A stretch of DNA of 64,000 nt from Candidatus Scybalocola faecipullorum (GTDB lineage Bacteria > Bacillota > Clostridia > Lachnospirales > Lachnospiraceae). Below the pieces are notes generated by a model that saw only the letters and a list, made by a program, of their open reading frames with translations, had not been told where the DNA came from and ran no database searches. Position 1 is the stretch's first letter; each line of letters opens with the position of its first letter. Below, one piece after another: positions 1 through 64,000 of the stretch. A program made the translations under genes and the position numbers. The stretch covers positions 62,001 to 126,000 of the forward strand of contig DVJY01000055.1 in NCBI GenBank assembly GCA_018716485.1, written 5' to 3'.

Positions 1-1808
1 TTATCGGCTTTTTATTTACACTTCTGCTGAACAGTCTTCTGAGTTCGTGGCTGAAAGACGCATCAAGCAGGGAGATTTCGTATACAGAATTTATTCAGAA
101 AGTTGAAGACGGCAAGGTTCAGTCGGTAGTGTTTGATTATCAGAATAGTCAGATTTTTATCGTGCCATCGAAAAATGATGAATCAAGTGCATCGCTCGGC
201 ACAATAACTTATTATACGGGGTATATCGAAGATAGTACACTGCTTCCGCTTTTGAACGAACACGATGTCATTGTCGATTCGGAAATTCCGGAGCAGACAT
301 CACCTGTGATGTCAATATTGTCATGGATATTGCCGATTCTGTTTATTTGGCTGCTGATGTCATGGATGAGCAGAAAACTTATCGGCAGGATGAACGGCGG
401 TATTGGAGGCATAGGCAAAAGCAATGCCAAAGTTTATAATATGGAAAAAGGGACCGGTGTGACATTTAAGGATGTTGCAGGTCAGGATGAAGCCAAAGAA
501 TCGCTTATGGAAATTGTAGACTATCTGCACAACCCCAAGAAATATACGGCAATCGGAGCAAAGCTTCCTAAAGGTGCGCTGCTTGTAGGCCCTCCGGGAA
601 CAGGTAAGACATTGCTGGCAAAAGCGGTGGCAGGCGAGGCACATGTTCCGTTTTTCTCGATTTCCGGATCGGATTTTGTGGAGATGTTTGTAGGCATGGG
701 CGCTAAGCGTGTCAGAGATCTTTTTGAGCAGGCGGAAGCGAAAGCTCCATGTATTGTTTTTATTGATGAGATTGATGCCATTGGCAAGAGCAGAGATAAT
801 CAGATCGGAGGCAATGATGAACGTGAACAGACATTAAATCAGCTGCTGACACAGATGGATGGCTTTGATGACAGTAAGGCGGTTGTTGTACTTGCAGCAA
901 CAAACAGGCCGGAAGTTTTGGATAAAGCGCTGAGACGTCCGGGACGTTTTGATCGGACGATTCAGGTGACTCAGCCGGATAAACAGGGCAGAATTGACAT
1001 ATTAAAAGTTCACTGCCAGAAAGTAAGATTGGATGAAAGTGTTGACCTTAACGAAATTGCACTGGCAACTTCAGGTGCATCAGGCGCCGATCTGGCAAAT
1101 ATTGTCAACGAGGCAGCCCTCAGAGCCGTTAGGATGGGACGCAGCCTAATTTCTCAGGAAGACTTATTTGAATCTGTGGAAGTCATTATTGCAGGTCAGC
1201 AGAGAAAGAATCATATTATGTCAAAAGAAGAGCGTACAATCGTATCCTATCATGAGATTGGTCATGCCCTTGTAGCGGCACGTCAGACGAATACGCAGCC
1301 GATCCAAAAAATTACCATTATTCCGCGAACCTCCGGGGCCCTTGGATACACCATGCAGATGCCTGAAGAAGAACGGTTCCTGATGAAAAAGCCGGAGATG
1401 CTTCAGGAAATAGTGACGCTGCTTGGCGGCCGCGCAGCCGAACAAGTTCGTTTCGGAGTTGTGACTACGGGCGCTTCCAACGATATAGAAAAGGCAACCG
1501 ATCTGGCGCGTAAGATGGTGACCATGTATGGAATGTCTGATGAATTCGGTATGATGGGACTGGAACTTCCGGGAAGCCAGTATATGGATGGCCGGCCGGT
1601 GAAGACATGTTCCGAGGAGACGATGGCACGGGCTGATGAAATTGTCCGCAGTACACTGGAGCAGTCTTACAATACAGCAGTGATGATCCTCGAGGAAAAC
1701 AGAGATGATCTGGACAAAGCAGCCGAGTATCTTCTTGAAAAAGAAACGATCACTGGTGAAGAATTTATGAATATTATCAGTCACAAAGCGACAGAAACTT
1801 CAGATTGA
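1..1808 (+). CDS. ftsH: ATP-dependent zinc metalloprotease FtsH (5' end outside window)
   Basis: Membrane-anchored AAA+ protease that extracts and degrades misfolded membrane proteins and short-lived regulators. The reading frame is already open at base 3 and encodes the end of an N-terminal hydrophobic segment, so the true start lies upstream. A short extracytoplasmic domain and a second membrane segment (around 300-375) follow. The AAA module has Walker A GPPGTGKT (about 588-611), Walker [12 protein letters not shown] and an arginine-finger region RRPGRFDR. The protease domain carries the zinc motif HEIGH at 1251-1265, with a downstream Asp in SNDIEKATD as likely third ligand. All catalytic residues are present. 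Identity is very secure; only the N-terminus is missing. It stands alone, with hairpins after the stop. Confidence 0.97.
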
Positions 1809-1812
1809 GTTT

Positions 1813-1837
1813 GCAGCGGCATTTTCAGTGCCGCTGC
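1813..1837 (+). terminator. Hairpin after ftsH
   Basis: Perfect 9-bp arms GCAGCGGCA and TGCCGCTGC around a 7-base loop, five bases after the ftsH stop. Only a weak T-rich tail follows, so it is a possible terminator or 3'-end stabiliser. Confidence 0.5.
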
Positions 1838-1874
1838 TGTCTTGCGATATACCCGGTAAGCTGCCGTTTCACTT

Positions 1875-1903
1875 ATACAATCCGCATTGCGGGATTGTAT
1901 TTT
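1875..1903 (+). terminator. Probable rho-independent terminator
   Basis: Inverted repeat (ATACAATCCGC with GCGGGATTGTAT, one bulged G) followed by TTTT. It is probably the main terminator of the ftsH transcript. Confidence 0.6.
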
Positions 1904-1999
1904 AAGCGTCAAAGGCGTATAATATCACCTAAGAAACATCATTTGAAGTCAATGGAGATAGCTTTTATAGTCATAAGATATTGATGAAAGGGTATGCTT

Positions 2000-2803
2000 A
2001 TGGATGAAGTTATGGGGAAAGATCGGGGGAAAATCGCTCACTTATTTGAGGGTTGTCAGGCGGCGCTGGTATGGTCGTGTCTTCAGAATTGTATGGGGAG
2101 AGCATGGGCAGATCGTTTGGATTATCCTGAGGCGGCGCAGATTATTGTCGGCGATTTTTGCTTTTTTGCTGGCAAAGCCAATGAAGCACTTGTAAAGAAT
2201 ATACCGGTTGATTTTATGTCGGATGAAGTTTTGATGGTACCGCAAAACGAATCATGGGAGTTTTTGATCAGAAAAATTTACGGTACGGCGGCGAGAGGGT
2301 TTGCACGATATGCTATTAAGAAAGAAGGAGATATTTTCGACAGAGCAAGACTGAAGCGCTTTGTCGATAAAGTTTCGGATCTGTATTGCCTTAAAGAAAT
2401 TGACAGGGAACTTTATCATAAAGTGCTTCAGCATGAATGGTCGAAAGATTTTTGTGCTTTGTATAAAAATTACGAAGATTACAGAATGCATGGCTTGGGG
2501 TATGTTGCTTTGTATCGGGGAGAGCCGGTTTCCGGAGCCTCAGCTTACGGCTACTATCGGAGTGGGATAGAGATTGAAGTAGATACAAAGACCGGATACC
2601 GCCGTCAGGGGCTTGCAGCTGCGTGTGCGGCGCGGCTGATTTTGGAATGTCTAAGCAGAAATATATATCCAAGCTGGGATGCTCACAGCCTTCAGTCGGC
2701 AGGATTGGCCCAAAAGCTGGGCTACCATGCAGACAGGCCATACGATACTTATGCTGTAAAAATAAAAAAAAGCAGCGCCTCTAACCGTACACCAATCGAA
2801 TAA
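2000..2803 (+). CDS. GNAT family acetyltransferase (ZmaR-like)
   Basis: Probable N-acetyltransferase of the GNAT_acetyltran type, related to zwittermicin-resistance ZmaR. The C-terminal half carries the acetyl-CoA-binding signature TGYRRQGLAAACAARL, preceded by an acidic beta strand (GIEIEVDTKTG). The N-terminal half is the variable region that defines this subfamily. The start at 2000 is chosen because GAAAGGG at 1986-1992 is 7 bases upstream; an ATG at 1994 would be only 1 base away. The substrate cannot be read from sequence. It is monocistronic, with a hairpin terminator downstream. Confidence 0.82.
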   Translation: MDEVMGKDRGKIAHLFEGCQAALVWSCLQNCMGRAWADRLDYPEAAQIIVGDFCFFAGKANEALVKNIPVDFMSDEVLMVPQNESWEFLIRKIYGTAARGFARYAIKKEGDIFDRARLKRFVDKVSDLYCLKEIDRELYHKVLQHEWSKDFCALYKNYEDYRMHGLGYVALYRGEPVSGASAYGYYRSGIEIEVDTKTGYRRQGLAAACAARLILECLSRNIYPSWDAHSLQSAGLAQKLGYHADRPYDTYAVKIKKSSASNRTPIE

Positions 2804-2821
2804 GAAAGTTATTGTATTTTG

Positions 2822-2858
2822 CAGGGCAGCATGGCAAATAGCTATGCTGCCCTGTTTG
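2822..2858 (+). terminator. Rho-independent terminator after the acetyltransferase gene
   Basis: Perfect 11-bp arms CAGGGCAGCAT and ATGCTGCCCTG with an 11-base loop, followed by TTTGT. It lies between the plus-strand acetyltransferase gene and the convergent ABC permease gene. Confidence 0.75.
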
Positions 2859-2876
2859 TATGCGATCCACAACACT

Positions 2877-3662
2877 TTAATGAATGTCTTTATTTGTGTA
2901 TTTCATATAAGCAAAAATGATTCCGCACATTCCTATGGCGGCACCAACAGCGACCATGACTCCGTCCAGTTTTCCAGTTGATACAATATCGGCACCGTCG
3001 CAATATCCAAACGGTGTTATGTATTTCAGAAATTCAGCAATATCGGCAATATTTGCAATCAGATTCAGGAAATACATCATTGAGGCAATGCCAAGTCCTA
3101 TGCCGGTACTGCCTTTGCGAAAAAATGCGGAAATACCAAAGCAAATTCCTGCCAATTCAATCTGAAGCAGATAATAGGCGAGATGCAGCAGGCTGATTTC
3201 TTTCCATGGAATTGCTTCACCAATAGCGGCTATGGAGCCGACAGAAACAGCGTAGATTATGATATCCATAGCCGTGATCTGAATCAGGACAGCAATCAGT
3301 TTTTCTGTAATAATTCGTTTACGGCTGACAGGGTGGGTTAATAAAAATTCCGCAGTTTTGTTTTTTTCTTCTTTACTGAGAATGCCTGCTGCACAAAGAG
3401 ATGCGTAAAATGCACCGCCGAGACCTAAAATATTGCCGCACTCAACAGCATAAAATCCGATGAGAGTTCCAAAGTTTAAACGATCCATACCGAATGCCTC
3501 AGAAAAAGAACCCATGGAAGCGAATACATCGTTAACACTGTCCATCTGTCCTTTCATTTCAGGGAACAGAAAAATGCAGACAGCAAGCAGAAAGCCAATA
3601 GAGGCCGTCCATACCAAGGATGAGGTTTTGCCCTGCCGCAGTTCGTGTTTTACAAGCGTCAT
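2877..3662 (-). CDS. ABC-2 type transporter permease
   Basis: Membrane subunit of an ABC exporter, 261 residues with about six hydrophobic segments. One starts near residue 19 and the last ends near 250, and the loop around residue 100 contains KTAEFLLTHPVSRKR. That loop motif (EFLLTLPVSR-like) is typical of ABC-2 permeases that pair with NatA/BcrA-like ATPases. Its start codon overlaps the end of the ATPase gene by 4 bases, so the two are cotranscribed and probably translationally coupled. The exported substrate is unknown; such pairs often give resistance to peptides or detergents. Confidence 0.85.
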   Translation of the reverse strand: MTLVKHELRQGKTSSLVWTASIGFLLAVCIFLFPEMKGQMDSVNDVFASMGSFSEAFGMDRLNFGTLIGFYAVECGNILGLGGAFYASLCAAGILSKEEKNKTAEFLLTHPVSRKRIITEKLIAVLIQITAMDIIIYAVSVGSIAAIGEAIPWKEISLLHLAYYLLQIELAGICFGISAFFRKGSTGIGLGIASMMYFLNLIANIADIAEFLKYITPFGYCDGADIVSTGKLDGVMVAVGAAIGMCGIIFAYMKYTNKDIH

Positions 3663-4540
3663 ACTGCATCACCGTCCTTTTTATAATAATGCAGGAATAC
3701 TTCTTCAAGATCCGGCTCCGTAATCGTTAGGTCGTTTACCTGTCCTGAGGACAGCGCGCGGAGCAGGCTGTCCATATCGCCGCTGTAAAGAAAACTGATT
3801 GAATCTTCCGAATCTTTTCTGTCTCGAATTCCGTCCAAGGACTTCAAGTTAACAATACCGTGTACCGTAATGCGTTTTGCGCTTGTTTTCGAGAGAATCT
3901 CCACGCTGTCGCATGCAATAATCCGGCCGTCACGGATTATTGCCGCACAGGTACAGTTGCGCTGAATTTCCGAAAGAACATGGCTGGATATAAAAATTGT
4001 TGTGCCTTCTTTATTTCTCTCACGAAGAATGTCAAAAAACTCTTTTTGCATAAGCGGGTCTAATCCGCTGGTCGGTTCGTCCAACACGAGAAGTTTCGGG
4101 CGATGCTGCAAAGCACAGACAATGGCAACTTTCTTTCTGTTGCCGAATGACAGAGCATCGATTTTTCGGGAGGTATCAAGCTGTAAACGCTCACAGAGCA
4201 GTTTTGATTCAGCGGTACAATTCTTTTTCCGCAAATCGGCAGACAGCTTCAATAAGTCTTTTACTTTCATTCCCGGGTAAAACAATGCTTCCGAAGGAAG
4301 ATAGCCGATATCCTGTAAAATGGATTCCTTTTTTTGGGCGACATTTTTCCCGAATATCATTGCGTTTCCTGAGGTCGGGGAGATCAGTCCGAGCAATGTT
4401 CGGATGGTCGTGGACTTTCCTGCGCCGTTCGGTCCGATGAAGCCAAAGAACTCGCCCTGTGTAACCGTCAGGTTAAGGTCGATGATGCCTCTGGACTTGC
4501 CATAATACTTTGTAAGATTTGTCGTTTTAATAATCTCCAT
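3659..4540 (-). CDS. ABC transporter ATP-binding protein
   Basis: Nucleotide-binding subunit of the exporter with the downstream permease. Walker A is GPNGAGKS at residues 36-43. The signature region is LSFGNRKKVAI, where the usual LSGGQ is modified, and Walker B is LLVLDEPTSGLD followed by a switch His in ISSHV. A C-terminal extension of about 80 residues is typical of BcrA/NatA-like exporters. It is the first gene of a two-gene operon. A short dyad (AGACA, 4 bases, TGTCT at 4560-4573) sits just upstream and might be an operator, but the evidence is thin. Confidence 0.9.
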   Translation of the reverse strand: MEIIKTTNLTKYYGKSRGIIDLNLTVTQGEFFGFIGPNGAGKSTTIRTLLGLISPTSGNAMIFGKNVAQKKESILQDIGYLPSEALFYPGMKVKDLLKLSADLRKKNCTAESKLLCERLQLDTSRKIDALSFGNRKKVAIVCALQHRPKLLVLDEPTSGLDPLMQKEFFDILRERNKEGTTIFISSHVLSEIQRNCTCAAIIRDGRIIACDSVEILSKTSAKRITVHGIVNLKSLDGIRDRKDSEDSISFLYSGDMDSLLRALSSGQVNDLTITEPDLEEVFLHYYKKDGDAV

Positions 4541-4632
4541 ATTGCGTCACTCTTTCCAAAGACAGATATGTCTGCTTATACAAATAGGAAATTAAAGTTC
4601 CCTATCCGATGACCTGTTGAATGGTACAGAAT

Positions 4633-5058
4633 CTATTTGGAAGAAAATTTTTCTTCACAATAAATGCAGCGATAAGTTTTTGTATGTCTGTCAGTCAGAC
4701 GGAAGATTTGTGGAAGTCCCCGTTCTACAGATGTGATGCACCGCGGGTTTTTGCAGCGGATCACATTGGTAACTTTTTCGGGAAGCCGCGGATTTTTCTT
4801 TTCGACAATCTTTCCGTCGCGGATGACATTGACTGTAATATGATTATCCACAAATCCGAGGATGTCCAAATCCAGATTCATCTCACCCTGAACTTTAATA
4901 ATATCTTTCTTGCCCATCTTACTGCTGGAAGCATTTTTAATAATCGCTACCTGACAGTCCAGCTGTCCAAGTTTCAGGTAATTATAAATATCCATACTTT
5001 TTCCGGCTTTGATATGATCGATCACATAGCCGTTATCAATACCGCTGATATTAAGCAT
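4633..5058 (-). CDS. pyrI: Aspartate carbamoyltransferase regulatory subunit PyrI
   Basis: Nucleotide-binding regulatory chain that makes the PyrB catalytic trimers allosteric to CTP and ATP. It has 141 residues, slightly shorter than the enterobacterial chain. The C-terminal zinc domain that contacts PyrB is intact, with Cys102, Cys107, Cys131 and Cys134 in the expected CX4C and CX2C pattern. AGGAGG lies upstream of the ATG at 5058. It follows pyrB by 17 bases in one operon. Confidence 0.95.
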   Translation of the reverse strand: MLNISGIDNGYVIDHIKAGKSMDIYNYLKLGQLDCQVAIIKNASSSKMGKKDIIKVQGEMNLDLDILGFVDNHITVNVIRDGKIVEKKNPRLPEKVTNVIRCKNPRCITSVERGLPQIFRLTDRHTKTYRCIYCEEKFSSK

Positions 5059-5075
5059 AAGTTTACCTCCTCATT

Positions 5076-5993
5076 TTACAGACTGAGTCCTAAAAGTTTC
5101 ATAATCAGAGCCATGCGTGCATATACGCCGAACTGCGCCTGTTTGAAATATACAGCTCTCGGATCGTCGTCAACTTCAACAGAAATTTCATTGACGCGTG
5201 GCAGCGGGTGAAGGACGAGCATATCTTCCTTGGCGTAAGACATTTTCACTTTGTCAAGAATATAGCGGTCTTTCAGACGGATATAGTCTTCCTCATTGAA
5301 GAAGCGTTCTTTCTGAACACGAGTCATATAAAGAATATCCAGCTCTGGCATGACATCTTCAAGTACTTCGGCTTCAATATACGGAACATTTTTCGCTTCA
5401 AGAACGTCAGTTTTGATGTATGTCGGAAGTTTTAATTCTTCAGGTGAAATCAGTGCAAAACGGATGCCCGGATAGCGGACAAGCGCATTGATCAGGGAAT
5501 GTACGGTACGTCCGAACTTTAAATCGCCGCAAAGGCCGATGGTCAGATTGCTGATGCTGCCTTTGAGTGCATGGATGGTTAAAAGATCGGTCAGTGTCTG
5601 TGTCGGATGCTGATGGCCTCCGTCACCGGCATTGATAATCGGAATGGATGAGTGTAGAGAAGCAACATAAGGCGCGCCTTCTTTCGGATGCCGGATAGCC
5701 GCGATATCGGCATAACATGAAACGACACGGATCGTATCGGCAACGCTTTCGCCTTTGGCTGCGGAAGATGAGTCCGCACTTGAAAATCCAAGGACATTGC
5801 CGCCGAGATTTAACATAGCGGATTCAAAGCTTAACCGGGTACGTGTACTCGGTTCGTAGAATAAAGTGGCAATTTTTTTGCCTTTGCACACTTGTGAATA
5901 CCGTGTGGGATCTTTGGCAATATCCTCCGCCAAAAGAAGTATTTCTTCCGTTTCTTCAACAGATAAATCCAGTGGACTGATAAGATGTCTCAT
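5076..5993 (-). CDS. pyrB: Aspartate carbamoyltransferase catalytic subunit PyrB
   Basis: Condenses carbamoyl phosphate with aspartate, the first committed step of pyrimidine synthesis. The carbamoyl-phosphate loop STRTR is at residues 49-53; other active-site motifs are [17 protein letters not shown] and the late HPLPRVNEI. The start at 5993 gives 305 residues, the usual family length, and has AGGAGG at the right distance. An in-frame extension to 6101 would add 36 residues of non-family sequence and is rejected. It forms an operon with pyrI. No PyrR-type attenuator was recognised upstream. Confidence 0.96.
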
Positions 5994-6108
5994 AGCTACC
6001 TCCTGATAAAATTTTAAATGCTGAAAAGGTGTTTTGATTCCTTTTGACTCTTGTATCATCATAATATAAAATGAGTAATAATTCCAGAGGTATTTTGACA
6101 AATTCCCT

Positions 6109-6129
6109 CAGAAAATTCTAAATTTTCTG
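6109..6129. repeat. 21-bp palindrome between pyrB and the cold-shock gene
   Basis: Perfect 9-bp arms CAGAAAATT and AATTTTCTG around CTA, in the divergent region between pyrB and csp, 31 bases before the csp -35 box. Too A+T-rich to be a good terminator, and no gene runs into it. A protein-binding dyad is possible. Confidence 0.5.
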
Positions 6130-6159
6130 TAAAATGGGGAAATATGCGAAAAATTTTAT

Positions 6160-6188
6160 TTGACACGTTTTATCGAGTATGCTATGCT
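6160..6188 (+). promoter_or_regulatory. Sigma-A promoter of the cold-shock gene
   Basis: TTGACA, 17 bases, TATGCT. It is 55 bases upstream of the chosen csp start, leaving a 5' leader as is usual for cold-shock genes. Confidence 0.8.
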
Positions 6189-6242
6189 AGAAATGTACAC
6201 TAGTATGAATGTGCTTAGTGATGTAGAATGGAGGATTCTAAC

Positions 6243-6443
6243 ATGAACAAAGGTACAGTAAAGTGGTTTAACAACCAAAAAGGTTACGGCTTCATTTGTG
6301 ACGAACAGGGTAACGACGTATTTGTACATTACACAGGCTTGCAGATGGAAGGGTTTAAATCACTTGAGGAAGGCCAGGCTGTTGAGTTTGACATTGTCAA
6401 TGGCGCTAAAGGGCCTCAGGCAACGAATGTTGTAAAACTTTAA
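6243..6443 (+). CDS. Cold-shock protein (CspA family)
   Basis: Small single-stranded nucleic-acid-binding OB-fold protein of 66 residues that acts as an RNA chaperone. RNP1 KGYGFI (residues 13-18) and RNP2 VFVHY (26-30) are intact. The start at 6243 is preferred because an in-frame ATG at 6228 runs directly into the GGAGG ribosome-binding site at 6230-6234. Monocistronic, with its own strong promoter and a downstream terminator. Confidence 0.96.
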
Positions 6444-6544
6444 TCATTAACTATCAGTACCTTTTTTTCTATCATATAATTTTTTAGTGTTGTTGTGAAA
6501 TCTTATCTGTGGAAATAAATAGTATTGAATTTAACGATTAGGCA

Positions 6545-6576
6545 AAGGGTTATCCCTGATGGGATGACCCTTTTTT
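6545..6576 (+). terminator. Rho-independent terminator before cbiD
   Basis: Hairpin AGGGTTATCC, CTGAT loop, GGGATGACCCT followed by TTTTTT. It most simply ends the csp transcript about 100 bases after its stop. If the cobalamin operon were transcribed from upstream it would act as an attenuator, but no B12 box lies near it. Confidence 0.75.
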
Positions 6577-6605
6577 CCGTATATAAAAGTCGGGGAAGTG
6601 AAGGC

Positions 6606-7700
6606 ATGGAGGAAAACAGACAGTTAAGAGAAGGCGTGACGACAGGCACATGTGCCGCGGCATGTGCGCTGGCGTCAGTTTTATGGCAGACTAAAGGCAT
6701 ATGCCCGGAAAGTGTGTCGGTAGATACGCCGGCGGGACGACGCGTCTGCTTGGAAGTTATAGCAGGAAAATATGCAGAATGTGCTGTCATTAAAGATGCC
6801 GGAGATGACCCGGATATTACCGACGGATGTGTTGTCCGGGCTTTAGTGACCATCGGAAGTGAAAATGGCGCAGTAACATTTGAAGCAGGGCAGGGAATAG
6901 GCACGGTGACGCTGCCGGGACTTAAAGTTCCCGTCGGGGAGCCGGCCATCAATCCGGTGCCAAGGCAGATGATCGAGACACACATTCGTAAAGTTATCGG
7001 CGAAAAGAGTGCCCGGGTCGTTATCAGTATCGACGACGGCGAGCGGCTGGCAGCGCGGACGTTTAATCCGAGACTTGGCATCATTGGAGGACTGTCCGTT
7101 CTCGGAACAACCGGTATTGTCCGCCCGATGAGCGAGGAAGCTGTGAAAGATTCTCTGGCCGCCGAACTTTCAGTGCGCAGGGCATTGACAGAACATCTCG
7201 TATTTGTGCCAGGAAACGGCGCGGAGAAGGTACTGCGAAGCAAATATGGACCGATGCCTTTTGTGCAGATCAGCAATTATGTGGGCTATATGCTTGACCT
7301 GGCCGGGCAGATGGGAACACGGACGATACTTCTGGCAGGGTTTGCGGGTAAGCTGGTCAAAGTGGCTGCGGATATTATGAATACCCACAGCCATACGGCG
7401 GACGGCAGGCGGGAAACGGTATGTACATTTGCCGCCCTTGCCGGCGCAGACAGAGAAATCATACGGCAGCTGTATGCCAGTGTAACGACCGCACAGATGG
7501 TCCGTATTATCAGACAGGCGCATTTGGAGAGAATATGGCAGCAGATGGCGGAGAAAGCCAGGGAAAAATGCAGTCTGCGTACCGGCGGCAAGATAGATAT
7601 CGCCGTAATGTTTTTAGATGAACACGGCGATGTGCTCGGGCAAAGTGCAAATACAGAAGAATTGCTAAAAAGAATAGAAAAAGGAGGCAAAATATCATGA
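6606..7700 (+). CDS. cbiD: Cobalt-precorrin-5B C1-methyltransferase CbiD
   Basis: SAM-dependent methylation at C-1 of the corrin ring in the oxygen-independent cobalamin pathway. The hallmark LREGVTTGTCAAACA lies at the N-terminus, and GHTADGRRE-type sequence (HSHTADGRRE) and GLSVLGTTGIVRPMS lie further on, as in other CbiD proteins. The start at 6606 begins the family's usual N-terminus with GGGGAAGTGAAGG upstream; an extension to 6525 would cross the terminator and is rejected. It is the first gene of the cluster, and its stop overlaps the next start by 4 bases (ATGA). No clear sigma-A promoter or riboswitch is visible upstream. Confidence 0.96.
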   Translation: MEENRQLREGVTTGTCAAACALASVLWQTKGICPESVSVDTPAGRRVCLEVIAGKYAECAVIKDAGDDPDITDGCVVRALVTIGSENGAVTFEAGQGIGTVTLPGLKVPVGEPAINPVPRQMIETHIRKVIGEKSARVVISIDDGERLAARTFNPRLGIIGGLSVLGTTGIVRPMSEEAVKDSLAAELSVRRALTEHLVFVPGNGAEKVLRSKYGPMPFVQISNYVGYMLDLAGQMGTRTILLAGFAGKLVKVAADIMNTHSHTADGRRETVCTFAALAGADREIIRQLYASVTTAQMVRIIRQAHLERIWQQMAEKAREKCSLRTGGKIDIAVMFLDEHGDVLGQSANTEELLKRIEKGGKIS

Positions 7701-8905
7701 ATACATTGACAGTCATCGGCGCAGGGCCGGGAGACAGATCGATGATGCTTCCGGCAGCTGCAAAAAAAATAGAGGAAGCCGATATTGTCATTGCGGATCG
7801 CCGATATGTGTCTGTGATAGCGCACAAAGACGTGCGGCCGATGGGAAAAATATCTGAGATGACGGCAGTATTTGACTGCCTTTGCCAAAATCATAAAGTG
7901 ACGGTTGTTGTTTCAGGAGATCCGCTCATGTACAGCCTGTACAAAACTATTCGAAAACAGTTGCCTGATATAGAGATTGAAGTTATACCGGGAATCGGTT
8001 CCATTCAGTTGTTCGCGGCCCGGCTTGGAGAAACTTTGGAAGATGCTGTTTTTTTGAGCGCCCACGGCAGAAATCTCAGCGAAGGCAGATTGGCGCTGAT
8101 GGCGGACAAGCACGAAAAAGTGTTTATTTTGTGTGATAAAATCCACGGCCCAGCATGGATTGCCCGAGTTTTATGCGGATGCGGACTGGAGTATGTGGAT
8201 ATGTGGGCGGCTGAAAATTTATCCTACGAAAATGAAAAGATTGTCAGCGGCAGGCCGGAGGATTTTATTTCGCTGGAATTTGAAAGCCTTTGTGTCGTAT
8301 GTCTCAAAAATCGGCAGGCGGCACAGCCAGAACGTTTGAGGCTGCCTGCCCTGCTTTCGGATGAGGATTTTATCCGGGGGAAAACACCGATGACAAAGGA
8401 AGAAATCCGATGGATAATTCTTGGAAAATTAAAGCTGACCAAGGATGCCGTTGTGTGGGATATCGGCGCCGGAACCGGTGCTGTCTCTGTAGAATGTGCC
8501 AGACAATGTCCCTTTGGACAGGTCTATGCAGTGGAAAAGGACGAAAAAGCCTTAGAGCTGATTGAAAAAAATAAAAAGAAATTTCATGCCTATAATTTAA
8601 AAATTGTTCCTGGGCAGGCGCCGGAAAGCATTCGGACGCTGCCGGTGCCGACCCATGTTTTTATTGGCGGTTCAGGCAGAGCCATTGAAGCAATCATCGA
8701 TAAAGTCATCGGGGCCGGGCCGGGCATTACGGTCATGGCAGCCTGCGTCACAGTGGAGACGACAGCACAGGCCGCCGTGTGCTTTAAAAAGCTGGAAGAT
8801 GTTCAAATGATACAGGCAGGTATATGCCGGAGCAGGCCCCTTGGCGGATACCACATATGGGATCCCCACAATCCGATCACATTGATGGTTGGCAGGACGG
8901 TGTGA
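7697..8905 (+). CDS. cbiET: Precorrin-6Y C5,15-methyltransferase (decarboxylating), CbiE-CbiT fusion
   Basis: Bifunctional enzyme that methylates C-5 and C-15 and decarboxylates the C-12 acetate. Residues about 1-205 are the CbiE tetrapyrrole methylase (N-terminal VIGAGPGDRSMM, VVSGDPLMY, EVIPGIGSIQ). Residues about 215-402 are CbiT, a Rossmann methyltransferase with MTKEEIRW and the SAM loop DIGAGTGAVSVE. In many Firmicutes these are separate genes; the fused form corresponds to CobL. It overlaps cbiD by 4 bases. Confidence 0.95.
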   Translation: MNTLTVIGAGPGDRSMMLPAAAKKIEEADIVIADRRYVSVIAHKDVRPMGKISEMTAVFDCLCQNHKVTVVVSGDPLMYSLYKTIRKQLPDIEIEVIPGIGSIQLFAARLGETLEDAVFLSAHGRNLSEGRLALMADKHEKVFILCDKIHGPAWIARVLCGCGLEYVDMWAAENLSYENEKIVSGRPEDFISLEFESLCVVCLKNRQAAQPERLRLPALLSDEDFIRGKTPMTKEEIRWIILGKLKLTKDAVVWDIGAGTGAVSVECARQCPFGQVYAVEKDEKALELIEKNKKKFHAYNLKIVPGQAPESIRTLPVPTHVFIGGSGRAIEAIIDKVIGAGPGITVMAACVTVETTAQAAVCFKKLEDVQMIQAGICRSRPLGGYHIWDPHNPITLMVGRTV

Positions 8906-8984
8906 TACAGGACGGTTATTTCAGACCTTTTCTTTAAAGCGGCGGTATGATATGATGATTTTAAATGCGAGTAAGGAGGACATC

Positions 8985-9740
8985 ATGGCGGGAAAATTAT
9001 ATGGCATCGGTGTCGGGCCGGGAGATCCGAAGCTGTTGACATTAAAAGCAAAAGAAATTCTGGAAAATGTACAGGCGGTTGCCTATCCGGTGAAGGAAAA
9101 AGGCGAGGAGAGCACGGCATATCATATTGCCGCGCAGGCAGCCGATCTTTCAGGCAAACAGATTATAGAAATTGAATTTAAAATGGACAAAGACAGACAA
9201 AAGCGGGAAGCCTGCCGCAGGGAGGCGGCCAAGCTGCTGGCGTCTTATCTTGATCAGGGATTGGATATTGGGATGATTACACTAGGAGATGTTTCTGTCT
9301 ACAGCACTTACACTTATGTCAACCAAATGCTGGCACAAAAGGGCTACGAGACAGAAATTGTACCGGGGATTCCGTCATTTTGCGGCGGAGCGGCCAAAGC
9401 GCAGATCAGTCTGGCCGAGGGCAATGAAAGTTTTGGCGTTATTTCATCACTTAAAGGCGAAGCACAGCTTGAGACGGCGCTTAAGACTTTTGATAACCTG
9501 GTTGTCATGAAAGCGGGAAGTTCCGTAAAAAAAATCGCGGCAAAGCTGGCGGCCATGGGGCTTGAAAGTCATGGGGCAGTTTTGTCCAATGTCGGTATGG
9601 CGGATGAATACATCGGGCCTTTGGATACAGAAAGAGATTACGGTTATTTTACAACACTGATTATAAAAAAGAAGGAGGATGTTCAGGATGGTCTATTTTA
9701 TCGGCGCAGGACCGGGGGATCCCCAGCTTCTGACAATTAA
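8985..9740 (+). CDS. cbiL: Precorrin-2/cobalt-factor II C20-methyltransferase CbiL
   Basis: SAM-dependent C-20 methylation, an early step that primes ring contraction. Family motifs are GIGVGPGDPKLLTLKA at the N-terminus, TLGDVSVYSTY, EIVPGIPSFCGGAA and VVMKAGSS. The start at 8985 has AAGGAGG correctly spaced; an in-frame extension to 8889 would overlap cbiET. The frame does not stop near the expected end (YFTTLIIKKK) but runs 53 bases into cbiF, giving an atypical Arg/Gly/Ser-rich tail of about 20 residues. Confidence 0.93.
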   Translation: MAGKLYGIGVGPGDPKLLTLKAKEILENVQAVAYPVKEKGEESTAYHIAAQAADLSGKQIIEIEFKMDKDRQKREACRREAAKLLASYLDQGLDIGMITLGDVSVYSTYTYVNQMLAQKGYETEIVPGIPSFCGGAAKAQISLAEGNESFGVISSLKGEAQLETALKTFDNLVVMKAGSSVKKIAAKLAAMGLESHGAVLSNVGMADEYIGPLDTERDYGYFTTLIIKKKEDVQDGLFYRRRTGGSPASDN

Positions 9741-10458
9741 AGGGAAAAAATATATCGATAGGGCGGACGTGATTATTTATGCGGGATCGCTGGTCAATGA
9801 ACATGTTTTGGACGACAGAAAGCCGGAGGCCGTTGTCTATAACAGCGCTTATATGCATCTTGATGAAGTCATCGGCGTGATGAAAGAAGCTGAGGCGGCG
9901 GGACTTATGACGGCGCGGGTCCATACCGGAGATCCTTCGATCTTTGGCGCGGTCAGAGAGCAGATGGATGCTCTTGATGCGCTTCATATTCCATATGAAG
10001 TCATTCCCGGTGTCAGCTCATTTTTGGGTGCTGCCGCTTCTCTAAAAAAGGAATATACACTGCCCGGCGTCAGTCAGACGGTTATTTTGACCCGTATGGA
10101 AGGAAGAACGCCGGTGCCTGAGGGAGAAAAGCTGGCTGATCTTGCCAAACATCATGCAACGATGATTATTTTTTTAAGTGCGGGCATGATGGAAACGCTT
10201 GTGGGGACGCTCCGGGAAGTTTACCCTGAACATACGCCGGCCGCAGTTGTTTATAAAGCAACGTGGGAGGATGAAAAAATCGTCATCGGCGATCTGACCA
10301 ATATCAGCGACAAAGTGAAGGCAGCGGGAATTACAAAGACAGCGCTGACTATTGTCGGCGACTTCCTCGGGGATGAGTATGAGCTTTCAAAGCTGTACGA
10401 CAAAACTTTTACCACAGAGTTCCGGCAGGGACAGCCGGAGGCTGAAAATGAACGTTAG
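9688..10458 (+). CDS. cbiF: Cobalt-precorrin-4 C11-methyltransferase CbiF
   Basis: Methylates C-11 after ring contraction. It begins with MVYFIGAGPGDPQLLTIKG and has VHTGDPSIFGA, EVIPGVSSFLGAAA and LTRMEGRTPVP, all typical of CbiF/CobM. The start at 9688 is 9 bases after AAGGAGG (9672-9678); the ATG at 9679 abuts that site and is rejected. The gene begins within the 3' end of cbiL and overlaps the start of cbiG by 11 bases. Confidence 0.95.
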   Translation: MVYFIGAGPGDPQLLTIKGKKYIDRADVIIYAGSLVNEHVLDDRKPEAVVYNSAYMHLDEVIGVMKEAEAAGLMTARVHTGDPSIFGAVREQMDALDALHIPYEVIPGVSSFLGAAASLKKEYTLPGVSQTVILTRMEGRTPVPEGEKLADLAKHHATMIIFLSAGMMETLVGTLREVYPEHTPAAVVYKATWEDEKIVIGDLTNISDKVKAAGITKTALTIVGDFLGDEYELSKLYDKTFTTEFRQGQPEAENER

Positions 10459-11476
10459 CTACTTTTATATGACAACTCAGGGAGAGGCGACTGCACGGAA
10501 GCTGTGTCAGGCGCTTCCGGGAGAAATTTACGGGAAAACCGATTATAAAGCGCGTGTGCGGGCTGTTTGGGACGAGGCGGATGCCATCGTTTTTATTATG
10601 GCCACAGGAATTGCAGTGCGGACCATCGCGCCGCTGCTTCGCTCCAAAACCAGTGATCCGGCGGTGATTGTTATGGACCAAAACGGCAGGTTCGTCATCA
10701 GTCTGCTTTCGGGGCATCTGGGCGGCGCCAATAGGCTGGCTGCGCAGCTGGCAAAGATTTGCGGCGGTATGCCGGTCATTACGACGGGAACCGATGCGGC
10801 AGGCGTGCCGGCCATGGATTTATTTGCGCAGAAAAACCGTCTGCGCATTGAAAATATCGGGATGCTCAAATATATCAGTTCAGCGATGATCGAAGGACAG
10901 CCGCTGGCTGTGGGCACTGTTCGGCCGATTGAAGGCCGTTTTCCAGACAATGTGACAGTGATGCCGGTGCATGAGGCGGCACAGTTTGAAGGGCCGGCGG
11001 TCATTATCGGGAAAACGGCGCCCGCGCATATAGAAGAAGAGACATATCCGAGACTGTATCTGACCATCCGGGATCTGGTCGTTGGTGTCGGCTGCAAAAA
11101 AGATATGCCGTTCGAAAATCTGATGGAAGCCTTCCGGCAATTTACAGACAGTGCAGGTATTCCATTAAAGCGTATCGGCGCTGTGGCGACCTTTGAGATG
11201 AAAAAAGATGAGCCGTGTATCCGGGCGCTTGCAAAAACATTGGAGGTACCGCTGATCATATTTACAAAAGAAGATATCGATACCATTGATATGGATCATG
11301 CCGGAGGGAAAAAAATCCAAGTATCCCAATTTGTCCGACAGACAACAGGCGTCGGCTCGGTGTCCGAGGCATGCGCTTATCTCGGCGCGGGATGCGGCCA
11401 TATTATGATCGGAAAAACCAAATACAGCGGCATCACATTTGCGCTGGCAAAAGATGAAAGGTCGTTAAAGCTATGA
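10448..11476 (+). CDS. cbiG: Cobalt-precorrin-5A hydrolase CbiG
   Basis: Opens the delta-lactone and releases acetaldehyde (the C-20 unit) from cobalt-precorrin-5A. The protein has 342 residues with an N-terminal CbiG domain (FIMATGIAVRTIAPLL, SLLSGHLGGANRLA), a central linker and a C-terminal domain (LVVGVGCKKDMPFENL, RIGAVATFEMKKDEP) as in full-length CbiG. The start at 10448, inside the end of cbiF, follows GGAGG. Its stop overlaps hemA by 4 bases. Confidence 0.94.
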   Translation: MNVSYFYMTTQGEATARKLCQALPGEIYGKTDYKARVRAVWDEADAIVFIMATGIAVRTIAPLLRSKTSDPAVIVMDQNGRFVISLLSGHLGGANRLAAQLAKICGGMPVITTGTDAAGVPAMDLFAQKNRLRIENIGMLKYISSAMIEGQPLAVGTVRPIEGRFPDNVTVMPVHEAAQFEGPAVIIGKTAPAHIEEETYPRLYLTIRDLVVGVGCKKDMPFENLMEAFRQFTDSAGIPLKRIGAVATFEMKKDEPCIRALAKTLEVPLIIFTKEDIDTIDMDHAGGKKIQVSQFVRQTTGVGSVSEACAYLGAGCGHIMIGKTKYSGITFALAKDERSLKL

Positions 11477-12660
11477 GTATACAGTTAGTCAGTATCAGTC
11501 ATAAAACAGCGCCGCTGCATATCAGAGCGCTTTTTGCCTTTGATGCTCAGACGCAGACGGCACTGATGGAAAAAATACGCAGTCTGCCTTTAATCGAAGA
11601 ATGTGTAGTGATCGCCACATGCAACCGTACGGAAATTTATACGTACAGCAGCGTCAAAGACAGTGAACGGGAAATTTTTGAATGGATCAGGAAAATGCTT
11701 GCCCGGACTGTCGGCACGGCCCATGACATCAGCGGCGTGCTGCGGTTTTATTACGGGCCGGGGGCGGAACATCATCTGTTTGAAGTGGCCTGCGGGTTGG
11801 ATTCCATGGTCATCGGCGAAGATCAGATTCTGGGACAAGTTAAAAACGCCCATCAGCAGGCGATGGCACAGCATATGTGCGGCACATATCTCAACGCATT
11901 TTTCAGATATGCGGTGACTGCGGCAAAAAAGGTGAAAACAGATACCCGGCTGTCAAAAACGCCAGTGTCCACAGCGTCTGTCTGTATTAAAGCAGCTCAG
12001 GATTATGTGGGCAGACTGGAACATAAAAAAGTGCTTCTGATCGGCGCTACAGGAAAAATCGGAGGCATTGTGGCAAAAAATCTTATGTCGGATTATAAGC
12101 CGCAGCTGTATGTGACAGCCCGGGGCGCCGGTAAGGTGCGGCAGATACGGGAAGATCATCGGGGCTATATTTATACGGAAATACCGTATGAACGACGTTA
12201 TGATTTTATCGGGGAGATGGATGTGGTCATCAGTGCCACGGCAAGTCCCCATTATACACTGACGCGGGAAAAAGTTTCAAAATGTATCACGCCGGGGAAA
12301 AGGATGGCTTTTATGGATCTGGCGGTGCCGCCGGATATTGAAAGCAACATCGGCGAACTGCCCGGCGTCGGCTGCTTTAATATTGATGATTTTGCAAAAA
12401 CAGCCCGTGAAAATAATGAAAAAAAGCTGCGTGAGGCAGGCGCGGCAAAAACAATTTTGGAAACATATGAGACAGAATTTAAAAAATGGATGTTGTTTCA
12501 GCAGGCGCTGCCGGACATTCGGCGCGTTAAAGAAAGCGTGGCTTCTGATTGTGAAACAAAGGGCATTGACAGAGCTGTCAGCCGTCTGTTTTTTAAAATC
12601 CGGGAAAACGCTGATGTGGATACGCTGGAGCGCTTTCTGAAATGTCTTGAACGTATGTAG
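11473..12660 (+). CDS. hemA: Glutamyl-tRNA reductase HemA
   Basis: NADPH-dependent reduction of glutamyl-tRNA to glutamate-1-semialdehyde, the entry step of C5-type tetrapyrrole synthesis. The catalytic Cys50 lies in ATCNRTE. GLDSMVIGEDQILGQV is the conserved helix region, and LLIGATGKIGG marks the NADPH-binding Rossmann domain. The C-terminal dimerisation region is present, and 395 residues is close to the family norm. The ATGA overlap with cbiG places ALA supply directly inside the corrin operon. Confidence 0.96.
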   Translation: MSIQLVSISHKTAPLHIRALFAFDAQTQTALMEKIRSLPLIEECVVIATCNRTEIYTYSSVKDSEREIFEWIRKMLARTVGTAHDISGVLRFYYGPGAEHHLFEVACGLDSMVIGEDQILGQVKNAHQQAMAQHMCGTYLNAFFRYAVTAAKKVKTDTRLSKTPVSTASVCIKAAQDYVGRLEHKKVLLIGATGKIGGIVAKNLMSDYKPQLYVTARGAGKVRQIREDHRGYIYTEIPYERRYDFIGEMDVVISATASPHYTLTREKVSKCITPGKRMAFMDLAVPPDIESNIGELPGVGCFNIDDFAKTARENNEKKLREAGAAKTILETYETEFKKWMLFQQALPDIRRVKESVASDCETKGIDRAVSRLFFKIRENADVDTLERFLKCLERM

Positions 12661-12690
12661 CTATGCAAATTTCATGAAAAGGAGCACCAT

Positions 12691-13422
12691 ATGGCAAAGT
12701 TATATGTAGTAGGTTTTGGACCGGGCGGCTATGAGCATATGACCGTCAAAGCAGTCCGGGCGATCGAGGGCGCCGATCTTATTATCGGCTATACAGCGTA
12801 TGTGGAAATGCTTAAAGCCGCTTTCCCGGATAAAATATATTTGAGCACACCGATGACCAAAGAAATCGACCGCTGCCGTCTGGCAGTGGAAAAGACCATG
12901 GCAGGATTGAATGTGGCGCTGGTCAGCAGCGGAGACAGCGGCATTTACGGCATGGCCGGCATTGTGCTTCAAGTTGCGGATCAAATTCAGGCGCCGGTTG
13001 AGATTGAAATCGTTCCGGGGGTAACAGCGGCCAGCGCGGCGGCGGCAGTGCTTGGCGCGCCGCTGATGCACGATACGGCGCTGATCAGTCTCAGTGATCT
13101 GATGACGCCGCTGGATCTGATTATGAAACGGGTGTCCTGTGTGGCGCAGGCGGATTTTGTGATCTGTCTGTACAATCCGAAAAGCAAAAAGCGAAAAGAT
13201 TATGCGGCGCAGGCGGCAGCACTTGTGATGGAGCACAGATCGGCACAGACACCGGTGGGCATCGTGCGCCATGCAGGACGTGACGGCCAGCAGACGGTGA
13301 TCACAGAACTGGGGAAATTGGCGGAAGCGGACATTGACATGTTTTCCATTGTTATTATCGGCAATTCACGGACATATGTAAAAGACGGAAAAATGATCAC
13401 GCCGCGGGGATATCAGCTGTAG
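12691..13422 (+). CDS. cbiH: Cobalt-precorrin-3 C17-methyltransferase CbiH
   Basis: Methylates C-17 and drives ring contraction. Diagnostic sequence is YVVGFGPGGYEHMT at the N-terminus, LVSSGDSGIYGMAG, IVPGVTAASAAAA and ICLYNPKSKKRKDY, all characteristic of CobJ/CbiH. It has 243 residues, the size of the stand-alone enzyme. AAGGAG precedes the ATG. It is 30 bases after hemA and 10 bases before the precorrin-2 dehydrogenase gene. Confidence 0.95.
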   Translation: MAKLYVVGFGPGGYEHMTVKAVRAIEGADLIIGYTAYVEMLKAAFPDKIYLSTPMTKEIDRCRLAVEKTMAGLNVALVSSGDSGIYGMAGIVLQVADQIQAPVEIEIVPGVTAASAAAAVLGAPLMHDTALISLSDLMTPLDLIMKRVSCVAQADFVICLYNPKSKKRKDYAAQAAALVMEHRSAQTPVGIVRHAGRDGQQTVITELGKLAEADIDMFSIVIIGNSRTYVKDGKMITPRGYQL

Positions 13423-13432
13423 GAGGTAAAAT

Positions 13433-14080
13433 ATGCCGGCATTTCCATTATTTATAGACTTAACAGGAAGGAAAGTTCTTGTTTTCGGAGGCGGTCAGGT
13501 CGCTTTAAGAAAGATTCAGACGCTGCTTTTGTTTCAGGCTTCGGTGGAAGTGAGTGCGCCAAAGCTGTGTGAAGAACTGGAGGCGATGATCGACGGGGGG
13601 ACAGTTAAAAAAGCGGAGATAACTATTAATTTTGACGGCGAGGAAGTGCCGTCGGTGATGGATGTATTTATGGTCATCTGCGCCACAGATAACGAAATTT
13701 TCAATCACCGGATGGCAAAAAAGTGCCGCGATATGCAGATCCCGGTCAATTCCGCCACCAGCGCCGCAGATTCGGATTTTATATTTCCGTCGGCAGTTGT
13801 CAGGGGAGATATTGTCTGCGGCGTCACAAGTTCAGGCAATGTTCCGGTGCTCACAAAAAAAATACGGGAAATGATTGACGGGGCGCTTCCGGAATGGTAT
13901 GGAGAATTATCCAGAAGGCTTGTTTATGCGCGCCTGATAGTTAAAAATCATATCGGTTCCCAAAAAAAACGGGGCGAGCTGCTGCGTGTGCTGGCAGATT
14001 ACGGTCTGAGTCACGAAGGCAGTATTCCCGATGAAATCATATGGAAAGAAATTCAACATGCAAAAGAGGCCGGATTATGA
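13433..14080 (+). CDS. Precorrin-2 dehydrogenase / probable sirohydrochlorin chelatase
   Basis: NAD-dependent oxidation of precorrin-2 to sirohydrochlorin; many members (Met8p, CysG N-terminal part) also chelate metal. A Rossmann loop FGGGQVALRKI lies near the N-terminus, then CATDNEIFNHRMA, VNSATSAADSDFIFP and GVTSSGNVPVLTKKIRE. The gene sits among the Cbi genes, and no CbiK or CbiX cobaltochelatase was seen, so this protein is a candidate for cobalt insertion (inference). Its stop overlaps hemC by 4 bases. Confidence 0.88.
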   Translation: MPAFPLFIDLTGRKVLVFGGGQVALRKIQTLLLFQASVEVSAPKLCEELEAMIDGGTVKKAEITINFDGEEVPSVMDVFMVICATDNEIFNHRMAKKCRDMQIPVNSATSAADSDFIFPSAVVRGDIVCGVTSSGNVPVLTKKIREMIDGALPEWYGELSRRLVYARLIVKNHIGSQKKRGELLRVLADYGLSHEGSIPDEIIWKEIQHAKEAGL

Positions 14081-15036
14081 TGACACATTTACGGATAGGA
14101 ACGAGAAACAGTCAGTTGGCGCTGGCTCAGACAGCGCTGGCCAAAAAAGAATTATCGCAGCTTTTTCCAGAGATGGATTTTGAAGTCGTGACGATGACAA
14201 CAAAAGCGGACCGGCATTTGGATCGGACGCTGTCCAGTTTCGGCGGAAAAGGCGTTTTTACAAAAGAACTGGAGGAAGGTTTGATCTCCGGAAGTATTGA
14301 TATGGCTGTCCACAGCGCCAAAGATATGCCGGCCGTTTTGCCTGAGGGACTGATGATCGGCGCTGTATTGGCGCGGGCAGACGTTCGTGATGTTATCGTG
14401 ACGTGCAGCGGGACACAGTTAAAAGCGCTGCCTGCAGGAGCCGTTGTCGGGACAGGCAGTCTCAGACGGCAGCTTCAGGCAGAAGCTGTTAATCCCAAGA
14501 TTACAGTTCGCCAGATCCGGGGCAATGTTCAGACCCGTCTTGATAAGCTGGCACAGGGTCAGTATGATGCGATTATCCTTGCTGCTGCGGGACTTTGCCG
14601 GCTGGGAGCTGACATCGGACAGGGAGGATATGCGGCAGCAGACGGCTTTGATTACAGCCGGTTTCAATATGAAATTATGGAGACATCTCAAATACTTCCT
14701 GCGGCGGCGCAGGGCATTCTTGCTGTGGAATGTCGGGCGGATGATGAACAGACGAAAGCGCTGCTGGCGGCAGTGAACGATGTGCGGACGCGGCGGATTT
14801 ATGAAGCGGAACGCAGCTTCCTGATAGGTATCGGGGGCAGCTGCAATGCGCCTGCGGCCGCATTGGCGGATTTTGAAGGAGATCGGCTGAAAATTGAAGC
14901 GATGTATGCCCCGGCAGGCAGCGGTCATATCCATCGTGTCTGTCTTTGGGCAGACGAAGCCAAGGGAGATGGGGCGCTTGGCACCGAAGCGGCGCGTTTG
15001 TTAAAAAGTATGTCGGAAAGCGGAGGCAGCATATGA
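14077..15036 (+). CDS. hemC: Porphobilinogen deaminase (hydroxymethylbilane synthase) HemC
   Basis: Polymerises four porphobilinogens into hydroxymethylbilane on a covalent dipyrromethane primer. It begins LRIGTRNSQLALAQ; KGVFTKELEEGL, AVHSAKDMP and GTGSLRRQLQ are active-site segments, and Cys256 in IGGSCNAPAA is the primer attachment site. The start is taken at 14077 (ATGATG), overlapping the previous stop. 319 residues is normal. Confidence 0.97.
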   Translation: MMTHLRIGTRNSQLALAQTALAKKELSQLFPEMDFEVVTMTTKADRHLDRTLSSFGGKGVFTKELEEGLISGSIDMAVHSAKDMPAVLPEGLMIGAVLARADVRDVIVTCSGTQLKALPAGAVVGTGSLRRQLQAEAVNPKITVRQIRGNVQTRLDKLAQGQYDAIILAAAGLCRLGADIGQGGYAAADGFDYSRFQYEIMETSQILPAAAQGILAVECRADDEQTKALLAAVNDVRTRRIYEAERSFLIGIGGSCNAPAAALADFEGDRLKIEAMYAPAGSGHIHRVCLWADEAKGDGALGTEAARLLKSMSESGGSI

Positions 15037-16544
15037 GCAGAGGATTTGTCTATTTAATCGGCGCAGGGCCGGGAGATCAGGGATTGATGACAGTCAAGGG
15101 ACTGGAAGCTTTAAAAAAATCGGATGTGGTTATCTATGACCATCTGGCAGGTGTGTCTTTGCTTACTCAGGCGCCCCTTGAGGCAGAACTCATTTATGCC
15201 GGAAAACAGGCCGGAAAGCACTATATGAAACAGGAAGAAACGACCGCGCTGATGATCAAGAAAGCGGCGCAGGGTAAAGTCGTGGCCAGACTTAAAGGCG
15301 GCGATCCGTTTATTTTCGGCCGGGGCGGGGAAGAAGCGCTTGCCTTAAAAGACGCCGGTATTGATTACGAAGTGATTCCCGGCGTGTCTTCATCATATGC
15401 GGCGGCGGCATACGCAGGCATTCCGGTGACGCACCGGGCGATGGCATCTTCATTCCATGTGATCACAGGACATGAAGATGCCTCCAAAGAGGCCTCATCC
15501 TTGGATTATGAAGTGCTTGCAAAGGAAGAAGGAACGCTTGTCTTGATGATGGGCCTGAAAAACTTGCCTCAGATTACACAAAAGCTGATCCGGCACGGAA
15601 AAGACGGGAAAACGCCGGCGGCGGTTATTGAACGCGGGACGCTGGCCGGACAGAAATGTGTGACGGGAACCCTTGAAACGATTGTAGAGGATGTATCAGC
15701 GGCAGGCATAAAGACGCCGGCGGTGACAGTGATCGGACAAGTGGCATCGCTGCACAAAAAGCTGGATTGGTTGGGACAGGGACCGCTGGCAGGCAGGCGT
15801 GTCCTTGTTACAGCTTCAAGAGAACTTTCCGGCCAGCTGTGTGAAGATATCCGCAGTCTGGACGGTGAGCCGGCGGATGTCAGTCTGATCTATACAGTGC
15901 CTATCCATGGCAATGTTTTAAAACAGTGGATGGCAAAGCCGGAAGCCTACACATGGATTGTGTTGACGAGCCGCAATGGTGTGGACATATTTTTTGAACA
16001 TATGAAAAATGCCGGTATCGATATCCGGCGTCTGTCCCATTTGAAATTTGCGGTCATTGGCAGCGGGACAAAAAAAGCGCTGGAAGCGCGGGGAATTTTT
16101 GCAGACTGTCTGCCTGAAAAATACAGCAGCAGACATTTGGGAGAAGTCCTTGTGCCGATGCTGAATAAAAACGACAGCGTGCTTTTGCTCAGGGCAAAAG
16201 AGGCATCCGATGTGCTGCCGCAAATGCTTGAGCAGGCAGGCGTTAATTACCGCTGTCTGCCGATTTATAAGACGGTAACAGATGGCCGGCGTGCGGAAGA
16301 ATTGAACCGGATGGCTCAGTCCTCAGACTATGTGACGTTTTGCAGCGCCTCTGCGGTGCACGCATTTTGTGAAAATCTGGAGCCGCAGACACATGTTGGC
16401 GGAAAAATCGTCTGTATCGGTCCGGTGACTGCAGCGGCCGCAGCCCGGGCGGGCTTTAAAGAAATACTTACCGCAGAAGTTTATACGACTAAAGGGCTGG
16501 CAAAATGCATGGCCAAAGATGCCGGCGGGGAAAGTTTGTCATGA
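15033..16544 (+). CDS. cobA-hemD: Uroporphyrinogen-III C-methyltransferase / uroporphyrinogen-III synthase fusion (CobA-HemD)
   Basis: Bifunctional protein: the N-terminal half (about residues 1-245) is the SAM-dependent SUMT that makes precorrin-2, and the C-terminal half (about 250-503) is the HemD synthase that cyclises hydroxymethylbilane. SUMT motifs are YLIGAGPGDQGLMTVKG, RLKGGDPFIFGRGGEE and VIPGVSSSYAAAAY. HemD is more divergent but shows VLTSRNGVDIFFEHM and YVTFCSASAVHAF. The fusion is common in Clostridia. It overlaps hemC by 4 bases and the next gene by 4 bases. Confidence 0.95.
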   Translation: MSRGFVYLIGAGPGDQGLMTVKGLEALKKSDVVIYDHLAGVSLLTQAPLEAELIYAGKQAGKHYMKQEETTALMIKKAAQGKVVARLKGGDPFIFGRGGEEALALKDAGIDYEVIPGVSSSYAAAAYAGIPVTHRAMASSFHVITGHEDASKEASSLDYEVLAKEEGTLVLMMGLKNLPQITQKLIRHGKDGKTPAAVIERGTLAGQKCVTGTLETIVEDVSAAGIKTPAVTVIGQVASLHKKLDWLGQGPLAGRRVLVTASRELSGQLCEDIRSLDGEPADVSLIYTVPIHGNVLKQWMAKPEAYTWIVLTSRNGVDIFFEHMKNAGIDIRRLSHLKFAVIGSGTKKALEARGIFADCLPEKYSSRHLGEVLVPMLNKNDSVLLLRAKEASDVLPQMLEQAGVNYRCLPIYKTVTDGRRAEELNRMAQSSDYVTFCSASAVHAFCENLEPQTHVGGKIVCIGPVTAAAAARAGFKEILTAEVYTTKGLAKCMAKDAGGESLS

Positions 16545-16975
16545 GCACAGTGATTGGCATCATTTCATTTTTTATTATTTTAAATCTGAGCGCCCTCCTT
16601 TTGGCAGGCATGCTTGCGGCCGGCGCCGGTGTCCTTTATTTGTACAGCAAAACCGGCCGGCGGGCGTCAAAAATCAAGTCATTTTCAGACAGCTTGGATG
16701 CGCTGTTTACAGCGCCGGGGCGGCTTTGGGTGATTATATCGGCGGAAATTGCCGCACTGACAGTGACAGTTCTCGTCAGTTTATGGTGGTATACACAGAT
16801 CGGTTTTCGTTATAAGGCCGCGGCCGCGGCAGTGACTGCGGTGATCCACGCCGGCGCACTGGCGGCAAAATGTCTTCGGGCACGCAAATATGCAGGAAAA
16901 GAACAGGAAGATAAGCCAAAAGAAACAGCCATTTATTTGGAAAACGGAGAGATAAAGAAAACGCGCAGAAGCTGA
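16541..16975 (+). CDS. Small membrane protein of unknown function
   Basis: Not recognised. It is a 144-residue protein with three hydrophobic segments (about residues 3-35, 62-82 and 88-108) and a charged C-terminal tail rich in Lys and Glu. The start at 16541 overlaps the cobA-hemD stop by 4 bases (ATGA), so it is translated with the tetrapyrrole operon and closes its first section. A terminator hairpin overlaps its stop. Position is the only hint of a role. Confidence 0.7.
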   Translation: MSTVIGIISFFIILNLSALLLAGMLAAGAGVLYLYSKTGRRASKIKSFSDSLDALFTAPGRLWVIISAEIAALTVTVLVSLWWYTQIGFRYKAAAAAVTAVIHAGALAAKCLRARKYAGKEQEDKPKETAIYLENGEIKKTRRS

Positions 16976-16989
16976 CAGACTTCTGCGCG
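16962..16989. terminator. Bidirectional terminator ending the first corrinoid section
   Basis: Perfect 10-bp arms CGCGCAGAAG and CTTCTGCGCG with an 8-base loop, overlapping the stop of the upstream gene. T-rich sequence follows on both strands (TTTTCTTT on minus). It separates the plus-strand operon from the convergent Zn-ribbon gene. Confidence 0.75.
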
Positions 16990-17001
16990 TTGTACTTTCT
17001 T

Positions 17002-17211
17002 CTAGTTTGTAAAGAAATCCAAAATATTCCAGCCGGCGGAGGTGTTGCTTTTGTACAACTCCGTGTATCCGCAGCGGGTGCATGTGATCGTAATAAACTT
17101 TTTATTCTGTATATCAAATATTTTGGCGAAGTTGCCGCCGGTTGCCTGAAACTGGTCGCTTTCGTAAGTGGTGTTTCCGCATTTCTCGCAGACATAAGGT
17201 TTTCTTTCCAT
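17002..17211 (-). CDS. Zinc-ribbon nucleic-acid-binding-type protein
   Basis: 69-residue protein with two Cys pairs: CEKC (residues 8-11) and CTRC about 34 residues later, forming one zinc ribbon. The pattern matches the small Zn-ribbon family annotated as predicted nucleic-acid-binding proteins (zinc_ribbon_13 type). Its function is unknown. It is the only opposite-strand gene inside the corrinoid cluster. Confidence 0.8.
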   Translation of the reverse strand: MERKPYVCEKCGNTTYESDQFQATGGNFAKIFDIQNKKFITITCTRCGYTELYKSNTSAGWNILDFFTN

Positions 17212-17305
17212 ACATAATCCTCCGTAAATGAATTGCGGCGCCCCATTTTTGGTTATGAGGTGCGGTAATGAACAGATGCCTATATTTTATCGCAAAACAT
17301 AGGGT

Positions 17306-17334
17306 TTGTCAAAGATAATGGAATAGTGTATAAT
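17306..17334 (+). promoter_or_regulatory. Sigma-A promoter for hemB
   Basis: TTGTCA, 17 bases, TATAAT, about 65 bases before hemB. It starts the second transcription unit of the tetrapyrrole cluster. A hairpin (ATGCCGGC and GCCGGCAT, 17346-17377) lies in the resulting leader with no T-run after it. Confidence 0.75.
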
Positions 17335-17399
17335 CGAGACATCAAATGCCGGCCGGGGTTCCATTTGCAGCCGGCATATAAAATTAGGAGATGATTTGA

Positions 17400-18398
17400 A
17401 TGGAATTGATACGAAGACCGAGGCGTTTAAGAGTTTCGCAGGCAATCAGAGATCTTGTCCATGAAACGGATATCCATACCAATGATTTGATTTATCCGAT
17501 TTTTGTGGTGGAGGGTGAGCATGTGCGGACGGAAATTCCGTCGATGCCGGGTATTTACCACTATTCCCTCGATACATTAGAGACACATTTAAAGGAAGTG
17601 TGGGACAGCGGTGTCCGCGCAGTGATTTTTTTCGGTGTGCCGGATCACAAAGACGCTGTCGGCAGCGGCGCATATGATGACAACGGCATTGTTCAGCGGG
17701 CGCTGAGACTGACGAAGGGGCTGTATCCGCAGATGATCTGCATTGCGGATATTTGTCTGTGCGAATATACGAGCCACGGACACTGCGGCGTGATTGATGG
17801 CGCGTGCGGCAAAGTTTTAAATGATGAGACGCTGGCGCTGCTTGCCAAGGCGGCTCTTTCATGCGCCAAAGCCGGCGCGGATATCGTGGCGCCGTCGGAT
17901 ATGATGGATGGCCGCATCGGATATATGCGCAAAGTTCTGGATGAAAACGGCTGTGAAGATACGCTGATCATGGCTTACAGTGTCAAATATGCTTCGGCAT
18001 TTTACGGGCCGTTTCGGGATGCAGCGGATTCGGCGCCGGCATTCGGCGACCGCAGATCTTATCAGATGGACTGGCGCAATAAAAAGGACGCCATTGTGGA
18101 AACTGCGCTGGATGTGAGCGAAGGCGCGGATATATTGATGGTCAAGCCGGGACTGCCGTACCTTGATATTTTAAAAACGGTATCCGATAAGTTTATGCTG
18201 CCGATGTGCAGTTATCAGGTGAGCGGTGAATATGCCATGATCAAGGCGGCAGCGCTCAATGGATGGATCGATGAGAAAGCTGTTGTGACGGAGGCAGTGA
18301 CAGCGATGAAGCGTGCCGGTGCAAAGATGATTATTACCTATTATGCAGTGGATATTGCGCGTTGGCTTAAAGAGGAGGAAGCATATGACAAAGAGTGA
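17400..18398 (+). CDS. hemB: Porphobilinogen synthase (delta-aminolevulinate dehydratase) HemB
   Basis: Condenses two ALA molecules to porphobilinogen. The N-terminus RPRRLRVSQAIRDLV is typical, and the zinc site Cys119, Cys121 and Cys129 in CLCEYTSHGHCG is intact, so this is a zinc-type enzyme. Active-site Lys residues lie in SVKYASAFYGPFR and MVKPGLPYLD. 332 residues is normal. It is the first gene after its own promoter and overlaps hemL by 14 bases. Confidence 0.97.
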   Translation: MELIRRPRRLRVSQAIRDLVHETDIHTNDLIYPIFVVEGEHVRTEIPSMPGIYHYSLDTLETHLKEVWDSGVRAVIFFGVPDHKDAVGSGAYDDNGIVQRALRLTKGLYPQMICIADICLCEYTSHGHCGVIDGACGKVLNDETLALLAKAALSCAKAGADIVAPSDMMDGRIGYMRKVLDENGCEDTLIMAYSVKYASAFYGPFRDAADSAPAFGDRRSYQMDWRNKKDAIVETALDVSEGADILMVKPGLPYLDILKTVSDKFMLPMCSYQVSGEYAMIKAAALNGWIDEKAVVTEAVTAMKRAGAKMIITYYAVDIARWLKEEEAYDKE

Positions 18399-19692
18399 AC
18401 ATATTTTTCAGGAAGCATGTCAGGTGATGCCGGGCGGCGTAAACAGTCCTGTGCGTGCTTATCGGGCTGTAGGGCTGACGCCCAGATTTATCGATCATGC
18501 CAAAGGCGCCTATATTTATGATATTGACGGAAATAGTTATATCGACTATGTAGGCTCATGGGGGCCGATGATCCTCGGACATGCCCGGGAAGAAGTGGTG
18601 GAAGCTGTCTGTGAGGCAGCACGCCGAGGGACAAGCTACGGCGCGCCTACATGCGCTGAAGTGGAAATTGCGGAAATGATCAATGAAGCGGTGTCCTGCT
18701 CGGAAATGGTCCGTCTTGTCAATTCGGGGACAGAGGCGGTCATGAGCGCCATCCGCGCAGCAAGAGGCTATACAGGCAGAGATTATATTGTCAAATTTGA
18801 AGGCTGCTATCACGGTCATTCTGACGGACTGCTTGTGAAAGGCGGTTCGGGGCTGCTGACGGAAAATGTGCCGGACAGCGCCGGCGTGCCGGCGGCATTT
18901 GTGGAGAAAACACTGGTGGCAAAATACAACGATGCGGATAGTGTCAGCGGTTTGTTTGACGCTTATCCGGGGAAAATCGCGGCAGTCATCGTGGAGCCGG
19001 TGGCTGCCAACATGGGCATTGTGCCGCCAAAGCCGGGATTTCTCGAAGCGCTGCGCAGTCTGACAAAAGATCACGGAGCGCTGCTTATTTTTGACGAGGT
19101 GATTACAGGATTCAGACTGGGCTGGGGCGGCGCTTCCCAGTGGTTTGGAGTGACGCCGGATATGGTAACGCTTGGAAAAATTATCGGCGGCGGCATGCCA
19201 ATGGCCGCTTACTGCGGAAGAAAGGAAATCATGAGTATGGTATCGCCGTCAGGCCCGGTCTATCAGGCTGGAACCCTTTCAGGCAATCCGGCGGCAGTGG
19301 CCGCGGGACTGGCAACATTAAAGATTTTAAGGAAACATCAGGACGAGATTTATCCGGCCGTTGATCATGCGGCAAAAGCACTGGAACAGGCTTATACGGC
19401 GGCCATTGAAAAATACCATATTCCGGCATCGGTCAACCGGACAGGCTCGCTGCTGAGCATCTTTTTCACAAACCGTCCGGTGGAAAGCTACGATGATGCG
19501 GTCAGCGCTGATCTGAATATGTTTAAGCGCTATTTTGCGGGCATGCTTTCTCAGGGCATTTATTTGGCGCCGTCTCAGTTTGAAGCAGTGTTTGTAGGCT
19601 ATGCCCACGGCCCTCAGGAAATTGAAAAGACGAAAGCGGCCATTGACACAGTGCTTGGAAGTCTTGCGCCGGACAGAGACAAAGAGGCATAA
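18385..19692 (+). CDS. hemL: Glutamate-1-semialdehyde 2,1-aminomutase HemL
   Basis: PLP enzyme that converts glutamate-1-semialdehyde to 5-aminolevulinate. Motifs include PGGVNSPVRA at the N-terminus, VNSGTEAVMSAIR, YHGHSDG and FDEVITGFR. The PLP Lys lies in LGKIIGGGMP about residue 270, followed by AGTLSGNPAA. The start at 18385 follows AGGAGGA inside the hemB end. 435 residues is typical. It sits 4 bases before the CobK-CbiA fusion gene. Confidence 0.97.
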   Translation: MTKSEHIFQEACQVMPGGVNSPVRAYRAVGLTPRFIDHAKGAYIYDIDGNSYIDYVGSWGPMILGHAREEVVEAVCEAARRGTSYGAPTCAEVEIAEMINEAVSCSEMVRLVNSGTEAVMSAIRAARGYTGRDYIVKFEGCYHGHSDGLLVKGGSGLLTENVPDSAGVPAAFVEKTLVAKYNDADSVSGLFDAYPGKIAAVIVEPVAANMGIVPPKPGFLEALRSLTKDHGALLIFDEVITGFRLGWGGASQWFGVTPDMVTLGKIIGGGMPMAAYCGRKEIMSMVSPSGPVYQAGTLSGNPAAVAAGLATLKILRKHQDEIYPAVDHAAKALEQAYTAAIEKYHIPASVNRTGSLLSIFFTNRPVESYDDAVSADLNMFKRYFAGMLSQGIYLAPSQFEAVFVGYAHGPQEIEKTKAAIDTVLGSLAPDRDKEA

Positions 19693-19696
19693 GAGT

Positions 19697-21868
19697 ATGG
19701 GCGCAAAAATGTATGACTGCCTCGTGGCGGCGGGGACGACCGAGTCCAAAGAGGTGCTTTCGGTGCTGAAAGCAATGAAAATTACAGCGCTTGCCTGCAC
19801 GGCAACTGACCTTGGCAGCCAAATGCTTAAAGACTGCGGCTGTGATGTGCGTGTCGGCCGTCTGGATGGGGAGGGGTTTGCCCATCTGATTGAAGAGCAC
19901 CGTATTTTAAAGGTGATCGATGCAACCCATCCTTTTGCCGTTGAGGCGACAAAACATTTAAAAGCGGCCTGTGAAAAAACGCAGACAGCATATGTACGGT
20001 ATGTCCGTCCGTCGGCTGTCTATGACTATGATCAGATCATTCATGCCGCCGACGCTGCCGATGCGGCCGGGAAGCTGGCAAAGATACCGGGCGCTGTTCT
20101 TTTGACGACAGGTGTAAATACGGCGGATGTTTATGAGAAATTGGTGCCGGATTTTCATGAGAGGGTGTATATACGGGTTTTGGATACACCGGCATCGGCG
20201 GCCCGGTGCGCCGCCCTTGGCATCAGCCCGGATCATATCATTGCCCAAAATCCTCCTTTTTTGCCGGAGGAAAATGATGCGCTGATCAGTAAGTATCATA
20301 TCGGTGTGCTTGTCACAAAGGACAGCGGGCCGGACGGGGGCGTGCCGGAAAAAATTGAGAGCGCGCGCCGGTTCCATATTCCGGTCATTTTAATTGACAG
20401 AGCTGATGAGTCCGGTCTGAAATCACAAAGTGAGCTGCGGGCATGGCTTCAGTCAGCCGGAAGCCGGGTGATGCTTGCCGGGACAAACAGCGGATGCGGC
20501 AAGACAACAGTGACATGCGCCATTTTAAAAGCGCTTTGTATGCGCGGCGATATAGTGACAGCATTTAAATGTGGTCCGGACTATATTGATCCGATGTTTC
20601 ACACATATATTACCGGCCGGCCATCGGTTAATTTGGACAGCTTTTTTTGTGAAAAAGATAAGCTTTGTCAGCTGATGGGACGGCGTCTGGCAGACAGTGA
20701 TATAGGTGTTGCCGAAGGTGTGATGGGAATATTTGACGGCATCGGGACTTCGTGGGAGGCAAGCAGCTTTGATATTGCTGTCAAGACACAGACGCCGGTC
20801 ATTCTCGTTGTTAATGCCAGAGGTATGGCGCTGTCTCTGGCTGCGCTGATCGGCGGATTTGTCGCCTTTGCCCGGGAAAAATTCGGACCCGGAGGGGCGC
20901 GCCTGATCCGGGGCGTTATTTTAAATCAGGCGGGAAAAAGCCTGTATCAATATTTGCATCAGATGATCGAAGATGAGACAGGCATCCCGGTCATCGGCTA
21001 TATGGAACCGCAGCCGGAGGCTGTGTTTGAGAGCCGTCATCTGGGACTTGTGACCGCGGCGGAGACAAAGGCACTGAACCGGAAGCTGACAAAGCTTGCC
21101 AAAGGCGCAGAAAAAAGTATCGATCTTGAACGGCTGACGATGACTGCGCAGATGGCGCCAACGATGACGCTGCCGGAGGCTGTGCCGGATACTAAGGCAA
21201 AAAAGAAATCGGGGCCGATCATTCAATTTGCGCCTGTGAAGCCGGTACTTGCCGTGGCCAGTGACAGGGCGTTTTGCTTTTATTATGAAGACACGCTGGA
21301 ACTGTTCAGAGAAATAGGCATTCAGATTGTCACTTTTTCACCGCTGCACAATCAGCCTGTACCGCGCAAAGCGAAAGGTCTTTATCTTGGCGGCGGTTAC
21401 CCCGAACTTTATGCTAAAGAACTGGCAGGCAATCATGTGTCTAAAGGGTCTGTGCGCAGAGTATGCGCCAAAGGTATGCCGGTCATTGCCGAGTGCGGCG
21501 GCTTTATGTATCTTCACGAGACCCTTGAAACGGCAGAGGGAGAAAAGTTCCCGATGGTCGGCATACTTTCGGGGAAGGCAGCCATGACCGGACGGCTCGG
21601 GCCTTTCGGCTATGTGGATGTTATCCTGAAAAAAGACGGCCTTCTGGGAAAAGCGGGACAGGTGATCAAAGGACATGAATTTCATTATTCTGTTTCGGAA
21701 AATCCGGGCAAAGATTTTAAAATCGTCAAGCCAAACGGGAAAACATGGAAAGGCGGTTTTATGAACGAACGGCTTTATGCCGGATATCCCCATCTTTATT
21801 TGAACAGCTGTCCGGATAGTGCTTTATTTTTTAAGCGCGCTATGATAGAATACGGTAAGAGAGCGTAG
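19697..21868 (+). CDS. CobK-CbiA fusion: precorrin-6A reductase and cobyrinate a,c-diamide synthase
   Basis: One 723-residue frame joins two corrin enzymes. Residues about 1-240 are the CobK/CbiJ reductase (VIDATHPFAVEATKHL, LLTTGVN, VTKDSGPDGGVPEKIESA). Residues about 257-723 are CbiA: P-loop AGTNSGCGKTT (261-271), KCGPDYIDPMFH, EGVMGIFDG and a class-I-type glutaminase domain with nucleophile Cys600 in AECGGFMYL. No stop codon or frameshift interrupts the join, and both halves keep their catalytic motifs. The start at 19697 gives 4 bases of spacing from hemL; an ATG at 19709 is possible. The two reactions are not consecutive, since several methylations and the CbiC step lie between them. Confidence 0.92.
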   Translation: MGAKMYDCLVAAGTTESKEVLSVLKAMKITALACTATDLGSQMLKDCGCDVRVGRLDGEGFAHLIEEHRILKVIDATHPFAVEATKHLKAACEKTQTAYVRYVRPSAVYDYDQIIHAADAADAAGKLAKIPGAVLLTTGVNTADVYEKLVPDFHERVYIRVLDTPASAARCAALGISPDHIIAQNPPFLPEENDALISKYHIGVLVTKDSGPDGGVPEKIESARRFHIPVILIDRADESGLKSQSELRAWLQSAGSRVMLAGTNSGCGKTTVTCAILKALCMRGDIVTAFKCGPDYIDPMFHTYITGRPSVNLDSFFCEKDKLCQLMGRRLADSDIGVAEGVMGIFDGIGTSWEASSFDIAVKTQTPVILVVNARGMALSLAALIGGFVAFAREKFGPGGARLIRGVILNQAGKSLYQYLHQMIEDETGIPVIGYMEPQPEAVFESRHLGLVTAAETKALNRKLTKLAKGAEKSIDLERLTMTAQMAPTMTLPEAVPDTKAKKKSGPIIQFAPVKPVLAVASDRAFCFYYEDTLELFREIGIQIVTFSPLHNQPVPRKAKGLYLGGGYPELYAKELAGNHVSKGSVRRVCAKGMPVIAECGGFMYLHETLETAEGEKFPMVGILSGKAAMTGRLGPFGYVDVILKKDGLLGKAGQVIKGHEFHYSVSENPGKDFKIVKPNGKTWKGGFMNERLYAGYPHLYLNSCPDSALFFKRAMIEYGKRA

Positions 21869-21872
21869 AACA

Positions 21873-22835
21873 ATGTTGTTTTTTAAATTAACGATTGGAT
21901 TTATATTAGATTTAATATTTGGAGATCCGGCTTGGCTCTATCATCCGATACGTCTGATCGGCCGTTTGATTTCGGCGATGGAGACAGTGCTGCGGCGTCT
22001 GTTTCCAAAGACAAGGCAGGGAGAGCTGGCCGGCGGCGCCGTGCTTTTGATCGTGGTCGTCGGTGTGTCTTATACGGTCAGTTTTTTTATTCTTAAAGCG
22101 CTGGCTATGATCCATCCATGGATTGCCGTGATTGTGGAAGTTTTTTGGATGTATCAGATTTTTGCGGTAAAGTGTTTAAAAGACGAGTCGATGAAAGTTT
22201 ACCGTGCCTTAAAGCAGCATGATCTGGGGCTGTCGCGGCGGATGATATCTTATCTTGTGGGCAGAGATACGAGCGAGCTGACCGGCGAGGAGATTACAAA
22301 AGCGGCAGTGGAGACCGTGGCTGAAAATACGACCGACGGTGTCATTGCACCGATGATTTTTATGGCAGTCGGCGGCGCGCCGCTGGGCTTTGCCTATAAG
22401 GCCATCAATACACTGGATTCCATGGTCGGCTATAAAAATGAAAAATATATATATTTTGGCAGAGTATCGGCCATTGCCGATGATGTTGTCAATTTTATTC
22501 CGGCAAGAATCGCCGGCATACTGATGATCATCGCTTCATTTTTGTGCGGATTTGACGCCAAAGGCGCGGTGAAGATTTTTATAAGAGACAGAAAGAAACA
22601 TTTAAGCCCAAACAGCGCACAGACAGAAAGTGTCTGCGCAGGAGCGTTTGGCATTGTTTTAGGAGGAACGCATAATTATTTCGGAAAGCCGGTCGCAAAG
22701 CCGGAAATCGGCGACAGACGGCGGCGGGCGATGCCCGAACACATACTGTACAGTCATATATTGATGTATATGACAGCGATATTGTGTATGTTTCTTCTCA
22801 ACGCAATTCGCTTTGTTATATATGTAACTTTATAA
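21873..22835 (+). CDS. cbiB: Adenosylcobinamide-phosphate synthase CbiB
   Basis: Integral membrane enzyme that attaches (R)-1-aminopropan-2-ol phosphate to adenosylcobyric acid. It opens with LDLIFGDPAWLYHPIRLIGRL-type sequence and has the conserved VAENTTDGVIAPM and YKAINTLDSMVGYKNEKY regions. 320 residues with several hydrophobic spans is typical. It follows the fusion gene by 4 bases and ends just before the B12 riboswitch; a TATAAT overlaps its stop codon. Confidence 0.96.
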   Translation: MLFFKLTIGFILDLIFGDPAWLYHPIRLIGRLISAMETVLRRLFPKTRQGELAGGAVLLIVVVGVSYTVSFFILKALAMIHPWIAVIVEVFWMYQIFAVKCLKDESMKVYRALKQHDLGLSRRMISYLVGRDTSELTGEEITKAAVETVAENTTDGVIAPMIFMAVGGAPLGFAYKAINTLDSMVGYKNEKYIYFGRVSAIADDVVNFIPARIAGILMIIASFLCGFDAKGAVKIFIRDRKKHLSPNSAQTESVCAGAFGIVLGGTHNYFGKPVAKPEIGDRRRRAMPEHILYSHILMYMTAILCMFLLNAIRFVIYVTL

Positions 22836-22844
22836 TCATAAGCC

Positions 22845-23010
22845 TGCGTATGCGGGCGCAGATTAAGGTTTCCGCAAGGATGAAAAGGGAATCAGGTGCA
22901 AATCCTGAACAGTCCCGCTGCTGTAAGGGCGGATTCAGCAGTCTCAGACCATTGGCGTATGCTGAGAAGGGAGGCTGCAGTGGCCTAAGTCAGAAGACCT
23001 GCCTTAAACT
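22845..23010 (+). promoter_or_regulatory. Cobalamin (B12) riboswitch upstream of cbiM
   Basis: Contains the conserved core GGGAATCAGGTGCAAATCC, the following CAGTCCCGCTGCTGTAA and the B12 box AGTCAGAAGACCTGCC (22988-23003). Downstream is a small hairpin (CCCTA, CGGAG, TATAGGG) and then the cbiM Shine-Dalgarno AAGGAGG at 23042-23048. No terminator with a T-run is present, so control is probably at translation initiation. TGCCT at the end of the B12 box could pair with AGGCA overlapping the Shine-Dalgarno (inference). Confidence 0.95.
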
Positions 23011-23054
23011 GTTTTCACTGTTTACCCTACGGAGTATAGGGAAGGAGGCATTTT

Positions 23055-23816
23055 ATGAAAATCAAAAGAAAAGCAGGGTACATCCCTGTGCTTGCCGTTA
23101 TGGCAGCATTTACTGTGGCGCCGGTGTCTAATGCCATGCATATTATGGAAGGCTTTTTAGCACCGGCTTATTGTATTGCATGGGGACTTGTCTGTGTGCC
23201 GTTTATCGTGCTGGGACTGCGTTCGATCAGCAGGATTGTGGAGAGGGACCGCAAGACAATGCTGCTGATTGCCATGTGCGCGGCGTTTGCATTCGTTTTG
23301 TCAGCACTGAAAATACCGTCAGTGACCGGCAGCTGTTCCCATCCGACCGGCGTAGGCCTTGGGGCTGTTTTTTTCGGGCCGCTGGCCACATCGGTATTCG
23401 GACTGATTGTTCTTTTATTTCAGGCGCTTCTTTTGGGCCACGGCGGGATCACGACGCTGGGCGCCAACGTTTTTTCAATGGCTATTGTCGGCCCGTTTGT
23501 TTCATACGGCGTTTACCGTCTTGTAAAAAAGCTTCACGGCAATCAATATGCGGGGGTTTTTCTTGCCGCTGCGCTGGGCGATCTTGCCACTTATTGCGTC
23601 ACTTCGGTTCAGCTTGGCCTCGCTTATCCATCCCCGGAAGGCGGCGTCATCGGCGCTGTGATTGAATTTCTCGGCGTCTTTGCACTGACGCAGATACCTT
23701 TGGCCGTCGCCGAGGGCATTGTTACTGTGCTTATCTTTAATCTGATCGCCAAATACGGCGCAGATGAGACGAAAAGTTTGGATGTCTTCTATGAAAAAGG
23801 AGGTGCAGTGCGATGA
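23055..23816 (+). CDS. cbiM: Cobalt ECF transporter substrate-binding membrane protein CbiM
   Basis: Core membrane component of the CbiMNQO cobalt importer. An N-terminal signal-like segment is followed by MHIMEGFL, whose N-terminal Met-His provides the cobalt site after processing, as known for CbiM/NikM. Later motifs are KIPSVTGSCSHPTGVGLGA, LLLGHGGITTLGAN and FLGVFALTQIPLAVAEG. It is the first gene under the B12 riboswitch, and its stop overlaps cbiN by 4 bases. Confidence 0.97.
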   Translation: MKIKRKAGYIPVLAVMAAFTVAPVSNAMHIMEGFLAPAYCIAWGLVCVPFIVLGLRSISRIVERDRKTMLLIAMCAAFAFVLSALKIPSVTGSCSHPTGVGLGAVFFGPLATSVFGLIVLLFQALLLGHGGITTLGANVFSMAIVGPFVSYGVYRLVKKLHGNQYAGVFLAAALGDLATYCVTSVQLGLAYPSPEGGVIGAVIEFLGVFALTQIPLAVAEGIVTVLIFNLIAKYGADETKSLDVFYEKGGAVR

Positions 23817-24139
23817 AAAAAAGTACGATTATCCTGCTTGTGGCAGCGCTTATATTAATTATTGCGCTGCCGATGGTGTTCCTTGGAAGGAGCGCCCAGT
23901 TCGGCGGCTCCGACGGAGAGGCAGAGGCATTGATCACAGAGCTTGATCCCGATTATGAACCATGGTTTACGCCGCTGATGGAAAAAATTTTCCCTGACGG
24001 GCTGCCCGGAGAATTGGAAAGCCTCCTGTTTTGTCTTCAGGCGGCGCTCGGTTCCGGTGTTGTCTGCTTTGGTATCGGATACATGGCGGCCAGAGCAAAG
24101 TACAGAAAAAAGGAGCCGGATCAAGATGAACGTCATTGA
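23813..24139 (+). CDS. cbiN: Cobalt transporter accessory protein CbiN
   Basis: Small two-span membrane subunit needed for CbiM-dependent cobalt uptake. 108 residues with hydrophobic segments near residues 5-23 and 68-90 and a short extracytoplasmic loop containing SDGEAEALITELDPDYEPWF, which matches the family's G(S/A)D and EPW region. It overlaps cbiM by 4 bases and cbiQ by 14. Confidence 0.93.
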   Translation: MKKSTIILLVAALILIIALPMVFLGRSAQFGGSDGEAEALITELDPDYEPWFTPLMEKIFPDGLPGELESLLFCLQAALGSGVVCFGIGYMAARAKYRKKEPDQDERH

Positions 24140-24902
24140 CCAGTATGCGTACATGTCGCGGCTGAACCCGCTGTCCCCTTTTTTAAAGTGTCTGACGGCG
24201 GCCGCCGCGATGGCGGCCTGTCTCGGATTTAACCGATGGTTATTGTCACTTTTTATCATCGTCAGTATGGGATGTATAACGGTTTTGCTTGGCGGTGTGC
24301 CGTGGAAAACATACATCAGGCTGCTTTTGGCGCCGACTGTGTTTTTGCTGCTTGCCGTGCTGCCCATTGTGATCGATGTGACGAAAACGCCGGCCAATTT
24401 ACTGTCAGTGCCTTTTTTTTCAAGATATATCTCACTGAGCCGGCAGAGCGTTTATATGGGAGCCGCTCTTGCTGCGAAGGCGATGGGCTGCGTTTCATGT
24501 CTTTATTTTCTTTCACTGTCCACACCTGTTTTTGAAATTGTTCAAGTGCTTGAACGGCTGAGATGCCCGCGGCTTTTGACAGAACTGATGCTGCTTGTTT
24601 ATCGTTTTATTATGATTATGATGGATACATGCCGCAGTATGAGCACGGCGGCGGATGCCAGACTGGGGTATATGACGCGAAAAACATGGATGAAGACAAC
24701 GGCGATGATCGCCGGCAGTTTGTTTTTAAAAAGTTATAAAAAGTCGTCGGCAATGTATGATGCCATGGAGGCCAGATGCTATGACGGCCGTCTGGAATTT
24801 TTAAATGAGCCCAAGAGTGTGACGGCCGCGCATGCCGCGGCCGCCGCCGGCTATACCGCACTTTTGATATGTATCGGCGCTGTGCTGATGGTCAGAGGAT
24901 GA
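24126..24902 (+). CDS. cbiQ: Cobalt ECF transporter transmembrane subunit CbiQ
   Basis: T-component that couples ATP hydrolysis to CbiM. 258 residues, several membrane spans, with the typical cytoplasmic motif region DTCRSMSTAADARLGY and KKSSAMYDAMEARCYDG, where the conserved (A/S)RG-type coupling helices lie. The start at 24126 overlaps cbiN. A 75-base gap with two dyads separates it from cbiO. Confidence 0.93.
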   Translation: MNVIDQYAYMSRLNPLSPFLKCLTAAAAMAACLGFNRWLLSLFIIVSMGCITVLLGGVPWKTYIRLLLAPTVFLLLAVLPIVIDVTKTPANLLSVPFFSRYISLSRQSVYMGAALAAKAMGCVSCLYFLSLSTPVFEIVQVLERLRCPRLLTELMLLVYRFIMIMMDTCRSMSTAADARLGYMTRKTWMKTTAMIAGSLFLKSYKKSSAMYDAMEARCYDGRLEFLNEPKSVTAAHAAAAAGYTALLICIGAVLMVRG

Positions 24903-24913
24903 AGTTTGGAAAG

Positions 24914-24962
24914 TTTGGAAGTAAACTTCCAAATCTACCATTATTGACGCAGCAAGTGCGTC
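24914..24962 (+). repeat. Two hairpins between cbiQ and cbiO
   Basis: TTTGGAAGT, AA, ACTTCCAAA (24914-24933) is a near-perfect 20-bp palindrome, preceded by another TTTGGAA. GACGC, 7 bases, GCGTC follows at 24946-24962. No T-run follows either, so they are not normal terminators. They may be an RNA processing or stability element or a protein site. Confidence 0.55.
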
Positions 24963-24977
24963 ATGAAAGAGGAAAAT

Positions 24978-25826
24978 ATGAGTGCATTAATGAATATAGA
25001 ACATGTGGATTTTACATATAGCGACGGCAGCCGGGCCTTAAAAAATGTGACGCTGGATATTTATTCCGGTGAAAAGCTGGCGGTGCTTGGCGCCAACGGC
25101 GCAGGAAAGTCCACACTTTTTTTAAATATGAACGGTATTTTGCGGCCGTCATCCGGAAAGATATTTTTTAAAGGAGCGCCGGTTGCCTGTGATAAAAAAA
25201 GTCTGATCCGTTTAAGGAAAAATATAGGGATTGTATTTCAGGATCCGGATCAGCAGATGTTTGCGTCAACCGTGATGGGTGAGATTTCTTTTGGCGCTTT
25301 AAATTTGGGCATGTCCAAAGAAGAAGCGGCCCGGCGGGTTAAAATGCTTGCAAAGCAGCTGGGACTGACAAGTCTGCTTCAAAAACCGCCCCACTTTTTA
25401 AGCGGCGGCCAGAAAAAACTGGTGAGCATTGCCGATGTCCTTATTATGGAACCGGAAATTATTATTTTTGATGAACCGATGGCAGCGCTGGATCCGGTGA
25501 ATACGGATTGTATCCGGGAAATTTTGGAACAGCTGACCGCAGAGGGGAAAACGATTGTCCTTTCCACTCACGATGTGGATTTTGCCTTTGAGTGGGCGGA
25601 CAGGATTGCTGTGTTTTCTGACGGAAATCTGATACAGACCGGGACACCAAAAGAGGTTTTTGCAAATAGAGCAGTGCTGGAACAGGGAAATTTGAAAATG
25701 CCAGCTGTATTGCAAATTTTCCAAAGTTTGTGCGCGCAGGGGTATTTTGAGCCGGGAATGGTCTGCCCGTCCACCGCGGCAGCGCTTGTGCAGATGATCA
25801 GCGAAAAAAAGACAACGGAGCGATAG
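24978..25826 (+). CDS. cbiO: Cobalt ECF transporter ATP-binding subunit CbiO
   Basis: ATPase of the cobalt importer. Walker A is GANGAGKST, the Q-loop region VFQDPDQQMFASTV is diagnostic of ECF ATPases, the signature is LSGGQKKLVSIA and Walker B is IIIFDEPMAALDP, with the switch His in LSTHD. The start at 24978 is 6 bases after AGAGG; an in-frame ATG at 24963 lies before that site. 282 residues is normal. Confidence 0.95.
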   Translation: MSALMNIEHVDFTYSDGSRALKNVTLDIYSGEKLAVLGANGAGKSTLFLNMNGILRPSSGKIFFKGAPVACDKKSLIRLRKNIGIVFQDPDQQMFASTVMGEISFGALNLGMSKEEAARRVKMLAKQLGLTSLLQKPPHFLSGGQKKLVSIADVLIMEPEIIIFDEPMAALDPVNTDCIREILEQLTAEGKTIVLSTHDVDFAFEWADRIAVFSDGNLIQTGTPKEVFANRAVLEQGNLKMPAVLQIFQSLCAQGYFEPGMVCPSTAAALVQMISEKKTTER

Positions 25827-25828
25827 TT

Positions 25829-26926
25829 ATGGAACATGGAGGAAACAGATATCAGGCAGGCAGAAAAATCGGCGTTTCAGAAGATGCGCTGATTGATTTT
25901 TCGGCCAATATATGCCCTTTAGGGATGCCGGATCCGGTGCGGGAAGCAGCGGCAGCGGCCGCAGCGGCGGCGGTGCATTATCCGGATCCGTCTTCATCGG
26001 CTCTTTGTGAACAGATTGCCCGGTCAATGACAGACGAAGGGTATGACATCAGACCCCAGTGGGTTATGTGCGGCAGCGGCGCAGCGGATCTGATTTACAG
26101 ACTTGTCTTTGCCATGAATCCGCGCACCGCCGTAGTGCCCCATCCGACCTTTGGGGAATATGAAGAAGCTATGGGCTGCATAGGGACAAAAATTATCGGG
26201 TATGATTTAAATCATGACGGATTTGAAATCAAAGAAGATATTTTGGAAAACATCAATGAGACTGTGGATATGGTTTTTATATGCAGCCCTAATAATCCGA
26301 CCGGTGTGCTTACTGAGCGGGCGCTGCTTGAAGCAATCGTGGAGAGAACTGCTCGGGTGGGCGCATTGGCTGTGATTGATGAATGTTTTTTGGATTTTGT
26401 GCCTGAGCCGCGCCAATATACGATGGCAGGGCATTTGACAGACTATCCCAATATGCTTATTCTCAGATCATTTACGAAAATGTATGCGATGCCGGGACTT
26501 CGGCTGGGTTATGCCCTTTGTGGCGATGAAACGATTCTTGATCAAATGAAACGGTTCGGGCCTCCGTGGCCGGTGAGCACGGCCGCTCAGGCGGCAGGCA
26601 TGGCGGCGATTTTGGCAAAGGATCATCGGCAGAAGACGGTTGGTTATATACTCAGAGAGCGGACGTGGATGGAACAGGCGCTGGCGTCGATGGGCATTGA
26701 ATTTACGCAAAGCAGCGCCAATTACATATTGATCCGTGTCCCGGAGGTATCTGATCTTTATGAACAGATGCTTTTGCGGCGCATCATGATTCGGCGGTGC
26801 GAAAATTATGTAAACTTAGATGGCAGCTATTTCAGAATTGCCGTGGGGTGTCATGAAGATAATGTGCAGCTGATGGCTGCATTGAAACAGATCATTGGTG
26901 AAAAAAGGAGGCTAAAGGAAAGATGA
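25829..26926 (+). CDS. cobD: L-threonine-O-3-phosphate decarboxylase CobD
   Basis: PLP enzyme of the aminotransferase fold-type I that makes (R)-1-aminopropan-2-ol phosphate for CbiB. It starts [10 protein letters not shown], a CobD hallmark that separates it from histidinol-phosphate aminotransferase, and has [22 protein letters not shown] and the PLP Lys in [16 protein letters not shown] (about residue 216). It is located between cobalt uptake and cobyric acid synthesis genes. Its stop overlaps xth by 4 bases. Confidence 0.94.
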
Positions 26927-27678
26927 AACTTATTTCTTGGAATGTCAACGGGCTGAGAGCCGTCATGAACAAAGGATTTATGGATATTTTTAAAACCCTG
27001 GATGCAGATGTTTTCTGCATCCAGGAGACAAAACTTCAGGAAGGGCAGATTCAGATGGCACTGGAAGGATATGCCCAGTATTGGAATTATGCCCAGCGGA
27101 AAGGTTATTCTGGAACCGCAGTATTTACCCGCACTGCGCCGGAAAATGTTACTTACGGTCTCGGCATTCCGGCCCATGATACGGAAGGACGGGTCATCAC
27201 GCTGGAATTTCAGGATATGTATCTTGTGAATGTGTATACGCCAAATGCTCAGGATGGTCTGGCCCGCATCGACTACCGTATGCAGTGGGAAGATGATTTC
27301 CATGCCTATTTAAAGTCGCTGGAGCAGCGCAAGCCGGTCGTTGTCTGCGGTGATTTCAATGTAGCCAATGAAGAAATCGACCTGAAAAATCCTAAGACAA
27401 ACCGGAAAAATGCCGGATTTTCCGATCAGGAGCGGGGTAAGATCAAGGCGCTGCTGGCTGACGGTTTTATTGATACATTCCGGTATTTTTATCCGGATAA
27501 AACGGGCGCTTATTCTTGGTGGTCCTACCGGTTCAATGCCCGAAAAAACAACGCGGGATGGCGCATTGACTACTTTATTGTGTCCGAGGCATTGAAAGAC
27601 AGGCTTGTCCGGGCGGATATTTTAAGTGATATTTACGGTTCCGACCACTGCCCGGTGCTGCTTGAAATCAGGGATTGA
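26923..27678 (+). CDS. xth: Exodeoxyribonuclease III (AP endonuclease family 1)
   Basis: DNA repair nuclease that cleaves at abasic sites. It begins [14 protein letters not shown]; metal and catalytic motifs are [26 protein letters not shown] and the terminal SDHCPVLLE. 251 residues is the family length. It has no obvious role in B12 synthesis, yet its start overlaps cobD by 4 bases and it ends 8 bases before cbiP, so it is transcribed with the corrinoid genes. Confidence 0.96.
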
Positions 27679-27686
27679 GGTGCGCC

Positions 27687-29186
27687 ATGGCAGCGAAAGT
27701 CATTATGATCCAGGGAACGATGTCCAATGCAGGCAAAAGTTTTCTGACGGCGGGGCTGTGCCGTATTTTTCATCAGGACGGCTATAAGACAGCGCCGTTT
27801 AAATCCCAGAATATGGCGCTGAATTCATATATTACAAAAGACGGTCTTGAAATCGGGCGGGCGCAGGCGATGCAGGCAGAGGCGGCAGGTATCGAGCCGA
27901 CGGCGGATATGAATCCGATTTTATTAAAACCGACAAGCAGCGTCGGTTCTCAGGTGATTGTCGGCGGAGAAGTGGCCGGCAATATGCAGGCGATGGATTA
28001 TTACAAAAATAAGACCCGGTTTATTCCGGCGGTGATGGAGGCTTTTGAAAATCTGTCCAAAGCCTATGACATTATTGTCATTGAGGGCGCCGGCAGTCCT
28101 GCGGAAATTAATTTGAAGGATAATGATATTGTGAATATGGGACTTGCCAAAATGGTGAAAGCGCCGGTGCTGCTTGCCGGAGATATTGACCGGGGCGGCG
28201 TGTTCGCCTCGCTGTACGGCACAGTGAAACTTTTGGAGCCGGATGAGCAGGCCATGATCAAAGGGCTGATCATTAACAAATTCCGGGGCGATGTCCGTAT
28301 TTTAGAGCCGGGGCTTCGGATGATCGAGGAAAAAACAGGCGTGCCGGTACTTGGCGTTGTGCCGATGACAGCAGTGGACATTGATGATGAGGACAGTCTG
28401 TCCCAGCGGCTGTGTGCCCATGAGGGCGGCGGCGTTATTGACATTGCTGTGATCCGGCTGCCCCATATTTCCAATTTTACGGATTTTTCCGCATTTGAGC
28501 GCATGGACGGCGTGTCAGTGCGCTATGTGGGGAAAGTATCGGAACTGAAGCGGCCGGATCTGATCATTTTGCCGGGAACGAAAAATACGATGGCCGATAT
28601 GAAGTGGCTGCGCCAGTCCGGTCTGGAAGCGCTGATTCTCCGGGCGGCCGGCGAGGAGGTGCCGGTGATCGGCATATGCGGCGGCTATCAGATGCTGGGC
28701 AAAATACTGGAAGATCCGCAGGGTGTGGAGTATGGCGGCACTATGCGCGGACTTGGGCTTTTAAATGCAAGAACAGTGTTTATGCCTCAAAAGACGCGGA
28801 CCCAGATTAAAGGTACCGTGATCGGCGGCGAAGGGATGCTGGCCTCCCTCATCGGACAGGAAGTTTCAGGTTATGAGATTCATATGGGAAAGACAGAAAA
28901 TCTGGGCGGATGTGTGGATATGATCCGTCTTGAGGATGGCCGCACGGACGGCATGATGCATCCTAAAGGCACAGTGTTCGGCTCGTATCTGCATGGATTG
29001 TTTGACAACACAAAGACGGCGTGGGCTGTTGTTGACGCGCTCTGTAAGAAGAAGGGCGTCCGTCTGGAAAAGAAGGCATTTGATCTGAATGCCTATAAAA
29101 ATGAGCAGTATGATCTATTGGCGCAGGCCATCCGCGCATCTGTTGCGATGCCGGAGATTTATAAAATTTTGGAACGGGGGATTTAG
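27687..29186 (+). CDS. cbiP: Cobyric acid synthase CbiP
   Basis: Glutamine-dependent amidation of the b, d, e and g side chains of adenosylcobyrinic acid diamide. The P-loop-like N-terminus is [16 protein letters not shown], followed by [24 protein letters not shown] and LPGTKNT. The glutaminase nucleophile is Cys331 in GICGGYQML. 499 residues is typical. The start at 27687 follows GAGGTG; an upstream TTG at 27675 is rejected. Confidence 0.97.
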
Positions 29187-29714
29187 ATGAGACAGGGTTT
29201 GGTACACATTTATCACGGCGACGGCAAAGGGAAAACGACTTGCGGCATCGGACTGTGCGTGCGCGCAGCGGGCGCCGGGGATAAGGTGCTGATCTATCAG
29301 TTTTTAAAAGACAACAGTTCCAGTGAGCGCCGTATTTTGGAACGTATCCCGAACATCACGGTGATGGACGGCAAAGAAGATATTAAGTTTACTTTTCAGA
29401 TGACGGATGAAGAAAAAGGGTTGTGCCGCGCCTACTACAGCCGTGTTTTTGAAGAAATCTGCACAGAAGCGGTACAAGGGGATTATGATGTCCTTTTCTT
29501 AGATGAAATTTTACATGTGATCAATCAGCAGATGATCGATGAGGATACTGTGTTGGAATTTTTGGCGCACCGGCCAAAGAAGCTGGAAGTTATTATGAAT
29601 GGCTATGATCCCAGTGAGCGCCTTAAAAATGCTGCAGACTATATTTCTTATATTCAAAAAGAAAAGCATCCCTTTGACCGGGGCATCGGCGCACGCACCG
29701 GCATTGAAAAATAG
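29187..29714 (+). CDS. btuR: Corrinoid adenosyltransferase (CobA/BtuR type)
   Basis: Transfers the 5'-deoxyadenosyl group from ATP to Co(I) corrinoids. The P-loop GDGKGKTT at residues 11-18 and DVLFLDEILHVINQQ (Walker B region) define the CobA/CobO class; NGYDPSERLKNAADYI matches the C-terminal core. 175 residues. The ATG abuts the cbiP stop, with GGGGGA upstream as ribosome-binding site. Confidence 0.95.
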   Translation: MRQGLVHIYHGDGKGKTTCGIGLCVRAAGAGDKVLIYQFLKDNSSSERRILERIPNITVMDGKEDIKFTFQMTDEEKGLCRAYYSRVFEEICTEAVQGDYDVLFLDEILHVINQQMIDEDTVLEFLAHRPKKLEVIMNGYDPSERLKNAADYISYIQKEKHPFDRGIGARTGIEK

Positions 29715-29726
29715 TGAGGAATGAGT

Positions 29727-30362
29727 ATGTTAGAGGAAATTGAAATCGTAAAACCGGAAGAAATCGAAAAACGCAGCATGGAGATTATTGATTCAATTCT
29801 CGGGGAAACGGCGTGGACAGGGCTGGAACTTTCGATTGTGAAACGGTGCATCCATACGTCGGCGGATTTTGATTATGCAAAAAATTTGTATTTTTCAGAG
29901 AATAGTGCTAAAATAGCCGTGGACGCCCTAAAGCGGGGCGCGTCAATTATAACAGATACAAAGATGGCAGCTTCGGGTATTAATAAGAAGAAACTGGCTC
30001 AGCTGGGCGGCAGTGTATACTGCTTTATGGATGACAGTGATGTGGCAAGGGAAGCAAAAGCGCGGGGCGTGACCAGGTCAAGCGTGTGCATGGAGCGGGG
30101 TATGGCCCTTCCCGGGGAAAAGATTTTTGCTGTGGGCAATGCGCCGACAGCGCTGATCCGGCTTTATGAATTGATCGGCAGCGGCAAAGTCAGCCCGGCA
30201 GCAGTTATTGGCGTGCCGGTGGGTTTTGTCAATGTGGAAGAATCCAAGCAGCTGATCATGAAGACTGCGGTGCCGTGTATTGTGGCGCAGGGAAGAAAAG
30301 GCGGCAGCAATATTGCGGCGGCGATATGCAATGCGCTGATTTATGCCGGAAGCGGCAGATAA
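29727..30362 (+). CDS. cbiC: Cobalt-precorrin-8 methylmutase CbiC
   Basis: Moves the methyl group from C-11 to C-12 to give cobyrinate. Catalytic His43 is in KRCIHTSADFDY; TDTKMAASGINKKKL, AVGNAPTAL and GVPVGFVNVEESK are conserved in CbiC/CobH. The start at 29727 is 6 bases after GAGGA; the ATG at 29721 abuts it. It lies far from the other methylation genes but in the same transcript direction. Confidence 0.96.
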   Translation: MLEEIEIVKPEEIEKRSMEIIDSILGETAWTGLELSIVKRCIHTSADFDYAKNLYFSENSAKIAVDALKRGASIITDTKMAASGINKKKLAQLGGSVYCFMDDSDVAREAKARGVTRSSVCMERGMALPGEKIFAVGNAPTALIRLYELIGSGKVSPAAVIGVPVGFVNVEESKQLIMKTAVPCIVAQGRKGGSNIAAAICNALIYAGSGR

Positions 30363-30374
30363 GGAGGAAGGATT

Positions 30375-31166
30375 TTGGCGATTGATATACAGGCGGCGAC
30401 AGAAGCTTTTCGCAAGTATGTGTCGGCCTATGACATATCGGATGATAAAATTCGCCTGAAAGTTGTGCATACATTTCATGTAAAAAGGGCCAGTGAGGAC
30501 ATTGCAAAGGGACTGGGACTTTCTGAGGAAGATACCCGTCTGGCAGTGCTCATTGGGCTTTTGCATGATATCGGAAGATTTGAGCAGCTTCGGATTTATC
30601 ATTCATTTATTGATGCCGAGACGGTGGATCATGCAGCGCTCGGTGTGAAAATTCTCTTTGAAGATGAGAAAATACGGGACTTTATAAAAGATTCCGGTTA
30701 TGATACAATCATTCGTGGAGCGATTGCCAACCATAACCGGTTTGCCATTGAGGACGGCCTTGATGAACGCAGTCTGCTTCATGCAAAAATTATCCGAGAT
30801 GCAGATAAGCTGGACAACTACCGTGTGAAGCTGGAAGATTCCATCGAAACGATGCTGGGCAAAGGCATCACCGAGGAGACGCTTGGCGGTTTTGACATCA
30901 GTGATGAAGTCTTTGAAGATACAAAAAAGCGCATGTCCGTTCTGTCATCGAAGCGCAGGACTCCAATGGACTTTTGGGTGTCTTATTTTGCAATGACATT
31001 TGATATTTATTTCAGTGATACATTACAGATCATTGAAGCGCAGGATTATATACGGCGCATGGCCGGCAGAGTTTCATATACCAATGAAAAGACGCGTCGG
31101 CGTATGGATGCGCTGATAGAAAATATCCTGTCCTACATGCAAGAAAGGATTGATCAACATGATTAA
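30375..31166 (+). CDS. HD-domain hydrolase of unknown substrate
   Basis: 263-residue HD superfamily metal-dependent phosphohydrolase. Metal ligands are visible as His32/His35 (VVHTFHVKRAS), His64-Asp65 (GLLHDIGRFEQ), a later NHNRF and Asp in IIRDADKLDNYR. The start is an unusual TTG at 30375, supported by AAGGAGG 7 bases upstream; no ATG fits. The gene lies between cbiC and a CobW gene and overlaps the latter by 8 bases, so it shares their expression. The substrate cannot be inferred, although nucleotide phosphates are typical. Confidence 0.85.
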   Translation: MAIDIQAATEAFRKYVSAYDISDDKIRLKVVHTFHVKRASEDIAKGLGLSEEDTRLAVLIGLLHDIGRFEQLRIYHSFIDAETVDHAALGVKILFEDEKIRDFIKDSGYDTIIRGAIANHNRFAIEDGLDERSLLHAKIIRDADKLDNYRVKLEDSIETMLGKGITEETLGGFDISDEVFEDTKKRMSVLSSKRRTPMDFWVSYFAMTFDIYFSDTLQIIEAQDYIRRMAGRVSYTNEKTRRRMDALIENILSYMQERIDQHD

Positions 31167-32316
31167 AATTGATATTTTTTCCGGTTTTTTAGGCGCCGGA
31201 AAGACGACGCTGATTAAGAAGCTGCTTTCGGAAGCACTTGGCAGCGAGAAAGTCGTACTCATTGAAAATGAATTCGGTGAGATCGGCATTGACGGCGGTT
31301 TTTTGAAAGATGCGGGTATTGAAATCACAGAGATGAATTCAGGCTGTATTTGCTGCTCTCTTGTGGGCGATTTCGGAAAAGCGCTGCATAAAGTTATCGA
31401 TGAATTTGCCCCGGACAGAATTTTGATCGAGCCTTCGGGCGTCGGCAAATTGTCGGATGTGATGGCTGCGGTGCAGAAAGTTGTTGTGCCGGGCAGTGTT
31501 GAGTTAAACAGTCTTGTGGCTGTGGTCAACGCTCAGAAGTGTAAAGTATTTATGAAAAATTTCGGCGAATTTTTCAACAACCAGATTGAATATGCCAAGA
31601 CAATTATTTTGAGCCGTACTCAGAACATGAAAGAAGCGAAGCTTGATGAAGCTGTGGCGATGATCAAAGAGAAAAATGGGGAGGCAACGCTGATTACGAC
31701 GCCGTGGGATGATCTGACCGGCGCTCAGATTTTAAAGGCGATGGAACAGCCGATTTCTTTAGCCGATGAGATGTTTGCAGAGGAAGAAATCTGCCCGGAA
31801 TGCGGATGCCATCACCATGACGGCGAACATCACCACCATGATCACGAGGAACACGACCATCATCACGATCATGAGGAACACGGCCACCATCACGATCATG
31901 AGGAACACGGCCACCATCACGATCATGATCATGACAGCCATGAACACGAGCACCATCATGAACACGACGACCATGACCAGTGCTGCGGCCACGATCATGA
32001 CCATCACCATCATCATGACCATGGACATCATCATGCAGATGATGTATTTACAAGCTGGGGCGCAGAGACAACACACAAATATAACAAAGAAGATCTGGAT
32101 AAAATTCTTAAAGTATTGTCTGAGACAACGGAGTACGGCAGTATTTTGAGAGCCAAAGGTATGGTTGAAAGCACAGAGGGCGGCTGGATCTATTTTGACC
32201 TTGTGCCGGAAGAATATGAGCTGAGATCAGGAGCACCGGATATTACAGGCAAGCTTTGTGTGATCGGCACAGATCTGAAAGAAGATGCGCTGAAACAGCT
32301 TTTTAGCATTGGCTGA
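31159..32316 (+). CDS. CobW-family GTPase with long His-rich metal-binding segment
   Basis: G3E/COG0523 GTPase, a family of metallochaperones for zinc or cobalt. The P-loop GFLGAGKT lies at residues 9-16, the metal motif GCICC has Cys63, Cys65 and Cys66, and ENEFGEIGID is conserved. CPECGC (212-217) then leads into about 75 residues of mostly His, Asp and Glu (about 218-293), before a CobW C-terminal domain. The start at 31159 is 9 bases after AAAGGA. Its place after the B12 genes suggests cobalt or competing zinc handling (inference). Confidence 0.9.
   Translation: MIKIDIFSGFLGAGKTTLIKKLLSEALGSEKVVLIENEFGEIGIDGGFLKDAGIEITEMNSGCICCSLVGDFGKALHKVIDEFAPDRILIEPSGVGKLSDVMAAVQKVVVPGSVELNSLVAVVNAQKCKVFMKNFGEFFNNQIEYAKTIILSRTQNMKEAKLDEAVAMIKEKNGEATLITTPWDDLTGAQILKAMEQPISLADEMFAEEEICPECGCHHHDGEHHHHDHEEHDHHHDHEEHGHHHDHEEHGHHHDHDHDSHEHEHHHEHDDHDQCCGHDHDHHHHHDHGHHHADDVFTSWGAETTHKYNKEDLDKILKVLSETTEYGSILRAKGMVESTEGGWIYFDLVPEEYELRSGAPDITGKLCVIGTDLKEDALKQLFSIG
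31840..31920 (+). repeat. Three tandem 27-bp repeats encoding DHEEH(G/D)HHH
   Basis: Units at 31840-31866, 31867-31893 and 31894-31920. The last two are identical in DNA and the first differs at a few bases. Each encodes nine residues, so copy number can change without a frameshift. Confidence 0.9.
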
Positions 32317-32331
32317 AGGGAGTGAATAGCC

Positions 32332-33285
32332 ATGAAAAAACCGGTGGAAGTGCCAGTGTTTTTGATCACGGGATTTCTTGATTCGGGGAAAACCACGTTT
32401 TTAAGACAGATTCTTCAGGAAGAAGGATTTTCTGAGGAAGCAAGATCGCTGCTCATCACTTGTGAGGAAGGCGAGGAAGAGTATGATGAATACAGGCTGG
32501 CAGAGTTAAATATTGCCCTGACAAGCGTGGAAGACGAGGAAAGCCTGACGTCGGAGTTCCTTGAACAGTGCCAAAATTTTTATAATCCGGAATATGTGTT
32601 TATTGAGTATAACGGTATGTGGAAAGTCCAGACCTGTCTTGATCTGAAACTGCCGGACGGCTGGTTTATTAATCAGATTATTACGACAGTGGACGGTTCA
32701 ACTTTTGAAAACTATATGAATAATATGCGTTCCATGATGCTTGATATTTTCTCAAGTTCAGAGATGATATTTTTCAACCGCTGTTCGCAGGATATGCCTT
32801 TGAATGTTTTCCGCAGAAATATTAAGGCGGTCAACCGCCGTGCGCAGATGGTGTTTGATGATGAAAACGGCGACCCGATCGAACTGCCGCCGGAAGAACT
32901 GCCATTTGACCTTAAAGCGGAGGTTATTGAGATCGAAGATGATGACTTTGGTATTTGGTATCTGGATGCCATGGAGCATCCGGAAAACTACGAAGGCAAG
33001 ACAGTCTCCTTTACCGGACGGGTATATATTGCCAATGACTTTCCAAATGGCTGCTTTGTGCCGGGACGCCATGCGATGACGTGCTGCGTGGAAGATATTC
33101 GCTTTATCGGCTTTATATGCAAGACAAAGCATATTGATAAATTTAAAAATAATATGTGGGTAAAAATCACAGCAACTGTGAAGACAGAATATTTTCCGGC
33201 ATATCAGGGCGAAGGGCCGGTCCTTTACTTGAAACATGCCAAAAGTACGAAAAAACCGGAAGAAGAACTTGTCTATTTCAATTAG
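32332..33285 (+). CDS. CobW-like GTPase fused to a DUF1980/TIGR03943 C-terminal domain
   Basis: 317 residues. The N-terminal part is a G3E-type GTPase with P-loop GFLDSGKT (14-21), but the CXCC metal motif of the neighbour is absent, replaced by TCEEGEEEYDE. The C-terminal part (about 218-310) resembles the tail of TIGR03943/YcgQ proteins: GKTVSFTGRVYI, a PGRHAMTCC motif with Cys251-Cys252, and MWVKITATVK. It follows the His-rich GTPase by 15 bases. Such domains are known beside metal-related permeases. A joint role in metal delivery is inference. Confidence 0.85.
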   Translation: MKKPVEVPVFLITGFLDSGKTTFLRQILQEEGFSEEARSLLITCEEGEEEYDEYRLAELNIALTSVEDEESLTSEFLEQCQNFYNPEYVFIEYNGMWKVQTCLDLKLPDGWFINQIITTVDGSTFENYMNNMRSMMLDIFSSSEMIFFNRCSQDMPLNVFRRNIKAVNRRAQMVFDDENGDPIELPPEELPFDLKAEVIEIEDDDFGIWYLDAMEHPENYEGKTVSFTGRVYIANDFPNGCFVPGRHAMTCCVEDIRFIGFICKTKHIDKFKNNMWVKITATVKTEYFPAYQGEGPVLYLKHAKSTKKPEEELVYFN

Positions 33286-33329
33286 AAAAAGGCAGGCTGG
33301 GCAGAATTCATCAATTTATAAATAAAGGG

Positions 33330-33358
33330 TAGACTTTATCCCTGTGAAATGTTAAAAT
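33330..33358 (+). promoter_or_regulatory. Possible promoter of the TrpR-like regulator gene
   Basis: TAGACT, 17 bases, TAAAAT, 59 bases before the gene. Both boxes match the consensus only in part. Confidence 0.4.
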
Positions 33359-33417
33359 AGTACCGTGCATTTGGAAATACATGTGAAAACAGGGAATATA
33401 AGGAGGCACTTTTTAAG

Positions 33418-33714
33418 ATGAATAAGAAAATCAGGACTCCGGAGGTAGAACAGCTTTTTAAAGCGATTATGTGTTTGAAAGATACAGAGGAATGCTTTGA
33501 TTTTTTTGAAGATTTATGTACAATTAATGAACTGCTCTCGCTGTCGCAGCGGTTTGAAGTGGCCAAGATGCTCAGAGAACAAAAGACGTATCTTGAAATT
33601 GCAGAAAAAACAGGGGCATCAACGGCAACCATCAGCAGGGTCAACCGGTCGCTGAATTACGGCAATGACGGTTATGATATGGTGATGGGACGCCTTGAAG
33701 CCGAAGAAAAATAA
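33418..33714 (+). CDS. TrpR-like DNA-binding protein (YerC/YecD family)
   Basis: 98-residue regulator of the YerC/YecD family, which shares the TrpR helix-turn-helix fold. The recognition region is TYLEIAEKTGASTATISRVNRSL near the middle-to-C-terminal part; LCTINELLSLSQRFEVAKML is the conserved preceding helix pair. AAGGAGG lies upstream. The ligand and targets are unknown for the family. It stands alone between the CobW genes and a terminator. Confidence 0.9.
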   Translation: MNKKIRTPEVEQLFKAIMCLKDTEECFDFFEDLCTINELLSLSQRFEVAKMLREQKTYLEIAEKTGASTATISRVNRSLNYGNDGYDMVMGRLEAEEK

Positions 33715-33724
33715 AGTGAAAGAT

Positions 33725-33760
33725 AAAAAGCATGACGTTATGCATCATGCTTTTTATTTT
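33725..33760. terminator. Bidirectional terminator between the YerC-type gene and DUF1836
   Basis: Perfect 11-bp arms AAAAAGCATGA and TCATGCTTTTT with a 9-base loop, followed by ATTTTTTTT. The stop codon of the convergent DUF1836 gene (33738-33740) lies in the loop. Confidence 0.85.
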
Positions 33761-34400
33761 TTTTGTCTTTTGTATGCTCAGATTCATTGGCAGCGTCGGA
33801 CATCTTATCAATCAGTTTTTCCACAATTTGTTTTTTCAAATAAATATCATAGCTCAGAAGGCATATAAAGCTGAAAAATGTCAGCAGGTTTTTTTCATCG
33901 CCGGAAGTTTCCTTAAAAAGTTCTCCGGCAAGATGCAGCTTGTCGGTCATATCGTCAAAAACCGAAGCGGTCGCGGAGGTGGCCATCTGAAAGATTTCAT
34001 CATAAACAGCGGTCATGTCCGGCGAATTTTTAGTCTTAAAATAAGTGCTTTTAATGGGCTCCAGAAGTGTCTGGATATCGTTGATCGATAAAATATTTTT
34101 ATAATAATAAATAAATGTCAATAAAAGTATGTGATCTTTGGAATACTTTTTCTTTTCCGGCGGAGGAAGCAGCTGATTCTTTGCATAATTGTTGATCATC
34201 GTTTTTGTCAAAATTTTATCTTCATCATAGCGCTTTGAAAATGATAAATGCTCATCCATGAAAGTTGTCACCTGATCCATATATAAATCAATATCCGGAA
34301 TAATCGAAGGATGTACATAATCTGCACTCAGTTTCTGTTCCCGGATCTGATTGATTAATGCTAAAATCTCGGAGACAGCTTGATTGTTCTTTTCGCTCAT
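33738..34400 (-). CDS. DUF1836 domain-containing protein
   Basis: 220-residue protein of the Firmicute DUF1836 family. The conserved LTKTMINNYAKNQLLPPPEKKKYSKDH stretch (about residues 64-90) resembles a MerR-like winged-helix N-terminal region, so a DNA-binding role has been proposed for such sequences, but it is unproven. The C-terminus is highly charged (Lys/Asp). AAGGGG precedes the ATG. Monocistronic on the minus strand. Confidence 0.85.
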   Translation of the reverse strand: MSEKNNQAVSEILALINQIREQKLSADYVHPSIIPDIDLYMDQVTTFMDEHLSFSKRYDEDKILTKTMINNYAKNQLLPPPEKKKYSKDHILLLTFIYYYKNILSINDIQTLLEPIKSTYFKTKNSPDMTAVYDEIFQMATSATASVFDDMTDKLHLAGELFKETSGDEKNLLTFFSFICLLSYDIYLKKQIVEKLIDKMSDAANESEHTKDKKNKKHDA

Positions 34401-34495
34401 TCAATACCCCTTACCTTTGTTTAATGTAATACTGATGTTTTAACATGCAGTTTCGCTAATTCTGAACATAGTTTTCTAAATGACTTAACAATGCC

Positions 34496-34525
34496 ATTAT
34501 ACTATGAAAGCAGGCAAAAGGTCAA
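34496..34525 (-). promoter_or_regulatory. Promoter for DUF1836 gene
   Basis: Reading on the minus strand: TTGACC, 18 bases, TATAAT, about 95 bases before the start codon. Confidence 0.6.
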
Positions 34526-34544
34526 TGTTAAAGATATGTAATTG

Positions 34545-34573
34545 TTGAAAATGTTCATACCGGACGGTATAAT
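34545..34573 (+). promoter_or_regulatory. Promoter for the NhaC-type antiporter gene, with a dyad
   Basis: TTGAAA, 17 bases, TATAAT. A dyad ATACCG, GA, CGGTAT (34557-34570) overlaps the spacer and -10 box, where a repressor could block transcription. Confidence 0.65.
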
Positions 34574-34632
34574 AGTGATACTGAAGCTTTATGGTTTTGG
34601 TGCAAATCAGAGATTACGGGGAGAGGATCAGT

Positions 34633-35940
34633 TTGGAAAAAATGAGTGAACAAAAGGGAAAGGTGAGCGCACTGCTGCCGGTAGGTATATTTCTTGTTAT
34701 TTTTATCGGCATGGGTATTGTCAGCGGTGATTTCAGCAGGACGCCGGCTATCGTCGGCTTTCTCATTGCGCTGATGGCGGCTTTCTTTCAAAACAGAAAA
34801 GTACCTTTTAACGAGAAAATGCGGATTGCCGCCGCAGGCGTGGGTGACGATAACATTATGACCATGTGTCTGATTTTTCTTGCGGCCGGCGGATTTTCAG
34901 GCGCGGTTTCAGCGGCCGGCGGCGTAGAGAGTACCGTCAATTTCAGTCTTTCAGTGCTGCCCTCATCAGTAGCAGTTGTCGGCCTGATGCTGATTAGCTG
35001 CTTTATTTCACTGTCCATGGGGACAAGTATGGGAACGATTGCCGCACTGGCGCCGATCGCAGTGGGTATCAGCGATAAAACCGGTTATCCGATGGCGCTG
35101 TGCGGAGCGGCTGTTGTATGCGGAGCCATGTTTGGGGATAATCTTTCAATGATTTCAGATACAACAATCGCCGCTGTAAAAACTCAGGGCTGTGAGATGA
35201 AAGACAAATTTAAAGCCAATTTTTTGATTGTCCTGCCGGCAGCCCTTTTATCGCTGCTGATTTTTGCAGTTATTTCCAGAAACGGCAGTTATGAAATTAC
35301 AGAACCGCTGGAATATGATATTATCAAAATTGTGCCGTATATCCTAGTACTTGTGGGTGCGCTGATCGGCATCAACGTGTTCCTTGTCCTTATTGGAGGC
35401 ACAGTTATTTCGATTATTATCGGCGTGGCTACAGGCGCAATCCCCTGGATGGATATTTTTCAGGCCATCGCTTCCGGGCCGGATGGCAGCTCGGGCGTGA
35501 CGGGCATGTATGATATAACCGTCATATCCATTGTCGTTGCCTGTATTGTGGCCATTGTGAAGTACAATGGCGGTATTGCATGGATCCTGCAGTTTATCCG
35601 GCGGCGGATCAAAAGTCAAAAAGGCGCCCAGCTTGGTATCGCCGGACTGACGCTGCTGGTGGATATGGCCACAGCTAACAATACGGTTGCTATCGTGATT
35701 GCCGGGCCGATTGCCAAAGAAATCAGCAATCAGTACGGTATCGCACCGAAGCGTTCGGCTTCGCTTCTGGATATTTTCGCCTCGGTAGGGCAGGGACTGA
35801 TCCCTTACGGCGCCCAGCTTTTGCTGGCCGCGGAAATTACCGGCGTGACGCCGTTTAAAATGATGCCGTATCTGTATTATCCGATATTGATGGCTGTCAG
35901 TGCCGTATGTTTTATTGTGTTTGGTAAGAAAAATGTATAA
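34633..35940 (+). CDS. Na+/H+ antiporter NhaC family protein
   Basis: Integral membrane transporter with about 11 hydrophobic segments over 435 residues. Conserved features include SLSMGTSMGTIAALAP, CGAMFGDNLSMISDTT (typical of NhaC-type transporters, with a buried Asp-Asn and Asp-Thr), DMATANNTVAIVIAGPIAKE and GLIPYGAQLLL. The favoured start is TTG at 34633, 5 bases after GAGAGGA; ATG at 34642 is the alternative. The substrate (sodium/proton or an organic acid/amine exchange) is not certain. Single gene with its own promoter and terminator. Confidence 0.85.
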   Translation: MEKMSEQKGKVSALLPVGIFLVIFIGMGIVSGDFSRTPAIVGFLIALMAAFFQNRKVPFNEKMRIAAAGVGDDNIMTMCLIFLAAGGFSGAVSAAGGVESTVNFSLSVLPSSVAVVGLMLISCFISLSMGTSMGTIAALAPIAVGISDKTGYPMALCGAAVVCGAMFGDNLSMISDTTIAAVKTQGCEMKDKFKANFLIVLPAALLSLLIFAVISRNGSYEITEPLEYDIIKIVPYILVLVGALIGINVFLVLIGGTVISIIIGVATGAIPWMDIFQAIASGPDGSSGVTGMYDITVISIVVACIVAIVKYNGGIAWILQFIRRRIKSQKGAQLGIAGLTLLVDMATANNTVAIVIAGPIAKEISNQYGIAPKRSASLLDIFASVGQGLIPYGAQLLLAAEITGVTPFKMMPYLYYPILMAVSAVCFIVFGKKNV

Positions 35941-35951
35941 AAATAATTGCG

Positions 35952-35988
35952 AAAAATCCGGGAATTTAAAAAAATCTCCGGATTTTTT
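35952..35988 (+). terminator. Rho-independent terminator after the antiporter gene
   Basis: 10-bp arms AAAAATCCGG and CCGGATTTTT, 16-base loop, then T-run. Confidence 0.75.
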
Positions 35989-36079
35989 GATGCGCACAAA
36001 CAGGTAAGGGGAAATTCTTACAAATTTCTTGCAAAAACGTCCAAAGTATTGACCAAATTGCAAAAAGCGATAGATTTCC

Positions 36080-36661
36080 ATGAAGATGACGCCGGGAAAA
36101 ATTTACGGTATCGAAGGCTGCAACGGCTCCGGAAAGACAATGCTGATGCGGGTGATCGCCGGTCTGATTTTTCCTACAAAAGGTCAGGTGTATATTCATG
36201 ACGCGCCTCTTGGAGCTGCATCGGAATATCCGATCACGCTTGGCATTCTTATTGAAAATCCGGCGTTTTTAAACAGTTACTCTGGCTTTGACAATTTAAA
36301 GATTTTGGCGTCTATCCGGCAGAAAATCGGCGCGGAGACTATCAGACAGTGTCTTGCCGATGTAGGGCTTGACCCTGATGACCGGAGAAAATACAGAAAA
36401 TATTCGCTTGGTATGAAGCAGCGTCTCGGTATTGCCTCAGCGATTTTGGAGCAGCCGGATATTCTGATCTTGGATGAGTCGGTCAATGCGCTGGATCAGG
36501 ATGGAGTGGCGCTTGTGCGTGAGCTGATCCTCAGAGAAAAGGCGCGGGGCGCCCTTGTAATTCTGAGCTGCCATGACCATGCATTTTTAGAGAGCGTGTC
36601 CGATGAAATGTATCATATGAAAGATGGCAGATGCTGGCCGGACGGAGGTGCTGGGGCATGA
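36080..36661 (+). pseudogene. ABC transporter ATP-binding protein, 5'-damaged
   Basis: The frame keeps Walker A CNGSGKT only 11 residues from the first ATG, a signature KYSLGMKQRLGIASA and Walker B DILILDESVNALD, but the normal 25-30 residues before Walker A are missing. A TAG lies in frame at 36071-36073, and no ribosome-binding site precedes 36080. In the other two frames upstream there is plausible leftover N-terminal coding (for example LTKLQKAIDFH), which suggests frameshifts. It might still be expressed as a short protein. It overlaps the following broken gene by 4 bases. Confidence 0.65.
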
Positions 36662-37126
36662 AAAAAATTAAAAAATATATCATTGGGCTGCTTGTGCTGG
36701 CGCTTTGTACCGGCATCGGTGTAAGAATTTATATTGTGAACCGGTCTGTGCCGAAAGTCATCGACCGGTATTATCAGATCGGGGACACGGTGCCTTTTGA
36801 GTATGATTTGTTTTATACTACATCAATGGACGGCTATTCTCTGAAAGTCATTTCCGCAGAAGTGAAGACAACAGAACAGTTTATAGAAGAATACGGCGCC
36901 AAAAGAGAAGATATCCCGGACAGCCATTATTCGTCCAAAGTCTATGACCTTGAAGTGGAAATTGCCAATGCAGACAATATGGATACAGGTATCAATCTGT
37001 TTGAACTTGGTCTTCGGGCTGCCGGATCAGACGCTGAGCCGGTGGGCGTTTGAGCATATCGAAGACTTGGATTTAAAACTGGTGATTTCTTTATATCCTG
37101 AGAAAAAGATGATTGAGCTGACATAA
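36658..37126 (+). pseudogene. Broken DUF5028-like membrane-anchored protein
   Basis: The first frame (36658-37053) encodes a membrane anchor (MKKIKKYIIGLLVLALC) and an extracytoplasmic region, then ends early after GSDAEPVGV. The expected C-terminal end (WAFEHIEDLDLKLVISLYP through KKMIELT) continues in another frame to 37126. The central part expected for this class of ABC-associated protein also looks missing, so a deletion as well as a frameshift is likely. The family name is tentative. Confidence 0.6.
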
Positions 37127-37155
37127 GATTTTAAACGTATAAAACAAAGCAAGAT

Positions 37156-37213
37156 AAAACTCCGAAAGATAGGATTTGTAAAAGAATCCTGTGTCTTTCG
37201 GAGTTTTGTTTTT
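37156..37213. terminator. Strong terminator after the decayed ABC locus
   Basis: Long imperfect hairpin with outer arms AAAACTCCGAAAGA and TCTTTCGGAGTTTT and an inner GGATT/AATCC pair, then GTTTTT. The convergent kinase-like gene ends 22 bases later. Confidence 0.85.
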
Positions 37214-37234
37214 AACAGGCCGGGCCATACAGCC

Positions 37235-37837
37235 TTATCCGCGGCTTAAGTTGAGCGCGGCGGCTTTGATGACTTCAACGCAGGCGTCAAGGCCGATGGT
37301 GCTGTTGAGACATAAGTCGTAAGATTTGCAGTCGCTCCATTTATTTTCGGCAAAATAATTATAATAGGAAGCGCGGCTTTTGTCCTGACGCATGACATAG
37401 GCTTCAAGATTTTGGGATTTGATGCCGTACACATCGTGAGCACGCCTGATGCGGTCATTTTTCGGCGCATGGATAAAAACGCTCAGGCACGATTTGCGCC
37501 CTTTAAGGACGTAATTGGCACACCGGCCGACAATGACGCAGGAACCTTTATCGGCGGCATCGGTAATGACTTTGGATTCAGCAAGAAATACCTGCTCCGA
37601 AACGGATTGATTGTTTGTGGTGGCATAATAGCTGAACATCTCATAGAAAGCATTGGTAAACGGCTTCTGGTTTTCGGTTTTGCGGATGACATCCTCAGGA
37701 AGCCCGGACGTGCGTGCGGCTTCGGAGATAATCTGTCGGTCTAAAAAAGGAATACCAAGATCGCCGGCCAGCTTTTGGGCGATGAGACGGCCGCCTGAGC
37801 CGTATTCACGGCTGATTGTAATAATGACATGACTCAT
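37235..37837 (-). CDS. Cytidylate kinase-like family protein
   Basis: 200-residue P-loop kinase-like protein of the family often called cytidylate kinase-like. It starts MSHVIITISREYGSGGRLIA, where the P-loop is SREYGSGG rather than the canonical Cmk GXXGXGKS. DRQIISEAA, VIVGRCANYVL and the basic DKSRASYYNYF region follow. True Cmk activity is not assured. The start at 37837 has GGGGG 7 bases upstream; an extension to 37867 is rejected. It is shielded by the terminator at 37156-37213. Confidence 0.85.
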   Translation of the reverse strand: MSHVIITISREYGSGGRLIAQKLAGDLGIPFLDRQIISEAARTSGLPEDVIRKTENQKPFTNAFYEMFSYYATTNNQSVSEQVFLAESKVITDAADKGSCVIVGRCANYVLKGRKSCLSVFIHAPKNDRIRRAHDVYGIKSQNLEAYVMRQDKSRASYYNYFAENKWSDCKSYDLCLNSTIGLDACVEVIKAAALNLSRG

Positions 37838-37925
37838 AAAAAAACCCCCTGTCTGAAAATGAATCAATATCTGGATAAGCTTATTTTACCACAAAAAATA
37901 TAAGTAAAAAAGTAAAAAACGAAAA

Positions 37926-38100
37926 GTCAAAATGACGGCACTGGTCAAAATGCACAACATGAAAAAATAGATAAAATGCACAAAAAACGAGTGAAAAAAC
38001 AAAGAAATTAACCGTTATAATTGTGCATTTAATATAAAGCCTATGTAAAATCAAAGGATAAAACGGAGAAAGGAAGGTTAAAGCGTTGTCAAAATGACAA
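37926..38100 (+). repeat. Three GTCAAAATG repeats in a 325-bp gap
   Basis: GTCAAAATG occurs at 37926, 37944 and 38088. The last copy is part of the dyad TTGTCA, AAA, TGACAA (38086-38100) over a -35 box. The rest of the 37838-38162 gap is A+T-rich and holds no gene I can support. Confidence 0.5.
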
Positions 38101-38114
38101 CATCATGATATGAT
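38086..38114 (+). promoter_or_regulatory. Promoter with overlapping dyad upstream of a small gene
   Basis: TTGTCA, 17 bases, TATGAT. The -35 box forms one arm of the dyad TTGTCA, AAA, TGACAA, so a bound regulator would compete with polymerase. Confidence 0.55.
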
Positions 38115-38162
38115 AATGCCATCGGAGGAATCCGAAATAAAACTCTATAGGAGGTAATGACG

Positions 38163-38348
38163 ATGCAGGCAACTGTGGTACGTAAAAATAAAACAAATAC
38201 AGTGATCAGAAACAGAAAGGAATCTTTATCAAAGAGAATCTGGGATTATCTTGTGGAAGTTTCTGAGATTGTCACACCGGGAATGATCATCATGAACGGC
38301 GGTTACTACCGTCCGGCAGGCGGCAGCGTGAAAAATATAACAAGATAA
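38163..38348 (+). CDS. Small basic protein of unknown function
   Basis: Not recognised. 61 residues, N-terminal half rich in Lys, Arg and Asn (VVRKNKTNTVIRNRKES), then a possible amphipathic helix (LSKRIWDYLVEVSEIV) and a Gly/Tyr-rich end (MNGGYYRPAGGSV). The start at 38163 is 8 bases after AGGAGG; the ATG at 38157 is only 2 bases away. It has its own promoter and terminator, which supports a real gene. Confidence 0.7.
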   Translation: MQATVVRKNKTNTVIRNRKESLSKRIWDYLVEVSEIVTPGMIIMNGGYYRPAGGSVKNITR

Positions 38349-38363
38349 TAGGTGCCGTAACAG

Positions 38364-38396
38364 TGCAGTCCTGAATATCAGGGCTGCATTTTTCTT
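38364..38396 (+). terminator. Terminator of the small gene
   Basis: Hairpin GCAGTCCTGA, ATA, TCAGGGCTGC (one mismatch), then ATTTTTCTT. Confidence 0.75.
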
Positions 38397-38409
38397 AACA
38401 AATTGTTAA
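38395..38409. promoter_or_regulatory. Candidate operator upstream of citrate synthase
   Basis: Perfect dyad TTAACAA, A, TTGTTAA, 15 bases before the -35 box. It resembles a dimeric-regulator site. Confidence 0.4.
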
Positions 38410-38424
38410 GGTTTGGCGAATTAG

Positions 38425-38454
38425 TTGACAATCCAAGTAATTTTAGGGTATAAT
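38425..38454 (+). promoter_or_regulatory. Sigma-A promoter of the citrate synthase gene
   Basis: TTGACA, 18 bases, TATAAT, 36 bases before the start codon. Confidence 0.8.
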
Positions 38455-38490
38455 GACTAAAGAGTGGATTTTTGAAAGGAGTGATTCTTG

Positions 38491-39855
38491 ATGGCAGAGA
38501 GAAATATATCGGAGATTACCCCGGAGATTTTGGAATTATCCAAATTATGTCAGGAATACAACGGTATAGATACAAGCCTGTACACGAAGTATGATGTGAA
38601 GCGGGGGCTCAGGGATGTCAACGGCAAAGGTGTTTTGGCCGGCCTGACACATATATCTGAGATCCAGTCGTCAAAAGAGATTGACGGTAAGCGTGTTCCG
38701 TGTGAAGGCGAACTTTTTTACAGAGGATACAGTATCAGAGATCTTGTCAAAGGCTTTATTAATTCAGACAGACCCGGCTTCGAGGAGATCACCTATCTGA
38801 TTTTATTTGGAAAACTCCCAAATGCAAAAGAATTGAAAGATTTTTCGGATTTGCTTGTTTCCTACAGAACACTTCCGACAAACTTTGTGCGCGATGTGAT
38901 TATGAAAGCGCCGTCCAATGATATGATGAATACGCTTTCCCGGGGGGTACTGACACTGTACGCATATGATGAAAATCCGGATGATATTTCTATTCCAAAT
39001 GTACTGCGCCAGTGTATTATGCTGATCAGCGTTTTTCCGATGCTTTCAGTGTACAGCTATCAGGCATATAATCATTATATATGCGGCGACAGTTTTTATA
39101 TCCACAATCCGTCGCCGGATATTTCCACAGCAGGCAATATTCTGCGGATGCTGCGGCCGGATATGAAGTATTCTAAATTTGAAGCGGCAATCCTTGATCT
39201 GGCTCTTGTGCTTCATATGGAACATGGCGGCGGTAATAACTCTACATTTACGACTCATGTTGTTTCATCATCGGGTACAGATACATATTCAACTATTGCG
39301 GCAGCCCTCGGTTCTCTGAAAGGACCAAAACACGGCGGCGCCAATATTAAAGTGGTCGAGATGTTTGAGGATATGAAACAGCATGTCAAAGATTATGATG
39401 ATGAAGATGAAATTAAGTTATATCTGAATAAATTGCTGGATAAAGAAGCTTTTGACCGCAGAGGACTGATCTACGGCATCGGCCATGCTGTCTATTCCAT
39501 TTCCGACCCGCGTGCGGATATTTTCAGGGCTTTCGTTAAAAAGCTTGCCGAAGAAAAAGGCAGACAGAACGACTTTAAATTGTACTCGATGGTTGAGCGT
39601 TTGGCGCCTCAGGTCATCGGTGAACGGCGTCATATTTACAAAGGCGTCAGTGCCAATGTAGACTTCTACAGCGGTTTTGTATACAGCATGCTGGATCTTC
39701 CGCTGAAGCTGTTTACGCCGATGTTTGCAACCGCAAGAATTGTAGGCTGGAGCGCGCACCGCATTGAAGAATTGATCAACGTGGACAAAATCATCCGTCC
39801 GGCATATCAGTGTGTCCTTGACAGAAGTGAATATATACCTTTGAATCAGAGATAA
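38491..39855 (+). CDS. gltA: Citrate synthase
   Basis: Condenses oxaloacetate and acetyl-CoA to citrate (2-methylcitrate activity cannot be excluded). Active-site segments are LHMEHGGGNNSTF, LGSLKGPKHGGANIKV and GIGHAVYSISDPRA. It is 454 residues, with an N-terminal region longer than in the compact Bacillus enzymes, as in other Lachnospiraceae. The start at 38491 follows AAAGGAG; TTG at 38488 is the alternative. An aconitase-type hydratase is encoded at 54094, so this strain can run the citrate to isocitrate branch, probably for glutamate supply. Confidence 0.95.
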   Translation: MAERNISEITPEILELSKLCQEYNGIDTSLYTKYDVKRGLRDVNGKGVLAGLTHISEIQSSKEIDGKRVPCEGELFYRGYSIRDLVKGFINSDRPGFEEITYLILFGKLPNAKELKDFSDLLVSYRTLPTNFVRDVIMKAPSNDMMNTLSRGVLTLYAYDENPDDISIPNVLRQCIMLISVFPMLSVYSYQAYNHYICGDSFYIHNPSPDISTAGNILRMLRPDMKYSKFEAAILDLALVLHMEHGGGNNSTFTTHVVSSSGTDTYSTIAAALGSLKGPKHGGANIKVVEMFEDMKQHVKDYDDEDEIKLYLNKLLDKEAFDRRGLIYGIGHAVYSISDPRADIFRAFVKKLAEEKGRQNDFKLYSMVERLAPQVIGERRHIYKGVSANVDFYSGFVYSMLDLPLKLFTPMFATARIVGWSAHRIEELINVDKIIRPAYQCVLDRSEYIPLNQR

Positions 39856-39883
39856 AAAATCGCGCTGTAAGGCGCGATTTTTT
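39855..39883 (+). terminator. Terminator of the citrate synthase gene
   Basis: Hairpin AAAAATCGCGC, short loop, GCGCGATTTTTT, starting at the stop codon. Confidence 0.85.
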
Positions 39884-39885
39884 CG

Positions 39886-40036
39886 ATACACCCGGCAAGC
39901 AGCTGCTGGGCTTGCACATGCAGCTATTTGCCGGGTAACGGACAGCGAACGGCTCACCGTTCGCTGTCCGCAGTATCGCAGCGGATAAGGGGAAGATACT
40001 TCCCCTTATCCGCTCAGACCGGCTATACACCCGGCA
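39886..40036. repeat. Three consecutive hairpins flanked by a 12-bp direct repeat
   Basis: ATACACCCGGCA occurs at 39886-39897 and again at 40025-40036. Between the copies: hairpin 1 with ACCCGGCAA (39890-39898) and TTGCCGGGT (39928-39936), containing a nested AGCTGC/GCAGCT; hairpin 2 with perfect 14-bp arms (39939-39952, 39957-39970, loop CTCA); hairpin 3 with perfect 16-bp arms (39980-39995, 39999-40014, loop ATA). No reading frame. The structure resembles a REP/MITE-like intergenic repeat, but one copy alone cannot prove that. Confidence 0.75.
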
Positions 40037-40040
40037 GTTA

Positions 40041-40490
40041 TTATAAAATCATGGACGACAGATAACTGTTGTGATAATGAGGATCGAAGGTTACATCCTC
40101 ACCGAACCATGCCGGAGGCGTAAAGGCGAGTGCGTCGGCCTCGCTTTGAAATTCGACTTCAGCGATGATCAGACCGGCAAAGATGCCTTCAAAGATATCC
40201 AGTTCGCATGTCAGATCATCATCCAGTGGGATAAGATAACGCTTTTTAGTGATAATGTTGCCGTCAGCTTTGACGATCAAGTGTTCATAAGCTTCTTTAT
40301 TTAATGGAAGATTATATTCTTCCCGGGTCATCATGCCGCCGCCTTTGTATGTGAGATAGTAATCATCATCCTGCCGGCGGACTCTGACGACAGGATTTGT
40401 ACAAAGATATCCCTGTTCAATCAGATGGTATGCAAATGTGTCCAGAGCCTGCGGCAAAGACTTGATTAAATATTTTTTTTCAATTTCCAT
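40041..40490 (-). CDS. CYTH domain protein (triphosphate tunnel metalloenzyme)
   Basis: 149 residues. The N-terminal ExExK signature is MEIEKKYLI (Glu2, Glu4, Lys6), followed by VRVRR, YYLTYKG, KKRYLIP and CELDIFEG, alternating charged strands of a tunnel fold. Members hydrolyse inorganic triphosphate or thiamine triphosphate, or act as adenylate cyclases; the short form suggests a triphosphatase. A strong GAGGTG site precedes it. Its stop lies 4 bases from the hairpin array. Confidence 0.88.
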   Translation of the reverse strand: MEIEKKYLIKSLPQALDTFAYHLIEQGYLCTNPVVRVRRQDDDYYLTYKGGGMMTREEYNLPLNKEAYEHLIVKADGNIITKKRYLIPLDDDLTCELDIFEGIFAGLIIAEVEFQSEADALAFTPPAWFGEDVTFDPHYHNSYLSSMIL

Positions 40491-40569
40491 GAAAGATCAC
40501 CTCGTTTTTTAGTATAAGTTTAAACGATGAATCCCAAACAGGCAATATTAAAGTTGGCTTCATTTACCA

Positions 40570-40598
40570 ACATAGAATTTGGAGTGCTGTGTATACTA
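40570..40598 (+). promoter_or_regulatory. Possible forespore (sigma-G/F type) promoter of the SASP gene
   Basis: ACATA, 17 bases, TATACTA, close to the sigma-G pattern (GHATR and CATWMTA). The -35 starts with A instead of G. Confidence 0.35.
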
Positions 40599-40660
40599 GG
40601 AATACAGACACAGTGATGTCTGTTTAAATATACAAAATCAGAAAAACGGAGGCGTTCAAA

Positions 40661-40885
40661 ATGTCTAACACAAGTGGATCAAGTTCAAACGGCAGCCGTA
40701 TGGAAGTGCCACAGGCAAAAGAAGCAATGAACAGATTTAAGATGGAAGTAGCCAGCGAATTAGGTGTCAACTTAAAGCAAGGCTACAACGGCGATCTCAC
40801 TTCCGCTCAGACAGGATCCATCGGCGGAGAAATGGTGCGCCGCATGATCAAAAAACAGGAAGAACAGATGTCTTCAGGACAGTAA
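40661..40885 (+). CDS. Alpha/beta-type small acid-soluble spore protein
   Basis: 74-residue DNA-binding protein that coats spore DNA and protects it from UV and heat. Family signature: EVPQAKEAMNRFKMEVASELGVNL, with the GPR protease site in EVASE, and GYNGDLTSAQTGSIGGEMVRRM. A Ser/Asn-rich N-terminus precedes it. It shows that the organism sporulates. Single gene with its own terminator. Confidence 0.97.
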   Translation: MSNTSGSSSNGSRMEVPQAKEAMNRFKMEVASELGVNLKQGYNGDLTSAQTGSIGGEMVRRMIKKQEEQMSSGQ

Positions 40886-40936
40886 ATGTCCGCGCCAAAA
40901 GGCAGACAGTACCGTAATGAAGATATGAACGAAAGG

Positions 40937-40976
40937 TGTTCCCGGCTTTGTATGGCAAGGCCGGGAACATCTTTTG
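40937..40976 (+). terminator. Terminator of the SASP gene
   Basis: Perfect 10-bp arms TGTTCCCGGC and GCCGGGAACA, then TCTTTTG. Confidence 0.8.
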
Positions 40977-40989
40977 TTGTAAAAATCAC

Positions 40990-41018
40990 TTTACATATGA
41001 AAATCCTTATTATATAAT
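40990..41018 (+). promoter_or_regulatory. Promoter of the tig-clpP-clpX operon
   Basis: TTTACA, 17 bases, TATAAT, 83 bases before tig. No CtsR- or CIRCE-like box was recognised nearby. Confidence 0.75.
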
Positions 41019-41101
41019 ATGATACAGAGTGCCTTATCACGCCTGAAATCAGATAAGGAAAGCTAAAGCAAAAGAAAGCAGGATCAGGAGGATTTATAAT
41101 A

Positions 41102-42412
41102 ATGAGTGTACAAATCGAGATGTTAGAAAAGAACATGGCTAAATTGACGATCGATGTGCCGGCAGAAGAATTTGAAAAAGCAATTACAAGAGCTTATAAT
41201 AAAAATAAAGGCCAGATCTCAATTCCGGGCTTCCGTAAAGGCCATGTGCCGCAGAAGATGGTTGAGAAGATGTACGGCGTCGGCGTATTTTATGAAGATG
41301 CTGCCAACGATGTAATGCCGGGCGCATATTCGGAAGCTGCCAAAGAAAGCAATCTGGATATTGTATCCAGACCGAAGATCGAAGTAACTCAGATCGAAAA
41401 AGGCAAGGATTTTATTTTTACAGCAGAAGTTGCAGTGAAACCGGAAGCAACACTGGGTGAATATAAAGGTATCGAGGTTGAAAAGACAGCTGTTGAAGTG
41501 ACAGACGAAGAAGTAGATGCTGAGATCAAGAAGGCTCAGGAACAGAACGCCAGAGAACTTGTTGTCGAAGACGAAGCTAAAGACGGCGATACAGTTGTGA
41601 TCGATTACGAAGGCTCTGTAGACGGCAAGACATTTGAAGGCGGTTCTGCAAAGAATCATCCGCTTGTTTTAGGCTCCAAGTCTTTCATTCCGGGCTTTGA
41701 AGATCAGCTTGTCGGCGTGAAAGCAGGCGAAGAAAAAGACGTTGTTGTTACATTCCCGGAAAGCTATCATGAAAAGAGCCTTGCAGGCAAAGAAGCTGTA
41801 TTCAAATGCAAAGTACATGAAGTTAAGAGAAAAGAATATCCGGAAATTGATGACGAATTCGCTCAGGATGTTTCTGAATTTGACACATTGGCTGAATACA
41901 AAGACGATGTCAGAAAAAATCTTCTGACAAAGAAAGAAGAAGCTGCCTTAAATACAAAGAAACAAAAGGTTATGGATAAGATCATCGAGAATGCGACGAT
42001 GGAAATTCCTGATCCGATGGTAGAAACACAGGCGGAGAACATGATTGATGAATATGCACAGAGACTGAGCTATCAGGGACTGAGCATTGAACAGTACTAT
42101 CAGTTCACTGGCTTAAATGAAGCAGCCCTTGTGGAACAGTTCAAGCCTCAGGCATTAAAGAATATCCAGAGCCGTCTTGTACTTGAAGCAGTCATCAAAG
42201 CAGAGAATATTGAAGTTTCTGATGAAGAATTAGATGAAGAAATCAATAAGATGGCAGAGATGTATAAGATGGAAGTTGATAAAGTCAAAGAACTTCTGGA
42301 TGACAACGCAAAAGAAACCATGAAGAAAGATATTGCTGCAGAAAAAGCTGTAGATTTTGTGGCAGCTTCGGCAGTTGAGGTTGAGGCTAAAACAGAAGCT
42401 GAAGCCGAATAA
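41102..42412 (+). CDS. tig: Trigger factor
   Basis: Ribosome-bound chaperone and peptidyl-prolyl isomerase. The ribosome-docking loop GFRKGHVP is at residues 43-50, the FKBP-type PPIase domain spans about 155-245 (VVIDYEGSVDGKTFEGG) and the C-terminal chaperone arms are helical and acidic. 436 residues. It is the first gene of the conserved tig-clpP-clpX-lon-engB block, 27 bases before clpP. Confidence 0.97.
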   Translation: MSVQIEMLEKNMAKLTIDVPAEEFEKAITRAYNKNKGQISIPGFRKGHVPQKMVEKMYGVGVFYEDAANDVMPGAYSEAAKESNLDIVSRPKIEVTQIEKGKDFIFTAEVAVKPEATLGEYKGIEVEKTAVEVTDEEVDAEIKKAQEQNARELVVEDEAKDGDTVVIDYEGSVDGKTFEGGSAKNHPLVLGSKSFIPGFEDQLVGVKAGEEKDVVVTFPESYHEKSLAGKEAVFKCKVHEVKRKEYPEIDDEFAQDVSEFDTLAEYKDDVRKNLLTKKEEAALNTKKQKVMDKIIENATMEIPDPMVETQAENMIDEYAQRLSYQGLSIEQYYQFTGLNEAALVEQFKPQALKNIQSRLVLEAVIKAENIEVSDEELDEEINKMAEMYKMEVDKVKELLDDNAKETMKKDIAAEKAVDFVAASAVEVEAKTEAEAE

Positions 42413-42439
42413 TAGTCTTTACAGCAAAAGGAGGAGAAT

Positions 42440-43021
42440 ATGAGTTTAGTACCTTATGTCATTGAACAGACAAGCAGAGGCGAACGCTCCTACGATATTT
42501 ATTCAAGACTTTTAAAAGACAGAATTATTTTTCTCGGAGAAGAAGTGACAGATACATCGGCAAGTTTGATCGTATCTCAGCTGCTTTTCCTTGAATCTGA
42601 AGATCCGGGCAAGGATATCAGCTTATACATCAACAGTCCGGGCGGTTCTGTCAGTGCCGGTATGGCAATCTATGACACGATGAACTATATTAAATGTGAT
42701 GTATCAACAATCTGTATGGGAATGGCAGCCAGCATGGGCGCATTTTTGCTGGCCGGCGGTACAAAGGGCAAACGTATGGCACTGCCGAATTCGACGATTA
42801 TGATCCACCAGCCGTCGGGCGGCGCACAGGGACAGGCAACAGATATTAAGATTGTTGCGGACCGTATTTTAAAAACAAAGAAACGTCTGAATGAAATCCT
42901 TGCTGCCAATACAGGACAGCCGCTGTCTCAGATTGAAATTGATACAGAGCGGGATAATTATATGGATCCGGAAGAAGCGAAAGCATACGGTCTGATCGAC
43001 CGTGTCATTGTCAGCCGCTGA
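42440..43021 (+). CDS. clpP: ATP-dependent Clp protease proteolytic subunit ClpP
   Basis: Serine protease that forms the double-ring chamber for ClpX. The catalytic triad is Ser98 ([10 protein letters not shown]), His123 (IMIHQPSGG) and Asp172 (ERDNYM). 193 residues is standard. AAAGGAGG precedes the ATG. Part of the tig operon. Confidence 0.98.
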
Positions 43022-43093
43022 TGCCGAAGATCCCCCAGTCAGAGCTAATGGTGCCATGAACAGTATGGCAGAGTAATAGAATGAGGTGACTAC

Positions 43094-44392
43094 ATGGCAG
43101 GTCGCATGGACGATAAGAAGCAGCAGGCAAGATGTTCGTTCTGCAATAAGACTCAGGATCAGGTCAGAAAGCTGATCGCGGGCCCGGGCGCTTATATTTG
43201 CGATGAATGTATCGAAATCTGCGCGGAAATTCTTGATGAAGAACTGGACATGATGGATGAAGAAAGCGGCATTAATCTGCTTAAACCGATGGAAATTAAA
43301 ACATTTTTGGATGAATATGTCATCGGGCAGGATGAAGCCAAGAAAACGCTGGCGGTAGCTGTTTATAATCATTATAAGCGCGTGCTTTCCGGCAGCAGGA
43401 TCAGCGATACAGAGCTTCAGAAAAGTAATATTATTATGACCGGGCCTACCGGCTCAGGCAAGACGCTGCTGGCGCAGACGCTGGCACGGATGCTCAATGT
43501 TCCGTTTGCCATTGCAGATGCCACGGCGCTGACAGAAGCCGGATATGTCGGTGAAGATGTGGAAAATATTTTGCTGAAACTGATTCAGGCTGCAGATTAT
43601 GACATTGAAAAAGCGCAGCACGGTATTATTTATATTGATGAGATTGATAAGATTACCCGTAAAGGTGAAAATGTATCGATTACCCGTGATGTTTCCGGAG
43701 AGGGCGTTCAGCAGGCATTGTTAAAGATTGTTGAGGGAACAGTGGCGAGTGTGCCGCCTCAGGGCGGAAGAAAGCATCCCCATCAGGAGTTCCTGCAGAT
43801 CGATACGACGAATATTTTATTTATCTGCGGCGGGGCTTTTGACGGACTGGAAAAGATCATTGAATCAAGGATCGGACAGAAGGCCATCGGATTTAATGCA
43901 AATATCGGACATAACACAGATGATATTAATGTAGGTGAAGTGCTCAAGCAGGCGCTTCCCGAAGACTTTATCAAATACGGCATGATCCCTGAATTTATGG
44001 GCAGAGTGCCTGTCTATGTTTCCTTGGATCAGCTTGATGAAGACGCGCTTGTAAAGATTTTGACTGAGCCGAAAAATGCGCTGATCAGACAGTATGAGCG
44101 GATGTTTGAAATGGACAATATCCGCCTCAGGTTTGATGAGGACGCTGTCCGGGCAGTAGCCAAACTGGCGATTGAGCGAAAGACCGGCGCCAGAGGCTTA
44201 AGAGCGATTCTTGAGAAAGCGCTGCTTGATCTGATGTATACTGTACCGTCAGAGGATAATGTTCTGGAATGTGAAATCACAAAAGACGTGATTGAAAAAG
44301 GCGAGCAGCCGGTAGTTATTTACGGCAGCAATGTTGTTGCAAAGCCGGCGCCGAAACGTCTCCCGAAAAAGAACAGCGGGGAAATTGCATAA
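43094..44392 (+). CDS. clpX: ATP-dependent Clp protease ATP-binding subunit ClpX
   Basis: AAA+ unfoldase that feeds ClpP. The N-terminal zinc-binding domain has Cys14, Cys17, Cys36 and Cys39; Walker A GPTGSGKT is near residue 118, Walker B is [10 protein letters not shown], and the ClpP-docking IGF-type loop is present as KAIGFN. 432 residues. It is 72 bases after clpP. Confidence 0.98.
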
Positions 44393-44401
44393 AGACACTA
44401 T

Positions 44402-44433
44402 AATGGGGATGCTGCGCGGTGCACATCCCCATT
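44402..44433 (+). terminator. Hairpin between clpX and lon
   Basis: Perfect 10-bp arms AATGGGGATG and CATCCCCATT with a 12-base loop. There is little T-run, so partial termination or RNA processing is more likely than full termination. Confidence 0.5.
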
Positions 44434-44442
44434 TGTTATCAA

Positions 44443-44463
44443 TGTACCGTATCTGGCGGTACA
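44443..44463. promoter_or_regulatory. Dyad upstream of lon
   Basis: TGTACCG, 7 bases, CGGTACA, 25 bases before lon. It is a possible operator or leader hairpin close to the ribosome-binding site; no promoter is clear beside it. Confidence 0.4.
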
Positions 44464-44488
44464 GACGATTTAAAGGAGGAACTTCGCA

Positions 44489-46801
44489 ATGAGCGAAATC
44501 AGCTATACACTGCCGGTTCTTGCCTTACGCGGCCTGACGGTTTTGCCGGACATGATCGTTCATTTTGATGTGAGCCGGCCGAAATCCATCGCCGCACTGG
44601 AAGCTGCAATGCTTGAGGAACAAAATATTTTGCTAGTGACGCAGCTTGATCCGGGCAATGATAAACCAAAAAAAGAAGATTTATATACTGTGGGAACAGT
44701 GGCTAAGATTAAACAGATGGTAAAGATGCCGAAAGATATGCTGCGGGTTCTTGTGGAAGGTAAATTCCGGGCGCATTTAGATGAAATGGTTCAGGAAAAG
44801 CCGTTTATGCTGGCAGAAGTGACCATCTATGCAGAGGAACACCAGATGGATGTATTTGAGGAAGAAGCGATGGTACGTTGCCTGCAAGAAAAAATCGACG
44901 AATTTTCAGGAAGCAGTAAGTTGAGCAGAGATCTGCTGCGCCAGTTTAAGGAGATAAGCGATGTCTATAAACTGGCAAACCAGCTGTGCAATGATCTGCC
45001 GATGGATTATGTACAGCGTCAGAAGTTTTTGGAAGCAATAGATATTAAGGATCGATGTGAGGAATTGCTGTCATTTATGGGGAAAGAAGCGGAGATTTTT
45101 AAAATTACCCGTGAAATTCAGGAAAAAGTGAAAGCAAAGATAGACAAAAATCAAAAGGAATATATTCTGCGTGAGCAGATGAAAGTCATCAGGGAGGAAC
45201 TGGGGGAATCCAATACAGTTTCTGATGCTGAGGAATTTGAGGCACAGCTCAAAAAATTAAAGGCAGATAAAGGCGTTAAGGAGAAGATACATAAGGAAAT
45301 TGAACGCTTTAAAGCTGCCGGTAATTTTTCGGCGGAGAGCAGCATGATCCGCGGATATATCGAGACTGTGTTGGATATGCCGTGGAATAAGGCCGGAAAA
45401 GATAATGGGGATATCCGGCAGGCAGAAAAAGTACTTCAGGAAGATCATTACGGCCTGCAGAGGGTTAAAGAGCGTATTATTGAGTATTTGGCAGTGCGTC
45501 TTTTGACAAAAAAGGGCGATGCGCCAATCCTCTGCCTTGTGGGACCTCCGGGTACGGGCAAGACGTCGATCGCCCGTTCTGTAGCAAGGGCGCTTAATAA
45601 AGCTTATGTGCGTATCAGTTTGGGAGGTGTCCACGATGAGTCGGAAATACGCGGGCACCGCAGAACTTATATCGGAGCGATGCCGGGACGCATTGCCAAT
45701 GCACTTCGTCAGGCAAAGGTTAATAATCCGGTGATGCTTCTCGATGAAGTTGACAAAATCGGCAGCGATTATAAAGGGGATCCGTTTGCGGCGCTTTTGG
45801 AAGTGCTGGACGGGGAACAAAATTCCAAATTCAGAGATAATTATATTGAAATCCCGATCGATCTGTCGGAAGTGCTTTTTATTGCCACAGCCAACACAGT
45901 ATCGACCATTCCGCGGCCTCTTCTTGACCGTATGGAGCTGATCGAGATTAACAGCTATACAGAAAATGAAAAAATGCATATCGCCAGAGAACATTTGCTG
46001 ACAAAGCAGATTGAACGCAACGGTCTGAAAGAAGGCCAGCTTCAGATCAGCGATAAGGCGATGGAAATGCTGATTTTAAATTATACCCGTGAGGCCGGCG
46101 TCAGAAATCTGGAGCGGCGTCTCGGCGATCTTTGCCGGAAGGCGGCGAAAAATGTTCTTGCCAAAGGCGGAGACAAGCGTGTAAAAATTACGGAAAAAAA
46201 TCTGGAAAAATATTTGGGCAAGCCGAGATATTTATTTGACAAGGCCAATACTGAGCCGGAGATCGGCATTGTGCGCGGACTGGCATGGACGAGCGTCGGC
46301 GGCGATACGCTGTCTATTGAAGTCAATGTCCTTCCGGGCAAAGGCAAGTTTGAACTGACCGGACAGCTGGGCGATGTGATGAAAGAGTCGGCCATGGCAG
46401 GCATCAGCTATGTGCGTTCCATGATTTCCGAATATGACATTGATAAAGAATTTTTTGATAAGCATGATATCCATATTCACATTCCGGAGGGGGCAGTGCC
46501 TAAAGACGGACCGTCTGCCGGCATTACGATGGCGACGGCGATGATTTCGGCCATCACAAAGATTCCGGTCAGGGCAGATGTGGCAATGACCGGCGAGATC
46601 ACCCTGCGAGGCAGAGTGCTGCCGATCGGTGGTTTAAAAGAAAAAATTCTTGCAGCAAAAATGGCCCAGATTAAGACAGTAATCGTGCCGGATAAGAATG
46701 CCCGTGATATTGGTGAACTGGATAAGGAAATTACAGGCGGCATTGAAATCGTTTATGCCAAAACGATGAGTGATGTATTAAAAACAGCGCTCGTGTCATA
46801 G
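44489..46801 (+). CDS. lon: ATP-dependent Lon protease
   Basis: Homohexameric AAA+ serine protease for damaged and regulatory proteins. N-terminal LON substrate domain ([15 protein letters not shown]), a central helical region, Walker A GPPGTGKT near residue 352, and the Ser-Lys protease domain with Ser676 in [10 protein letters not shown] and the catalytic Lys in [11 protein letters not shown]. 770 residues is full length. It is 10 bases before engB. Confidence 0.98.
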
Positions 46802-46810
46802 GAGGAATAT

Positions 46811-47452
46811 ATGATTATTAAAAACGTCAGTCTTGAAACGGTATGCGGCATTACGAGTAAACTTCCGGATAATCAGCTTCCGGAAGTGGCTTTTGCCGGA
46901 AAATCCAATGTGGGTAAATCGTCACTTATCAATGCGCTGATGAACCGGAAGTCATTGGCAAGGACATCATCTCAGCCGGGAAAAACACAGACCATTAACT
47001 TTTATAATATCAACGGCAGCCTTTATGTGGTGGATCTGCCGGGCTACGGTTATGCCAAAGTTTCTGTGGAAGTGAAAGCAAAATGGGGAAAGATGATTGA
47101 ACGCTATCTGCGTACGTCAAAGCAGCTGCGGCTCGTTTTTTTGCTCATTGATATACGGCATAAGCCGTCAGCCAATGATGTTCAGATGTATGAGTGGATT
47201 ATCCATAACGGTTTTTATCCGGTGATCGTAGCGACTAAAAAAGATAAAATCAAGCGCAGCCAGCTTTTGGGACAGCTGAAGCTGATCAAAACGACGCTTG
47301 GGGTGACCGAAGGCACGCCGGTTGTCGCATTTTCTGCGGAAACGAAAGAAGGGCGCGATGACATATGGGATTTAATTGAAACGTATGCTCTTGAAGAAGA
47401 AGAGGAAGCATTTCAGGAGGCTGAAGATGAAGAATTGACAACGCACGAATGA
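46811..47452 (+). CDS. engB: Ribosome biogenesis GTP-binding protein EngB (YsxC)
   Basis: Essential GTPase in 50S subunit maturation. G1 GKSNVGKS at residues 30-37, G3 DLPGYGYAKV and G4 TKKDKI are all present. 213 residues, with an acidic Glu-rich C-terminal tail. AGGAGG precedes the ATG. Last gene of the conserved block; the MATE gene follows 30 bases later. Confidence 0.96.
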   Translation: MIIKNVSLETVCGITSKLPDNQLPEVAFAGKSNVGKSSLINALMNRKSLARTSSQPGKTQTINFYNINGSLYVVDLPGYGYAKVSVEVKAKWGKMIERYLRTSKQLRLVFLLIDIRHKPSANDVQMYEWIIHNGFYPVIVATKKDKIKRSQLLGQLKLIKTTLGVTEGTPVVAFSAETKEGRDDIWDLIETYALEEEEEAFQEAEDEELTTHE

Positions 47453-47482
47453 TAAAAATTAGGGGAGAAGGTTGCATTTATC

Positions 47483-48820
47483 ATGAAAGGTCAGAGATTA
47501 ATGACCGGGGGGTCTATATTTAAACATCTTTTTTTCTTTGCAATTCCGTTAGTAATCGGAAATCTTTTTCAGCAGCTCTATAATACGGCGGATTCAATCA
47601 TTGTCGGCAATTTTGTCGGCAGTGAGGCTTTAGCGGCCGTTGGTTCCAGCGGACCGCTGATCAACTTGTTGGTCGGTCTGTTTATGGGGACGGCGACCGG
47701 CGCCGGTGTTGTTATATCGCAGTATTTTGGAGCAAAAGACAGGGATAATGTCGGTAAAGCCGTACATACAACAGTTGCATTTGCTTTAGTCAGCGGTATT
47801 TCTCTGACAGTTGTCGGCATGGTGTTTTCATCAGTCATTCTAAAGTGGATGGGTACGCCGCCGGAAGTTATGGAAAATTCCGTGATATATTTGAGGACGT
47901 ATTTTGCAGGCAGTCTGTTTTCAGTTGGCTACAATATGTGCACAGGTGTACTCAATGCAGTCGGCGATTCTAGGAAACCGCTCTATTTTCTCGCGATTGC
48001 CTCGGTGGTCAATATTGCTCTTGATCTGCTTTTCGTCGTTGTTTTTCACATGGGTGTCATCGGCGCCGCGCTGGCGACCATCATCAGTCAGGCTGTTTCT
48101 TTTGCCCTCGTTTTGTGGACGCTAACCCGTGTGGACGGTTGGCATAAGGTCGTACTGAAAAAAGTAAAGTTTTACAAAGGCTTCTTATCAAAGATTGTTA
48201 AAATAGGTCTGCCGACGGGCATACAAAACATGGTTGTTTCTTTTTCAAATGTCATTGTACAGAGCAGCATTAACAGTTTTGGTTCTTATGCGATGGCCGG
48301 ATGTGCGGCATACAATAAAATCGACGGTTTTAATATTTTGCCGGTGCAGAGTATTAGTCTGGCGGCAACGACTTTTGCCGGACAGAATTTCGGCGCCAAA
48401 AAGTATGACCGGGTGAAAAAATGTCTGTTTGTATCTGTTGCCATGGTCGTTGGATATACGGCATTTTCTTCGACTCTGCTCATTATTTTCGGAAATAATA
48501 TCATCGGCATTTTCTCTTCGGATCCGAATGTGCTTAAATATGGCATGATGATGCTGATGCATATGGCACCGTTTTATTTTATGGTTGGCGTTGACAATGT
48601 ACTTGCCGGAAATATTCGCGGTGTAGGCAAGACGATGATGTCTATGATCTTTTTTGTGGCTAACTTATGCGGCGTGCGGGTGCTTTGGATCGGGATAATG
48701 CTTCCGATATTCAGAGATATCAATATTGTTTTCTGGGGATATCCTGTCAGCTGGCTTACATGCCTGATCTGTATGGTTATTTATTTGTTCCGAGTAAAGT
48801 GGCTGAAAGAATCGTTCTAA
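47483..48820 (+). CDS. MATE family efflux transporter
   Basis: Twelve-span exporter of the MATE superfamily that uses a sodium or proton gradient. Typical sequence is IPLVIGNLFQQLYNTADSIIVG near the N-terminus, GPLINLLVGLFMGTATGAGV, and the second-half counterpart PTGIQNMVVSFSNVIVQSSI. 445 residues, full length. The substrate is unknown (drugs or metabolites). It may be cotranscribed with engB. Confidence 0.93.
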   Translation: MKGQRLMTGGSIFKHLFFFAIPLVIGNLFQQLYNTADSIIVGNFVGSEALAAVGSSGPLINLLVGLFMGTATGAGVVISQYFGAKDRDNVGKAVHTTVAFALVSGISLTVVGMVFSSVILKWMGTPPEVMENSVIYLRTYFAGSLFSVGYNMCTGVLNAVGDSRKPLYFLAIASVVNIALDLLFVVVFHMGVIGAALATIISQAVSFALVLWTLTRVDGWHKVVLKKVKFYKGFLSKIVKIGLPTGIQNMVVSFSNVIVQSSINSFGSYAMAGCAAYNKIDGFNILPVQSISLAATTFAGQNFGAKKYDRVKKCLFVSVAMVVGYTAFSSTLLIIFGNNIIGIFSSDPNVLKYGMMMLMHMAPFYFMVGVDNVLAGNIRGVGKTMMSMIFFVANLCGVRVLWIGIMLPIFRDINIVFWGYPVSWLTCLICMVIYLFRVKWLKESF

Positions 48821-48829
48821 AATGTGAGC

Positions 48830-48881
48830 CCCTCCCATATTTTTAAATAAAGCTTGTTTGGCAGTAAAAATAGGGAGGGAG
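48830..48881 (+). promoter_or_regulatory. Long hairpin sequestering the Shine-Dalgarno of the calcium pump gene
   Basis: CCCTCCC-A-TATTTTTA (48830-48845) pairs with TAAAAATA-GGGAGGG (48865-48879), 15 bp with one bulged A and a 19-base loop. The 3' arm contains the Shine-Dalgarno GGGAGGGAG of the gene starting at 48886. No T-run follows, so it is not a terminator. Confidence 0.65.
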
Positions 48882-48885
48882 CGCG

Positions 48886-51546
48886 ATGTATGAATGTCAA
48901 TCGGCGGCGGAGACGCTGTCGGCGCTGAAAACAGACAGAAACGGCCTGACAGCGGAAGAAGCTTGCGGGCGCTGTCAGATTTACGGACAGAATGTGCTTG
49001 AAGAAGAGAAGAAAAAGAGTATGTCTGTCATGTTTCTTGAGCAGCTCAATGAACCTTTGATTTTTGTACTGTTTGTCGCAGCTGCAGTATCCATGGTGCT
49101 TCGGGAATTCGGCGATACAGCCATTATATTTGCGGTAATTTTTATCAATGCGTCGGCGGGCGTTATTCAGGAGGGCAAGGCGCAAAAGGCGATGGAGGCT
49201 CTCAAAAAGATGACGGCGCCGTCGGCGCTTGTGCGTCGGTCGGGAAATGTGACGGAAATTAAGGCGTCCCAGCTTGTTCCCGGTGATATTGTGCTGCTGG
49301 AAGCAGGTCGGACAGTGCCGGCTGATCTGCGGCTCATACAGACGACGTCGCTGAAAGCGGATGAATCGTCGCTGACCGGGGAATCGATGCCCGTGGATAA
49401 GGATGCTGCCTTTGAGGCTTCAAAAAAGACTGGCATCGGCGACTGCAAAAATATGGCATTTATGTCAACTACAATCACTTACGGGCGGGGCGAGGGCGTC
49501 GTCACTGCCACCGGTATGAGCACGCAGATCGGGAAAATTGCCGGTATGATCCAATCGGCTTCAAATGAAATGACGCCTTTACAAAAGCGGCTTGCAGAGC
49601 TTGGGAAAATCTTGAGCATTGTAGCCGTTTTTTTATGCGCCGCGCTTTTTGCCATTGCGGTGATCCAGCACAGAAATGTTCCGGAGATGCTGATTACTGC
49701 CATTTCACTGGCGGTTGCCGCTGTTCCGGAAGGACTGCCGGCAGTAGTGACGATCGTGCTGGCGCTCAGTGTGTCAAGGATGGTCAAAGTCAATACGATC
49801 GTGCGGCGGCTGCCGTGTGTGGAGACACTGGGCTGCGTCAGCGTTGTCTGCTCAGATAAGACGGGCACATTGACTCAGAATCAGATGACTGTCCGGCAGT
49901 GCTATACAGATATGCAGCTGCGCCCGGTAAGCGGGCTGAATAAAGTCAGAGATGAACTTTTTATCGAAGGTTTCTGCCTGTGCAATGATGCTGTTTTAAA
50001 AGAGGACGGGCAGGGCATTGGCGATCCGACAGAACTGGCTTTGCTTGCCATGGGAAAAACGTGCGGTTATCATAAAGAAGCTTTTGAACAGATGAATCCG
50101 AGGGTGGATGAGCTGCCTTTTGATTCAGCGAGAAAAATGATGTCCACCCTTCATAAAAATAAAACTGGCTTTGTTCAGTTCACCAAAGGCTCCTGTGATG
50201 AACTGCTGCAGCGATGCAGCCATGTATGCGTCGGCGGACGCGCCTGTCCGATGACACCGGTTCACCGGCAGGATATTGAACAGGCGCTGGCCGTCATGAG
50301 CCGGCAGGCGCTGCGGGTACTGGCGCTGGCAATAAAACCGGAAGCCGACAGTCTTTGTGAAAACGGGCTTGCGTTTGTCGGTCTGGCAGGCATGGAAGAT
50401 CCGGCGCGGCCGGAAGCGAAAGCTGCAGTGGATACTTTTAATAAGGCGGGAATTAAAACGGTGATGATCACAGGTGATTATCCTGAGACAGCTTTTGCCA
50501 TCGCCAAACAGCTTGGGATTACTGATGACCGGGAAAAATGTATGAGCGGCAGCCGTCTGGAAATGCTGTCAGATGAGGAATTTGCGCGGCAGGTAGAACA
50601 AGTCCGTGTGTTCGCCAGAGTGTCGCCAAAGCATAAAGTGCGCATTGTAAAGGCGTTTAAACGCCGGGGACATATTGTGGCGATGACCGGCGACGGCGTT
50701 AATGATGCGCCGTCTTTAAAGGCGGCGGATATCGGCATTGCTATGGGGAAAAACGGCACGGATGCGGCAAGAAGCGCGGCGGATATTGTTTTGACAGATG
50801 ATAAATTTTCAACGATTGAAAAAGCGGTGGAAGAAGGCAGGGGCATTTACGCTAATATCAAGAAGTCAGTGCTGTTTTTGCTGTCCTCCAATTTTGGAGA
50901 AATCATGACCATGTTTGCAGCTATTTTGCTTGGCATCGCATCGCCGCTGAAGGCAAGCCATATTTTGTGGATTAATCTGATCACCGATTCACTGCCGGCG
51001 CTGGCGCTGGGCGTTGACCAAAATGATACGAAAACGATGATGTCCCATCCGCCGAGGCCTCCGAAGGAAAGTTTGTTCGCCGGCGGGGGACTGATGCTGA
51101 CATGTTTTTACGGCGCATTAATTGCAGTAATCAGTTTGGCAGCATTTTTTAAGGTGCCGTATACGATCCTCCGCTATGAAGGGATGGCCTTATCCATGGA
51201 GTCGGTCACAGCGCTTTTGGCCCAGCCTCACATATTGGCCCGCGCCCAGACATATGCATTTACCGTGCTTGGAATTTCACAGCTGTTTCATGCCGCAGGC
51301 ATGAGAAATATTGAAATTTCTATTTTTAAAATGCGTTGGTTTTCCAATAAGCTGATGCTGGCTGCCTTTGCCGCAGGTCTGGCGCTTCAGTTCGCGGTGA
51401 CGGAAGTTCCGGTGCTGATCGGTCTTTTCGGAACAGTGCGTCTGGATATGAACGAATGGGCCGGCCTGCTGTTTTTAAGCGCCATGCCGGTATTGGCCCA
51501 TGAAGTGCTTGTACGGTTTGTAAAAAGAAACAGAAAAATGGGATAA
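48886..51546 (+). CDS. P-type Ca2+-transporting ATPase (P2A-like)
   Basis: Cation pump that exports calcium at the cost of ATP. The phosphorylation site is Asp324 in [15 protein letters not shown], with actuator motif LTGES, membrane motif PEGLP in M4 ([17 protein letters not shown]), KGSCDELL in the nucleotide domain and the hinge [22 protein letters not shown]. It has the C-terminal cation ATPase domain ([16 protein letters not shown] onward). 886 residues. Calcium specificity is inferred from the class. Its ribosome-binding site is inside a hairpin. Confidence 0.92.
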
Positions 51547-51590
51547 AGGAAGGTGCCTTCTCGTGTCCGCGGTATCGTGCAAATAAAAGA

Positions 51591-51625
51591 AAAGAGACTA
51601 ACCGGCTGGATTAGTCTCTTTTTAT
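51591..51625. terminator. Bidirectional terminator between the calcium pump and ferritin-like genes
   Basis: Perfect 11-bp arms AAAGAGACTAA and TTAGTCTCTTT with a 9-base loop, T-run on the plus strand and A-rich flank for the minus strand. Confidence 0.85.
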
Positions 51626-51628
51626 ATA

Positions 51629-52948
51629 TTAATCTTTGGTCAGATCACAGCAGCAGTTGTCTTCCGTTGTGCCGCAGCGGCTGTAAGCCGGCGGCGTTTC
51701 GGATTTGATGCGCCCAAGGGTTGTGTTGTCGCAGCAGCGGCTGCGCAGTTCACAGACCGGTGACGGTGCTGTTTCAAAGCGGTAATCTTCGCCCATGCAG
51801 CGGATACTTTGGTCAATGACTCTGTGAGATGCCACATTGGCCACGTCATGGTTGATTGTATTCTGATACCAGAAGAAGTGATCATGATCCGCAAGCTGGT
51901 TCAGGCCGACCACACATTCGCCTTTTTGAGTATTGCCGACCGTTGTTTCGAGGACGCGTCTGACATACTCGATATTCGGACCAAGCGAAAGCACTTCCGG
52001 CAGACATCCGTTTGGAATGACCTGCTGCCAGTCTTTATGCTCGTATTTGCCAAGAAGTTCACATGCTTTGTGCAGATGGGAAATTTCCTGAATAAGACAG
52101 TCTTCCCAGATTTGACGTATACGGGCGTCACATTCGGTCATCATACAGGAATAGTAGAGGTAACATTCGGTGTATTCGTGAAGAAGAAGATCTTCCAGCC
52201 AGGAGGCTTTCGTATCTTTCAGACTCTCATATTCACTGACGTGCTGTTCTTCGATCATGGCAATTTCCTGATACAGATTCCGACCGGTATCGGATTTGCT
52301 GTACAGGTTGGCCACATTCATATAATAGTTCATAGTCTGCTGTTCGGCGGCCGTAATAATGTTGATATTAAGTTTTGTCAGAGTGGACGACGTCGGACTG
52401 ACGTATTTGAAAATGCTGTCTGTCGGATAGCGGTGTTCACTGATGGTCGGCCGTCCCGGCATGATTTCTGTATAGCCGCCCACAAGTTTTTCGGGATAAA
52501 CGCCGTATTCCATATTTAAAAGATTGGCATAACGGTACAGATGGTCAAAATCTTCCAGAAGCGCGATATTTAAAGCGTTGATGACATTGCAGTCTGTTTC
52601 CTGTTTGGCAAGGGCAGATGTCAGATCAACGGCAAGCTGTTCATAACCGATCGTGTGTTCAAGTATCGTTTCATCACACGGCTTGAGTGCGGAGATCCTT
52701 TTTTGCTGCTGCTGTTCAATGCGGCGGACAAGAGCCAGTTCGCGGCGCAGATCATTGTCAGGACAATGTCTTGAAAAGTTTCTCGAAAACCACTGGGCCT
52801 CAAATTCAGTGCCGTTCATCAGAATAATCCGTGTTCTTGTATAAGGACTGACCGTTTCTTTGTTGTAAGGTTTCGGCCTCAGCTTCGACCAGTCCATAAA
52901 CGTTTTGTCTATCGGCAGCGGTTTTTCTTCAAAGGGGTTAAAGCTCAT
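51629..52948 (-). CDS. Ferritin-like protein with Cys-rich C-terminal tail, function unknown
   Basis: 439 residues, not assigned to a characterised family. The central part has the spacing of a diiron four-helix bundle: Glu202, Glu233-x-x-His236, Glu258/Glu261 and Glu288-x-x-His291, all in predicted helices; another Glu132/His136 lies earlier. The tail holds Cys399, Cys405, Cys406, Cys425 and a Cys432-434 cluster, suggesting a second metal or disulfide site. The start at 52948 follows AAGGAGA; an extension to 52981 is rejected. It is monocistronic and divergent from the thioesterase/Fur pair. A peroxide or iron role is inference. Confidence 0.65.
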   Translation of the reverse strand: MSFNPFEEKPLPIDKTFMDWSKLRPKPYNKETVSPYTRTRIILMNGTEFEAQWFSRNFSRHCPDNDLRRELALVRRIEQQQQKRISALKPCDETILEHTIGYEQLAVDLTSALAKQETDCNVINALNIALLEDFDHLYRYANLLNMEYGVYPEKLVGGYTEIMPGRPTISEHRYPTDSIFKYVSPTSSTLTKLNINIITAAEQQTMNYYMNVANLYSKSDTGRNLYQEIAMIEEQHVSEYESLKDTKASWLEDLLLHEYTECYLYYSCMMTECDARIRQIWEDCLIQEISHLHKACELLGKYEHKDWQQVIPNGCLPEVLSLGPNIEYVRRVLETTVGNTQKGECVVGLNQLADHDHFFWYQNTINHDVANVASHRVIDQSIRCMGEDYRFETAPSPVCELRSRCCDNTTLGRIKSETPPAYSRCGTTEDNCCCDLTKD

Positions 52949-53129
52949 AATATCTCTCCTTTTTGTTTTTTTGACATCCATGATATAAAAACTCAGGGTG
53001 TCTCATACAGTATATGCGGACACATGCCGATGTATGACGGGGAGAAATACATTTTTGCTTTTTGGGGCGGCCTGTGATATACTAAACCGTGTTACCAAAA
53101 GAACGAAGACCGATGAAAGAGGTGTTCAT

Positions 53130-53585
53130 ATGAGAGAACTTAAAATAGAAACAAACGAAGAAAAAACTGTAGTGTTTGAGCGGAAAGCTAATTACTATGA
53201 AACGGATCAGATGGGCATTATCCATCATTCCAATTATATCCGCTGGTTTGAAGAAGCCAGATTGTTTTATCTTGAAAATTCGGGTCTGCCGTATAAAGAG
53301 ATGGAAGACGCGGGGATTTTTATTCCGGTGCTTGGTGTGACCTGCGAGTATAAGGTGTCTGTAAAATACGGGCAGACGGTACTCATCTATGTCTCGATCA
53401 CAGAATTTAACGGCATACGTATGAAATGCAGCTATCGGGTTGTGGAAAAAGAGACGGGAACGCTGTGTTCGACAGGCACAAGCGAGCACTGTTTCCTGAC
53501 AAAATCATATAAGCCGCTGTCATTAAAGAGAAGTTACCCACATTTTTATGAGAAGATAATGGAAGCGGTTCATAACGGTATGTAA
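53130..53585 (+). CDS. YbgC-type acyl-CoA thioesterase
   Basis: Hotdog-fold thioesterase of 151 residues. The 4HBT/YbgC catalytic segment YYETDQMGIIHHSNYIRWFEEAR carries Asp26 and Glu41. The start at 53130 follows GAAAGAGGTG; an in-frame ATG at 52998 would add 44 non-family residues. It probably hydrolyses short- to medium-chain acyl-CoA. It is 14 bases before the Fur gene, so the two are cotranscribed. Confidence 0.9.
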   Translation: MRELKIETNEEKTVVFERKANYYETDQMGIIHHSNYIRWFEEARLFYLENSGLPYKEMEDAGIFIPVLGVTCEYKVSVKYGQTVLIYVSITEFNGIRMKCSYRVVEKETGTLCSTGTSEHCFLTKSYKPLSLKRSYPHFYEKIMEAVHNGM

Positions 53586-53599
53586 AGAGGTGAAAGGAC

Positions 53600-54013
53600 A
53601 TGTCTGCAGAAAAATGCAGCCGGCAGACGAAGCAGAAAGCGCTGCTTCTTGAATATATGAAAAATCACAGAGATATTCATTTAAAAGCTGAGGATATTTT
53701 GGCAGGGCTGAAGCAGCAGCAGGAAGCGGTCAGCAAGGCGACGGTTTACCGTTTTTTAAAAGTTCTGGAAGAAGAGGGTCAGATCCGTCGGTACACCCTT
53801 TCGGACAAGGTGCCGGCATGCTATCAGTATGTGGGCGATCATCCGGAATGTAAGAAACATTATCATCTGATGTGCAGCCAATGCGGTACGATTATTCATG
53901 TGGACAGCCCCGCGCTGCGGGCGTTTATGGCGGAAATCATGGAAAAAGAAGGGTTTGCCATTGATGAGTCGAGAACAGTGTTTTACGGTTTGTGCAGAAA
54001 ATGCCGTAAATAG
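53600..54013 (+). CDS. Fur family transcriptional regulator
   Basis: 137-residue metal- or peroxide-sensing repressor. The winged helix has the Fur recognition pattern AVSKATVYRFLKVLEEEGQIRR; the dimerisation part has HYHLMCSQCGTIIHVD, and the terminal GLCRKC completes a four-Cys structural zinc site. Whether it is Fur, Zur or PerR cannot be settled from this alone. It neighbours a ferritin-like gene and an Fe-S hydratase gene. Confidence 0.9.
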   Translation: MSAEKCSRQTKQKALLLEYMKNHRDIHLKAEDILAGLKQQQEAVSKATVYRFLKVLEEEGQIRRYTLSDKVPACYQYVGDHPECKKHYHLMCSQCGTIIHVDSPALRAFMAEIMEKEGFAIDESRTVFYGLCRKCRK

Positions 54014-54015
54014 AA

Positions 54016-54044
54016 TTGCAAATTTCATCAATGGACTTTATAAT
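54016..54044 (+). promoter_or_regulatory. Promoter of the hydratase gene
   Basis: TTGCAA, 17 bases, TATAAT, starting 3 bases after the Fur stop and 50 bases before the hydratase start. Confidence 0.7.
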
Positions 54045-54093
54045 AAACATGTATGCCGTTTAAGGCGGCAGTAAATTAAAGGAGGACGAAAGA

Positions 54094-56382
54094 ATGATTG
54101 AACTGACAAAGGGCGGCGCTTATCTGGTCAATGGCACGGAAGTTGTCGAAGACAGTGCAGAAGCGTCAAAAATCATTGAGAGCATGACAGGTCTGGCGCC
54201 GGTCAAAGAAGATGCTGCAAAGCAGACGATGGCCTACAGCATTTTAAAGGCTCACAATACATCGGACAACATGGAACAGCTCAGGATCAGATTTGATAAG
54301 CTGACATCTCACGATATTACTTATGTAGGCATTATCCAGACGGCAAGAGCATCAGGACTGGAAAAATTTCCGATGCCGTATGTGCTGACCAACTGCCACA
54401 ACAGCTTATGTGCCGTAGGCGGAACGATCAATGAAGATGACCATATGTTTGGACTGACATGTGCCAAACGCTACGGCGGCGTATATGTACCGCCTCATCA
54501 GGCTGTCATTCATCAGTTTGCAAGAGAGATGCTGGCCGGCGGCGGAAAGATGATCCTTGGCTCAGACAGCCATACACGCTACGGCGCGCTTGGTACGATG
54601 GCCATGGGCGAGGGCGGACCGGAACTTGTAAAGCAGCTCTTAAATAAAACCTATGATATTAAGATGCCGGGCGTGATCGGCGTTTATATGACAGGAAAAC
54701 CTGTGCCGGGCGTAGGCCCTCAGGATATTGCGCTGGCAATCATCGGAGCAGTTTTTGCCAACGGCTATGTCAATAATAAAGTGATGGAGTTTGTGGGACC
54801 GGGTGTTGCCAATTTAAGTGTTGATTACAGAATCGGCGTTGATGTTATGACAACAGAGACCACATGTCTTTCATCAATCTGGGTGACAGACGATCAGGTA
54901 AAGGAATTCTATGAGATTCACGGACGCAGTGAAGATTTTGCTTATCTGGCGCCGGGCAGCGTGGCTTATTATGACGGCATGATCAAGATTGAATTGGATA
55001 AGATCAAACCGATGATCGCCATGCCGTTCCATCCGAGCAATACATATACGATTGAAGAATTAAATGCCAACCTGATGGACATTCTGGATGACTGCGAGAA
55101 AAAAGCGCTTGTCAGCTTGGATGGCGCTGTGGACTTTACATTAAAAGATAAAGTGATCAACGGAAAACTTTATGTGGAGCAGGGCATCATCGCCGGATGC
55201 GCCGGCGGCGGTTTTGAAAATATTTGCGATGCAGCTGATATTTTAAAGGGCGCCAGCATCGGACCGGATGAATTTACATTAAGCGTTTATCCGGCAAGTA
55301 CGCCGATTTATATGGAACTTGTGAAAAACGGCGCAGTTGCGTCATTGATGGAGACAGGCGCTATCGTGAAGACAGCGTTCTGCGGACCGTGCTTCGGCGC
55401 AGGCGATACGCCGGCCAACAACGCTTTCAGTATCCGTCATTCCACAAGAAACTTCCCGAACCGTGAAGGTTCCAAACTTCAGAGCGGACAGATTGCTTCT
55501 GTAGCGCTGATGGATGCCCGTTCAATCGCTGCTACAGCGGCCAATAAAGGTTTCCTGACAGCGGCTACAGATATTGATGTCAACTATACAAAACCGAAAT
55601 ATTTCTTTGATAAAAATATTTACGCAAACCGTGTCTTTGACAGTAAAGGCGTGGCTGATCCGAGTGTGGAAATTAAATTCGGCCCGAACATTAAAGACTG
55701 GCCGAAGATGGAAGCGCTCACAGACAATTTGATTTTGAAAGTTGTTTCAGAGATCCATGATCCGGTAACGACGACCGATGAGCTGATTCCTTCCGGAGAG
55801 ACATCATCTTACCGTTCAAATCCGCTGAAACTGGCTGAATTTGCCCTTTCCAGAAAAGATCCTGCTTATGTGGGACGCGCAAAGGAGGTTCAGAAAGCGG
55901 AATATGCCCGTGTAGAAGGCAAAGATCCGGGAGAAGCATTTGCGGAAATCGCACCGGTCATCGAAAAAATCAACACTTTTGTATGCCCTAAGCTGTCTGC
56001 AGGCGACTACGGCATCGGAAGTACGATTTTTGCCGTAAAGCCGGGCGACGGTTCAGCCAGAGAGCAGGCGGCTTCATGCCAGAAAGTGCTTGGCGGCTGG
56101 GCAAACATTGCCAACGAATACGCGACAAAGCGTTATCGTTCCAACCTGATCAACTGGGGCATGCTGCCGTTCCTGATCAATGAAGGCGATCTGCCGTTTA
56201 AGAACGGTGATTACTTATTTATCCCGAATATTAAGCAGGCGATCATTGAAAAAGCAACGGAAATCAAAGCCTATGTCGTCGGCGACGAGATGGAGCCGTT
56301 TGTATTGAAGATGGGCGATCTGACAGATGATGAGAGAGAAATTATTCTGAAAGGCTGCCTGATCAATTACTACAGAGGATAA
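54094..56382 (+). CDS. Aconitase family hydratase
   Basis: [4Fe-4S] hydro-lyase, most likely aconitate hydratase, which isomerises citrate to isocitrate. The cluster Cys residues are Cys369 (IAGCAGGG) and Cys430/Cys433 ([10 protein letters not shown]). Other motifs are [16 protein letters not shown], and GDYGIGST in the C-terminal swivel domain. At 762 residues it belongs to the Clostridial hydratase group that is divergent from AcnA and AcnB. With citrate synthase at 38491 it forms an oxidative branch to 2-oxoglutarate. Confidence 0.9.
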
Positions 56383-56442
56383 TGCAGTATAAAGCAATGG
56401 GACGGCTAAGTCCGTCAGAATAAATTCGATGATGATGAAAAA

Positions 56443-56500
56443 GGCCAAAGTATACAGGCGCAGCCGTCAGGGCGTCTGATGCTTTGGCCGATTGATTTTA
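56443..56500 (+). terminator. Terminator after the hydratase gene
   Basis: Outer arms GGCCAAAG and CTTTGGCC enclosing an inner GC-rich stem, then a short T-rich tail (GATTGATTTT). Confidence 0.65.
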
Positions 56501-56571
56501 AACAGTAAATAGTATAAGATAAAGAGTATCAACAGATTATCGGCATGAAAATATAAATCGGAGGCGGATAC

Positions 56572-57541
56572 ATGGGGAATTATTTGAATGTTGGAAATGC
56601 GGGATTTGAAACAATCAGAAAAGGAATATATGTAGATAAAACAGAAATGATTTCGTTTATCAACCATACATTGGGGACAACGGACAAACTGACATGTGTC
56701 AGCAGACCAAGACGATTTGGAAAATCATTTGCAGCCAAAATGTTGTGTGCTTATTATGATAAAAGCTGTGATTCCCATGCACTGTTTGATGGACTTGCAA
56801 TATCAAAGGATGAAACGTATGAGAAGTATTTGAACAAATATGCTTTATAATATTGCTGATGTCAGAGGATGCAGATTTATTTTTATTATTGATGAGTGGG
56901 ATGCTTTGTTTCGGGAAAACCAGGAAGATACCCGTCTGCAGGAATCGTATGTGGGATTCACTGAAAAGGAAGTAGAGGGTCTCTGTGAAAAATATCATAT
57001 GAAATTCGCGGAAATGCAAAAATGGTATGATGGATATTCTTTCAGTAAAGTTAAATCAATATACAGTCCGAATTCAGTGATAGAGGCAATTAAAAATGAG
57101 GAAATCAGTAACTATTGGACTCAGTCAGAAACGTATGAATCTTTAAAAATATATATTGAAATGGATGAAGATGGCTTGAAAGAGGCAGTCATTCAAATGC
57201 TTGGGGGATCAAAGATTAAAATTGATGCGGCAACATTCCAGAATGATATGACGACGATTAAATGCCGGGATGACGTATTGACGCTGCTGATTCATCTGGG
57301 CTATCTGGCATATGATACTGAAAATAAATCTGCGTATATACCGAATGAGGAAGTGCGGGAAGAATTTATCCGGGCGCTGACGACGGGAAAAAAAGTGGAA
57401 TAAGACAAACCAAGGGGCTATAGAGCAGATTAAAAATAAGGATTATCCGCAGATATTGAAGGATTATGGCGGGGACGTTCTTTTAGCAAGTCCTCTCATT
57501 CTGTTATTGGAAACTTTATTATATGACAAACGGAGTATATA
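56572..57541 (+). pseudogene. Remnant of an AAA-ATPase-like / PD-(D/E)XK nuclease family gene
   Basis: Pieces of one family (PF09820 AAA-ATPase_like plus PDDEXK_9) appear in order but with missing parts. 56572-56850 encodes the start and P-loop region (YVDKTEMISFI, SRPRRFGKS). 56840-57403, in another frame, resumes at RGCRFIFIIDEWDALFRE, then jumps to YVGFTEKEVEGLCEKYHM, with about 60 residues missing, and continues to YIPNEEVREEF. A third frame (57417 onward) has AIEQIKNKDYPQILKDYGGD, the C-terminal tail, after another loss. At least three deletions or frameshifts make it non-functional. Confidence 0.8.
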
Positions 57542-57606
57542 AAATTTCAGAAAAAGATAAAACAAAGAATCTCCGAAACCCATGATCGATTTTCAATACC
57601 CATGGC

Positions 57607-58281
57607 TTATATCCTGTAATGCCCTGTAATATCATCCCGTTTTTCAAGAATATCTTCTTCATATCGAGCCTGAAAACGGCCGTTATGGTGGATTACATAA
57701 GGGATGCCCCGGCTGTTTCTCTGATCGGAGACGATACCGATGTGATTTTGAAAAACAACGATATCCCCGCCCTGCCATGCGCTGATGTCATGAACATCGG
57801 TTGTCAGAGCAATGGCCGTGTGGTCAAAATAAACTTTCAGATTGGCAACTCTGCGGAAGTCTATGCGGATATCCGGTGTATCAATAGAATAATCCTCAGG
57901 GTGAGCAGTGACATCATCGTAAACAAGCTGCATGAGGTCGTAACCGGCGTTTTTTAGAGCATTGGCTACAACATCTGTGCATACACCATAGTTATCATCA
58001 GGATAGCCGGAAGCATAATATTTGCTTTTATAAATCGGCTTTTGAGCAATGTAGCTGCGTGCGCTCATTAAAATATCGGTCTGGTCATCAATGCCGTCGC
58101 CATCCATATCGATGGAACTTTGAATTTCGGGAATTCCGAAATCCGCATTGCTGTGGTCGTGAACCGGTGTGGTGTCCGGCCCTGTGAAAAAATATCTGAA
58201 ATGCCATAGAAAACATACGGCGGCCATCAGAATGATGATTGCAGCAGTTATCTGTAATTTCTTTGTTCTGGACATTGACAT
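57607..58281 (-). CDS. DUF1287 domain-containing exported protein
   Basis: 224 residues with an N-terminal membrane anchor or signal (about residues 9-29). An EF-hand-like DMDGDGIDDQTDI (about 58-70) may bind calcium. The DUF1287 region follows: YGVCTDVVANALKNAGYDL, IDFRRVANLKVYF, GDIVVFQNHIGIVSD and YVIHHNG, whose Cys and His pattern resembles NlpC/P60-like cysteine hydrolases. The substrate is unknown, perhaps the cell wall. The start at 58281 has GAGGAGG 5 bases upstream. Confidence 0.85.
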   Translation of the reverse strand: MSMSRTKKLQITAAIIILMAAVCFLWHFRYFFTGPDTTPVHDHSNADFGIPEIQSSIDMDGDGIDDQTDILMSARSYIAQKPIYKSKYYASGYPDDNYGVCTDVVANALKNAGYDLMQLVYDDVTAHPEDYSIDTPDIRIDFRRVANLKVYFDHTAIALTTDVHDISAWQGGDIVVFQNHIGIVSDQRNSRGIPYVIHHNGRFQARYEEDILEKRDDITGHYRI

Positions 58282-58299
58282 CGTTTCCTCCTCAAATGA

Positions 58300-58328
58300 T
58301 TGAATTTATATATTGTTTAATATATAAT
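58300..58328 (+). promoter_or_regulatory. Promoter of the zinc-ribbon membrane protein gene
   Basis: TTGAAT, 17 bases, TATAAT in an A+T-rich stretch between divergent genes. Confidence 0.6.
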
Positions 58329-58383
58329 AGAAAATGTATCAGAAAATGTCAAAATATTTACTTTTGGGAGGGGGAATTGGATC

Positions 58384-59742
58384 ATGTTTTGTCCAAACTG
58401 CGGCAAAGAAACGCCGGATCATTCCACGTTTTGCAGCCATTGCGGATATAAGTTGGATGCACAGATGCCTTCGGGACAGGAAGAGCCTAAGATACCGCCA
58501 TTTTCAGAAAATAATCAGATGCCGGATCACAGAAAACAGGGTACCAAAAAGATATTTGTGCTGATCGGCGCCGGGATCGCTGTGATCGCGGTCATTGTGG
58601 CAGCTGTTATATTTTTTGCGGGGCGGCCGATGACTGTCCGGCTGAATGATTATGTGACGTTCAGTTTTACTGGCTATAACACGGCAGGTTATGCTTCTGC
58701 CGATTTTGACCGGCAGGCATTTTACAAAGATTATGCCGGGAAGATCAAATATGAGGCGCCGGAAGGCTATGGTGAGATGGACGATAATACTATTTGTGAG
58801 ATGTTTCTGAATGCCTGTGTTTACGGTCAGTTAAATGAGACTTCCGATCTTTCCAACGGCGATGAAGTTCAGTATATATGGTCGTGTAATGACTCGGCGG
58901 CGGACACACAATTTCATGTAAAGCTTTCTTACAAGGATATGACTGAAAAAGTCGAAGGGCTGGAAGAACCGGAAGAAGTGGATCCGTTTGAGCATGTTGA
59001 GATGGTTTATTCCGGTACAGCGCCTTACGGATCGGCCTCAGTCAATGTGAACGGCGATGAGGACTATTTGTATGATATCAGCTTTGAGGTCAGTCCGTCA
59101 AGCGGACTTTCCAACGGCGATACGGTGACGGTCACTGCGTCAGGCTACAGCGGCGATGACGCGCTGCTTGGCAGTTATGGGGTCACGCTGTCCAATACTG
59201 AAAGCAGTTTTACGGTAGAAGGACTGGCAAAATATGTGACATCGCTGGAAGAAGTCAGCGATGATGCGCTGGCGCAGATGCAGGCACAGAGCGAAGACGT
59301 GATCCGGGCGGACGAAGCCAGAGGAAACGCGGAGAATGTAACGCTGGACAATTTGACCTATATGGGCAGTTATCTTTTATCTGCGAAAAATCCGGATTCG
59401 GTTTATGGAGCATTTGATATGCTTTATATGGTTTACAGGAAGGATCTGACCTTCCATTATGATGAGGAAGGATTCACCGATACACTGTCCTGCTATTATA
59501 CGGTACGGTTTGACGATCTGACAGTCAGCGGCGGCACGGTTTCGGTTGATCTGATGAATTATACGGAAACTTCTGCATCTTTTGATTATTCGGTGCAGTA
59601 CGGCGAAGAGACATATGAAACAGACGGATATTATGTTAATGGATATGAGACATTAGACGATGCCTTTAATGAATGTGTTGCTGTGAATATGGATATATAC
59701 AATTACCAGTCAAGTATAGAAGAAGCTTCAGAATCAGAATAG
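58384..59742 (+). CDS. Zinc-ribbon membrane protein of unknown function
   Basis: 452 residues. An N-terminal zinc ribbon has Cys3, Cys6, Cys17 and Cys20 (CPNCGKETPDHSTFCSHCG), then a short linker, one membrane span (about 56-80) and a large acidic extracytoplasmic part rich in Asp, Glu, Ser and Tyr. Two segments (about 110-185 and 310-445) look like related beta-rich modules around a central Ig-like region (SSGLSNGDTVTVTASGYSGDD). This layout is common in Clostridia, but its role is unknown. Strong GGGAGGGGG upstream. Confidence 0.8.
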   Translation: MFCPNCGKETPDHSTFCSHCGYKLDAQMPSGQEEPKIPPFSENNQMPDHRKQGTKKIFVLIGAGIAVIAVIVAAVIFFAGRPMTVRLNDYVTFSFTGYNTAGYASADFDRQAFYKDYAGKIKYEAPEGYGEMDDNTICEMFLNACVYGQLNETSDLSNGDEVQYIWSCNDSAADTQFHVKLSYKDMTEKVEGLEEPEEVDPFEHVEMVYSGTAPYGSASVNVNGDEDYLYDISFEVSPSSGLSNGDTVTVTASGYSGDDALLGSYGVTLSNTESSFTVEGLAKYVTSLEEVSDDALAQMQAQSEDVIRADEARGNAENVTLDNLTYMGSYLLSAKNPDSVYGAFDMLYMVYRKDLTFHYDEEGFTDTLSCYYTVRFDDLTVSGGTVSVDLMNYTETSASFDYSVQYGEETYETDGYYVNGYETLDDAFNECVAVNMDIYNYQSSIEEASESE

Positions 59743-59762
59743 AAGTAAGATGTAATTTGGCA

Positions 59763-59804
59763 GGCAGCGTATCGGCGGCCAATACCGGTGCGCTGCCCTT
59801 TTTC
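59763..59804 (+). terminator. Terminator between the zinc-ribbon gene and crcB
   Basis: Outer arms GGCAGCG and CGCTGCC with an inner CGG/CCG pair, followed by CTTTTTCT. Confidence 0.8.
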
Positions 59805-59831
59805 TGTCAGATTTTACAGGAGGTGTCAGAG

Positions 59832-60197
59832 ATGTTGGATTGTCTTGCCGTCGGCATCGGCGGTTTTATCGGTTCTGTGTGCAGATATCTTGTCGGGAAA
59901 ATACCAATTAAAAATCCGGCGGGATTTCCGATCAATACATTTTTAATTAATATTGCAGGGGCTTTTGTTATTGGCTGTCTTGCGGCGGCAGCAGCAAAAA
60001 ACAGTGATATTTCCCCAAGGCTGATGCTGTTTCTTAAAGTGGGGCTGTGCGGCGGATTCACAACCTTTTCCACATTTTCGCTGGAAACAGAAACGCTGCT
60101 GCGCTCCGGCAATGTGATCACGGCAGCGATTTATATTGCTGCCAGTGTCGGCATAGGCATTGCGGCAGCAGCACTGCCGCAGCTTTTTATAAAATAG
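59832..60197 (+). CDS. crcB: Fluoride channel CrcB (FluC)
   Basis: Four-span fluoride-specific channel of 121 residues. Diagnostic segments are GGFIGSVCRYLVG, PINTFLINIAGAFVIG (pore Asn) and GLCGGFTTFSTFSLE (pore Phe box and TTFST). The start at 59832 follows AGGAGGTG. FluC works as a dual-topology dimer, or as two paralogs; only one copy is seen here. No fluoride riboswitch was recognised upstream. Confidence 0.93.
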   Translation: MLDCLAVGIGGFIGSVCRYLVGKIPIKNPAGFPINTFLINIAGAFVIGCLAAAAAKNSDISPRLMLFLKVGLCGGFTTFSTFSLETETLLRSGNVITAAIYIAASVGIGIAAAALPQLFIK

Positions 60198-60254
60198 AAA
60201 ATTATTTGACTGTATGGCGGGGGTTCGTTAAAATAAAATGCAGAGGTGAAATAT

Positions 60255-61865
60255 ATGGAAAAAAAGAATGAGGTATTCAGCCTGCTGTACCCGGAAGGAT
60301 ATACAAATGAAGATAAAGAACAGCATCAAATGAAAAATTATGATTTTATTCAGGCGCTGACGATTGATGATATGATTATTTTGCCAAAAAGTGAATATTT
60401 GGGAGGCACAAGCGATCTGAGCGGCTATTTTACGACGGATACAAAAGTGCTCAGATATCGTCTGGATATTGTCAGCGACCTTGTGGAGCATAAGGAAACA
60501 TATGATATTTTTATGAAAGCGATCCCGATCATACAAAATATATCGGAACTGCGGAAAATTATGAGCAGAAATTTTACAGTGGAATCATCGCTGTCGTCTA
60601 TCCGCATTCTGGAAATGTATGAGGAGATTGTCGATCTTTTTTATGACGGACTGAAGAACTGTACATTTCAGTCTGAAGGTATGCGCCGTTTTCAGAAGAA
60701 ACTTCAGGAGATTGCTGAAGGCGAAGAATACCGGAATCTGAAATCTGATCTGGGGAAAATGCAGGTGGATTTCGGAGCCCTTAAGAGCGTGACAGTGGGC
60801 ATCAATTTGGATGAGATGCTACAGGCAAAGGAAGCCGGCGTAATCTCCATTAATCGGGAGCCGTTTCGTTCAGGAGACCTGATGGTTAAACTTTTGAAAA
60901 AGAAAAAAGACAGTTTTCTCGGGCTGACGCCGATGATCGGCCTTGGCAGAAATCTGCATCAGGGCGAATCCGCATCGGTGAATCAAAGTATACAGATCGC
61001 GCTGACATCGATTTTTCATAAAGCTATCCGCCAGTTTGAGCCGCTTGTGCAAAAATACTTTGCGGCGAGTACAGCCTTTTTTGTGCAGCTGCTTGATGAT
61101 ATCCGTTTTCTGACTTCCGGTGTGAAGTTTATTTATGAAATGAGAGAGATGGGCTTTGATATGTGTAAGCCGGAAGTGGCTGAAATCGAAGAAAAGAAAT
61201 GTGATTTAAAGCAGGTTTACAACCCGAAGCTGGCGCGCAGTATGGTGGAAAAGACGATTGTGTCCAATGAATTTACATTTGATGACCGGGGGCGGTTTTA
61301 TCTTGTGACCGGCCCGAACCACGGCGGAAAATCGATTTTTGCATATTCTATCGGCATGGCACAGGCCATTTTTCAGCTGGGACTTTATGTGCCGGCCGCC
61401 AGCGCCCTTATGAGCCCGGTAACGGGGATATTCACCCATTTTCCGACAAATGATGAGGATAACTTCGGAAAAGGCCGTCTTGAAAGCGAATGTGCCCGGC
61501 TTTCGGAAATTTTGAAAGAACTGAGTGATACGGATATGCTGCTGATGGATGAATCATTTTCCAGTACGAGCGGACTTGAGGCGGGCTATATTGCCTCGGA
61601 AGTGCTGACAGGCATTGGGGTAATCGGCTGCGGCGGCATTTATGTGACGCATATTCATGACCTGTCCATGCAGGTCGGCGACTATAACACTCACCCGCAG
61701 AACAAAGGAAAAATTGATAACCTTGTAGCTGTGATGAAGGACAGCGATCACGGAATCCGGAGTTACCATGTCATGCGTACGGTGCCGGATGGATTAAGCT
61801 ACGCAAAGGATATTGCCGGTCAGTATGGCCTCAATCTGGAATCGATTTTGAAAAGCCACGGCTGA
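60255..61865 (+). CDS. MutS-related ATPase domain protein (no mismatch-recognition domain)
   Basis: 536 residues. The C-terminal third is a MutS-type ABC ATPase: Walker A TGPNHGGKS near residue 353, and Walker B DMLLMDESFSST. The N-terminal part is helical and resembles the core/lever region, but no MutS domain I (FxE mismatch motif) and no Smr nuclease domain are present. This orphan class is common in Lachnospiraceae and its function is unknown. The start at 60255 follows AGAGGTGA; GTG at 60246 is rejected. It convergently meets the DUF1576 gene. Confidence 0.85.
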   Translation: MEKKNEVFSLLYPEGYTNEDKEQHQMKNYDFIQALTIDDMIILPKSEYLGGTSDLSGYFTTDTKVLRYRLDIVSDLVEHKETYDIFMKAIPIIQNISELRKIMSRNFTVESSLSSIRILEMYEEIVDLFYDGLKNCTFQSEGMRRFQKKLQEIAEGEEYRNLKSDLGKMQVDFGALKSVTVGINLDEMLQAKEAGVISINREPFRSGDLMVKLLKKKKDSFLGLTPMIGLGRNLHQGESASVNQSIQIALTSIFHKAIRQFEPLVQKYFAASTAFFVQLLDDIRFLTSGVKFIYEMREMGFDMCKPEVAEIEEKKCDLKQVYNPKLARSMVEKTIVSNEFTFDDRGRFYLVTGPNHGGKSIFAYSIGMAQAIFQLGLYVPAASALMSPVTGIFTHFPTNDEDNFGKGRLESECARLSEILKELSDTDMLLMDESFSSTSGLEAGYIASEVLTGIGVIGCGGIYVTHIHDLSMQVGDYNTHPQNKGKIDNLVAVMKDSDHGIRSYHVMRTVPDGLSYAKDIAGQYGLNLESILKSHG

Positions 61866-61897
61866 AAGCTGCCTGACCGAAGCCGCTGACAGCTTTC
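61864..61897. terminator. Weak hairpin between converging genes
   Basis: GAAAGCTG and CAGCTTTC with an 18-base loop and no T-run; a possible weak bidirectional terminator. Confidence 0.35.
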
Positions 61898-61900
61898 GTC

Positions 61901-63205
61901 CTAAAAGACGTCTTCTTTGGCGCGGGCTCTCCGGTCTTCAAAACTGTTGATGACAGGGACGAGAAATGTGGCGATGAGTCCGCCGGCAAAGCCGTTATTG
62001 TAAAGATTCATGCCATTGTTGATGACACCGATGTTCAGTGCAAGACAGGCATGGAGAAATCCGGCGGCAATACCGAAAATAATGCCGTATTTCCCGGCAA
62101 TAGGCGCCAGTGTCGTTGAAAAGAGGGCGGCAAGTATGACTGAAGGGTCTGTGATATGCCGGCTGGCCGGCAGTGTGGAAAGCCATACGCCGAACATGAT
62201 CGGGGCTATGTTGCGCAGATGCTTTCCTGTGGCAGAGAAGCCGACGATTGTAAAGATGCCGCCCAGTGTCGGGCCGTTAAGCTGGGCTCCGGCAGTGATC
62301 ACAAACAGTGTGGCGAAGGCGCCGTTGACGGCCATATTGATCAATGAGGCGCCGAGACCTTCCTCGGCAAAATAATCTGTGCCTGCCAATCCGGGATGTT
62401 TTAAAATATCGATATATTTTTTAAAAACCGAACGGGAACGTTCGGCAATTATGCCGATGATTAATAAAATGGCGAAAAAGCCAAACATAATAATTATAAA
62501 AAGCGTGTTATTTCCCGAGGACCATATTTCACGGGACTCTACATCAAGTCCAAAAGCTTTAAAGACGGATACAACAATGGTGGCAATCAGTCCGGAAGCA
62601 AAACCGACATTGTACAGAGAAAAACCCCTGTGGGCATAAAATAAGTGTGTTGCGAGGGGAGGAAGGCAGAAGCCCATCACGATGCCGACAAAAATACTGA
62701 AAATCAATGCCAGAGGCGCCGGAAAATGCTGAATATATATAATTTCAGTAATAATCGGAGAGAGGCTTGTACCGTAAAAACCTACATAGATATATTTGGA
62801 AGGGTGCTGGCGGTGAAAACAGGCATATAAGATGACGCCTAACAGGATAGACCATATGTTGATAATGTTTTTACCGAATAGTGAAAATCCCATCATCAAA
62901 AAGATGGAAGTCACTGCAGCGCCGGTGAGTTCTATTTTTAAACAGTAAAGAATGGCGATGCTTGTTAAGGTGAGCAGACTGGCGTTGATAAATGCGGCGC
63001 CGATGCCTCCAAGCTGGATATAGTCTGTGATAAGAAAATCGGGTTCCCGCAGGATGGTGATGATCCCTTCAATAATTTCGTCAGGCGGAGAAGCAAAAAA
63101 TCCGACAATAAAAAAATAACATGGAAAGAGACACAGAATAAGAAACTGATGATTTCTGGATAGTCGGATGGCGGGAGTGACAGACTCTTTTTTTTCGAGT
63201 TCCAT
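61901..63205 (-). CDS. DUF1576 polytopic membrane protein with internal duplication
   Basis: 434 residues, at least ten hydrophobic segments. Two halves are clearly homologous: residues 61-215 and 277-420. Matching motifs are GFSLFGKNIINI (106-117) with GFSATGKHLRNI (322-333), SLYNVGFASGLIAT (196-209) with NLYNNGFAGGLIAT (400-413), and GIGAAFINAS with GLGASLINMA. This is the layout of many secondary transporters. The substrate is unknown. AGGAGG precedes the ATG; it stands alone. Confidence 0.85.
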   Translation of the reverse strand: MELEKKESVTPAIRLSRNHQFLILCLFPCYFFIVGFFASPPDEIIEGIITILREPDFLITDYIQLGGIGAAFINASLLTLTSIAILYCLKIELTGAAVTSIFLMMGFSLFGKNIINIWSILLGVILYACFHRQHPSKYIYVGFYGTSLSPIITEIIYIQHFPAPLALIFSIFVGIVMGFCLPPLATHLFYAHRGFSLYNVGFASGLIATIVVSVFKAFGLDVESREIWSSGNNTLFIIIMFGFFAILLIIGIIAERSRSVFKKYIDILKHPGLAGTDYFAEEGLGASLINMAVNGAFATLFVITAGAQLNGPTLGGIFTIVGFSATGKHLRNIAPIMFGVWLSTLPASRHITDPSVILAALFSTTLAPIAGKYGIIFGIAAGFLHACLALNIGVINNGMNLYNNGFAGGLIATFLVPVINSFEDRRARAKEDVF

Positions 63206-63251
63206 GAATACCTCCTGTCATAAAAGAAACAAAAAACATAATTACACAGTT

Positions 63252-63280
63252 ATTATATATAATTCGTGTACATGCCGCAA
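63252..63280 (-). promoter_or_regulatory. Possible promoter of the DUF1576 gene
   Basis: On the minus strand: TTGCGG, 17 bases, TATAAT. The -10 is perfect and the -35 is partial. Confidence 0.45.
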
Positions 63281-63307
63281 GGGGCAAATATAAACATTGA
63301 TCATAAG

Positions 63308-63365
63308 AAAAGCATATCTCCGAAAAGGGTTCTGCAGACAGAACCTCTTTCGGGATATGCTTTTT
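63308..63365. terminator. Bidirectional terminator downstream of argG
   Basis: Long hairpin with outer arms AAAAGCATATC and GATATGCTTTTT, plus inner CGAAA/TTTCG and GGTTCTG/CAGAACC pairs. It mainly ends the minus-strand argG transcript. Confidence 0.85.
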
Positions 63366-63387
63366 ATAATGTCAGCATAGTCCGCTT

Positions 63388-64000
63388 TTATTTGCTGTTA
63401 TTTTTTTCAAGTTCAGCCATTTTCATTGCTCTTACTTTTAACGGCAGGCCGAACAGGGTGATAAATCCGGAAGCATCATGATGGTCATAAAGATCTCCGG
63501 TCGTGAAGCTTGCAAGTGATTCGCTGTACAATGAATACGGAGAAGTTGTGCCGGCTTTGATGATATTGCCTTTGTACAGTTTGAACTTCACTTCGCCGGT
63601 GACATACTGCTGTGTGGACTCAACGAATGCCTGAACAGCTTCACGCAGCGGTGTAAACCATTTGCCTTCGTAGACAATCTGAGCCATACGGTTGCCCATC
63701 TCTTTTTTCACGTCCATCGTCGCTCTGTCGAGGACAAGTTCTTCCAGCTGACGATGTGCTTCCATAAGAATTGTTCCGCCCGGTGTTTCATAAACGCCCC
63801 GGGATTTCATGCCGACAACGCGGTTTTCAACAATATCGATAATGCCGATACCGTGTTTGCCGCCCAGCTGATTCAACTTTGTAATAATTTCGGAAACTTT
63901 CATGTTCTGACCGTTGATGCTTGTCGGAACGCCTTTTTCAAAAGTCATTGTTACATATTCCGGTTCATCAGGAGCTTTTTCCGGTGTTACACTTAAAACG
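63388..64000 (-). CDS. argG: Argininosuccinate synthase (5' end outside window)
   Basis: C-terminal part of the ATP-dependent enzyme that joins citrulline and aspartate. Conserved segments are FEKGVPTSINGQ, GKHGIGIIDIVENRVVGMKSRGVYETPGG, and EVKFKLYKGN with SPYSLYSE. The frame is open to the window edge (encoding VLSVTPEKAPDEPEYVTMT there), so the N-terminal nucleotide-binding domain lies beyond base 64000. An internal ATG at 63948 is not the start. Confidence 0.95.
   Translation of the reverse strand, partial: VLSVTPEKAPDEPEYVTMTFEKGVPTSINGQNMKVSEIITKLNQLGGKHGIGIIDIVENRVVGMKSRGVYETPGGTILMEAHRQLEELVLDRATMDVKKEMGNRMAQIVYEGKWFTPLREAVQAFVESTQQYVTGEVKFKLYKGNIIKAGTTSPYSLYSESLASFTTGDLYDHHDASGFITLFGLPLKVRAMKMAELEKNNSK

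Follow-up and report, generated by a model that had tools for sequence, protein, structure and literature searches.

Short repeats of about 131-134 bp, standing behind the transcription terminators of Lachnospiraceae genes, make up an undescribed repeat family that has been missed by Rfam. The family, its structure, its target, its dispersal and the ends that it shares with group IIC introns are established by the comparisons given below, and that the family is mobile and terminator-targeted is held with high confidence. The most far-reaching reading, to which a probability of roughly 0.4 is given, is that these repeats are a bacterial analogue of SINEs: ribozyme-less RNAs of ~134 nt with group IIC termini, which intact introns, acting in trans, would insert behind terminators through their ribozyme and reverse transcriptase (RT). 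Both the RNA intermediate and the dependence on RT are inferred.

The Hairpin Array and Its Surroundings

The starting point was a hairpin array in a stretch of 64,000 nucleotides from Candidatus Scybalocola faecipullorum, referred to here as the window. All features are given on the + strand. The gene upstream of the array encodes citrate synthase (PF00285), and the convergent gene downstream encodes a CYTH-domain protein. The array directly abuts the intrinsic terminator of the citrate synthase gene (39854-39883), whose perfect 12-bp arms (39854-39865 and 39872-39883) end in TTTTTT; this T-run is the insertion target. An earlier note, made from the letters of the window alone, had held that this terminator is complete before the array begins and that three adjacent hairpins follow between identical 12-bp repeats. 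The terminator, the hairpins and the repeats were all recovered, the last two at the same coordinates: hairpin 1 at 39890-39936 (17-nt arms, 88% complementary), hairpin 2 at 39939-39970 (perfect 14-bp arms), hairpin 3 (H3) at 39980-40014 (perfect 16-bp arms), and the repeat ATACACCCGGCA at 39886-39897 and 40025-40036. When the RNA fold was compared with 200 dinucleotide shuffles, the folding energy gave z = -9.9 for positions 39884-39980 and z = -13.2 for 39884-40030. In this fold CGATAC (39884-39889) pairs with GTATCG (39973-39978), so that hairpins 1 and 2 are enclosed in one three-way junction (P1, P2, and P3) with H3 behind it. The description as three adjacent hairpins is thus right in number, but the first two lie inside a single P1-closed structure.

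The whole element copy, three-way junction plus H3, spans 131 bp (39884-40014) and is matched by the covariance model at 98.2 bits; the same H3 architecture is found in other genomes and genera. The 5' strand of P1 (39884-39889), which lacks the usual leading GNG in this copy, shows both-side changes with its 3' partner across the family, and the 3' strand that closes the junction (39973-39978) is present in full copies. P2 (39890-39936) is imperfect and contains the stretch that is best conserved across the family (CCCGGCAAGC..TTTGCCGGG); in an alignment not fitted to the structure, some sequences have both sides changed at most of its pairs. P3 (39939-39970) is supported by the fold and by covariation. 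H3 (39980-40014) includes the right end, which reads ..CCTTATCCGCT in the window and ..CCTATCCGAT in the family consensus, and its 5' arm is changed to match, giving AGCGG..CCGCT in place of ATCGG..CCGAT.

In many genomes H3 is directly abutted by another left end, often truncated (CCGAT followed by CGATACGCCCGG). The window contains a decayed form of such a tandem, in which H3 and a short spacer precede the left-end remnant of a second, truncated copy (40024-40037, with ATACACCCGGCA); the same layout is seen at L027, L030, L046, L047, L049, and L052. Given this head-to-tail layout elsewhere, the two ATACACCCGGCA repeats are the left ends of two copies, and they are neither target duplications nor, as had been proposed, the boundaries of one element. 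The window hairpins are a single copy, decayed a little, of a previously undescribed small mobile element that is non-autonomous.

Structure and Ends of the Family

Across the family P1 closes hairpins P2 and P3 in a three-way junction, and H3 follows. Given a MAFFT alignment that took no account of structure, RNAalifold predicted P2 and P3 unaided, with both-side changes in 21 of 26 pairs. After fitting to the model, 90% of the alignment cells pair, and both-side changes are seen at every pair. This count leans on the covariance model; sliding or shuffling the fitted alignment abolishes the pairing signal. G-U cells outnumber A-C cells (215 vs 88), with 80 of the former contributed by a single conserved pair. 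Without that pair the excess is only modest, so neither an RNA nor a single-stranded DNA form is clearly favoured. H3 is found in many copies, and its arms change together.

The left end is fixed as GNGCGATA.., or as GTWGCAMA.. in a second subfamily. Most copies start G[C/T/A]GCGATA, only three start GTAGC, and no GTAG or CGTC tetranucleotide tag is conserved at the palindrome foot across copies. The right end is the 3' arm of H3 and reads CCTACTCGAT (exactly so in 8 copies from several genomes) or CCTATCCGAT (about 15 copies), in both cases at the element terminus. A comparison of the left end GCGCGATACG with ATCGGATAGG, the reverse complement of the right end, revealed no terminal inverted repeats. 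No ORF fits within the 131 bp; the element thus encodes no protein and the enzyme that moves it acts in trans. Neither domain 5 (D5) nor another ribozyme core was found, since no Rfam group II family matched within the copies. Many degraded copies retain the left end without the right.

Two further observations concern these ends and loops. GNG precedes CGATAC in most copies at a T-run and is absent from second copies in head-to-tail pairs (CCGAT joined to CGATAC); the window copy has no GNG despite its position at a T-run. In a copy from another genome (L080, G044:C28) the P2 loop bears an insert with TTCGCTCCGCTACGGTCCGTGCTGG, possibly another repeat nested in the element.

Copies and Distribution

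In a DNA search of the source genome (G000) 19 matches were obtained; one of them (L002) is a second copy that is almost complete, and many others are truncated. With a covariance model (R1) built on eight full copies, 8 full copies scored above 83 bits and additional degraded ones were detected, bringing the genome to 8 full and at least 12 degraded copies. R1 matches were present in 37 of 299 Lachnospiraceae genomes, with up to 13 copies per genome, and a pattern scan of 84,980 species genomes placed copies, several of them in tandem, in Blautia, Fusicatenibacter, Scybalocola, Catenibacillus scindens, and other Lachnospiraceae. The earlier note had considered many copies in the lineage possible and had named a single copy without relatives as its refutation; the search of the genome and its relatives supports the former, and the latter does not apply. 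A class-wide sample of 391 genomes gave no R1 match outside Lachnospiraceae, to which the element is specific. No BLAST match was found in phages and plasmids, and the exact element pattern did not occur in viral contigs. No Rfam family was found for the window copy and no published description of the element in the open-access literature, although most subscription journals were outside coverage.

One Rfam family, Clostridiales-1 (RF01699), resembles the element. The window copy has no RF01699 match, and some copies of the second subfamily have sub-threshold matches (best 39.9 bits, gathering threshold 48). RF01699 is itself multicopy in the source genome (12 over the cut-off) and is found in 141 of the 299 Lachnospiraceae genomes. 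It co-occurs with R1 above chance, in 29/37 genomes with R1 against 112/262 without (Fisher p = 7e-5; phylogeny not controlled). The two are alike in being multicopy in the same genomes and in having a P1-closed multibranch fold with a GCTTGC-capped P2, whereas RF01699 has a four-way junction, terminal inverted repeats and AT-rich target duplications. As junction, ends and target differ, identity of the two families was rejected and RF01699 is treated as a separate element with a similar fold. Its copies (G000:C39:4839, C49:988, C13:6639, C27:33082, C12:35087 and others among L103-L110; L221-L240) often bear terminal inverted repeats (TGATGCCAGGGTCAAAAG / CTTTTGACCCCAACATCA), and AT-rich target duplications were found at 8 of 17 copies vs 1% in the control; RF01699 thus has the look of a MITE and not of a simple sRNA gene. 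At L107 and L108 (G000:C27 and C12) an RF01699 copy is followed by a hairpin and GGGTTT and then by the left end of the window element, truncated differently at each, suggesting independent insertions of the element into another repeat.

Insertion Target and Mobility

An intrinsic terminator was found directly upstream on the same strand at 75 of 88 distinct sites, vs 169 of 2344 control positions (7%). Three of the exceptions are second copies in tandems and several others have weak T-runs. At 65 of the 88 sites the T-run touches the model start. The covariance model holds no flanking sequence, so this association is not built into it. The orientation of insertion is constant, immediately 3' of the T-run.

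Evidence for movement came from genome G216, in which three identical 134-bp copies stand behind three different, unrelated terminators, with identity bounded on the left by the T-run and on the right by CCGAT. When the joined flanks of six G216 sites were searched in its three congeners, the orthologous gene ends were present without the element at five of them, and none of 22 congener flanks contained an R1 element. The cleanest cases are L113 and L117. At L117 the congener reads CATCTCTTTTTGTTTTTACAGGAGG, while G216 carries the element between the T-run and AGGAGG; L113 is similar. Filled and empty forms of these two sites revealed no target-site duplication. Absence from congeners could in principle reflect loss, but gain is the likelier explanation in view of the identical dispersed copies. 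Three genomes also seemed to share synteny near rsmD/coaD; this was rejected, as positions and orientations there are independent.

The earlier note's proposal of a mobile repeat is upheld by these dispersed identical copies and by the congeners without the element at orthologous terminators. By definition the element is neither a REP nor a classical MITE: it lacks a GTAG tag and a RAYT, and its insertions show neither terminal inverted repeats nor target duplications.

The Mobilizing Machinery

Bacterial-C introns insert immediately after rho-independent terminators (PMC8919778), and assays of group IIC mobility use a stem-loop that mimics a terminator (PMC7161350). The element behaves alike in target and polarity, and its ends are alike as well. 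The RTs of G216, G311, and G003 belong to group II introns, and the group IIC introns of these genomes (L183, L184, and L185) end ..CCTACTCGAT. In a domain 5/6 pattern scan of viral contigs, 87 introns end ..CCTCCTACTCGAT and diverge right after; the pattern prescribed the last nine letters but left the preceding ones free. The element right end equals or closely resembles this intron 3' end: it is exact (CCTACTCGAT) in 8 copies and 8/10 in the subfamily of the window; the exact CCTATCCGAT end was found in no intron of the viral contigs. The branch-point A at -7 is G in some element copies. On the other side, the start GTGCG(ATACA)CCCGGCA, common among element copies, is similar to intron 5' ends GTGCGCCCGGCA, in which GTGCGCCCGGCATGG follows the T-run. 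Intron and element even stand in tandem at L190 in G216, where an intron behind TTTTTT ends ..CCTCCTATCGAT and an element copy starts immediately after it.

As right end, target and polarity are all those of group IIC introns, group IIC machinery is inferred as the mover. The element inserts in one orientation immediately 3' of the T-run of an intrinsic terminator, and it is proposed that the ribonucleoprotein of a group IIC intron, or its RT, moves it in trans. With moderate confidence, at odds somewhat better than even, this is the most economical mover; the partner and the RNA intermediate are inferred. Some evidence counts against it, including the G at -7 in some copies and the lack of the exact CCTATCCGAT end among the viral-contig introns. 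The element has no ribozyme core, so that another source would have to supply the chemistry. The retention of left ends and loss of right ends is the opposite of what simple target-primed reverse transcription would leave, and selection to keep the terminator could be the cause. The RVT_1 domain was not found in the carriers G000, G219, G171, and G271 and is present elsewhere; its absence could be explained by incomplete MAGs or by loss of the partner.

These gaps leave some room for another enzyme (a different RT, a recombinase or a host function) and for a group IIC 3' end that was merely captured or mimicked. Several carrier genomes do lack an RT, and no transposase ORF is common to the neighbourhoods of the copies: among ORFs recurring beside them no transposase or RT was found, and the recurrent clusters inspected were either ordinary genes or reading frames that run through the elements. 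However, the element agrees with group IIC introns in target site, polarity and right end, so an unrelated system is less economical and such an account, while it keeps some weight, is unlikely.

Movement of a REP/PATE-like element by a single-strand HUH Y1 transposase (RAYT or IS200/IS605 TnpA), which would recognise the hairpins and cut beside the T-run, is likewise improbable, and a little more so. It would suit the imperfect palindromes, the lack of terminal inverted repeats and target duplications, the insertion adjoining a short T-tract and the head-to-tail arrays, and Y1_Tnp genes are present in G000 as well as in 7 of 10 further carriers. Yet none is found in G216, with its three identical copies, or in G106 and G271; the Y1 gene of G000 is of IS200 type with unrelated ends and is not flanked by copies; the GTAG tag is missing; and a right end identical to that of group IIC introns is left unexplained. 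At L044 (G000:C36:2583-2942) in the source genome, near AraC-like regulator and ABC transporter frames, lies a Y1 transposase gene of IS200 type that has hairpin ends of its own.

Strong covariation, together with constant orientation and position relative to terminators, could also point to an immobile sequence that serves the host, either as a conserved structured RNA or as a 3'-UTR element, and the structurally similar Clostridiales-1 is listed by Rfam as an sRNA candidate. The empty orthologous terminators in congeners, the identical copies behind unrelated genes, and the many truncated copies and tandem arrays make this very doubtful. A MITE moved by a DDE transposase is hardly tenable: the element is small, multicopy and without an ORF, and RF01699 elements in the same genome resemble elements with terminal inverted repeats, but its own ends are not inverted repeats and filled vs empty sites reveal no target duplication.

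Comparison With Known Systems

The element resembles MITEs in being non-autonomous, multicopy, strongly structured and without an ORF, and differs from them in its lack of terminal inverted repeats and target-site duplications. Like REP, BIME, and REPIN sequences with their RAYTs, it is a short, palindromic, asymmetric intergenic repeat, dispersed and clustered, and probably moved in trans. Unlike them it has no GTAG/CGTC tag, is larger, has a strict terminator target, and is found without a RAYT in the most active genome. Group IIC introns, with which it has target, polarity and similar ends in common, differ in structure: the element is only ~131-134 bp, has no D5 or ribozyme core and no ORF, and consists of a P1-closed three-way junction with a fully paired terminal hairpin. 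Moreover, introns usually start a few bases past the T-run, whereas the element starts directly at it.

Spliceosomal introns and LINE-type retroelements are often traced back to group II introns. Confirmation of the partner would mean that group II introns have minimal passengers of their own in bacteria, and parasitism of the group II ribonucleoprotein would become directly testable in a small system. Even without that confirmation, what remains is an undescribed terminator-targeting repeat family that is widespread in gut Lachnospiraceae.

Parallels to the proposed mechanism exist in eukaryotes. Group III introns of Euglena are ~100-nt remnants that retain group II ends, and SINEs have the same 3' end as the partner responsible for their movement. 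In contrast to both, the element is bacterial and intergenic, with no evidence yet of splicing or of an RNA intermediate; its proposed likeness to them lies in its terminus, which would match the 3' end of its partner intron in the way that a SINE and its partner LINE have a common tail.
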